From positions 1 to 33,914 of the IMG/VR virus record IMGVR_UViG_3300045912_000395: a stretch of 33,914 nt of DNA. The stretch is one strand, 5' to 3'. The first letter of the stretch is position 1; the number at the start of each line of letters is the position of its first letter. The stretch is from a virus. Below the pieces are notes generated by a model. It was not told the origin of the DNA, made no database searches, and worked only from the letters and a program-made list of their open reading frames with translations. Both the position numbers and the translations under genes were made by a program. Below, piece by piece: positions 1-33,914 of this stretch.

Positions 1-330
1 GATGGCAGCTACGACGCAGAGATGTCGGCGGCCAGGCTCTCGCATGAACTTGCCGACGCGATCCACCTGCGTGGCACCGACTGGCGACACTACGGCACCG
101 AGGCCGAGGAGCTGGAGCGCTCGGTCCACCGCGCCCAGGGGAGGCCATGCGAACCACATCCCCGTGGCCAGCGACTGGTGGAGCTGGTGAGATCGATGAG
201 CTATGAGCAGGTGCAGGCGATCTGGTTCGCGTGCGCGTGGCTGTGGCGGCACGACGACGTGGATGTCGCCACCGATGAGTGGTGGACGCTCCCGTTCCGG
301 GTGCGACATCAATCGGAGGCCACCGAATGA
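1..330 (+). CDS. Hypothetical protein, 5' end beyond the window
   Basis: The frame is open from base 1 (Asp-Gly-Ser-Tyr-Asp-Ala-Glu-Met...) to a TGA at 328-330, so the gene starts before the window or, if the molecule is circular, in the last ~80 bases. The C-terminal half is rich in Trp and acidic residues (AIWFACAWLWRHDD). I recognise no family. An internal ATG at base 22 has no convincing Shine-Dalgarno sequence, which favours an upstream start. It converges on the long minus-strand operon; the stops are only 75 bases apart with a terminator between them. Confidence 0.55.
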   Translation, partial: DGSYDAEMSAARLSHELADAIHLRGTDWRHYGTEAEELERSVHRAQGRPCEPHPRGQRLVELVRSMSYEQVQAIWFACAWLWRHDDVDVATDEWWTLPFRVRHQSEATE

Positions 331-360
331 GGATTGCCCGCGTCACCATATCAGCGCAAG

Positions 361-387
361 AAAAAACCCGGGCGCGAGGCCCGGGTT
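361..387 (-). terminator. Intrinsic terminator of the leftward late operon
   Basis: A perfect 9-bp stem (365-373 with 379-387, core CCCGGG) encloses a 5-nt loop. Read on the minus strand it is followed directly by six T residues (366-361). It sits 19 bases after the stop of the last leftward gene. The plus-strand side lacks a U-tract, so it should stop only leftward transcripts. It marks the end of the roughly 27-kb leftward unit. Confidence 0.85.
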
Positions 388-405
388 GCCGCGTCTGATC
401 CGTGA

Positions 406-1668
406 CTAACTGCTCGACGACTGGCTGGGATCGTTCACCCGGCCCTCACTCGTCGGCACGAATGTCGTCGCGGTGTAGGTCACCTGCGACGCGCTGGCCG
501 CGATGATCCGACCGGCAGTGTAGTTCGTCGTGGCGACCGTGATGGCCGCAGCGTTCGCTGAGAAGTCGATCGACGGGGATGCCTGACCTGCCGTGCCGAG
601 ATTCAGCGTGCCGATCCCGTTGCCGCTGCTCGGCCTCATGCCCCACTCAGCGGTCCCGCTGTGGATGTTCGCCGTCGTCACCGCGCCCGTTCCCCACGTC
701 GTCAGTCTCGATCCGCCCCCCATCTGCGTGATCGTGGTTGCCCCGGAGTTGATCTCCACCGAGCCTCCATTGTTCACGATCGTGGTGAGCGTCGCGCCTG
801 AGCCGCAGGTCAGTGATCCCCCCGTGACCGTGATGCTCGGCACCGTCGCGGTGTCCGACGGCCGCGCCGTCGCGATCCCGACGATGCCACCGCTCACGTG
901 GACCACGTTGCTCGCATGCGCGCCTTTGATCTGCACCGGCGGCTTCCCGCTCGTGCCGCTGGAGCGGGATCCGATCACGGACACCGACGCTGCGTTTGAT
1001 CCTGTGTCGATGTTGATGCACGCGCTGCCTGCCGCGCTGGTGCCGTCCTCGGCCGGTTCGCCGATCCGGACATTCGTCGCGCTGATGCGCAATGGTGCGG
1101 TCGGCGTGCCGATGCCGTAGACCATGCCCTGCTCGATGACGAGCGATGCGAGCGTCACGGCCGACTGGTTCAGCCCGTACTCGATCCCGTTGGCCGCAAG
1201 TCCGTTGATTCTGACGTGGTCGCTGTTTGCCGGCACCGAACCGCCGCTCCAGTTCGCCCCCGTGTTCCAGTCCTTCGGCCCGGTGTTCGCGACGCTCGCC
1301 GCGCGCGTGAAGGTGTGCGTGTTTGTCGCGCCTGCGCCCTGTGCCTTCGACACGGTTGCGACGAAGGGGACGCCTGCGGTTTTCGCGGTGAGCGTGACAT
1401 GCGTCGTCGCGTTGACCGGGGTCACGGCGTAAAAGTGCGAGTACCCGGCCTGGTTGGTCGCGCTGTAGCTGTTTAGCAGCGCGAAGATATCAGCGCAGGC
1501 CTGCGAGACCGTGGTTCCGGTCGCGGTCACCACGACGGATTGCGATGTCCCGTCCTCGCCGGTGAGCGTGATCGTGAAGGTGTTTCCGGTGTCGATCGTC
1601 CCGCCCGGCGTCAGGGTGTCAACCTGCGCCACGGACGGCGCTCCGCCGATGAATGCCATGCTTGCCAT
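406..1668 (-). CDS. Beta-helix-like tail fibre / surface protein
   Basis: A 420-residue protein rich in Gly, Ser, Thr and Ala. Residues 1-110 look like a phage-associated beta domain (TFTITLTGEDGTSQSVVVTATG). From about residue 130 a 'DWNTGANWSGGSVP' segment is followed by many short valine/isoleucine strand repeats (VTGGSLTCGSG, NNGGSVEINSG), as in autotransporter or pectate-lyase-like beta-solenoids. It is the last gene of the leftward late operon, a common place for receptor-binding or fibre genes. Start ATG at 1668 has AGGA about 5 bases upstream; a second in-frame ATG lies at 1659. The role as a virion surface or fibre protein is inferred from composition and position. Confidence 0.6.
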   Translation of the reverse strand: MASMAFIGGAPSVAQVDTLTPGGTIDTGNTFTITLTGEDGTSQSVVVTATGTTVSQACADIFALLNSYSATNQAGYSHFYAVTPVNATTHVTLTAKTAGVPFVATVSKAQGAGATNTHTFTRAASVANTGPKDWNTGANWSGGSVPANSDHVRINGLAANGIEYGLNQSAVTLASLVIEQGMVYGIGTPTAPLRISATNVRIGEPAEDGTSAAGSACINIDTGSNAASVSVIGSRSSGTSGKPPVQIKGAHASNVVHVSGGIVGIATARPSDTATVPSITVTGGSLTCGSGATLTTIVNNGGSVEINSGATTITQMGGGSRLTTWGTGAVTTANIHSGTAEWGMRPSSGNGIGTLNLGTAGQASPSIDFSANAAAITVATTNYTAGRIIAASASQVTYTATTFVPTSEGRVNDPSQSSSS

Positions 1669-1674
1669 TGGTTC

Positions 1675-1977
1675 CTATCTCTCTTTGTACGGGAACTTTT
1701 CGTTGAGCGCACGCCTGCGTCCCTCGCATCCGCACTCAACTCCGAGGGACGATGCCGCGAACTTTACGACCCGGTCCAGTCCGATTGCACTCGTGATTGC
1801 GGCCAGCGTGTCGCCGAGACCCCGTGGACCGAATCTGCCGGCGGGGCACCTGCGGGACCGGGCACACTCCTGCACGGTCCGGCCCTGGAGGAGGCAGTTC
1901 GATTTGCCTCCGCTCGGCGCGGACCGATGCTCACAGGTCATGCAGATCGCCAGTCGCTCCGTGGTCTCGTCACTCAT
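1675..1977 (-). CDS. Small cysteine-rich (probable zinc-binding) protein
   Basis: 100 residues. Cysteines occur as CMTC (12-15), then single Cys residues at about 28, 38 and 44 within GRTVQECARSRRCPAGRFG, and a CGC near residue 82. The pattern suggests a zinc-ribbon or zinc-knuckle-like fold. It overlaps the upstream gene by 8 bases and ends just before the fibre gene. Similar Cys-rich small proteins sit among tail genes in other phages, but I cannot assign a function. Confidence 0.6.
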   Translation of the reverse strand: MSDETTERLAICMTCEHRSAPSGGKSNCLLQGRTVQECARSRRCPAGRFGPRGLGDTLAAITSAIGLDRVVKFAASSLGVECGCEGRRRALNEKFPYKER

Positions 1978-2719
1978 CGACAGGTGTCACGACCGCGCTT
2001 CCGCCCCACGCAGCTCCGCCCTCAAGATTGCCGCTCGACGAAACCAGAATGCAGTTGTTGCCCGGGCTGGATGTGAACTGGTTGTTTAGCGAGTGCGTGC
2101 GCCAGATGACTGGTGCCCCGGCAACAAAGATCAGCGCGCGAAACAGGTGGACCCGCGAGTAGTAGGGCGCGCTGAACGTCGGGAACGATCCGAACAGAGC
2201 CTTGGGGTAGGACGCCATCGCGTTGTCCGCGTAGAACTCCAGCCACCATCGAGGCCCGACTGCCGGAGCGGGCTGGCACTCGGGACGAAAGCGAAGCTTC
2301 AACGGGCTTGGCTCCTCCGGAAAGTCCGAGCAGGCGACGATGCCGCCGCTGTACGACGGGTTGGTGACGGTGCCCTGGATCGTCCCCGGCACGTTCGCCT
2401 CGTACCAGACATTGGTCGCATTCCACTGGAGCCGGTGCGTCGAGACGACGACTTCGGGATCGACGTCCACCTGAAACCCGAACGCGCTCCAGTAATCCGC
2501 GTGAGTCCGCGTGCGGCATCCCGATCCCAGACAGTGATTCGTGATGTTGAAGGCGACGTCGAAGTAGGGCGGGATTTCATCGGTCCACGTCCCGACGTTC
2601 GAGCAGGTGTAGCACACTCGATTGCGACAGCACGCGCCGCCGGTCTGGGGAGACGGCTTTGCGATGACCTGGCCCGCGAAGATCGCAACCTCCGAATTGC
2701 GTACGGAAAAGTTGCTCAC
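1970..2719 (-). CDS. Hypothetical distal tail-region protein
   Basis: 249 residues with no recognised domain. The N-terminal third holds Cys clusters (ACCRNRVCYTC, residues 30-39; CLGSGC, 63-68), which could form disulfides or bind metal. The rest is aromatic-rich beta-type sequence (NATNVWYEANVPGT, PRWWLEFYADN). The start is GTG at 2719, overlapping the preceding TGA as GTGA, so translation is probably coupled. Its place between tail genes and the terminal fibre suggests a minor structural or adhesion role, but that is only positional. Confidence 0.6.
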   Translation of the reverse strand: MSNFSVRNSEVAIFAGQVIAKPSPQTGGACCRNRVCYTCSNVGTWTDEIPPYFDVAFNITNHCLGSGCRTRTHADYWSAFGFQVDVDPEVVVSTHRLQWNATNVWYEANVPGTIQGTVTNPSYSGGIVACSDFPEEPSPLKLRFRPECQPAPAVGPRWWLEFYADNAMASYPKALFGSFPTFSAPYYSRVHLFRALIFVAGAPVIWRTHSLNNQFTSSPGNNCILVSSSGNLEGGAAWGGSAVVTPVDE

Positions 2720-3354
2720 GACGTGCAGTTTGTAATCTTGACCGTCTCGAAAGCGAACAGCAGCGAGTACTGTCCCGTGGAATCCCGGCGCGCAAGCCCT
2801 GCGCCTGCGGCATTTCGTGCGATCTGCGTGCTCGTGTTCACGGTGGCCGGTGCGGCGTTGAGCAAAAGTATCGTCCCGCCAAAGGTGCGAACGCGATACC
2901 GAAACCCGTTGCCGTCCGCCGTGGCCTGATCGAGCAGGACCGGGATCAACTCATCCGGTCCGCCTCCACCCGCTCCGCTCACATGGACGAGGAGCTTCCC
3001 TTCGCTCGTCGATCCGACCCACTGGCCCAGCAGGATCGAGCCCGCCGAGAGTCCACCGCCGGAACCACCGATCTCGGCAAGGTGTGCGACGATGGCATTG
3101 TCGGCGTCCGGAACGGTTCCCGCATGAGACTCGGCGATGTTGCCGGAGGTGTCCACGGGAGGCGCGCCCTCGATCCGGCGCGCGTGGTAGTAACCAGACC
3201 GACCGGAGACCGCGCCGGTGATCTTCACCCGCACCATCTGGAACCGGACCGCGCCGGAGTCCCGATGCGATGCGCCGGACTCCGCCTTCGCGTCCACCAG
3301 TGCGCGGATGCGGTTCAGCTCCCTCGCATCCCGCTCCGTGACCGTGCGGCTCAC
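2716..3354 (-). CDS. Hypothetical tail-region protein
   Basis: 212 residues when started at GTG 3354, which overlaps the TGA of the upstream gene (GTGA). The frame stays open further upstream only as antiparallel noise over the preceding gene, so this start is preferred. The N-terminal helix (TVTERDARELNRIRALVDAK) precedes a linker-rich middle (GGSGGGLSAGS) and a beta-type end. No family recognised. The next gene overlaps its stop by GTGA, so it belongs to a tightly coupled tail-tip block. Confidence 0.6.
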   Translation of the reverse strand: MSRTVTERDARELNRIRALVDAKAESGASHRDSGAVRFQMVRVKITGAVSGRSGYYHARRIEGAPPVDTSGNIAESHAGTVPDADNAIVAHLAEIGGSGGGLSAGSILLGQWVGSTSEGKLLVHVSGAGGGGPDELIPVLLDQATADGNGFRYRVRTFGGTILLLNAAPATVNTSTQIARNAAGAGLARRDSTGQYSLLFAFETVKITNCTS

Positions 3355-4292
3355 GCGAAAATCCCCGCGAAGGAAACAGCCGCGTGCATCGTGTAGTACA
3401 AAAACGTGCCGTCGGCAGTCGTCACCTTTTTGATGTTGGAATTCAGCGTCGTCGTCGCTGAGGTCCCGTCGATCTTTCCGGGCGCGTAAGCATTGCTGTT
3501 CTTCACGCGACCGGACCCGTCGAGGAACACCGGGGTCTGCACCGGCATTCCCGCCTGCGGTCCCGACTTGTACACGATGTCCACCCGCGTGCCTGCGGTC
3601 GGTCCCATGCACTGCAAACCGGTGTCCTTGACGCGCAGCGCGAAGCCCGTGACAAACTGGCCGCCGCCCAGCGCGTATCTCTCGCGCGCCTCGAACTCAT
3701 ACGACACCCTAATGATGCTGCCGGAGGTGTAGGACTGCGACGCATTGATGCCGACGCACATGCACTCGCCCGGAAGCATGGTGCCGACACCCGGAACCGT
3801 GAAGTTGTCGCTGTTGATCTTGCCGACGTATCCGATCGCCGCCGCAATGTTGAACGACGAGCGGCTCTTCGCGACCGTGAATCCGACCGAGGTGAAGACC
3901 CGCATCGGAGACTGATCGAACGGGTCGAGCGCGCTGTTGGTCACCGCGTTGCCGAACGCATCGTAATCAGACGGCTCCTCACGCGTGATCGTCGAGATCG
4001 TCAGAGTGTCTGGATCATCGATCGACGGCGACGCACCCCATCCGGAGCCTCCCGGCCGGGAGTAGCTCGCCGTGACGACATAGAGCTTCGGCCCGGAATC
4101 GAATCGCACTCCGATCCCGCCGGAGCGCACGACGAGCGTTGCGTCCAGCGGGTGCGTCGATCCGACCGTCGCGGGAACCGACGCGATTGCCTCGGCCGCA
4201 GACGCGACACCGGAGACCTGCCACTCGCGCACGGCGGACCCGCCCTGCGCGAGGTGATATGGAGACCACTTCTCGTTGACGATGACCGGCAT
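3351..4292 (-). CDS. Hypothetical minor tail protein
   Basis: 313 residues of mostly beta-type sequence with many Gly, Ser and Thr residues. It lies immediately downstream of the tape-measure gene, 3 bases after that stop, where siphophages carry distal tail or tail-tip genes. Start ATG at 4292 follows a GGGG-type ribosome site that overlaps the tape-measure end. I see no enzyme motif. The assignment as a tail-tip or baseplate-like component rests only on gene order. Confidence 0.6.
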   Translation of the reverse strand: MPVIVNEKWSPYHLAQGGSAVREWQVSGVASAAEAIASVPATVGSTHPLDATLVVRSGGIGVRFDSGPKLYVVTASYSRPGGSGWGASPSIDDPDTLTISTITREEPSDYDAFGNAVTNSALDPFDQSPMRVFTSVGFTVAKSRSSFNIAAAIGYVGKINSDNFTVPGVGTMLPGECMCVGINASQSYTSGSIIRVSYEFEARERYALGGGQFVTGFALRVKDTGLQCMGPTAGTRVDIVYKSGPQAGMPVQTPVFLDGSGRVKNSNAYAPGKIDGTSATTTLNSNIKKVTTADGTFLYYTMHAAVSFAGIFA

Positions 4293-4295
4293 CGA

Positions 4296-5354
4296 CTACC
4301 CCGGAAAGACTGGGACCAGCGAGACTCCTCCCTGCGTCAGTCTCTCCAGCATCCCGTTGATGGCACGCAGCTCCTTGACGGCCTGCGCGGCCTGGTCCGC
4401 CGCGCGCCTCGTTTGATCCGCCGCTGTTTTCTGGTGCTCCGCGATCCGCTGCTCGCGCAGGCCGCCCGTGAACCTGCCCTGATCCAGCGACGCGAAACCG
4501 GGATGCGCCGCGCCGGCCCGGCTCTCGATGGCCTTGCGCAGCGACGCCTGCAGGAACGTCCAGGGGCGTGGGTCTTCGGGCGCGCGCATCTGCCGCACGG
4601 ATTGAATCGCGTCGATGGCAAGGGATTGCGCGCGAATCACCCATCCCTGAATCCGCTGCGCCGCCTTTCTTCCCATGTCGTGGATCGCGCGTGAATCGAT
4701 CTCGTCGGCCAGGCCGTCGTAGTAATTGCGGGACATCAACTCGAACAGCTTCGCAAGCTGCGCCCTTCGACCCGGTGCAAGATTGCGGTTTTGCAATTCC
4801 CTGGTGATTGGATCGATGGACTCCATGAAGTCCAGCCTCCTTTCCTCTCGCATCCGCTCTGCTGGATCGCGGAGCCGGCGGAGATGGAGAGACCTCGACT
4901 CCATCTCGATGGCCTTGCGTGTGGCCTCGTGCCTCGCAACCATCGCCGCGGTCGCGGCATCCTGTCGCTGCGCGGCATCATTGATCCGTTTCGCGTCCAG
5001 CCCGGCCCGATAGTCTTCCCCCGTGATCGCCTCCCTGATGCCGCGACCGGCGGAAACCAGAGATCCGAGCAACGGGATTGCCTTTGCAATCTCCATCGAC
5101 ATTTCCGCCGCGCCGATCTGGCCTTCCCTGAATTGCGTCGCGACCTCTGCAGCACGGTCGGCCATCTGCTGGAGCTGTCGGCCGATGTAGGTGAACGCGC
5201 CGACCGCGCCCGCTCCGGCGAGAGTCTTGGCCGCAAGCTCGACCCCGCTGAGCTGCTTCTTCATGTTGCGGAGTCGCTGCTCCAGCAATCCGAACGCATT
5301 TGCCGACTTGTCCTCGGCCGAGATGTCGATCTTGATGTTCCGGTCGTCAGCCAT
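4296..5354 (-). CDS. Tail tape measure protein (short)
   Basis: 352 residues from ATG 5354, which overlaps the end of the frameshift extension by 8 bases. The N-terminus (KIDISAEDKSANAFGLLEQRL) is typical of phage tape-measure proteins, followed by an Ala/Gly hydrophobic stretch (residues 36-56, LAGAGAVGAFTYIG) and long charged helices with coiled-coil character. It directly follows the tail assembly chaperone pair, the conserved position for this gene. By the usual rule of about 1.5 angstrom per residue it would set a tail near 53 nm, which is short. An extended upstream start at 5414 is possible but would run deeper into the chaperone frame. Confidence 0.75.
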   Translation of the reverse strand: MADDRNIKIDISAEDKSANAFGLLEQRLRNMKKQLSGVELAAKTLAGAGAVGAFTYIGRQLQQMADRAAEVATQFREGQIGAAEMSMEIAKAIPLLGSLVSAGRGIREAITGEDYRAGLDAKRINDAAQRQDAATAAMVARHEATRKAIEMESRSLHLRRLRDPAERMREERRLDFMESIDPITRELQNRNLAPGRRAQLAKLFELMSRNYYDGLADEIDSRAIHDMGRKAAQRIQGWVIRAQSLAIDAIQSVRQMRAPEDPRPWTFLQASLRKAIESRAGAAHPGFASLDQGRFTGGLREQRIAEHQKTAADQTRRAADQAAQAVKELRAINGMLERLTQGGVSLVPVFPG

Positions 5355-5987
5355 GTCTCGTCTCTTTCGCGCGCCAGAAGGAGTCGTGCTCCGCCACCAC
5401 TCGCATCGCGTCAAGGAACGCGGCGGTCTGGTCCGAGCTGCCGCCGGAAACCGGCATCGTCCCCTCCTGCGCCAGGTCGATCAGCAGCATCAGACGCCAG
5501 ACTGCGCCCGGGACACGACGCATCGGGCAGGTGTCCAGCACCCGCTCGACCCCGTTGACCGAGAGAATCGCAGGCGTGAGCTTCGTCGGCGGGTCTACGC
5601 AGTCGCCGCCGCGTCCGCACCCGGAGCAGAGCTGCCTCCACCGGATGGCGCACGCGACGGCCAGAGAAAATTTAACTCGTCCTCGCAGGCCCGGCCCGGT
5701 GCATTGCGGACAAGGTCGATCAGCTCGACGTGCGTGAGCCACTGCCGCAGCGAATCCCGGCTCAACTCGACGCCATGCACGTCCCACCCGGCCGCGATCA
5801 TCATCGCGGCGTCCAGCAGCAGCGACGTACCCGCCCGCGAGAACAACCCCTCGTCGATTGCACGGCCGAACAGGTCGTCCACGGCATCCACCTGCGCCAT
5901 CGTGAGATACCGGCAGCGAACCGTGATCGGTTGCTCGCGATGCCGCGAAATCGTGAAGTCACTCGTGGAATTGGGGTTCGCGATCAT
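5347..5987 (-). CDS. Tail assembly chaperone, -1 frameshift fusion (G-T type)
   Basis: Predicted fusion of about 213 residues: 107 zero-frame codons (5987-5667), then the -1 frame from 5667 to the stop at 5347. The extension reads KFSLAVACAIRWRQLCSGCG... and ends ...FWRAKETRHG. It contains four Cys residues in its first 25 residues and a well-formed helix (VWRLMLLIDLAQEG). The -1 frame has no plausible start of its own near the junction, fitting an extension made only by frameshifting. In lambda and many siphophages the fused form binds the tape-measure protein. The stop overlaps the tape-measure start by 8 bases. Confidence 0.7.
5595..5987 (-). CDS. Tail assembly chaperone, zero-frame product
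   Basis: 130 residues from ATG 5987, overlapping the tail-tube stop as ATGA. It contains helical segments (LTMAQVDAVDDLFGRAIDEG and DSLRQWLTHVELIDLV). It stands between the tail tube and tape-measure genes, the place of lambda gpG and its analogues. Codons 106-107 (AAT TTT) form part of a perfect slippery heptamer A_AAT_TTT, so a fraction of ribosomes should shift to the -1 frame and make the longer product. The C-terminal end after the shift point is Pro/Gly/Ala-rich (PSGGGSSAPGADAAATA). Confidence 0.75.
   Translation of the reverse strand: MIANPNSTSDFTISRHREQPITVRCRYLTMAQVDAVDDLFGRAIDEGLFSRAGTSLLLDAAMMIAAGWDVHGVELSRDSLRQWLTHVELIDLVRNAPGRACEDELNFLWPSRAPSGGGSSAPGADAAATA
5667..5673 (-). promoter_or_regulatory. 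Slippery heptamer A AAT TTT for -1 frameshifting
   Basis: On the minus strand, A at 5673, AAT at 5672-5670 and TTT at 5669-5667 match the X XXY YYZ rule in the exact phase of the chaperone reading frame. The -1 frame is then open for a further 107 codons. A 7-bp stem with one U-G pair (5647-5641 with its partner about 16 nt later) lies about 19 nt downstream. That is farther than usual for a stimulator, and I saw no convincing pseudoknot by eye. Confidence 0.75.
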
Positions 5988-6895
5988 GTGAATGTCTGCA
6001 CCAGCGCGCTGTTCACGCGGCCGGTGATGCTCCTGATTCTCAATCCGTTCCGGTCCCCGGACGAGGCAAGCGTGTAATTCACGCTCGACGCCGTCGTCGT
6101 GATGATGTTATTCGCAGCGGTGCCGACCGCAATGCTCATCGCCTCGGTCGTGCTGGCGTTGATGAGCGAGAGCCAGTTTCGGGTGGACACCGACGTCAGC
6201 TCCGGGTCCATCGTGAACGTCGTGTTGCGGTTCGCGACCGCGAACGACCGAATCCCCGTCACGTCGGCCGGGTCCTCCCGCATGACCACCTGGTTGCCCA
6301 GCGTCAGCGTCAGGCTCGACAGCCTCGGCGTGAACGCGCCGAAGGTCACGGCATTCGACGCGAATCGCGGCGGAATCACGGTCGGGAATGTCGGCGTGTA
6401 GATCGCCTCGTCCACATCCGCCGCGAGCTTGCCCGTGAACTCGAAGTTGACCCGGACCGGCTGGCCTGCGTTGTAGTTGATCGAGAAGGTTCCAGCCGCG
6501 CCGACCAGCTTCCGCGTGACGCCAGCCTCCTGCATCGCGATCGTGAGCGTCCGCTGCGCATCTGGCGCGGTGTCGAAGGTGAACACACCGGAGGACTGCT
6601 GCGCACCGCAGCCGAGCAGGAACACGGTCGCCCAGTCCGGCTGTCCGCTCGATCCCTTGCCGGCAAGGTCAGCCGAAAACGTGATGCGGCCGTACCTCGC
6701 GCCGGGAACCGAGGGGCCGTACAAAAACGATCCCATCTGTGGCCGGTCCACGGAGTCGGTCAGGTCCTCGAATGTCGCATCGTAAACGTTGTAATCTCCG
6801 TCCGCAGCCGACAGCGTCTCGGCCGTGCCGGTGGTGTCCTCGACCTTCGCGGCCAGGATGGATTTTCGGGTCAGGTAAACGGTGTCAGCAGGCAT
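5984..6895 (-). CDS. Major tail tube protein
   Basis: 303 residues, mainly beta, with the layout of siphovirus tube proteins: an N-terminal arm (PADTVYLTRKSILAAKVEDTTGT) followed by long beta-rich stretches (RTLTIAMQEAGVTRKLVGA; INYNAGQPVRVNFEFTGKL) and a C-terminal 'TTTASSVNYTLASSGDRNGL' segment. It is the likely hollow tube through which DNA passes. The start ATG 6895 has a GGGGGG ribosome site. It lies between the tail terminator-like gene and the chaperones, as expected. Family assignment is by pattern and gene order, without alignment. Confidence 0.7.
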   Translation of the reverse strand: MPADTVYLTRKSILAAKVEDTTGTAETLSAADGDYNVYDATFEDLTDSVDRPQMGSFLYGPSVPGARYGRITFSADLAGKGSSGQPDWATVFLLGCGAQQSSGVFTFDTAPDAQRTLTIAMQEAGVTRKLVGAAGTFSINYNAGQPVRVNFEFTGKLAADVDEAIYTPTFPTVIPPRFASNAVTFGAFTPRLSSLTLTLGNQVVMREDPADVTGIRSFAVANRNTTFTMDPELTSVSTRNWLSLINASTTEAMSIAVGTAANNIITTTASSVNYTLASSGDRNGLRIRSITGRVNSALVQTFT

Positions 6896-6908
6896 GGAGA
6901 CCCCCCGG

Positions 6909-7385
6909 TCATTGCGTCTGGTATGGTTCGTCGATCAGCGTGCGGACGTGCGAGCGAAACTGCAGGACCGCGCCGTAGTAGCCGTCGTCGATGTCGGCGA
7001 TGACATTCGCCCCGGACAGCGTCGTGTTCAGCGCGTTTCCGCCACGCGAAACGTCGGACATCAGCGCACGCTCGGCATCAGCAGCGGCGACAAGCATCCG
7101 GTCGTGGAGCGGCATCGTGCTGGACGTGGACCGTCGCACCAGCAGCGTGACCTCGAACATCAGCGAGAACTCGGCCCGGCCCATCGCCTGGTCGTCCATC
7201 GGGTCCATCCCGGTGATCTCCATCAGGCATTCGGCCGAGTGCTCCGGGTCCAGCGTGCTGCTGGGTTCCGGATCGAAGGTCGCGAGCCGAACATCGAAGT
7301 CCGTCTCGAACCCGTGCGCACGCTGCACCTCCTGCAGCGTGGCGACGATGTTCGCGGTGACGGCCTGGACGACGGGAAATATCAC
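6909..7385 (-). CDS. Tail terminator / tail completion-like protein
   Basis: 158 residues starting at GTG 7385 (GTGA overlap with the gene upstream). Size, acidic middle (PEPSSTLDPEHSAECLMEITGMDP) and position between the minor-tail-Z-like protein and the tail tube fit the small proteins that cap the head-proximal end of the tail. I see no diagnostic motif, so the function is inferred from order and length. Confidence 0.5.
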   Translation of the reverse strand: MIFPVVQAVTANIVATLQEVQRAHGFETDFDVRLATFDPEPSSTLDPEHSAECLMEITGMDPMDDQAMGRAEFSLMFEVTLLVRRSTSSTMPLHDRMLVAAADAERALMSDVSRGGNALNTTLSGANVIADIDDGYYGAVLQFRSHVRTLIDEPYQTQ

Positions 7386-7993
7386 CGGTTCCCCCCCGCG
7401 AACCTGCCGATCTGCGACCGGACCTGCCGCGACAGATCGGACTGGATGAACCTGCGGACGCGGGACTCAATCCCGCTCTGCTGCACGATGTCGCGAAGGC
7501 TCCTGCTCTTGAGCGACTGGATCGGGAGGCGTCCGACTCGTTTGCCCCTGCGCAGGATTCCTGGATACCGGGAGTCGATCGACGATCCGCCGATCAACTG
7601 CCTCTGAAAGAGATGCTTGTTCGCATTCGACCCCGTCGCCTTGAATGCGTGGGGCAGACGAATCCCGCCGCCCGTCCTGTACATCTGAACCGAGACGCCG
7701 CCGCGCTTCGTCGCGCGGTGCCGGAAGTTCACGAGTCCGAAGGGGCGGCCCATGATCCAGATCGAACCCGTGAGTCTCGCCGGAGTCGCGCGGGGTCGGA
7801 CGAAAAGCCGCTTGTCCACGTTCCGGGACTTGAGCGTGGTGAGCGAAAGAATCTGCCGCTTGGTCTCGGTCCGTCCCTTCGCCAGCACCTTGTTGATCGC
7901 GCCCGCCAGTGCCCTGGGCATCGCGCCGGGAATTCGTCCGAGCCGCTGCTGCATGAGCTGCAGGTCGGTCGCGCTGATCTTGATGGCGATCAT
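7382..7993 (-). CDS. Minor tail protein Z-like head-tail connector
   Basis: 203 residues, strongly basic and Arg-rich. The N-terminus IAIKISATDLQLMQQRLGRI followed by AMPRALAGAINKVLAKGRTETKR resembles the prophage minor tail protein Z family (lambda gpZ), which works where the tail joins the head. The neighbouring genes are an adaptor-like protein before it and a terminator-like protein after it. It overlaps both by 4 bases. Confidence is moderate because the match is by pattern only. Confidence 0.6.
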   Translation of the reverse strand: MIAIKISATDLQLMQQRLGRIPGAMPRALAGAINKVLAKGRTETKRQILSLTTLKSRNVDKRLFVRPRATPARLTGSIWIMGRPFGLVNFRHRATKRGGVSVQMYRTGGGIRLPHAFKATGSNANKHLFQRQLIGGSSIDSRYPGILRRGKRVGRLPIQSLKSRSLRDIVQQSGIESRVRRFIQSDLSRQVRSQIGRFAGGNR

Positions 7994-8331
7994 CGCAGGA
8001 TCATCCTGACGGTGCCGCTGTCGCTCGTCTCCACCGATGCGACGCGCATCCAGTACGCGGTGCCCCCCGCGTCGGCCGCGACCTGAATCTCGTCGGTCCC
8101 CCGGTCCAGTTCGGACATCGAGATGCCCAGCGTGGCGTCGTTGCGCACCTCGACGCGCACCGAACGCTTTGCGCCCGCGCTCGTCTGCTCGACCGGCTCA
8201 CGTGCAACCACCGCGAAGATGCTGCGCGTGGTCCCGTCCCGCTTGCGGTAGGTCACGGACTCCGCGAAGCCGCAGGCCTCGTCGAACCATCGCAGGTTCG
8301 CGGTCAGCAGGACGCCATCAAGCAACCCCAT
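7990..8331 (-). CDS. Head-tail joining (adaptor-like) protein
   Basis: 113 residues. The order beta-turn-rich N-terminus (TYRKRDGTTRSIFAVVARE), central VEVRNDATLGIS, then DEIQVAADAGGTAYWMRVASVETSDSGTVRMILR is like small lambda gpFII-type head-tail joining proteins, ending in a typical beta hairpin. ATG 8331 has a GGGGGTGG site 6 bases upstream. It overlaps the glycosyltransferase-like gene by 14 bases and the Z-like gene by 4 (ATGA). Confidence 0.55.
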   Translation of the reverse strand: MGLLDGVLLTANLRWFDEACGFAESVTYRKRDGTTRSIFAVVAREPVEQTSAGAKRSVRVEVRNDATLGISMSELDRGTDEIQVAADAGGTAYWMRVASVETSDSGTVRMILR

Positions 8332-8839
8332 GAATCGCCACCCCCTGGTCCGATGCCCACCTGTTCACGTGACGCCAGACACTCCGCTCGTTCTCCCACC
8401 GATCCGCGTTGCGGCGACAGCCCGCAGGCGCATCGCCGTCGCAGTCCGGCGCGTCAGTCATGTCCGAGCCAAACACGTGGATCGTCCGGGAGCCGAGCAG
8501 CACCGCAATGACGGCGGCCGTTGTCGCGGTGTAGGTCCGCCATCCACGGGCCTTCGCCTCGTACATCCCGGCCAGCTTGACTCGATGCAGCCCCAGCTCT
8601 CTCGCGTGGCCGTGACGCGAGATGGAATCCACCGCGTCGTGCGTGGTGATCAGGACCGGCCGGTAGCCGGGCTGGTGCTGCTCGAACACGGCGGCATCGA
8701 GAAACGCCCAGCAATCCAGCACCTGCCCGCGCGATCGACGCAGGATCAGCGGGGCGCGATTCACGCCGATGGTCAGACCGAACCCGCCCACCGGCGAGCG
8801 GAGCAGGGACGGGCCGGGACAATAGATCGCCGCGATCAT
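8318..8839 (-). CDS. DUF115/glycosyltransferase-like Rossmann protein (moron in head genes)
   Basis: 173 residues. It starts IAAIYCPGPSLL (a glycine-rich 'GPGPSL'-type loop after a beta strand), then LTIGVNRAPL, TATTAAVIAVLLGSRTIHVFGSDM and a C-terminal RWENERSVWRHV helix. This layout resembles DUF115 and sialyltransferase-fold proteins that bind nucleotide-sugar or pterin-like ligands. It is not a usual head gene, yet it lies between the major capsid protein and the head-tail adaptor. ATG 8839 has no visible Shine-Dalgarno and follows a hairpin with T residues. Possible roles are modification of virion or host glycans. Function is inferred. Confidence 0.55.
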   Translation of the reverse strand: MIAAIYCPGPSLLRSPVGGFGLTIGVNRAPLILRRSRGQVLDCWAFLDAAVFEQHQPGYRPVLITTHDAVDSISRHGHARELGLHRVKLAGMYEAKARGWRTYTATTAAVIAVLLGSRTIHVFGSDMTDAPDCDGDAPAGCRRNADRWENERSVWRHVNRWASDQGVAIHGVA

Positions 8840-8840
8840 G

Positions 8841-8873
8841 AAAAGACGTGACGCGCCCCTTCGGACGCGCCAC
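8841..8873 (-). terminator. Possible weak terminator/attenuator after the capsid gene
   Basis: An 8-bp stem with one G-U pair (8873-8866 with 8855-8848 on the minus strand), loop of 10 nt, followed by GTC and TTTT at 8844-8841. It sits 7 bases after the capsid stop (8880) and just before the ATG of the next gene. It could lower downstream transcription or protect the capsid mRNA 3' end. The stem is short and the T-run brief, so this is a tentative call. Confidence 0.35.
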
Positions 8874-8879
8874 GCCGGG

Positions 8880-9833
8880 TTACGAGAGCGTGACCCGCGC
8901 GGACTTCTGCCAGAATCCCGGCGCGAGTGCCCGGATCGACTTGAGCCCGAACAGGTGTCGGTCGTTCTTCAGCTCCTCGTCGCTGCCGGCGCCGAGGTAC
9001 TGCGTCTCCAGGTCGATCTCGACCTGGTGAATGAAGGGCTTGGTCGCCCCGTCCGTGATGCTCACCACGATCTGCGAGTTCGTCGCCAGCGTCGTCAGCC
9101 GGGGCTCGAACGTCGAGGTGATGCTGATCCCGCCGGAAAGCAGACCCATCACCGGGTTGGTCGCACCTCCCACGAGGTTGAGCGACGATGTCGCCTGCTG
9201 GATTGCGGCCCAGATCGGCGCGGTCGGAGCCAGCACGTGGAATGACCTCGCGCTTCCGTTGATCGGATCGCCCTTGTCGTCCACCAGCCCGTACATGTAC
9301 CCGATCGTTTCCAGCAGGACGTTGGCCATCTCCGTGGCCGTCGGAGCCGTCGGCGTGACGACATTCGCCGAGGGAACCTGCGTCGCGGTGAGCGCGTTCA
9401 ACTGTGTGCCGCTGGAACCCTCGGAGTGCGTCGCGGAGAAAAAGGTCTGCCCGTCGTAGCATGTCGGGTTCGCATTGATGAGCGCGGCGAGAAGTGCGTT
9501 GGGGTGATCCGCCGCCTTCTGCGCCATGTCCGCGATCCTCATGCGAATCTGGCCGGTCTTGTCCCGGCGCAGGTCGTCGAGCTGGATCGCCAGCGTGTCC
9601 TCGTACTTCTTGTTCGCGACCGTCAAGGTGAAACGGTTGAGCGTCCCCTCGTTTCGGCCGCCGACCCACTCGCGCATGCCCGACGACATGCCGAGCCAGG
9701 CGTACTCCTCGATCGCGCGATCGGAATCGACGCGAAACGAGAGCATGTCAGCCCATGCTCCGGCCCGCGCCTGCTCGTAGACCGGATAGAAGCCGGCCAC
9801 GAGATCGCGGCTGTCAAGAAATGTGTATGCCAT
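8880..9833 (-). CDS. Major capsid protein, Mu gpT type
   Basis: 317 residues. The segment EEYAWLGMSSGMREWVGGRN (about 42-61), then TLTVANKKYEDTLAIQLDDLRRDKTGQIRMRIADMAQKA, matches the pattern of Mu-like major head subunit gpT; 'THSEGSSGTQLNALT' is also characteristic. The C-terminal part carries typical capsid strands (QIVVSITDGATKPFIHQVEIDL). The ATG at 9833 follows a strong AGGGGGAGAG site. It lies after the protease and decoration genes, as usual. The combination with a lambda-type portal and terminase shows mosaic ancestry. Confidence 0.85.
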   Translation of the reverse strand: MAYTFLDSRDLVAGFYPVYEQARAGAWADMLSFRVDSDRAIEEYAWLGMSSGMREWVGGRNEGTLNRFTLTVANKKYEDTLAIQLDDLRRDKTGQIRMRIADMAQKAADHPNALLAALINANPTCYDGQTFFSATHSEGSSGTQLNALTATQVPSANVVTPTAPTATEMANVLLETIGYMYGLVDDKGDPINGSARSFHVLAPTAPIWAAIQQATSSLNLVGGATNPVMGLLSGGISITSTFEPRLTTLATNSQIVVSITDGATKPFIHQVEIDLETQYLGAGSDEELKNDRHLFGLKSIRALAPGFWQKSARVTLS

Positions 9834-9866
9834 CTCTCCCCCTGAATGTGTGATGTGAAATCTGGA

Positions 9867-10286
9867 CTAGATCGACCGCAGCCAGGTCGCCTCGAAGTAG
9901 ACCTCGCAGGTCGTGCCGCTGACCCAGCGTGCGACCTTGCCGATCTGCATTCCGCCGGAAGCCGTGAGCGTGAAATCGTTGCCGGTCGTCGCGTAAACGG
10001 GATCGTTCACGTTCCCGATGCCGCTGACGCCCGTGACGCTCAGCACCACGATGCCGCGACTCCGGACCCGGATGACGGTCTTGCTTGCGGTGCCCGCCGA
10101 CTCCTCGGCGAAACCCGCGAACCCGTTCGTGGTATCCGCCACGTTGAGCTGACGCGCGTTCCCGCTGCTCAGCGAAAGTGCGCTTCCCTCGTATGCGGGC
10201 GTGAGGGGTGAAATCGGAAAGTCGGTGAAGATCGGCTCGACGTTCGCCTTGAAAACGCGAGGACTGTCTGCTGTGAGCTGTGGCAT
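9867..10286 (-). CDS. Capsid decoration (cement) protein, DUF2190-like
   Basis: 139 residues. The C-terminal half (RSRGIVVLSVTGVSG..., NDPVYATTGNDFTLTASGG, GKVARWVSGTTCEVYFEA) has the recurring pattern of DUF2190-type phage proteins, small beta-barrel trimers that stabilise capsids. The gene is directly upstream of the major capsid gene, and a strong GGGGGG ribosome site precedes ATG 10286. A head-fibre or scaffold-like role cannot be excluded. Confidence 0.65.
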   Translation of the reverse strand: MPQLTADSPRVFKANVEPIFTDFPISPLTPAYEGSALSLSSGNARQLNVADTTNGFAGFAEESAGTASKTVIRVRSRGIVVLSVTGVSGIGNVNDPVYATTGNDFTLTASGGMQIGKVARWVSGTTCEVYFEATWLRSI

Positions 10287-10321
10287 GTTCCCCCCCGGGA
10301 ATCAGTTGTTGGTGATGTGTC

Positions 10322-11644
10322 TCAGCGTGCGACATGCACGCGGAGCCTGCCGGTCATTTCCGCGACGCGGAAGCCGACGTAGTTTTCCTTCGACGAGAAG
10401 GACTTTCGCGCCTCCCCGTCGTGATCCCATTCCCACTCGGCACGCGCCTTTGGGTCGGACTCGTCGGGACCGGCGTCCGCATCGACGCTGATCGTTGGTG
10501 CGGCCAGCGGCAGCGCTGCCTGCGGCTCTGCGGGATTGACGTGCTGCACGGGAGTCTCCCTGCGTGACATCCTGGCGCGAAGAACGTCGGCAAACGCGGC
10601 CTTCGCGGACAGCACATCCGCGCCCTTGCCGGCCTGCTGTAACGCAAAACCCGGATCGTCCGGGAACTCCGCCGCGAGCGCGGCCAGCGTCTGACGCACC
10701 TGCGCCGCGCCGTCAGAGAGTCCGCGCCCGTAGGCGTCGGCACGAATCGCGCCGATCGGCGCGGAGTCCGGATTGTCCTCGATGTACTTCTCGATCTGTT
10801 CGTTGGTCATCTTGATTACGGCGCTGATCGCGTCGTCCCATGTGGTGACAAAATCAACGAGACCGTTCGAAACGGCCTCGCTCCCGATGAACACGCGCCC
10901 ATCGGCCAGTTCGTTCAACTCTGATTCGCCGAGCCTCCGGCCCTCCATCACGGCATCGAGGAAGTGGGCGTTGAGCGCGTCCACCTCGCGGCGGAACTCG
11001 GCGAGGTGCTCCGGCAGAACCTCGATGCCGTCGGAACCCGCGCCCTTGTAAGCGCCCGTCGAGACGAGATAGGGCACGATCCCGGCGTTGGCGTGCTGCT
11101 GCGAGGTGTCGTAGAGCAGCATCATCGTGCCGATGCTGCCAACCACGGCGGTCGCGTTGACGTGAATCTCCCTGCACTGCGACGCGACCCAGTAGGCCGC
11201 GCTGCAGCAGCAGTCCGAGACATAGGCCACGACCGGCTTGGAGCGGTTCGCCTCGGCAACGTCGTCGGCCAGCTCCTGCGTCCCCGCGCACGTCCCACCC
11301 GGCGAGTCGATGTGAAGCAGGATCGCGTTGACCGCAGGGTCTCCTCCAGCCGCGCGAATCGCGCGACGCACGTTCACAGTGGAGCAGCCGCCGAAGCTGC
11401 TCTCACCCTTTGTCATGTACCCCTCGATCCGGATGACCGCGACGCCGTCCTGGAGCTGGTAGGGCGGCCGGCCCTGCGCCGCGCCGGATGACGGAAGCGG
11501 GGAGAGTGTGCCGGACATCAGTGCGCCCCATGCCTGCGCGAACCACGAGGGACGCACCGACCAGGCGCCAAAGTGCTGCGCCGCGCAGGCCGGATTAGCC
11601 GCCGCCAGCAGGTGAATCCGGTCCTTCGGTTTCTTCTTCGCCAT
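10322..11644 (-). CDS. S49-family capsid maturation protease with C-terminal scaffold-like tail
   Basis: 440 residues. The region 65-270 is a SppA/ClpP-like S49 peptidase: HIDSPGG at about 111-117, the nucleophile in CCCSAAYW (Ser148), and the general base in GAYKGAG (Lys200), giving a Ser/Lys dyad. From about 280 on the chain is helical and charged, then Pro/Ala-rich, as in lambda gpC-type proteins where an internal scaffold domain follows the protease. ATG 11644 has AGGAGGGG upstream and overlaps the portal gene by 50 bases. It would cleave scaffold during head maturation. Confidence 0.85.
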   Translation of the reverse strand: MAKKKPKDRIHLLAAANPACAAQHFGAWSVRPSWFAQAWGALMSGTLSPLPSSGAAQGRPPYQLQDGVAVIRIEGYMTKGESSFGGCSTVNVRRAIRAAGGDPAVNAILLHIDSPGGTCAGTQELADDVAEANRSKPVVAYVSDCCCSAAYWVASQCREIHVNATAVVGSIGTMMLLYDTSQQHANAGIVPYLVSTGAYKGAGSDGIEVLPEHLAEFRREVDALNAHFLDAVMEGRRLGESELNELADGRVFIGSEAVSNGLVDFVTTWDDAISAVIKMTNEQIEKYIEDNPDSAPIGAIRADAYGRGLSDGAAQVRQTLAALAAEFPDDPGFALQQAGKGADVLSAKAAFADVLRARMSRRETPVQHVNPAEPQAALPLAAPTISVDADAGPDESDPKARAEWEWDHDGEARKSFSSKENYVGFRVAEMTGRLRVHVAR

Positions 11645-13043
11645 CCGCCCCTCCTGTCAATCCGTGCGATTCCATCAGTTTCCGATCCTGCTCGTTCCGC
11701 CGGCACAACTCGCCGAAGTCGTAACCCCGCTCCATCGCAATGTTCGAGCGGGCGTCGATCCCGAACTCCGTCGCCCGGATCGCGGCGTCGATCTCCTTCG
11801 TCGGGTCCACCCAGGGCTTGCCCTGCGGAATCCATTCGTGCGCCAGGTGATTCGGCGGGATCGAATCGCCAAACAATCCGTCATTCACCCATTTCGAGAC
11901 GGCCCATCGGTAGACGCGCGAGACAAAGTTCTCCGCAAAGTTCGCCTGCTCCATCTCGGCGGTCTGGTTCGCCTGCAATCTCGCGGCCCGGCTGCTGCTG
12001 TAGTTCGCGCGGGAGAAGTCGAGCAAGACCTGCTCGATGGTCAGGCCGAGCTTGAGTCCGACAAACCGGCTGAACGCGACGATCGCATCGGGGAAGCTCT
12101 GCCCCGGCTGCTCCGGCTTGATCTGCACGACGTCCTCGCCCGGCTCAAGGTACTGGATGCTGCCGGGCTCAAGGTTGATCGTGGCCTGCGGACGACCGGC
12201 CGAGTTTGTCGTGCGGCCCAGTCCGGACAGGAGCTTCTCCGAGTTGTTCCGCTTGATGACCAGCGAGAAATACGCGGCAGTCCGCGCACTGATGACCGTG
12301 CCCTCCAGGTAGCCCTGGATGTAGTCGAAAAGCTCGAAGCACTGCGAGAACACCGGGACTCCGCGAACCTCGGAGAGTCCGCCGAGCCGCGCGAGGAACG
12401 CCATGTTGCGGGACGCGACTCGCGTGTACGTCGCGCGATTCCTCTCGTCGATCGTGCGCACGAAATACGCGCGCGGCCCGTTCACCGGGTTCAGCTCGAC
12501 GCCGTCCACCGACATCCCGCCTGCGTGCTGACCGGGCGGAGACTTGATCTGGTCGCCCTCGATGCACTGCAGCATCGGACCGCCACGGTCCACCAGTACC
12601 ACGCCAACGTCGCCGTCGCGGAGCAACGCCCGGTACACCTGCTGCTGCATCTGCTGGAAGCTGAACACCCCGCGCACGTCGCATCGACGCTTCCATTGAT
12701 TCCACAGTTCGCGGGCTCGTGCGTCGAATCGCTCGTCCCCAGTCCTCGGCTCGACCCGGATTTCCGTGCCGACGACATTCTCCACCGCGCGATCGAGCGT
12801 GGCCGACGCCAGCGCGTTGTTTCGATCAAGGTTGCGGGATCGATCCCGCATCGACTCCAGTGACATCGACGTCGGCAGCCGTGTGCCGGTGATCTGCGTC
12901 GAATGTGGCCAGACCACACCGCTGTTGCGGGTGCGGATCGCGCCGCGATAGCCGTTCATCGCCTCGCGGTACGCCATGCGTTGAGCCGCCCACCTCGGCG
13001 ACAGCCACTCGATGAACTGGTCGAGCCTTCCCGTGTCGCTCAT
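11595..13043 (-). CDS. Portal protein, lambda gpB type
   Basis: 482 residues from ATG 13043, which overlaps the TGA of the gpW-like gene (ATGA). Typical features: a helical N-terminus with YREAMNGYRGAIRTR, RDRSRNLDRNNALASATLDRAVENVVG (residues 62-88 approximately), QQVYRALLRDGDVGVVLV, and the C-terminal SRANYSSSRAARLQ segment shared by lambda-like portals. It forms the dodecameric DNA entry ring. The frame is open upstream but there it only shadows the gpW and terminase genes. The C-terminus is acidic and Gly-rich and overlaps the protease start. Confidence 0.85.
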   Translation of the reverse strand: MSDTGRLDQFIEWLSPRWAAQRMAYREAMNGYRGAIRTRNSGVVWPHSTQITGTRLPTSMSLESMRDRSRNLDRNNALASATLDRAVENVVGTEIRVEPRTGDERFDARARELWNQWKRRCDVRGVFSFQQMQQQVYRALLRDGDVGVVLVDRGGPMLQCIEGDQIKSPPGQHAGGMSVDGVELNPVNGPRAYFVRTIDERNRATYTRVASRNMAFLARLGGLSEVRGVPVFSQCFELFDYIQGYLEGTVISARTAAYFSLVIKRNNSEKLLSGLGRTTNSAGRPQATINLEPGSIQYLEPGEDVVQIKPEQPGQSFPDAIVAFSRFVGLKLGLTIEQVLLDFSRANYSSSRAARLQANQTAEMEQANFAENFVSRVYRWAVSKWVNDGLFGDSIPPNHLAHEWIPQGKPWVDPTKEIDAAIRATEFGIDARSNIAMERGYDFGELCRRNEQDRKLMESHGLTGGADGEEETEGPDSPAGGG

Positions 13044-13291
13044 CGCGCCTCGCCGAATGAAATCAGTGCGATTCCGGTCGCCGCGTCGGCCCCGGACTCC
13101 GCCGCTGTCCTGGACTCCAGCCACGTGATCGCCTTCATGAGCTGGTCGATCGGAGGAATCGCCACGCTCCGGCCGTTGATCGTGATCGTTGTTCCCACCG
13201 CGCCAGTCGCCAGCGCGTGCCGGTAAAGCTTCAACAACTCGGCATCCGTGAGCGTCGGCAGTGCCGCGATGTCTGCACTGGTGATCGCCAT
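13040..13291 (-). CDS. gpW-like head-tail joining protein
   Basis: 83 residues. The pattern LPTLTDAELLKLYRHALATG, then TITINGRSVAIPPIDQLMKAITWLE matches the small lambda gpW-like family, with an N-terminal helix, a beta hairpin and a second helix. It is encoded between terminase and portal exactly as in lambda. The stop of this gene and the portal ATG overlap (ATGA), and its own start overlaps the TGA of the terminase gene by one base. Confidence 0.75.
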   Translation of the reverse strand: MAITSADIAALPTLTDAELLKLYRHALATGAVGTTITINGRSVAIPPIDQLMKAITWLESRTAAESGADAATGIALISFGEAR

Positions 13292-15048
13292 CAGTACCTC
13301 CGGAAACTCGTTGCGAATGTGCCGCGATGCTGCGGTCGAGGATGGACGGGATCGGCGGACTGCGAATCATCGGTCTCCGGCAGGTCCAGGTGATTCCAGC
13401 ACGCCACGCCGACCTGCATCGCCTCGCAGTCCAGCAGGTGGTTCGCAGCGCCGGAGTACTTCTTCTCCCACCTTCGGATCCCGGTCTTGGCGTCGAGAAT
13501 CTGCCGCTCGCTCACGAGCTGCGTGACGTACTGGTCGTCGCAGCCTGAGTGCGGAAGCCACCGCGTCTCGTCGGAGTCCTCGATCAGCTCGGACAGCCGC
13601 GACTTCGTGAGGAATGGATTGAGCTTGAGCACCGTCACGCCGTTCTCGATCACGGCTCTAACCATCGGGCCGTTGATCGGCGTCACGCCCTGCGCCGCGA
13701 CGATCCGCGTGGGCAGACGCTTGCAATACTCGAAGACCTCCGGCCGACGGTACTGCGCGTCCACGGCCACGATCACGGGCTCAACCTCGCCGGAAAAGAT
13801 CGCGCGATGCAGATCGTCGAACGTGCCGACGCGACCGTAGGAGTGGAGGCACGATCGAAAACCGTAGCCCCACGACCTCAGCACGTACCACAGGTGGTCC
13901 TGCTGCACGTCCACTGTCGCGAACAAGGCGATCGCCCAGCCAGGGATGTCGCCGGCGGGGCGCGACAGGCCGATCTTGCGACGAATCACGCCCGGCTCAC
14001 GCGCGCCAAGCTGAATCTCGAACGGCTCGGCCAGCCTGCTGTTGCGGAACGACATGGTGAGCGAGACGTCCCCGTCGGCGCGGATGAACTCCGCCGCCAT
14101 GTCGCTGAATGTCCGCCACGGACTGTAGAGCGAGGAGAGATGGAATCCGATCCTGCGGGATGGACCGCCGATCCCGACCCACCTTCCCCCGTCGAGCATC
14201 CGTATCTTGTCGCCGTCGGTCAGCCTCGCGCCGCATCCCGCGCACTCGTACCACGCGAGCCGCTGCGACTCGATGGTCTCCGCGAGCTTCGCCCTGCTCA
14301 TCCCGTCGGGCTTGTCCCATTTGACCTGCTGCCAGGTCAGCGGGGCGAATCTCCCGCATCTGGGGCAGGGCAGATGGAACGACCGCTTCTCGCCGCACGC
14401 CTCGTAATTCTGCCAGACCAGTCCGTCCCGCGTCGTCGGCGTCGAGACCCCGACAATGCGGCGTCGATGCAGGAATGTCGCGGTGCGCTCCCGTGCGAGC
14501 GAGACCGCGTCGGCCTCGCGGCCCGCGAACGGCGGAAACTTGTCCACCTCGTCCAGCAGAACGTACCGACAGGCACGCGAGGCGAGCGATTGCGGCGACC
14601 CCGCCCAGGCCATGAACACCGGCATGGTGTCCAGCCTGGTCACGCTCAGCGTGTTGTCGTGCGGGTCCGGAAGCAGGTGGTGGGGGAGTGAACCCTGCAG
14701 CAGCGGACGCAGACGCTCGCGCACATACTGCTCGCACGCGGACTCCGACGGCTTGACCACCAGCGCGGGGCCGGGATCATTGTCGATCCAGTACCCCAGC
14801 AGATTTTCCTGGATGGTCGATTTTCCGACCTGTGTTCCCGCAACGATCCAGATTTCCTCGACGCCCGGCTCGCGGATCGCGTCCATGATCCCGCGCGCGT
14901 ACGGTGTCCGGGCCAGCCGGTATTGTCCCGGCTCCGCGCTCCCGGACGGAATCACGCGGTTCTGCTCGGCCCATTCGCTCGGAAGGATTCGACGTGGAGG
15001 TCGCCAGGCATCCGCAACCCACTCATCGAGTTGATTCTGCCAGCTCAT
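13291..15048 (-). CDS. Terminase large subunit, lambda gpA family
   Basis: 585 residues, close to the family norm. The ATPase part shows Walker A VAGTQVGKST (69-78) and Walker B YVLLDEVD (162-169). A zinc-binding pair CPRC (228-231) and CAGC (269-272) sits between the ATPase and the nuclease part, as in gpA-type terminases. The C-terminal nuclease region includes VIVAVDAQYRR, with the candidate metal-binding Asp. It cuts concatemeric DNA and drives it into the prohead with the small subunit. ATG 15048 overlaps the small-subunit gene by 26 bases. Confidence 0.9.
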   Translation of the reverse strand: MSWQNQLDEWVADAWRPPRRILPSEWAEQNRVIPSGSAEPGQYRLARTPYARGIMDAIREPGVEEIWIVAGTQVGKSTIQENLLGYWIDNDPGPALVVKPSESACEQYVRERLRPLLQGSLPHHLLPDPHDNTLSVTRLDTMPVFMAWAGSPQSLASRACRYVLLDEVDKFPPFAGREADAVSLARERTATFLHRRRIVGVSTPTTRDGLVWQNYEACGEKRSFHLPCPRCGRFAPLTWQQVKWDKPDGMSRAKLAETIESQRLAWYECAGCGARLTDGDKIRMLDGGRWVGIGGPSRRIGFHLSSLYSPWRTFSDMAAEFIRADGDVSLTMSFRNSRLAEPFEIQLGAREPGVIRRKIGLSRPAGDIPGWAIALFATVDVQQDHLWYVLRSWGYGFRSCLHSYGRVGTFDDLHRAIFSGEVEPVIVAVDAQYRRPEVFEYCKRLPTRIVAAQGVTPINGPMVRAVIENGVTVLKLNPFLTKSRLSELIEDSDETRWLPHSGCDDQYVTQLVSERQILDAKTGIRRWEKKYSGAANHLLDCEAMQVGVACWNHLDLPETDDSQSADPVHPRPQHRGTFATSFRRY

Positions 15049-15529
15049 TCAGGACTTCGGCGATCCGGGACTCCAGAATCTCCTGCTGCTCCGCCGGCTC
15101 CCGTCCCATCAGGAGCGGCGACACGGACGCGGCCAGTCCGATCAGACGGTTCTTCGCCCGCGTGAAATGCTCGTTGATCATCACGCGGACCTGCGCGATC
15201 GGCACCAGCTCGCCCCGTTCTCTGGCGGTCTGCAGCTCGTACTTTTCCGCCAGCGCGTTTTCCTTCCGCAGCCGCGCGGCCTCAAGGCTCGGAGTCAGGA
15301 CGGCATCCGCGTTCACCCCGTTCTTGCCGCTGCGCTTGTTCTCGCGCATCCATGCAGTCACCTCTGCGACATCGAACCGCCTCTCCGCGCCAGTTCCGTC
15401 GTGCGGACATCCGCTCTTGACGTACTCCCGGAGGGTGCGTGGCGCGATGCTCAGTTCCTCGCAGAGCTGCTCCGCCGTCGTCCTGCGCCTTACGTTTCGA
15501 CCCGCATGACGCCGGTTTCGACGGTCCAC
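15023..15529 (-). CDS. Terminase small subunit, Nu1-like
   Basis: 168 residues from GTG 15529, chosen because GGGGAG lies 6 bases upstream and no ATG is available before the HTH. The HTH reads TTAEQLCEELSIAPRTLREYVKSGCP, a MerR/Nu1-type winged helix for DNA recognition. It is followed by a helical oligomerisation region (LEAARLRKENALAEKYELQTARERGELVP) typical of lambda Nu1-like proteins. The first 40 bases of the gene lie inside the end of the preceding fibre gene. Confidence 0.75.
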   Translation of the reverse strand: MDRRNRRHAGRNVRRRTTAEQLCEELSIAPRTLREYVKSGCPHDGTGAERRFDVAEVTAWMRENKRSGKNGVNADAVLTPSLEAARLRKENALAEKYELQTARERGELVPIAQVRVMINEHFTRAKNRLIGLAASVSPLLMGREPAEQQEILESRIAEVLNELAESTR

Positions 15530-17199
15530 ACGTTGCTCCCCAATGTTCCGCGAACCATGTAATCGTAGAGGCCCAGCGCGGCGGTCGAGAGCGCCGATGC
15601 CGTGATGCTCACGCGAAGCGTGCGCGACGCACCGGTGGCGGTGACCACGGAGACGGATCCCGTGACCGTCGAGTCGCCGGGGTTCCTGTTGTCCGCATTC
15701 TTGGTCGCGGTGAACGTCCACGACCACGTGCCCAGGTCGGCGGGCCACTCGCTCACACCGTCGTAGACGACGAGAAATGACCGGCTCGCCGCGCCGAACG
15801 AATCTCCCCGGATCACGGCGCGTCGGCCACGCTGCTGAGTCGGCGTGTGCGTAGGCTGCGGCTGTGTGAGAGTGCGACCTGCGTAGGTCCAGACCGCCTC
15901 GGCCGTCGCGCCACCGGCGGTACTGACCGCGGCGTCCAGGTTGTCCAGCTTGATCGCGCGAACCGCCGAGTACCCCTGCGCCCCCAGACCAGCCTGCACG
16001 TCTGGTGTCAGCGTGATCGTCCCGCTGGTCCTCGCCGCGACATAGTGACTTTCGCCGACAGCCAGGACCGCGGTCCCGCTCTGCTTCAGGTCCAGCGCAT
16101 TCGCCGTCGTCCCCGCGCTTGCATGGGTGCCGAGTACGGCCAGCGTGCCGGTGCCCACGGACTCGATCCCGATCGCAAACGCACCGGAGGCGGCAGCCGC
16201 ATGTACCATCGTCCCGGACACCACGCCACGCACGCTATCCGCACTCAGGCCCACCGGATGATAATTGCTGTTAGACACGCCGTGGGTCGACGTGATGACG
16301 CTTCGGTCCACCAGCATCGTCGCCGAGATGCACGACACTCCGATCGCACGATTGTTCCCCGACCAGCCCTCCAGCGAGACCTGACTTTCCCTCAGCACCA
16401 GAGACGCTGTCTGAGCACCCAGCCCGAGCATGTCGACCGCGCTGCGTCCGCACTGAAAGCGGCAACGGCTAAAGACGTGCGCGCCGGATACCGAGGCCAG
16501 GTCAATCCCGGCCTGAAGGGATTGGATCAGCACGTTGTCCCACGTCGTCCGCGCCGACGCATTGATGAAGGCAACCGATGCCGAACCAGATCCCGGAGAC
16601 CGCGTGTTCGCCAGGGTCAGATCCCGCACCGTCCAGTCGTTCCCGCCCGGCCCGACATCGGCGTCCAGTGTCAGAGTCACCGACCCGTCGTGCGTTATGA
16701 TCGTGCTTGGTCCGCATCCGCGCAGTGTCACGCCATCCAGTGCCGTTCCGTCCACCGCGCCAGAGTAGGTGCCGGGCGCGACGATGATATGCGCGCCGTC
16801 GCCCGATGCCGCGTCAATGGCACCCTGGATTGTCTGCTTCGCCGTCAGCCAGCCTTCACCGCTGTTGGCGTCATTGCCCACGGTTCGCACGTAGATCGGA
16901 TCGGCTCCGAAGATGGAGCGATACACGGCCGCGCCAATGTCGCCGAACACCAGCGACATGTGAACCGGGTTTGCGCTGGCGTGCGAGAACAGCAGGTGCA
17001 TTGCGGAGCAGTCCGCCTCCGCCGCAGTGTAACTGTAGACCCACTGCCCATTCCCTTTGTGGCTCAGTGTGCCGGAGACCGCGACTTGATTGCTGTTGTC
17101 AATCGAGATCAGCCCACTTACGCCGGAGGTGATGGCCGCGCCGCTCGTCGCGTCGATCATGCAGAAGCCGACATGTCCCGAGACGCCCCGGTCACGCAT
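15490..17199 (-). CDS. Right-handed beta-helix virion protein (tail fibre/spike-like)
   Basis: 569 residues from ATG 17199, with GGGG upstream and an 8-base overlap with the previous gene. Residues 1-100 are a beta domain seen on phage surface proteins (GHVGFCMIDATSGAAITSG). From about 110 a pectate-lyase-like parallel beta-helix begins: YVRTVGNDANSGEGWLTAKQTIQGAIDAASG, then IIVAPGTYSGAV and repeated short strands. The last ~130 residues (AVIRGDSFGAASRSFLV onward) look like a separate Ig-like domain. Likely binds or degrades host surface glycans. It lies upstream of the terminase genes rather than after the tail genes. Confidence 0.65.
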   Translation of the reverse strand: MRDRGVSGHVGFCMIDATSGAAITSGVSGLISIDNSNQVAVSGTLSHKGNGQWVYSYTAAEADCSAMHLLFSHASANPVHMSLVFGDIGAAVYRSIFGADPIYVRTVGNDANSGEGWLTAKQTIQGAIDAASGDGAHIIVAPGTYSGAVDGTALDGVTLRGCGPSTIITHDGSVTLTLDADVGPGGNDWTVRDLTLANTRSPGSGSASVAFINASARTTWDNVLIQSLQAGIDLASVSGAHVFSRCRFQCGRSAVDMLGLGAQTASLVLRESQVSLEGWSGNNRAIGVSCISATMLVDRSVITSTHGVSNSNYHPVGLSADSVRGVVSGTMVHAAAASGAFAIGIESVGTGTLAVLGTHASAGTTANALDLKQSGTAVLAVGESHYVAARTSGTITLTPDVQAGLGAQGYSAVRAIKLDNLDAAVSTAGGATAEAVWTYAGRTLTQPQPTHTPTQQRGRRAVIRGDSFGAASRSFLVVYDGVSEWPADLGTWSWTFTATKNADNRNPGDSTVTGSVSVVTATGASRTLRVSITASALSTAALGLYDYMVRGTLGSNVWTVETGVMRVET

Positions 17200-17965
17200 T
17201 GACGTACCCCATGAATGTCTCGCAGCGACTGCCCCAGTCACCCCAGACGATGACACCGTCCTGTGGCCGGAGCTTCGCCCGAAGTGTCGTCGCCAGTGCG
17301 GACAGCTCTTCGTTTGTCACGGCCCGGCCCTCGCCGAGATTGACCGTCTGCTGCGGCTGCACGAATGGCCAGATCGGCCGGTCCGTCACCAGCATCGCGG
17401 CATCCAGCCAGTTGCTCCATCCCTCATTGATGTCGGCTGCATCACGACCGCCGTTGAAAAACCAGCTCTGGTAATAAAACGAGGGGCAGAGAAGATCGAG
17501 GAATCTGAGTCGCTCGTCGCTCAAGTCATAGGCCGAACTCGGGAACGATCCGCCGTCCCAGTATCTTGGATCAACCTCTGGAAGCGTGTAGACGCCCAAC
17601 GGCGCCGATGGATGCTGCGTGCGTGGCTTCCGCAGCCCGGCGCGTGCGCGACGCAGTGCCGTGAACGCACGCAGCCTCGCTTCCTCGGTATCGTAGAAGC
17701 CCTCCAGATTCAGCGTGATGCACGCCGGGTTCGACGAGTAGGGCACGGAGCCTGACGGGTAGGTGTGCGTCTTTCCGCCGCGCGCATTGCCCATCAGTTC
17801 GTCACAGTACGCCTGTGTCGGCGTCGTGGTGTACTGCGCGCGGAACAGCGTGTGATCGCTCACCCAGTTTGCCCGCACCAGCCCGGCCGAGGCGAGCTGC
17901 TCCGCGGTGGCATCAACGCCGCCGCCGAAGCGAAACGCAAAGCACTTGGTCCAACTGACAGGCAT
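17192..17965 (-). CDS. Glycoside-hydrolase-like TIM-barrel protein (paralogue A)
   Basis: 257 residues from ATG 17965 (TGATG overlap with the gene before). It shares a layout with the gene at 19017-19688: a strand ending ACITLNLEGF, then an Arg-rich helix, GVYTLPEVDPRYW, SNWLDAAM, and a final VIVWGDWGSRCETF. The LNLEG Glu would sit at the end of a beta strand, where TIM-barrel glycosidases carry the acid. I infer a glycosidase or carbohydrate-binding protein of the tail; no family is proven. Confidence 0.55.
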   Translation of the reverse strand: MPVSWTKCFAFRFGGGVDATAEQLASAGLVRANWVSDHTLFRAQYTTTPTQAYCDELMGNARGGKTHTYPSGSVPYSSNPACITLNLEGFYDTEEARLRAFTALRRARAGLRKPRTQHPSAPLGVYTLPEVDPRYWDGGSFPSSAYDLSDERLRFLDLLCPSFYYQSWFFNGGRDAADINEGWSNWLDAAMLVTDRPIWPFVQPQQTVNLGEGRAVTNEELSALATTLRAKLRPQDGVIVWGDWGSRCETFMGYVNA

Positions 17966-19017
17966 CAGGTGAGGTTGGATGCCGCGCGCCGTCCGCCGGA
18001 CGACACCGGCCGAATCAACAGTCGCATGTCCACCAGTTCGCCGGGCACATCGCTGAAGCTCGACGACCCAAAGCTCTTGCGGGTCACGTAGCTTTGCGCG
18101 CCGAAGGGATACGTTGCGTAGTTCCCGGTGTCGGTCTGCTCGTGATAACGCACGCTCAGGTTCGTGCTGGTCGATGGGTTGTGAATCACGATGCGGTACA
18201 GATCCCCGCCGTTCAGCGTGGGGAGCGGATTCTCGTCGAACAGGAACAGCGGCAGGGCGCCGTCGCGATTCACGCCGTTGTGGCGACTGACATCCTGCAG
18301 GAGTGTGCCCGACGAGTTGTACAGCCGGACCGTCGTGCTCACCCCACTCGGCAGCGCCCCAGTGAACGTCGGGATCATGCCGACCACCTGGAACTTCGGC
18401 ACCGATGTAGCCGACAACTGGAATCGGTTGCCGTACTCGATGAAGTCGCCGCTCGTGTTGCGGAATCCCCGGCTGAAGGTGCCGGTCACCGTCCATCCCC
18501 ACCGCGAGCCGTCGGCCATTTCGAATCCCACTGACGGCGGTCCGCCGATCTTGGTTGATGTGGTGCCGTCGAACTCGATCGCGAACGGGAACCCCATCGC
18601 CGTGGTCCCGATTCGCTCGCCGAATGTGGCGTTGTTGCTGCCGTCGATCGTGCCGCTGCTGTGCCGCACCTGCGCGGCAAGCAACTGCCCCGGCGTCACC
18701 GTGTAATCACTCGTGAGCGTCTCCCACCGCCAGACACCCGACGACGGAGTGAATGCGCTGGTCAAGCGAAGGTCGGCGCCTGTGATCAGCCCCGTGCTGG
18801 CGTCCACCGAACGAAGCGCGGCGACGAATGATGGGACGGACCCCGAGCTGCCGTTCCGCCGGAAGCCGATCTTTCTCACCGCGTAGCTGCTCAGACTCGC
18901 TGGCACCTGCACCACCCACGCAATGTACTTGTCGGCGGCGTTCAGCGTGAATTGATTCGTGCCGCTGGTGCCGATGACCGGAGGCGCGAACAGGACTTCG
19001 ATCACGTCGCCCTGCAT
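17965..19017 (-). CDS. Hypothetical beta-rich virion protein
   Basis: 350 residues from ATG 19017 (TAATG overlap). Mainly beta, Ser/Thr/Gly-rich, with alternating aromatic strands (YIAWVVQVPASLSSYAVRKIGF; SRWGWTVTGTFSRGF). No enzyme motif seen. It stands between two paralogous glycosidase-like genes and is coupled to both. I suggest a structural or carbohydrate-binding partner in the fibre/adsorption block, as an inference from position. Confidence 0.55.
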   Translation of the reverse strand: MQGDVIEVLFAPPVIGTSGTNQFTLNAADKYIAWVVQVPASLSSYAVRKIGFRRNGSSGSVPSFVAALRSVDASTGLITGADLRLTSAFTPSSGVWRWETLTSDYTVTPGQLLAAQVRHSSGTIDGSNNATFGERIGTTAMGFPFAIEFDGTTSTKIGGPPSVGFEMADGSRWGWTVTGTFSRGFRNTSGDFIEYGNRFQLSATSVPKFQVVGMIPTFTGALPSGVSTTVRLYNSSGTLLQDVSRHNGVNRDGALPLFLFDENPLPTLNGGDLYRIVIHNPSTSTNLSVRYHEQTDTGNYATYPFGAQSYVTRKSFGSSSFSDVPGELVDMRLLIRPVSSGGRRAASNLT

Positions 19018-19688
19018 TATTGCACCGCCCCGAGCTGCTCGACGCAGTTCTGCGACCAGTACCCCCACATCCACCATTCGTCGAACAGCCACGCGAGCCG
19101 CTCGCCCTGCTCGATCGACTCCTTCGGTCCGAGCCGCATCGATGGCTGCGACATCGCGACGAGACGGTGGGGGAGCCGGAGCCGGTCCATCTCGCTTCGT
19201 ACGTTCTCGGTCACCCGCTCCCAGCAATCCAGAAGATGGTGCCAGTTCTCATCGCGCAGGTGGTGGTGCCAGTACAGGTTGATCGGGATGTAGTCGATCT
19301 GGTCGAGCCAGACATCAGACACGCCATCCAGCAGGGGGGACTGCGAGATCAGTCGCGGGTCGGGGAACGCCGGCGTGTCGTAAACCCCGATGCCCGGCGG
19401 AGTCGTGCCGGTCCGACAGAACGTGCGGAATGCCATCGCGGCGACGAGCCGGGTATCTTCGGGCATCCCCTCAAGGTTCAGCATCACCGCGCCGCCGTGC
19501 GCCCGCGCGACCTCGGCCTGCTGCCTCACCATCGGCGTGTGGACGATCTCGTAGTCCGGCATATTGCGCGGCCACAGGTGCCCGGTATCCGGGATGAACA
19601 GCCCGCGAGACATCGCGCCGCTGGTGAATGCCTCGTTGGGCGCATCGGGATGCCGCGAGTCGCGGCCGTAGAACCATCGCACGATCAT
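19017..19688 (-). CDS. Glycoside-hydrolase-like TIM-barrel protein (paralogue B)
   Basis: 223 residues from ATG 19688 (ATGA overlap with the 33-codon gene before it). The strand GAVMLNLEGM, the helix AMAFRTFCRT, GIGVYDTPAFPDPR, DQIDYIPINLYW and the end WMWGYWSQNCVEQL line up with the product of 17192-17965. Aromatic and His residues (YWHHHLRDENWHHLL) crowd the centre. The shape suggests a TIM-barrel enzyme acting on sugars. It could serve in adsorption, or as an unrecognised wall-degrading enzyme, since no standard endolysin is seen in this genome. Confidence 0.55.
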   Translation of the reverse strand: MIVRWFYGRDSRHPDAPNEAFTSGAMSRGLFIPDTGHLWPRNMPDYEIVHTPMVRQQAEVARAHGGAVMLNLEGMPEDTRLVAAMAFRTFCRTGTTPPGIGVYDTPAFPDPRLISQSPLLDGVSDVWLDQIDYIPINLYWHHHLRDENWHHLLDCWERVTENVRSEMDRLRLPHRLVAMSQPSMRLGPKESIEQGERLAWLFDEWWMWGYWSQNCVEQLGAVQ

Positions 19689-19786
19689 TGGAGCGGCACC
19701 CCGTCACTGTTGACGCGGTGCCAGTCCCGTCGCGGCGTTCCTCCGGCCACGCACACACCGACGATTGTTGACGGATCATTGATCAT
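19685..19786 (-). CDS. Very small translationally coupled protein (33 aa)
   Basis: ATG 19786 overlaps the TGA of the membrane-protein gene (TGATG), and its own TGA overlaps the ATG of the next gene (ATGA). The product is MINDPSTIVGVCVAGGTPRR..., with no recognised family. The precise coupling on both sides is the main support. Alternatively it is a non-functional bridge that carries ribosomes from one gene to the next. Confidence 0.4.
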   Translation of the reverse strand: MINDPSTIVGVCVAGGTPRRDWHRVNSDGVPLQ

Positions 19787-19968
19787 CAATGCGACCCAAA
19801 AGCGATCCGCCACCAGGCCATGAACCGCACATATTCGGACAGAGCGACGAGTCCAATCCCAGCCAGACCCACCACAAGGAGCGCGTACATCCCCAGGAGA
19901 GAAAGGAACGATGCAAACCGCTGCCGGAACGACTGTTTCGGGATCGGCGTGTTCAACCAGCTTTCCAT
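19786..19968 (-). CDS. Small single-pass membrane protein
   Basis: 60 residues from ATG 19968, with AGGTGA about 4 bases upstream. A basic N-terminal part (KQSFRQRF) precedes one hydrophobic segment of about 20 residues (SLLGMYALLVVGLAGIGLVAL), then an aromatic tail. It is surrounded by virion-surface genes. A holin-like or envelope-associated role is possible but unproven. Confidence 0.6.
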   Translation of the reverse strand: MESWLNTPIPKQSFRQRFASFLSLLGMYALLVVGLAGIGLVALSEYVRFMAWWRIAFGSH

Positions 19969-19976
19969 GTGTCACC

Positions 19977-20942
19977 TCATGCCAGCCTTGCCCCGTCAAC
20001 AAAGATGCGGCTCCTGGTTCGGGCCGGACTCCCGGCACCACCGGCCCCGGTGTGCAGGACCGGGGCGGAGGAATTCCGGACGAAGTACAGGTCGTGGCTC
20101 CCCAGGTCGATCCGACAGGACGGCCACTCGTTCTCCACGACGATCACATCGCGGCAGACTGCATTTCGCTCCTTCCAGCCGCCCAGCACGGGATCAATCG
20201 CGTCGGTCGAACCCAGCGGGCCGAAGTCCACGCGACCGCCCACGAATTTGTTGTAGGCGACAATGCCCGCTTCGCACCACTGGAACGCCGCAGACTGCTT
20301 GGCGGAGTCCTCAACGACATGATTGCGCGTGAATGACCAGTGTCTAATGTTGTTGTTCAATCGGTACGCCTGCTGATTCGGCGCGGTGCAGAGGAACTGG
20401 TCGCCTGTGACGTGCACATGCTCTCCCTCCAGCCACGCCGCACGCTGGCCGATCTTCGCACCCGACGGATATTGATTGCCGGACAGCGAGATGTGGCTCC
20501 CGCCGCCACCCTCGCTCACGAGCGTGGAGCCGCACGACATCACCACGTTGTCCCGTATCCAGACGTGTCTGGCACCGCTGCCCCGTGATCCGTTGCCAAC
20601 GATCCGCACGATCGTGCTGGCTTCGCTGGCGAGAATCGTGCAATTGCGAAGCGTGAATCCTCGCATGACTGTGGGGAGCCGAAAGAACGTGCCCGCATTC
20701 CCCTTGATGGTCCTGCCGGTGACAGCCACGTTGCTGCCGCGAACCTGCACCTCCTGGGTGATCGCGAATCCATCGTGAAGTTCGATGGTGACGTCACTGA
20801 GCGCGGCGGCGAGGTGCAACTCGGCCATGTTCGCCGGACGGACGATCCGCTCGATCGCTGGTGGCGTCGGAGCCGTGGCCAGCGCGAGAAGCCGGTCGGC
20901 GGCAGAAACAATGGCGTCGCGTTCCTTCTGGGCCTCACTCAT
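19977..20942 (-). CDS. Right-handed beta-helix protein (tail spike-like)
   Basis: 321 residues from ATG 20942 (ATGA overlap with the methylase stop). A short N-terminal helix (EAQKERDAIVSAADRLLALA) may trimerise or anchor the chain. It is followed by parallel beta-helix turns: FTLRNCTILASEASTIVRI, ARHVWIRDNVVMSCG, SHISLSGNQYPSGA, DVIVVENEWPS, HDLYFVRNSS. These Asn-rich 'xxIxxNxx' turns are like those of polysaccharide lyases and tailspikes. Likely recognises or cuts a host surface polymer. Confidence 0.65.
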   Translation of the reverse strand: MSEAQKERDAIVSAADRLLALATAPTPPAIERIVRPANMAELHLAAALSDVTIELHDGFAITQEVQVRGSNVAVTGRTIKGNAGTFFRLPTVMRGFTLRNCTILASEASTIVRIVGNGSRGSGARHVWIRDNVVMSCGSTLVSEGGGGSHISLSGNQYPSGAKIGQRAAWLEGEHVHVTGDQFLCTAPNQQAYRLNNNIRHWSFTRNHVVEDSAKQSAAFQWCEAGIVAYNKFVGGRVDFGPLGSTDAIDPVLGGWKERNAVCRDVIVVENEWPSCRIDLGSHDLYFVRNSSAPVLHTGAGGAGSPARTRSRIFVDGARLA

Positions 20943-21874
20943 TTCCGAACCTCCGGACTGATCCACAAAACCTCGGTGCGAGGAACACATTGCTTCGCCG
21001 CACCCTCCCCGCGAATCCGTGAACCCCGAACCCGACCGGCAGCGGAACACGAGACCCGCCACCGATGAACGGACCACCCCGCGTCCAGGAGCGGCCGGTA
21101 CAACGGCGAGTCATATCCACTCAACACCGCCCGGCCCCCGATGCCCAAAAGAAGGGAAATCAATTGCTTGTGGTGCGAGTCATCGCACTCATGCGCATAT
21201 ATATTGCGACTCGCCTTCGCTCGCGTGGAATGGACGTAGGGAGGATCGAGATAGAACACGGTGTCGGGAGAATCCCAATAACGGATGACATCCAGCGCGT
21301 CCCGGTTGTCCAACTGAACCCGCGTGAGCCGGGAGTGCCAGTGATCCAGCAAACTCAGCCGGGACCGCCAATTTGAGGCAGTTTTTGCCATGCCGCGACT
21401 GGAACCAAACACCCGACCCCAATTTCCGTCGGAATCCGACTTGCCGGAAAAGCCCTGCCCATGCCGGACAAAGAATGACCAGGCCCGATCCACGGGATCA
21501 TGAGATTCACAACGCCCTGCCCGGCGGAATTCATCCACGCTGTAGGGCGTCCAGGTCAGGCGATGCGCCAATCGCTCAAACTGATCCCGATCCTGCAGAA
21601 CCCGGAACAAGTTGATGATCTCGCCGTTCAAGTCGTTCAAAACCTCGACCTCACGCGGCGGATCAAGGTGCCAGAAGACCGAAGCGGCACCCGCATAGGG
21701 CTCAACATACACCCGCCCGGCGGGAAGCAGGGGGACAATCTTTCTCGCCATGCGACCCTTCCCGCCATACCAGCGAACCGGAGCCATGACGCGATTCGAC
21801 GCGGGGATGCCCCGCCGGATTTCACGGCTGAAATCATCCACACAAACGGGTTGATCGGAAACCACATCGCTCAT
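20939..21874 (-). CDS. DNA adenine methylase (D12 class, Dam-like)
   Basis: 311 residues. Motifs of D12 class N6-adenine methyltransferases are present: WYGGKGRM (35-42) for AdoMet binding start, VEPYAGAASVFW (57-68), LNDLNGEIINLFRVLQ (79-94), and the catalytic DPPY (210-213) in VFYLDPPYVHST. Full length for the family. It sits between the lysis-type genes and fibre genes and overlaps both by 4 bases. It probably methylates phage DNA against host restriction; the target site cannot be read from the sequence. Confidence 0.9.
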   Translation of the reverse strand: MSDVVSDQPVCVDDFSREIRRGIPASNRVMAPVRWYGGKGRMARKIVPLLPAGRVYVEPYAGAASVFWHLDPPREVEVLNDLNGEIINLFRVLQDRDQFERLAHRLTWTPYSVDEFRRAGRCESHDPVDRAWSFFVRHGQGFSGKSDSDGNWGRVFGSSRGMAKTASNWRSRLSLLDHWHSRLTRVQLDNRDALDVIRYWDSPDTVFYLDPPYVHSTRAKASRNIYAHECDDSHHKQLISLLLGIGGRAVLSGYDSPLYRPLLDAGWSVHRWRVSCSAAGRVRGSRIRGEGAAKQCVPRTEVLWISPEVRK

Positions 21875-22296
21875 CCCAGCCCCGCAAACATGAACGCACG
21901 CTCATCAAAGCCCCAGAGAAGCCACCGGGACCGACGCCCGAACTGCCACGATCCGGCGTCCGTCTTTCGGGTGTTGCCGTGACTCAGAATCGCGCGAATC
22001 TCCTTGATGTCACCCTCGATCCGCAACAGCATGTCGCGGTTCTCACGGCGACCGGTTTCCAGTTGTTCGATCTGACGCTGCAACGCCGTCACGGCAACCA
22101 TCTGCTGCCGCAAGACCGAGATGTCGTCGTGATGCTGCTGAGCCAGTTTCTCCTGAGTGCCAAGCCGGAGCAGCGCGTCATCAATCTTTTCGCTGATCGA
22201 TCGGTACGCACCACCGCCGACAAAGATCAGCGTCAACACCGTCACGATCGACGGAATGAATCCCGCGATCATCCGACTGCGGCTCTCCGCGCTCAC
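21871..22296 (-). CDS. Membrane-anchored coiled-coil protein (lysis-associated?)
   Basis: 141 residues from GTG 22296, chosen for its GTGA overlap and for GGAGG six bases upstream; an ATG at 22326 would give 10 more residues without such a site. One N-terminal TM segment (IAGFIPSIVTVLTLIFVGGGAY) is followed by about 70 residues of coiled coil (KIDDALLRLGTQEKLAQQHHDDISVLRQQM...). This resembles i-spanin or holin-associated proteins in layout, but similar proteins occur elsewhere. Confidence 0.6.
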   Translation of the reverse strand: MSAESRSRMIAGFIPSIVTVLTLIFVGGGAYRSISEKIDDALLRLGTQEKLAQQHHDDISVLRQQMVAVTALQRQIEQLETGRRENRDMLLRIEGDIKEIRAILSHGNTRKTDAGSWQFGRRSRWLLWGFDERAFMFAGLG

Positions 22297-22772
22297 GGAC
22301 TGCCTCCAATCTGATTCACAATCCATGCCTCGGCGTCCGTCGCGTGCGCGGACACCAGCCGGTTGTGGTCCTGCGACGTGATGATCCGCTCCACATGGTC
22401 GCCCAGAACCTCCACGGAGGCCGGAAAGGGAAACACCGGCTTCGAGACGTTCCGGATCACCAGCACGGACTGGTCCGTCCGGATCGGAGTCAGGTCACGG
22501 CGCGGCAGAAACCAGTTCCAAACCCACGGCCTCACGGGGTCAAAAAAAACGGCGGGGCGGTTGTAACCGGCGGACAGCCCCGCCGCAGTGCAGGCACCGA
22601 GAGAATGCCCCACAAAACAATCGTGCGGAGGAATCGTGCCCCGCGTGTCATGGGCGTAATGCCGGACCATGCAGCCATGCCTCAGGCTCAAAAGCTTGCC
22701 GAGATACGACAACCCTGGATGCGGGCTGTCCGGGGTGTGCCCGAGTCCCGAGATGAGCGCGACCGTAGGCAT
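22293..22772 (-). CDS. Alpha/beta serine hydrolase (possible lysis esterase/lipase)
   Basis: 159 residues. A first strand (MPTVALISGLGHTPDS) carries the oxyanion-type GHT turn, then FVGHSLGACTAAG gives a nucleophile elbow with Ser57 in GHSLG. Candidate acid and base are Asp78 in VFFDPVRP and His136 or His143 in SQDHNRLVSAHATD. The domain is short for the family. It sits in the block with a lipoprotein and small TM proteins, where phages keep lysis genes, so a LysB-like esterase acting on the envelope is possible. A hairpin, not a Shine-Dalgarno, precedes the start. Confidence 0.65.
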   Translation of the reverse strand: MPTVALISGLGHTPDSPHPGLSYLGKLLSLRHGCMVRHYAHDTRGTIPPHDCFVGHSLGACTAAGLSAGYNRPAVFFDPVRPWVWNWFLPRRDLTPIRTDQSVLVIRNVSKPVFPFPASVEVLGDHVERIITSQDHNRLVSAHATDAEAWIVNQIGGSP

Positions 22773-22786
22773 GTGAATACGCGGGG

Positions 22787-22808
22787 CGCGGGGCGGTGAA
22801 GCCCCGCG
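22787..22808. other. Perfect 8-bp hairpin upstream of the hydrolase start
   Basis: CGCGGGGC at 22787-22794 pairs with GCCCCGCG at 22801-22808 across a 6-nt loop. A second GCGGGGC copy at 22781-22787 abuts it. On the minus strand it ends about 15 bases before ATG 22772, and no T-run follows, so it is not an ordinary terminator. The start has no visible ribosome-binding site, so the hairpin may control translation of the hydrolase. Confidence 0.4.
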
Positions 22809-22832
22809 ACTCCCGCGCGTCCCTCCCCGTCG

Positions 22833-22931
22833 TCAGGTGCCTCGTGCGATTGCGCCGCACGTCGCGACGATCGCCACCAGCAAAAGCAGGGCGAGTAACA
22901 CGCATTCCGTGATCTGCGAGAAACGGCTCAT
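22833..22931 (-). CDS. Tiny membrane protein (32 aa)
   Basis: ATG 22931 overlaps the TGA of the lipoprotein gene (ATGA). The product MSRFSQITECVLLALLLLVA... is almost entirely one hydrophobic helix. Size and place beside the lipoprotein and hydrolase suit a small holin-type or lysis-regulating peptide, but that is inference. Confidence 0.5.
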   Translation of the reverse strand: MSRFSQITECVLLALLLLVAIVATCGAIARGT

Positions 22932-23215
22932 GGCTTGGGCGGAATCCGAATCAGGGCATCCTGCAGGCGGCCACTCAGGACACGACGACGCCACTCCGTG
23001 TAGATGTTGGTCAAAGCAAGGACGCCGAAGGCAACCCAGTCCCCGAAGGGAAGGCCCCGAATCACGGACTGAACCGGCTCCGACCTCACGATCTCCACAC
23101 CCTTGTCCACATGCTCCATCACGGAGCCGCCGCCGTTCGGCAACGAGGTCGCGGGGATCGGAATCGCGCAGCCGCAAAGCATCAGAATCGCCGCGAGAAT
23201 CAAACACGTCTTCAT
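22928..23215 (-). CDS. Small lipoprotein with a second hydrophobic segment
   Basis: 95 residues from ATG 23215, with GGAGGGG about 6 bases upstream. Signal peptide MKTCLILAAILMLCGC ends in a lipobox (Leu-Cys-Gly-Cys), so Cys16 should be lipidated. Near the C-terminus a second hydrophobic or amphipathic stretch (FGDWVAFGVLALTNIYTEW) precedes a basic segment (RRRVLSGR). In many phages a small outer-membrane lipoprotein acts as o-spanin; the second hydrophobic segment is unusual for that. Overlaps the tiny membrane gene by ATGA. Confidence 0.65.
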   Translation of the reverse strand: MKTCLILAAILMLCGCAIPIPATSLPNGGGSVMEHVDKGVEIVRSEPVQSVIRGLPFGDWVAFGVLALTNIYTEWRRRVLSGRLQDALIRIPPKP

Positions 23216-23229
23216 CTCACCCCTCCAAC

Positions 23230-24093
23230 TCACGTCGCCCGCGAGACATCGAGATGCAGGTCCGCGTTGCGACAGGTGAATGTCAGCCATGCCGCACCCG
23301 TCGGCTTCGGTCCCAGCAACTTCTCCACCTCGAATCCGCCGGAGCCGTCACCCCATGCGTCCTTGTATCCCGGCGTCCGCACGTGGAGCTGCTCGTCGCG
23401 GAAGATCACGCCGCTGCCGCTGATCCGCTGACGCGCGATTGGGACAATCCAGGAATCGTGACTGTGACCGCTCAGCACGACATGCGCATCAGGGTGAATG
23501 ATCGCCTGCCGGTTCACGTCGTTGGTGCCCCGCGTCGCATGGCCACAGCTCATGCCGTGGTGGTAGACGATCGTGCGAGACATGCGGGTGCCGCCGGAGA
23601 CCTGAAACAGGCACCGCACCACGCCGCCATAACCGCCAACCCGGATCGATGATCCCGTCATCGTGTTCAGCCTCTCCACCAGCCGCGTGGTCAGGCACGT
23701 CTCGTGCCGCTTCCGGATCGCGGTCTCATGGTTCCCCATGCCCATCACGACCCAGTTCCGCGCGAACGGGGCGTAGAAATCCGCCGCAGTCCGCACCAGT
23801 GCGTCGAGATAGTCCCCGCACTGGTGCTCCGGTCGCACCGAAGATTTGTCGGCACGCTTGTCGAATTTCCCCTGCATCGCGCAGAACAGGTCGCCCGCGT
23901 CGATGATTCCGGCCCCCCGCTCGACGGCCTCGGCAAGGTGCCGCCGCTCCATCGCATGATCGCACTTCGGGTTGTCGTGGTGCGCGTCGGACCTCAGCAG
24001 GAACGACAGCGACTGGCCACCGGACAGGCTCGCGCGGATCGTGACGACCGCGCCGCCCTTCGCGTCGATCGTGAATCGCGGGGTCGCCGTCAT
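23230..24093 (-). CDS. Calcineurin-like metallophosphoesterase
   Basis: 287 residues from ATG 24093 (TGATG overlap; GTG 24096 is an alternative one codon earlier). Metal-binding motifs in order: SDAHHD (35-40), GDLF (67-70), GMGNHE (118-123), HHG (178-180) and SGHSHD (208-213). These ligate the two metals of the metallophosphoesterase fold. Phage relatives act in DNA end processing or nucleotide turnover. It lies between a sigma-like regulator and the lysis block, so its pathway is open. Confidence 0.85.
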   Translation of the reverse strand: MTATPRFTIDAKGGAVVTIRASLSGGQSLSFLLRSDAHHDNPKCDHAMERRHLAEAVERGAGIIDAGDLFCAMQGKFDKRADKSSVRPEHQCGDYLDALVRTAADFYAPFARNWVVMGMGNHETAIRKRHETCLTTRLVERLNTMTGSSIRVGGYGGVVRCLFQVSGGTRMSRTIVYHHGMSCGHATRGTNDVNRQAIIHPDAHVVLSGHSHDSWIVPIARQRISGSGVIFRDEQLHVRTPGYKDAWGDGSGGFEVEKLLGPKPTGAAWLTFTCRNADLHLDVSRAT

Positions 24094-24368
24094 CACATCG
24101 CGTCAATCCGCTGCCTCCGGATCGCGTCGGAGAACGCCAGGCACTCCTCACAGACCCGAACCCTTGCCGCGTCCCGCCTTCCTGCCGGCCGTGCGTCCGC
24201 GCAATAAATCGCCGGGAACACGCCGTCGCAACAGGCGCAACGATCCGAACCCTCCCGCATCTTCGGACGCCGTGCGGCCCGCTTCGGCGTGAAGACGATC
24301 GCGTCGGCGCATCTCGGGATGGCGTTCGGATCGAACGCGCTAGGTCTTGCGGTTGTACAGCGAATCAT
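24093..24368 (-). CDS. Small zinc-ribbon-like protein
   Basis: Up to 91 residues. The core has CACC (about 44-47) and CEEC (about 73-76), 4 Cys likely binding one zinc, with basic surroundings. The start is uncertain: ATG 24368 gives 91 residues and overlaps the sigma-like gene by 29 bases, while an internal ATG before REGSDRC would give about 55; neither has a clear ribosome site. Possibly nucleic-acid binding. Confidence 0.55.
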   Translation of the reverse strand: MIRCTTARPSAFDPNAIPRCADAIVFTPKRAARRPKMREGSDRCACCDGVFPAIYCADARPAGRRDAARVRVCEECLAFSDAIRRQRIDAM

Positions 24369-24699
24369 CCGTGAGATTCCGGTCCATCCAGCCGGAGTCC
24401 GTGTGCAGAACCCTCGGCTGCGGCCGCCTCACCAGCGGCATCGCGCCGGGGCATCTCCGCAGCTTGCGCCTCGCGGTCTCGACGAGCTGGTTCAGCCGCG
24501 TGTAACAGATTCCCATGCAATCCGCCGCCTCGTGCAGGGTCTGGCCGTCGCAGTACACGCGCGAAATCGCCTCGATCTGCCGTGGTGTCAGCCCGACCTT
24601 TGCCAGCCGCTCGTCCAAACGTGGTGCGCCCTCACCCCATGCGCGTTTTGTCCACTGTACAGACGTCGTGACTAATGGGGGGAAGCGCACGGGCGACAT
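24340..24699 (-). CDS. Sigma-70 region 4-like transcription regulator
   Basis: 119 residues from ATG 24699. Residues about 37-86 read LTPRQIEAISRVYCDGQTLHEAADCMGICYTRLNQLVETARRKLR, the pattern of a sigma region 4 helix-turn-helix (L-T-x-R-Q ... E-A-A-x-x-x-G ... A-R-x-K-L). Region 2 is absent, so it is not a full sigma factor. In phages such proteins, like ArpU or XpaF1-type activators, often switch on late genes. Its place between replication and late genes fits that role. The N-terminus is not recognised. Confidence 0.65.
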   Translation of the reverse strand: MSPVRFPPLVTTSVQWTKRAWGEGAPRLDERLAKVGLTPRQIEAISRVYCDGQTLHEAADCMGICYTRLNQLVETARRKLRRCPGAMPLVRRPQPRVLHTDSGWMDRNLTDDSLYNRKT

Positions 24700-24896
24700 G
24701 GTCCCACCATCCCTTGCCCGCCCGCGAGCACACGCCGGAGCCGACCCCGGCGACTGCGTTCCTTCGATCGCCCGCATCCGGGGAACAGGTCTTTCCGGAT
24801 CGCGGCGTAGAACTCGGAGAGTTCAGCGATCCTCGCCTCCCGGTCGCACAACAACTCGCGCGGGCCACACACTCGATTCGCAATGGCTCTTGGCAT
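24672..24896 (-). CDS. Hypothetical small basic protein
   Basis: 74 residues from ATG 24896. N-terminal VCGPRELLCDREARIAELSEFYAAIRKDLF is a probable helix; the C-terminal part is very Arg/Gly-rich (RSRRGRLRRVLAGG) with CRPC. Family not recognised. It lies 4 bases after the preceding gene and overlaps the sigma-like gene by 28 bases. Another minus frame here (24632-24904) is open but has a less natural composition. Confidence 0.5.
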   Translation of the reverse strand: MPRAIANRVCGPRELLCDREARIAELSEFYAAIRKDLFPGCGRSKERSRRGRLRRVLAGGQGMVGPCRPCASPH

Positions 24897-24900
24897 GGAG

Positions 24901-25287
24901 TCACCCGTAGCGAAAGATAAAAAACGCGCCGACGGCGAGAATAAACACAGACGGGAGCACCACCCCGGAAATCATCTCATATCTCCGCAGATCACGCTCC
25001 AGCCGTTGGATTTTCCCCATCATGCATTCGGACTGGATTCTCAATCGCAATCGCTGTATCTCGGTCGCGATGGACAGGGTCTCTTGCTTGTCCTCGCACC
25101 ACCTGCCGCACTCCTGACACCGATACAGCTTGACGGCCATCTGCAGGGACTCGTCCTCCCCGAACGCATCCCACATCGTCACGCTGCGGGTCGCCCACAG
25201 TGTCGGCGCATCGCAGCGAGTCAACATGCCGCAGCTCTCACATAACGCCCGTCGCAGGTGCTGGGATGCCTTTGGCTCGATTTCCAC
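24901..25287 (-). CDS. Zinc-ribbon, coiled-coil and C-terminal TM protein
   Basis: 128 residues from GTG 25287, with GGAG 5 bases upstream. It opens with CESCG and later CQECG, two CxxC knuckles of a likely zinc ribbon (residues about 16-60). A coiled coil follows (ETLSIATEIQRLRLRIQSE... KIQRLERDLRRYEM), then one C-terminal TM helix (SGVVLPSVFILAVGAFFIF) with a short positive end. The tail-anchored arrangement would place the zinc domain in the cytoplasm. It overlaps the resolvase gene by 50 bases. Role unknown. Confidence 0.6.
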   Translation of the reverse strand: MEIEPKASQHLRRALCESCGMLTRCDAPTLWATRSVTMWDAFGEDESLQMAVKLYRCQECGRWCEDKQETLSIATEIQRLRLRIQSECMMGKIQRLERDLRRYEMISGVVLPSVFILAVGAFFIFRYG

Positions 25288-25666
25288 GTGTACTCCGTTT
25301 TCTGATAATCGTCACGCCCACCTCCACCTCAAACTGCAGGCCGGGCCGCTGGTGGTAATGGAAGCTCAGGCGGGGGTCGCGGTCGTCCACGCCCAGTGCG
25401 TCCGCCACCCCGTCCCGGACGGCCTTTAGCGCCGATCGCAGGTTATCGTCGTCGAGTCCCCGCGATCTGGATGCGTGGACCCGCGTCAGCCGGACCAATG
25501 CCCGCTCCTCGGCGAGCATGGCCCTCCAACCGCACTGGCCACGGAGCAGCATGGCGACAACCGTCCTCGCCTGCCTGGTTCGCCTCGCGCGTGCAGCCCA
25601 GTGCGAGCGGACATTCGACTCGCTCACCGTTCGCACGCCCACCAGGACGTTGAATTCCATACTCAT
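25238..25666 (-). CDS. RusA-like Holliday junction resolvase
   Basis: 142 residues. The diagnostic block is LDDDNLRSALKAVRDGVADALGVDD (about 71-95): acidic residues D72-D74 and D94-D95 with Lys81 fit the RusA active site, where Asp residues bind Mg and Lys assists. RusA-type enzymes resolve branched DNA in phage recombination and packaging. ATG 25666 overlaps the nuclease stop by ATGA. Its end overlaps the next gene by 50 bases. Confidence 0.75.
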   Translation of the reverse strand: MSMEFNVLVGVRTVSESNVRSHWAARARRTRQARTVVAMLLRGQCGWRAMLAEERALVRLTRVHASRSRGLDDDNLRSALKAVRDGVADALGVDDRDPRLSFHYHQRPGLQFEVEVGVTIIRKRSTRGNRAKGIPAPATGVM

Positions 25667-26157
25667 GTCTCGCTCCCGGCTTCCTGTCCCTTATGAGACA
25701 TCGCCAGTGACACGATGGTCCCCGACAGATGGCGGGCGACACGCACCATGTCCCTTGCGGACAACCGTGGGGCATTCCGTCGGGAGGGAGCCCGTACCAG
25801 AACCCGGACATCCCAGGGCGATTCCGGGACGCCGAGCAGTCCGGCGTAGTCCGGGACGATCGCCGCCACCTCCGGCGCGACCTCCATCGGAACCGCGAAC
25901 CAGAACTGTTTGCACTTCTCCCACACGGGCGGCCGTGCTCCATGCGACATGCAATGCTTCCCGTCGTTCGCGGCGAAATCACTCCTGCTCAGCTTGACTT
26001 CGATCTCGATGACCCGGCGGTCCCGCGTGATCGCGACGACATCGGGACGATGATCCCCCCGGTTCCAGGGCGACCGCTGCGTCCAGACCAGCGGGCATTG
26101 CCGCTGGTAGCGCAGGTAGTGCAGGACCCGTGCGGTGATCGCGTCGGCGTTCATCAT
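25663..26157 (-). CDS. MmcB-like PD-(D/E)XK nuclease
   Basis: 164 residues from ATG 26157, with GGAGGTGGAGG upstream and an ATGA overlap with the short gene before it. The core is RPDVVAITRDRRVIEIEVKLSRSDF: Asp39, Glu53 and Lys55 form a PD-(D/E)XK-type site, and 'KCKQFWFAVP' then 'IVPDYAGLLGV' follow as in MmcB-type DNA repair proteins. It probably cuts or processes DNA with the RusA-like enzyme next door. Substrate not predictable. Confidence 0.65.
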   Translation of the reverse strand: MMNADAITARVLHYLRYQRQCPLVWTQRSPWNRGDHRPDVVAITRDRRVIEIEVKLSRSDFAANDGKHCMSHGARPPVWEKCKQFWFAVPMEVAPEVAAIVPDYAGLLGVPESPWDVRVLVRAPSRRNAPRLSARDMVRVARHLSGTIVSLAMSHKGQEAGSET

Positions 26158-26276
26158 GCCTCCACCTCCATCAGACAGGACCACAAGGTGAGGAAGGCAA
26201 CCGCCGCACATGCGGGGACGACAGCGTTTCCCAGCGAGCGAATGTTGAGTTTGTCACGATCCACATTGATGGACAT
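26154..26276 (-). pseudogene. C-terminal remnant of a cytosine-C5 methyltransferase-like gene
   Basis: A 40-codon frame from ATG 26276 ends as ATGA on the nuclease gene. It includes LNIRSLGNAVVPACAA, the conserved motif X region of C5-cytosine methyltransferases (R-x-L-G-N-A-V-P), and nothing before it resembles the catalytic PCQ or ENV motifs. It is in the same frame as the Gly-rich gene upstream, with one TGA at 26289-26291 between them. It may be a deletion remnant or a kept short peptide. The match is only motif-level. Confidence 0.5.
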
Positions 26277-26288
26277 TCTCGCTCGCCA

Positions 26289-26492
26289 TCAATCGTTGCC
26301 GTCCCCGTACCCGTACCCGTACCCGGACCCATCGCTGAACCCGTACCCGGAACCGTAACCGTCTCCGTACCCGGACCCGTCTCCGGACCCATTTCCAGGC
26401 CCATTTCCAGACCCGGCTCCGTACCTATCTCCGGGTCCGGAGCCATTTCCAGGCCCATGTGAATCGCCGCAACTGAGATCATGCAGGGTCAT
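26289..26492 (-). CDS. Gly-X dipeptide repeat protein
   Basis: 67 residues from ATG 26492, with GGAG 6 bases upstream (GTG 26504 would add four). After MTLHDLSCGDSHGPGN the chain is nearly all Gly-X dipeptides with X = Tyr, Ser, Asn, Asp or Pro, ending GYGYGYGDGND. Such chains are flexible and low-complexity. Function unknown. The DNA is a degenerate 6-bp repeat, so copy number could vary. It lies between replication genes and a methyltransferase remnant. Confidence 0.55.
   Translation of the reverse strand: MTLHDLSCGDSHGPGNGSGPGDRYGAGSGNGPGNGSGDGSGYGDGYGSGYGFSDGSGYGYGYGDGND
26300..26458. repeat. Degenerate 6-bp tandem repeat (CCGTAC/CCGGAC class)
   Basis: The plus strand shows a run of hexamers such as CCGTAC, CCGGAC, CCATTT and CCAGGC, each starting CC, over about 160 bases. 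Read leftward they code Gly-X pairs. The best-conserved copies are at 26303-26330 (CCGTAC three or more times). Variation between copies is mostly in bases 3-6. It is entirely inside the Gly-rich gene. Confidence 0.75.
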
Positions 26493-26534
26493 TGCGTACT
26501 CCACGCCGGGAGTATGTTGGTGGTCTCCCTGCCG

Positions 26535-27140
26535 CTACGCGGCATCCTGGTTTCCTGGAAGATAAAGCTTCGGTTCGCTCTCAACTCGGCACGACCGGGC
26601 GAACTCATCCCATTGCTCCCAGTCCTGCCGTGGCGCAAACACCCCCTCGATCAGCTCGGCGGGGTCGTATCCCGCAGACGCGAAATCTCTGCTCGCCTGC
26701 ATCGTCATCGATTTGCGGTACCCGGCGGTTTGTCTCTCGATGAACTCCGCGCGATCAGATTCCGGCATGAACTCCAGTACCGGACGGAGATTGCCCATCA
26801 CGCTGAGCCACCAGATTCCTCGATGCCACCACAGAATCGCGGCGGATTCCGGCAGTCCGTTCAACTTCGGGTTCACGCGAACTGCAGACCTCGCGATCGA
26901 TGTCTTGTAGGGCGACTCCCGACGAGTGACGTGGCTCTGCGAGACGGGCCGAAGATTCTTGGTCAGGTCGAACAGCCTCGGCTTGTATCTCGAAGCAATC
27001 TTGAACTCCGACATAGCGGCGAGGACTTCGTCCGCCGGGTACGGTTCGAGTCGTCGCACCATTTCCGCAACGATCTCCTCGTCCATTTTCCACCAGGAGA
27101 TCATCTTCGCTGCTATCTCGCTCCGCTGTTCACTGGTCAT
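26535..27140 (-). CDS. Hypothetical replication-region protein
   Basis: 201 residues. ATG 27140 overlaps the stop of the replication gene by ATGA, and GGAGG lies about 10 bases upstream. The N-terminal half is helical and charged (SEIAAKMISWWKMDEEIVAEMVRRLEPYPADEVLAAMSEF); the middle has ILWWHRGIWWL. I see no ATPase motif, so it is not an obvious helicase loader, although position next to an initiator-like gene would suit a loader or accessory role. Confidence 0.6.
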   Translation of the reverse strand: MTSEQRSEIAAKMISWWKMDEEIVAEMVRRLEPYPADEVLAAMSEFKIASRYKPRLFDLTKNLRPVSQSHVTRRESPYKTSIARSAVRVNPKLNGLPESAAILWWHRGIWWLSVMGNLRPVLEFMPESDRAEFIERQTAGYRKSMTMQASRDFASAGYDPAELIEGVFAPRQDWEQWDEFARSCRVESEPKLYLPGNQDAA

Positions 27141-27910
27141 CTGGGATCATCCTCCACCAACGCCATCACTCGCGCGACCTTTCGGCTGAGTTCTTCCGTC
27201 TCGATCTCCGCGCTGGTTCTCCTGCCACGCATCACCTCCAGCGCGTATTCGATGGGGTGACTTTTCCCCCTGTCGGAAGATTCCTGGATCAGCGTCTTGG
27301 TCGCATCGAACCCGATCTCCGCAATCATCCCGGCGATCTTCCGCTGCTGCGCGGGGCCGACGTTTGCCACGTTTGGCAGCATCGCAACCAAGCGGTTCAC
27401 CTCCGACTCCATCACCTCGTCGTGGTTACTCCCACCCCCCGGGGGGGGTAGGGGGGGATCCGAAGATGAAGATGAAGATGAAGATGAAGGGGTTGGCTGA
27501 CCCTTGGACTGACCCTTAAGGGGGGGGGTTGGCTGACCCTTGGACTGACCCTTAAGGGTCGGGTTCCCACCTCGACGGCCGGCGTCGGCACAGAGCATGC
27601 GCTTGTGTTCATCGCGAACCATTCGCCGACAGTAGATTGCTCCAGATTGATTCCGGCTGACCACCGTCTTTTCGACCAGTTCAACGATGCATGCGAGCGT
27701 CACGTCCTTGTCTCCGCCGACCGCCTGGGCGATTTCATCGTCTGTCCAAGCGCGTCCCGCAGTCGCAAGCACACCTCGCTCGTCACACTCGAACATCAAA
27801 CACAACATGTCTATGTAGACCCCTTTCGCCGCGTGGCTGCACCTCCTTAGCGACGGCTCCTTCATCCAGTCGCCCGGGTAAAATTGGAAGCTCGGCAGCT
27901 TAGATGCCAT
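27137..27910 (-). CDS. Replication protein with winged-helix-like N-domain and repetitive linker
   Basis: 257 residues from ATG 27910, after AAGGGGGAG. Residues 3-115 (KLPSFQFYPGDWMKEPSLRRCSHAAKGVYIDMLC..., then DDEIAQAVGGD and GAIYCRRMVRDEHKR) follow the pattern of DUF1376-like phage replication proteins, which have winged-helix DNA-binding folds. The middle is a linker: a 12-residue LKGQSKGQPTPP repeat, nine Ser, then PPLPPPGGG. The C-terminal part is helical (QQRKIAGMIAEIGF... HPIEYALEVMRG). It likely starts phage replication. The homopolymer-rich linker DNA is a slippage hotspot. Confidence 0.65.
   Translation of the reverse strand: MASKLPSFQFYPGDWMKEPSLRRCSHAAKGVYIDMLCLMFECDERGVLATAGRAWTDDEIAQAVGGDKDVTLACIVELVEKTVVSRNQSGAIYCRRMVRDEHKRMLCADAGRRGGNPTLKGQSKGQPTPPLKGQSKGQPTPSSSSSSSSSDPPLPPPGGGSNHDEVMESEVNRLVAMLPNVANVGPAQQRKIAGMIAEIGFDATKTLIQESSDRGKSHPIEYALEVMRGRRTSAEIETEELSRKVARVMALVEDDPR
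27435..27556. repeat. Compound simple repeat inside the replication gene
   Basis: Contains C6 (27435-27440) joined to G8 (27441-27448), G7 (27451-27457), (GAAGAT)4.7 at 27462-27489, two identical 30-bp copies at 27491-27520 and 27527-27556 with 36-bp period, and a G9 run at 27520-27528. The 36-bp period keeps frame (12 codons). The homopolymers do not, so slippage there would shift the frame. Confidence 0.85.
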
Positions 27911-27933
27911 CACTCCCCCTTGATCCCTTCAAT

Positions 27934-28140
27934 CCGACAAGGCTCTGACAAGCGCAGGCCCGGCCAACGTCCGAACGCGCCGGATCGAAGGCGGGTCTGA
28001 GCTGGATTTCCGCCATGATTCCGCCGCATCCACAGCGGACCGAAGAACTCATAATCCCTTGGTTCTCGGTTCGAATCCGAGCGGGCCCATCGAGAGATTC
28101 CGACTTTTCGGGTTGCCAGCCGACAAGGATTCTGACAAGG
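27934..28140. other. attP: tRNA-Met 3' half core with flanking arm-type sites
   Basis: The core 28048-28089 equals the 3' half of a tRNA gene: anticodon loop CTCATAA (anticodon CAT at 28050-28052), T-stem CTCGG/CCGAG (28065-28069/28077-28081) around TTCGAAT, acceptor CGGGCCC (28082-28088). The 5' half (D-arm, matching acceptor) is absent. Direct repeats CYGACAAGS lie on both sides: 27934 and 27945 on the left, 28120 and 28132 on the right, with 11- and 12-base spacing. They fit integrase arm sites. Arms on both sides of the core mean a phage attP, not a prophage end. Confidence 0.8.
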
Positions 28141-28148
28141 TTTCGGCC

Positions 28149-29351
28149 ATGCGACAGCTCACCCTCAGGCTCTGCAAACGCAAGGACGGCCGCTACTGCA
28201 AGTGGATAAACGGCCGAATGGTCTACTTCGGTCGCGACGAGAGACTGGCTCGCGCCATGCTCCTCGACCTGGTGCGACGACAGACCCTCGGACACCTCGA
28301 GCCCGACCAGCAGGTGCCGCTCCACGAGCTGGCCGATCATTATCACGCGGCCTGCCAGTTGCGGATTTCCGACGGCACGATGCAGGCCAGGACGCTCGAC
28401 GACTACACCGGCGCAATCCGCGAGTTCCTGCGATCCGTCGGGCGAACGCGACTGGTCTCCAGTCTGGGCGCGGACGATTTCTCGCTGTTCAGATCTGCGC
28501 TCGCCCGGAGGCTCGGGTGCTACGCTCTCGATCGTAACATTGTCTCGATCCGTCGCATGTTCCGCTGGGCCGCCGAGAACCGCGTCATCGACCGCGAACC
28601 GATCTATGGCTCCGGCTTCCGCGTCAGCAGCAGGGCCGACAAGCGATTCGCGCAGGCAAAGCACGAGTCCGATCACGGCCCTCGCGTGTTCAACCTCCCC
28701 GAAATCGACGCGATCCTCGACGCGGCCAGGGAGCCCATGCGGACCATGATCCTGCTCGGACTGAACTGCGGCATGTATTCGATCGACTGCTCCGACCTCC
28801 TCTGGTCGGACATCAGGGAGGTGGACGGCGTGACCATGATCGACCGTCGTCGCGCCAAGACCGGCGTCGTGCAGCGAGCCCCGCTGTGGCCCGAGGTGTT
28901 GCAGTCGCTGGGGATCAGGCGTGTCGGCCGGGTGTTCTCCACGCGACGGGGGAACGCATGGAACCGACGCAACGGCACGGACTCGATCGCGATGGAGTTC
29001 GGCAAGATGCGGCACCGCGCCGGCGTGACGCGGGCAGGTCTGGGGTTCGGCGCGCTGAGGCACACGCACGTCAGCGCGGTCTCCGAGCTCCCCGACATCA
29101 ATGCATGTCGCATGGTTCGGGGCCATCAGATTCTGGGGATCGAGTCGCATTACGATTTTCCGTCCCTGGAGCGATTGCTGGCAGTCACCAGCCACGCGAG
29201 ATCCAAAATCCTCAGAACACCCTCGGCACCGCCCGATGTCTCGCCCTCGTCGTTGCGATCTGCTGCGCTACCGAGCGCAGAGTCCGTCGCCGCAGGTAGT
29301 CATCGAGGGAGTCCTGCGGCACGCGCCACCGACGCCGCACGGTCCCGCTGA
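28149..29351 (+). CDS. int: Tyrosine integrase
   Basis: 400 residues from ATG 28149, with AAGG 8-11 bases upstream. N-terminal arm-binding segment (KRKDGRYCKWINGRMVYFG, 10-28), a core-binding domain, then the catalytic domain. Lys sits in RRRAKTGVV; ALRHTH gives the Arg/His box, MVRGH the third box, and SHYDFP the likely Tyr nucleophile. Where the first catalytic Arg normally lies the sequence is LGLNCGMYSIDCSDLLW, with no Arg. It would recombine attP with tRNA-Met. The right arm sites touch its ribosome site. Its last 140 bases are antisense to xis. Confidence 0.85.
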   Translation: MRQLTLRLCKRKDGRYCKWINGRMVYFGRDERLARAMLLDLVRRQTLGHLEPDQQVPLHELADHYHAACQLRISDGTMQARTLDDYTGAIREFLRSVGRTRLVSSLGADDFSLFRSALARRLGCYALDRNIVSIRRMFRWAAENRVIDREPIYGSGFRVSSRADKRFAQAKHESDHGPRVFNLPEIDAILDAAREPMRTMILLGLNCGMYSIDCSDLLWSDIREVDGVTMIDRRRAKTGVVQRAPLWPEVLQSLGIRRVGRVFSTRRGNAWNRRNGTDSIAMEFGKMRHRAGVTRAGLGFGALRHTHVSAVSELPDINACRMVRGHQILGIESHYDFPSLERLLAVTSHARSKILRTPSAPPDVSPSSLRSAALPSAESVAAGSHRGSPAARATDAARSR

Positions 29352-29454
29352 TCGCGACTGCCGCCAACTCGCCACGGAGACACAGCTTGCGGACGCAGTC
29401 CGCGCTGCATTGCAGTCGTGTGGCGACGTCGTGGATCGTGAGGAGTTCAGGCAT
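29212..29454 (-). CDS. xis: Excisionase-like HTH protein
   Basis: 80 residues from ATG 29454. PELLTIHDVATRLQCSADCVRKLCLRGELAAVAISG... RRRWRVPQDSLDDYLRRR is the MerR-type winged-helix 'helix-turn-helix 17' pattern of excisionases. It is encoded opposite to int and shares its last 140 bases with the int 3' end. It would direct int to excision. It belongs to the leftward early operon that the repressor probably controls. Confidence 0.7.
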   Translation of the reverse strand: MPELLTIHDVATRLQCSADCVRKLCLRGELAAVAISGTVRRRWRVPQDSLDDYLRRRTLRSVAQQIATTRARHRAVPRVF

Positions 29455-29665
29455 CGGTCCCCTGCGGTCCAATCGGCACGTCTGCCCACGCCTGTACCTC
29501 CTGGGGCACGGGAGTTCCGCACGTCCAGCACCACTCCTCTCCGCTCCAGTGACCCGGCCATACCGGCTCCCCGTCAGACTCCGGAACCCATAGCAGGACC
29601 GTGGTGTCGTCATCAGGCATGCGCTCTCGCGGACTCCACCACTGGATTTCCTCCGGTTGTGCCAT
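29447..29665 (-). CDS. DUF551-like small protein
   Basis: 72 residues from ATG 29665, with AGGAG 8 bases upstream. IQWWSPRERMPDDDTTVLLWVPESDGEPVWPGHWSGEEWCWTCG... VQAWADVPIGP follows the W..(x)..P..D..VLLW....W....WA..P layout of DUF551 proteins, small domains common in phage early regions with unknown function. It overlaps xis by 8 bases. A 108-base leader before it to 29773 has no clear gene. Confidence 0.6.
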   Translation of the reverse strand: MAQPEEIQWWSPRERMPDDDTTVLLWVPESDGEPVWPGHWSGEEWCWTCGTPVPQEVQAWADVPIGPQGTDA

Positions 29666-29773
29666 CACAAACTCCTCTTGGAATCCCCGCCACGCCGCCA
29701 ACCCGCGAATACTCGACTGCGGGGGACGCCGCCGCGACCCGAGCGACGGCGGACGGCGGGCGGGGACTAACCA

Positions 29774-31084
29774 TCACTTCGCCACGTCACACCGCTCCCA
29801 GTCGAATCGTCCCTCAGACATCGCGGACAAAATCTCCCGCCGCTTGGTCTCGGATGATCGACGTGATCCAGCGCAGTCGCAGGCAATCTTGAGTTGTCGC
29901 GTCGTGTGCGCGGGATCAAATCCGCCCCGACCGGCGAAGAACGCCACGGCCTCCTGGAACCCACTCCATGACGCCGCGCCGGACTCAATGACGGCCGCGT
30001 CGCCTGAGTCCGGAGCAGGTGGTTCGGGCTCATTAACAGGCACGTCGGCCTGAGCAGAATCCATCGTTTCGACTTCCACCTGCTCGTCCAGGGATTCCGG
30101 CCACTCGACCAGCCCGGTCTCGACAGGCATTGAGTCGTTAGGGTCGATGAGGCCGTAACTCGCCGGCGCAGGCTCTGGTACCGCCGCCGGTTGCGAGGGG
30201 TAAAACTCCTCAGCGATGTCCGCAATTTCCTCCGGCTCCTCCTCGCCAGGTGCCGGCAGAAGCGCGCGGCACTGACGACGCAGTGACTCCACCTGCCGAT
30301 GGAACGTCAGGGCGAACTTCGCCCTATCCATCGCCAGCGTCTGTACCTCGCCGATGTCGCCGCCGACCAGTTCGACGTGGACAACATGGACCGTTGTGGA
30401 TTTGCCCTGAGGCGCGACCTGCTTCGGCCGCACGGTCAGTTGCAGCGGCATTCCGACCAGCACGCCGCCGGTCAACTGGCTGATATGGATCAGCGAACCG
30501 TACATCTGATCGAAACTGATCCGGCTCGTCGTGCGAAACCGATAGACCCCGCCCCAGCGGGCATGTCTTGATGCGATCACGACGTTCAGCACGGCACTGA
30601 GCTTGAGCAGCTTGTTGCCGCGCGAATCCGCCAACTCCAGCACCGATGGATCGTGCTGCTCAGTGCGAGGCTCAGGCAGCCTCTTGCCAGTTTGGGGATC
30701 ATTGAACCACGTCACGGTTTCGCCGTCGGACCTCCCGCCGCACGTCTTGCCGGCATACCAAACCCACGCGGCCTGCAGCACGTCGTCGATGTCGTCGCTG
30801 ATAACGCGGATCGGGAGCCTCCGCAGTTGCCCGTCGGGGTCCGCGTACCCGGACGCGACGAGTTCCTGCATCAGGGACGAGTCGGGAACAAAGTCCCCGG
30901 CCGCATCGCGGTGCATCGTAGTGATCGTGAAATGGTCGTCCTTGCGCGGCAGACGGAATGATCCCCCGGACTGCGTGGGCCTGGATGCCCCGAGTCCGCC
31001 GATCTTGATTTTGCCGAGTTCGGGCATGCGCGGCTTCCCGCCGGCAGTCCCGCTCATCGCGTTCACAATGGTTAGCAGACTCAC
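29774..31084 (-). CDS. Gp3-like (recombination directionality factor family) protein
   Basis: 436 residues from GTG 31084, with AAGGAGGT just upstream and a GTGA overlap with the nuclease gene. Residues about 20-230 (GKIKIGGLGASRP... DDHFTITTMHRDAAGDFVPD, then PIRVISDDIDDVLQAAWVWYAGKTCGGRSDG... TWFNDPQTGKRLP) follow the Gp3-like pattern. That family is known from phiC31 gp3, the directionality factor, and is also widespread in recombination/replication operons. The C-terminal ~150 residues are acidic and Pro-rich. With a tyrosine integrase present, a role in DNA annealing or replication is as likely as directionality. Confidence 0.65.
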   Translation of the reverse strand: MSLLTIVNAMSGTAGGKPRMPELGKIKIGGLGASRPTQSGGSFRLPRKDDHFTITTMHRDAAGDFVPDSSLMQELVASGYADPDGQLRRLPIRVISDDIDDVLQAAWVWYAGKTCGGRSDGETVTWFNDPQTGKRLPEPRTEQHDPSVLELADSRGNKLLKLSAVLNVVIASRHARWGGVYRFRTTSRISFDQMYGSLIHISQLTGGVLVGMPLQLTVRPKQVAPQGKSTTVHVVHVELVGGDIGEVQTLAMDRAKFALTFHRQVESLRRQCRALLPAPGEEEPEEIADIAEEFYPSQPAAVPEPAPASYGLIDPNDSMPVETGLVEWPESLDEQVEVETMDSAQADVPVNEPEPPAPDSGDAAVIESGAASWSGFQEAVAFFAGRGGFDPAHTTRQLKIACDCAGSRRSSETKRREILSAMSEGRFDWERCDVAK

Positions 31085-31971
31085 GCTACCTCCTTGGTTT
31101 CGATCGGGCTTGCGATCGGCTCCGGCTCCCGCGCCCATGCCGGTAGCGACACGCTGATTGCAGTGGGGCAGATTCCCGGCCAAGTCCTCCGCTGCAGGCA
31201 TTGCAGGTGCATCGCGAGGAGTCGCCGATACAGACGCCTGCCGTGCTCCAGCACTTCGTCGTCCATGCGATAGACCAGCACGTCGTAGGGGGGACGATTC
31301 TGAACCGCGATGATGCAGACCGACATTGGGTGCGGCTCCAGCGATTGGACCCCGTCGTGGTACCAGGCCATCTGCCCGTGGTAGGCGTAAGTCGCAACGT
31401 CTCGCTGGAAATCGAATGGGGTCACGGAGCGGGTGGTTTTCAGGTCGAGCAGGCAAAGCACGTCGCCCTTGACCGTGGTGCCGGGATACAACACTTGCGC
31501 GGGGACAAAGCACAGCCTGTCGATCCGACCCTTGCACAGCGAATCTCCGATCCGCCAGACGGCAGAGAGTTCGTTGGTGCCCCGGCCATCGAGTAGCCGG
31601 GATGCGACCGGGTGCTCCCGCGTCGCGGCGACCATGGCGCGAATGGCCACCATTTCGTCTGCCGTCATATGCACGCGGTCTGCGTTGGAGGCGAGCCACG
31701 ACGCCTTGGCGTCCTTGTGTGCGTTGCTGTTGGGATGGCCGTCAAAACGAGGCATGACCGCGTAGTCGGATTCCAGCCGGCCGGGTTCCAGCACGGCGGC
31801 GTGAACGATCTCGCCGAATCGCATGGCGTCGGAGGCGTCCGACGGCTGGAGCATCTCGTTCCGGGCGTTGCGTGCGCTCACGCGATACGGCTCCAGCAGG
31901 TGCCAGTTGATCGCGTCGATGCCCCGATACTCCGCGAAACTCATCCCCCGGTGCGCGCCAGTCCTGTTCAT
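31081..31971 (-). CDS. RecE-like PD-(D/E)XK exonuclease
   Basis: 296 residues from ATG 31971 (ATGA overlap with the 36-codon gene; GGGGGTG upstream). RecE/RecB-type nuclease motifs: GEIVHAAVLEP (His57), GTNELSAVW (Glu134), KGRIDRL (Asp151) and CLLDLKTTR (Asp176-Leu-Lys178), then QRDVATYAYHGQMAWY, the QxxxY-type motif. It should degrade 5' ends to give 3' overhangs for phage recombination. It directly precedes the Gp3-like gene, consistent with an exonuclease/annealing pair. Confidence 0.85.
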   Translation of the reverse strand: MNRTGAHRGMSFAEYRGIDAINWHLLEPYRVSARNARNEMLQPSDASDAMRFGEIVHAAVLEPGRLESDYAVMPRFDGHPNSNAHKDAKASWLASNADRVHMTADEMVAIRAMVAATREHPVASRLLDGRGTNELSAVWRIGDSLCKGRIDRLCFVPAQVLYPGTTVKGDVLCLLDLKTTRSVTPFDFQRDVATYAYHGQMAWYHDGVQSLEPHPMSVCIIAVQNRPPYDVLVYRMDDEVLEHGRRLYRRLLAMHLQCLQRRTWPGICPTAISVSLPAWAREPEPIASPIETKEVA

Positions 31972-32078
31972 CTCGCACCCCCTTCGCTCCGGGCCTGACC
32001 CTGCATCCATTCGTCGATCCAGCCCAGGGTGATCTGCGCCACCTGCGACTCGTCCGGGGTATCGCTCCTCAATCCCAT
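31968..32078 (-). CDS. Small hypothetical protein (36 aa)
   Basis: ATG 32078 has GGAGG 8 bases upstream, and its TGA overlaps the nuclease ATG (ATGA). Sequence runs MGLRSDTPDESQVAQITLGW... and ends in a helix-like IDEWMQGQARSEGG. No family recognised. The strong ribosome site and coupling support expression. Confidence 0.5.
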   Translation of the reverse strand: MGLRSDTPDESQVAQITLGWIDEWMQGQARSEGGAR

Positions 32079-32215
32079 AGCTCGTCCTCCCAGCGTCTCG
32101 TCGGATCATCGGGGCCGGGACGCCATGCCAGACTCATCAGCCACGCCGCCAGCAACGCCACCGCAACGATTGGCAGCAGCACCAGAGTCAGAGTCGCGCC
32201 AAGCAGGTTTCGCAT
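32069..32215 (-). CDS. Small single-pass membrane protein (48 aa)
   Basis: ATG 32215 with GAGG about 6 bases upstream. One long hydrophobic helix from residue 4 to 30 (LLGATLTLVLLPIVAVALLA...), then a charged tail RPGPDDPTRRWEDEL. It overlaps the 36-codon gene by 10 bases. Early-region membrane peptides of this kind sometimes affect the host envelope or superinfection; not determinable here. Confidence 0.6.
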   Translation of the reverse strand: MRNLLGATLTLVLLPIVAVALLAAWLMSLAWRPGPDDPTRRWEDELWD

Positions 32216-32298
32216 CGATGCCTCGATCCCCAATAACCCGGCGCGGGCGACACTTCGCTACCGCACCGCGCCGGGCCGGAGAAGGAGTCAACGTTCAT
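32188..32298 (-). CDS. Possible small CxxC peptide (36 aa)
   Basis: A coupled frame: ATG 32298 overlaps the stop of the upstream gene (ATGA), running to TGA at 32188-32190. The product has CETC near its end. It overlaps the membrane-peptide gene by 28 bases and could be fortuitous. The alternative is that 32216-32294 is only a spacer. Confidence 0.3.
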   Translation of the reverse strand: MNVDSFSGPARCGSEVSPAPGYWGSRHRCETCLARL

Positions 32299-32618
32299 TC
32301 GGGCTCGAACCGATCAGGCCGATCCAAGTCCATCCGTGCCCCGGCGTCAGCGAGTTCGGCTAGCGTCTGCACGCCGCCCTCACCTATAGCCTCGATCAGT
32401 ACAGTGGATGATTTCCGCGAGATGGCGTGCTGATGCACGCCGAGAATCTCGACCGAGTCCATCACGCGCGAGGCCAGCCTCAGCTCCCCGGCTGCCGCGA
32501 GCTGCCGTGACGCCGCTTCTGCGGCGTTTCGGGCTCGCTGCAGTTCCTGCTGCGCGAGCCAGAGCGGGTCGGAGACCCGTCGCATGACCAGCGACTCGAA
32601 TGTTCCGCTGCGGATCAT
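32295..32618 (-). CDS. Hypothetical helical early protein
   Basis: 107 residues from ATG 32618 (ATGA overlap with the gene before it). Residues 17-52 form a long Ala/Gln/Arg helix (LWLAQQELQRARNAAEAASRQLAAAGE), followed by ISRKSSTVLIEAIGEGGVQTLAELADAG. Family not recognised. Second gene of the leftward early operon; the C-terminus is acidic (DLDRPDRFEPE). Confidence 0.55.
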   Translation of the reverse strand: MIRSGTFESLVMRRVSDPLWLAQQELQRARNAAEAASRQLAAAGELRLASRVMDSVEILGVHQHAISRKSSTVLIEAIGEGGVQTLAELADAGARMDLDRPDRFEPE

Positions 32619-32842
32619 GGTTGCTCCTGCGGTAGGCTTCCCTCGGCCCCATCTTCCGGGCCTGTGACCGAGGGAAGCACAGTGGTTGCCGGCACGCCCA
32701 ACTGACCGAGCCGGTCGTCGAGCAGACGATAGACGGTCTTCGCGAGCGTTGCGTCGCCGATCGATCGCTGAACTCGCTCGCACCGCCTCAGCGTGACGTT
32801 GTCAGTGATGCTCACGCGGGCAACTTTCTTTGAAGTCCTCAT
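32615..32842 (-). CDS. Ribbon-helix-helix-like small DNA-binding protein
   Basis: 75 residues. A basic start (MRTSKKVARVSIT), where KVARVSI could be the beta ribbon, then two helices (TLRRCERVQRSIG and LAKTVYRLLDDRLGQL), as in Arc/CopG-type dimers. It is the first gene transcribed leftward, divergent from the repressor, the position of a Cro-like or early regulator. No clear ribosome site precedes ATG 32842. The fold call is by eye and needs testing. Confidence 0.5.
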   Translation of the reverse strand: MRTSKKVARVSITDNVTLRRCERVQRSIGDATLAKTVYRLLDDRLGQLGVPATTVLPSVTGPEDGAEGSLPQEQP

Positions 32843-32956
32843 GGCGGCACTGATTTACTAAAAAGTTCGGACAAAGCAACCAAAAAGTAACAGCAAAATT
32901 GCAAATTTGATACAACTCTGTTGCCAGCAAAGACTTATGGACGCAATATTTTTGTC
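32843..32956. promoter_or_regulatory. Divergent AT-rich operator/promoter region of the lysis-lysogeny switch
   Basis: About 114 bases far richer in A/T than the rest of the window. Rightward: TTGCCA (32921-32926), 18-base spacer, AATATT (32945-32950), which would start RNA near 32957. Repeats: AAAAAGT at 32860 and 32882 (22-base period) and palindrome CAAATTTG at 32902-32909, plausible operators. Leftward promoter not pinned down. A tiny ATG...TGA frame of seven codons (32937-32960) ends on the repressor GTG. Confidence 0.55.
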
Positions 32957-33598
32957 GTGACACCCGGAAAACGCTTCGCGGACCTACGAGCACGGAAAGG
33001 GAAAACCCAGCGAATGCTGGCCGAACACCTCGGTATCACCGCGCAGACGATCTCCGGGTTTGAGCGAGGAGCGACCAGCAGAATCAGGCAGAAGCAATGG
33101 TCCGAGATTGCAGCGGTTTTCGGCATGACTGTCGAGGAGCTGGAGGCCGCCACATTCGGCGAAGGTGTGCCCGAAAAGCAGTGCGCCGATCCAGTAGTTG
33201 GCTACGAGCCGCTGGAAATCCCGCTCTCCGTCCATGCCAGCAACTGGAGCGACGCACCGAGCAACGACGTCGTCGGAGTGCATCCCTCCAGGCACCAGCT
33301 CGAACGAGGACTCATCCGGGTCCGCGTGTTCGGCGACTGCATGGCCCCGAAATTCCCCGACGGCTGCATCGTCGAGTTCCGCGTCTCGCCACCAGACAGC
33401 GACGCGATCCGCATCGGAGCCTTCGTCTACGTCCAACTCCGCGACGGCCGCAGCACGTTCAAGCGAATCGAGAGCATGACAGGGGACACACTCACACTGC
33501 GACCCCTCGCGCACCGCAGTCAGGCCAAGGACATCATCGCACGAGCAGACGACATCGCGTTCGTCGGGGTCGCGGTCGCCGTCATCACGCCCATCTAG
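32957..33598 (+). CDS. CI/LexA-like repressor with Cys in the S24 nucleophile position
   Basis: 213 residues from GTG 32957 (TTG 32921 would add 12 residues with no ribosome site). HTH at about 17-37 (TQRMLAEHLGITAQTISGFERG). C-terminal S24 domain: FGDCMAPKFPDG, where Cys128 replaces the usual Ser, and Lys169 in STFKRIE keeps the general base. The linker has VVGYEP (Val81-Gly82) rather than the Ala-Gly cleavage pair. It should repress the leftward early promoter and its own region. Whether it self-cleaves is unclear. Confidence 0.85.
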   Translation: MTPGKRFADLRARKGKTQRMLAEHLGITAQTISGFERGATSRIRQKQWSEIAAVFGMTVEELEAATFGEGVPEKQCADPVVGYEPLEIPLSVHASNWSDAPSNDVVGVHPSRHQLERGLIRVRVFGDCMAPKFPDGCIVEFRVSPPDSDAIRIGAFVYVQLRDGRSTFKRIESMTGDTLTLRPLAHRSQAKDIIARADDIAFVGVAVAVITPI

Positions 33599-33607
33599 GA
33601 GACCAAG

Positions 33608-33778
33608 ATGAACACGTTCGAATGGATCGGAGCATCCGGAGCCGTCGCGGCACCCATCCTCTCGCTCCCGCTGTGCCACTGGTACCAGACCGTCACGCCG
33701 TTCCTGGTCGGGATCGTCGCGGCCTGCATCTTCATGCTCGTTTTCGCCGCCGGACGGATGCTGCGCCAGAGGCCGTAG
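33608..33778 (+). CDS. Two-segment membrane protein, co-transcribed with the repressor
   Basis: 56 residues from ATG 33608, 9 bases after the repressor stop, with AGGAGA 7 bases upstream. Two hydrophobic stretches (IGASGAVAAPILSLPLC and FLVGIVAACIFMLVFAA) and a basic end (GRMLRQRP). Genes expressed with a phage repressor in the lysogen are often superinfection-exclusion or host-fitness factors; that is inference from position. Confidence 0.65.
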   Translation: MNTFEWIGASGAVAAPILSLPLCHWYQTVTPFLVGIVAACIFMLVFAAGRMLRQRP

Positions 33779-33807
33779 CTCGCAATCTGCGGGGCGGAGG
33801 AATCCGG

Positions 33808-33891
33808 GTGTCTTCTTGGTCCCTTGGCGCGGAAAAGTGCGCCAGAATGCGAATGGCGCGGCGGCAGGCCGGTTTGCGACGCGAACCATAG
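33808..33891 (+). CDS. Possible small basic peptide (27 aa)
   Basis: GTG 33808 has a good GGAGG at 33796-33800. The peptide has Arg-rich sequence (CARMRMARRQAGLRREP) and a TAG at 33889. It may be an independent product or a leader for the frame running past the right end. Not recognised. Confidence 0.3.
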   Translation: MSSWSLGAEKCARMRMARRQAGLRREP

Positions 33892-33914
33892 TCAAATTCG
33901 GCGATTTTTACCCC
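33837..33914 (+). CDS. Start of the gene seen at the left edge, if circular
   Basis: GTG 33837 begins a frame that runs to the end of the window (ending ...VKFGDFYP). Joined to base 1 it continues in phase as DGSYDAEMSAARL... to 330. The joined protein would be about 135 residues. The true start is uncertain because the ribosome site is weak. The call depends on the ends being joined. Confidence 0.4.
   Translation, partial: MRQNANGAAAGRFATRTIVKFGDFYP

Follow-up and report, generated by a model that had tools for sequence, protein, structure and literature searches.

A probable complete attP of the tRNA-gene type beside an unusual tyrosine integrase gene in a phage of Phycisphaerae

The tRNA-derived core and its flanking repeats

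The DNA analysed here (the window) is the whole of IMG/VR record IMGVR_UViG_3300045912_000395, 33,914 nucleotides in length. At positions 27934 to 28140 a segment derived from a tRNA gene lies between two pairs of short direct repeats. Phage genes occur on either side, with a replisome-organizer-like gene to the left and an integrase gene (int) to the right. The features of the locus are as follows:

27137 to 27913, minus strand: replisome-organizer-like phage gene, left of the site
27934 to 27942, plus strand: P1 arm-type repeat, CCGACAAGG, 113 bases before the anticodon loop (112 in the G111 attR, see below)
27945 to 27953, plus strand: P2 arm-type repeat, CTGACAAGC, 102 bases before the loop
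28047 to 28089, plus strand: attP core, tRNA(CAT) 3′ half from base 31 to the discriminator
28048 to 28054, plus strand: CTCATAA, anticodon loop (bases 32 to 38) and putative 7-bp overlap (crossover) region, from the intersection of the 3′-half and 5′-half att identity blocks
28120 to 28128, plus strand: P′1 arm-type repeat, CCGACAAGG, in a pair with the 12-bp spacing common to relatives
28132 to 28140, plus strand: P′2 arm-type repeat, CTGACAAGG, whose AAGG may double as the int ribosome-binding site
28149 to 29351, plus strand: tyrosine integrase of 400 amino acids (P0001), with a predicted arm-binding N terminus and a lambda-Int-like fold
29212 to 29613, minus strand: HTH_17 excisionase-like protein, convergent with int, candidate directionality factor

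Searches of the GTDB species set recovered the core exactly in three genomes, all of them Phycisphaerae MAGs and in each case within an intact tRNA gene with a CAT anticodon. No match to it was found in viral contigs. Identity between the window and these hosts ends at tRNA base 31 on one side and past the discriminator on the other; the core is identical to one end of a host tRNA gene, as is characteristic of an attP at a tRNA gene. An earlier note on this DNA had described a 42-base 3′ half of tRNA-Met(CAT) and had proposed looking for its intact counterpart in host genomes. The 3′ half, the CAT anticodon and the host counterpart were all found, the identical stretch being one base longer, at 43. 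Its statement that the 5′ half is missing was also confirmed, as ARAGORN found no tRNA in the whole window and no segment of the window matched the 5′ half with fewer than 11/30 mismatches. The assignment to Met, a label that ARAGORN gives to the CAT anticodon, probably does not hold. Two host CAT tRNA genes matched Escherichia coli tRNA-Ile(CAU) at 60/71 and 61/72 positions (core, 36/41), compared to 53/70 and 53/72 for elongator tRNA-Met (core, 31/42), and the core matched initiator tRNA-Met at 30/42. Thus, the target is probably tRNA-Ile(CAU) (tRNA-Ile2).

The CYGACAAGS repeats flank the core as two pairs at precisely the positions first reported for them, spaced 11 bp apart in the left (P) arm and 12 bp apart in the right (P′) arm. 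The window contains five copies of this motif versus 1.14 expected, the fifth residing inside int. A 6-mer paired at 10- to 13-bp spacing on both sides of the core arose in 0/20,000 dinucleotide shuffles, and no second instance of this pair-of-pairs layout was present elsewhere in the window. Arm-type repeats on both sides of a tRNA-derived core are the arrangement that marks the attP of a tyrosine integrase.

The right-hand pair adjoins the start of int, as had been noted; the reported distance of 9 bases is the difference between 28140 and the ATG at 28149, with 8 bases lying between them. No match to a sigma-70-type promoter was found in the attP. Integrases with att sites over their own promoter can repress themselves, as described for KplE1 IntS (PMC2951348). 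From this precedent and the position of the P′ sites beside the int start, autoregulation of int through these sites appears plausible.

Hybrid junctions in a sister prophage and the probable position of crossover

The only supported clade-mate of the window integrase, to which it is about 35 to 37% identical (sisters with 100/100 support), is encoded by a prophage in G111, a MAG from the same family as the three genomes that carry the exact core. Both hybrid junctions of a lysogen were found in this MAG, on two different contigs. At attL, an intact CAT tRNA gene is followed by GTGACAACC and CTGACAACC, 12 bp apart, and int starts ∼110 bases downstream of the tRNA. At attR, CTGACAACC occurs twice and is followed by a lone tRNA 3′ half from base 32 and then by different sequence, apparently host DNA. 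Counted back from the anticodon loop, the P repeats lie at 112 and 102 bases in G111 and at 113 and 102 bases in the window. A search of the family of G111 for an empty site with the same flanks returned none beyond the tRNA itself. The two att hybrids that the earlier note had anticipated do exist, in a relative rather than in this very phage.

The geometry recurs more widely. P′ pairs with 12-bp spacing lie between the tRNA and int in many relatives, and the window, G111 and three other elements all have the inner left repeat 101 to 102 bases ahead of the loop. Fragments of tRNAs are sometimes present in phages, and the core might therefore be a chance fragment, or left over from an old insertion, with no connection to int. 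The 43 exact bases ending at the tRNA end, the flanking arm pairs, the conserved distances and the attL and attR of the sister prophage leave this explanation almost no probability, and it was rejected.

Of 397 Phycisphaerae genomes, 68 encode relatives of P0001, with up to 40% identity across most of the protein, and a tRNA gene lies near most of the loci fetched. Most of these other relatives face the tRNA the opposite way and carry its 5′ half. Both ends could be located for four such 5′-half elements, in which the duplication consists of the tRNA 5′ half and stops exactly at the end of the anticodon loop; three of the four have a CGACAACC repeat on the far arm (102 bases from the loop in two and 101 in the third). 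Because the 3′-half and 5′-half elements share only the 7-bp anticodon loop, the comparison supports the earlier placement of the crossover in this loop. An overlap of seven base pairs is known for tyrosine integrases that act at tRNA genes (PMC8371274). Elements of opposite polarity can thus locate a crossover by comparison alone. The 5′ polarity common in this integrase family is the rarer one overall, with 159 5′-fragment islands and 3760 3′-fragment islands among the 3919 of the Islander set (PMC4383910).

Further loci were observed in the course of this survey. In G001, a lone 44-base 5′ half of the same tRNA gene is followed by MGE-like DNA (L123:1501-1545), and on another contig (L003:5395-6969) an intact copy of the tRNA adjoins an unrelated integrase with a canonical Arg I; GCAGCGCAA-like repeats near both loci suggest the two ends of one 5′-half element at the same tRNA. 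Five viral integrases of the wider family (L076, L079, L083, L085 and L086) have their own direct-repeat motif upstream of int, and L083 appears to show a 5′-half attP.

An integrase family without Arg I and His II

P0001 matches PHROG integrases, and lambda Int is the best structural match to its predicted model (pLDDT 82). Its score against PF00589 is under the family cut-off; the PHROG match, the fold and the catalytic residues identify the gene adjoining the core as that of a tyrosine integrase. Residues 1 to 47 are predicted to form short strands followed by a helix, which we read as a putative arm-binding domain. Searches with patterns derived from the single sequence, and of phage and plasmid collections, revealed no close viral relatives.

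Of the canonical RKHRH-Y residues, Lys, Arg II and His III are retained in 39/39 family members and the nucleophilic Tyr in 38/39. In contrast, Arg I is absent from all 39, being Tyr in the window and G111 and Gly in the 37 others, and His II is replaced by Gly in the window and G111, Tyr in 36 members and Cys in one. In terms of lambda Int, the window integrase has Tyr for R212 and Gly for H308, substitutions that could point to a relic, the attP of a phage whose integrase has lost activity. Yet the whole family is without Arg I while its members show precise att duplications, the G111 sister with the same Tyr and Gly is integrated, and the window protein has kept Lys, Arg II, His III and Tyr. 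We consider a relic very improbable, and with the G111 junctions and conserved distances at hand this reading was discarded. The att duplications in relatives suggest that the family is active and, by extension, that the window copy probably is as well.

A possible substitute for Arg I is an invariant Arg located two residues ahead of the catalytic Lys (R235 in the window). At about even odds, we propose that this Phycisphaerae-associated subgroup works without Arg I and His II, perhaps by means of this Arg, and reads the anticodon stem-loop either way, such that some members restore the 5′ half of the tRNA and others the 3′ half, with the P2 distance staying nearly fixed. How a tyrosine recombinase might catalyse without Arg I thus becomes a testable question.

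The core identity, the arm pairs, the conserved geometry and the hybrid junctions in the relative point to the following route of integration. The integrase would bind the paired arm repeats through its N-terminal domain and be brought to a core formed around the anticodon stem-loop of the CAT tRNA gene, where strands would be exchanged across the 7-bp loop, the cleavage positions being those suggested by the comparison above. On integration, the 5′ half of the host tRNA would be joined to the 3′ half carried by the phage. This would restore the gene beside int (attL) and leave a solitary 3′ half at the opposite end (attR). Excision is probably directed by the HTH_17 protein. The phage also encodes, at 29774 to 31699, a 641-residue protein that matches PF18897, a Gp3-like "recombination directionality factor" family, despite having a tyrosine integrase.

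State of the genome and comparison with known systems

The arms on both sides, the core lacking the tRNA 5′ half, the phage genes flanking the site and the clade-mate prophage with predicted attL and attR all indicate that the record holds attP rather than attL or attR, which bears out the original attP reading. We therefore read 27934 to 28140 as the complete attP of a temperate tailed phage of Phycisphaerae (Planctomycetota), with a probability of about 0.93.

At an integrated junction, the tRNA would be intact on the side of int or host DNA would follow the core, and neither was seen. The record thus has the unintegrated arrangement. The claim that the genome is free holds to that extent; its source could be a circle, virion DNA, a concatemer or a tandem prophage. 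In the last two, attP would lie between two phage copies and the phage need not be free, an arrangement that sequence does not distinguish from a free genome, particularly as the 33,914-nucleotide record has no terminal repeats that would prove a circle. The ORFs scanned included no recognisable host gene, and tandem lysogens are the rarer state; we regard a concatemer or tandem origin as unlikely, and a free, presumably circular, genome as the likely state.

A prophage at G029 C5 324-32116 (L100, L101) has terL, portal, protease and capsid-region genes in common with the window. The 29-bp repeat at its ends, with copies about 31.8 kb from each other, is not a tRNA and is next to a divergent integrase. 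The ends of this prophage were considered as a refutation of the attP and set aside, since the prophage is related by its head genes and has a different integrase, which fits att following the integrase. From its span, the 33.9 kb of the record may be close to the size of the genome. Possible replication-origin iterons occur at 26299 to 26414 (arrays of 12-base units) and at 27462 to 27560, inside the replisome-organizer-like gene (a nearly perfect tandem repeat of 36 bases).

These data assign a likely host family, within Phycisphaerae, to an uncultured phage and supply a phylum that has few genetic tools with a well-bounded attP/int pair. The site is of a known kind, the tRNA type; its integrase subgroup is less ordinary. 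Phage lambda, with its heterobivalent tyrosine integrase and arm-type and core-type sites, resembles the window in having repeats on both arms and in the predicted N-terminal arm-binding domain and fold of Int. Unlike lambda, the window has a core derived from a tRNA, arm repeats paired at 11 and 12 bp, and an integrase in which Arg I and His II are not conserved; moreover, the start of int faces attP, whereas in lambda the far (3′) end does. As in islands at tRNA anticodon loops (subsite A, Islander; PMC4383910), the core runs from the loop to the tRNA end, the 3′ half is restored and int is adjacent, but most relatives of the window integrase restore the 5′ half, as do only 159/3919 islands. 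KplE1 IntS (PMC2951348) likewise has arm sites directly upstream of int, making self-repression conceivable here; promoter overlap and repression are known for KplE1, and the window is likened to it by site position. Finally, in the tyrosine recombinases IntDes and IntCTnDOT, Arg I is shifted or absent, and His II is Tyr in IntDes (PMC8138268); in contrast to these, the window family comprises Phycisphaerae proteins and related viral records and has the invariant Arg before Lys.
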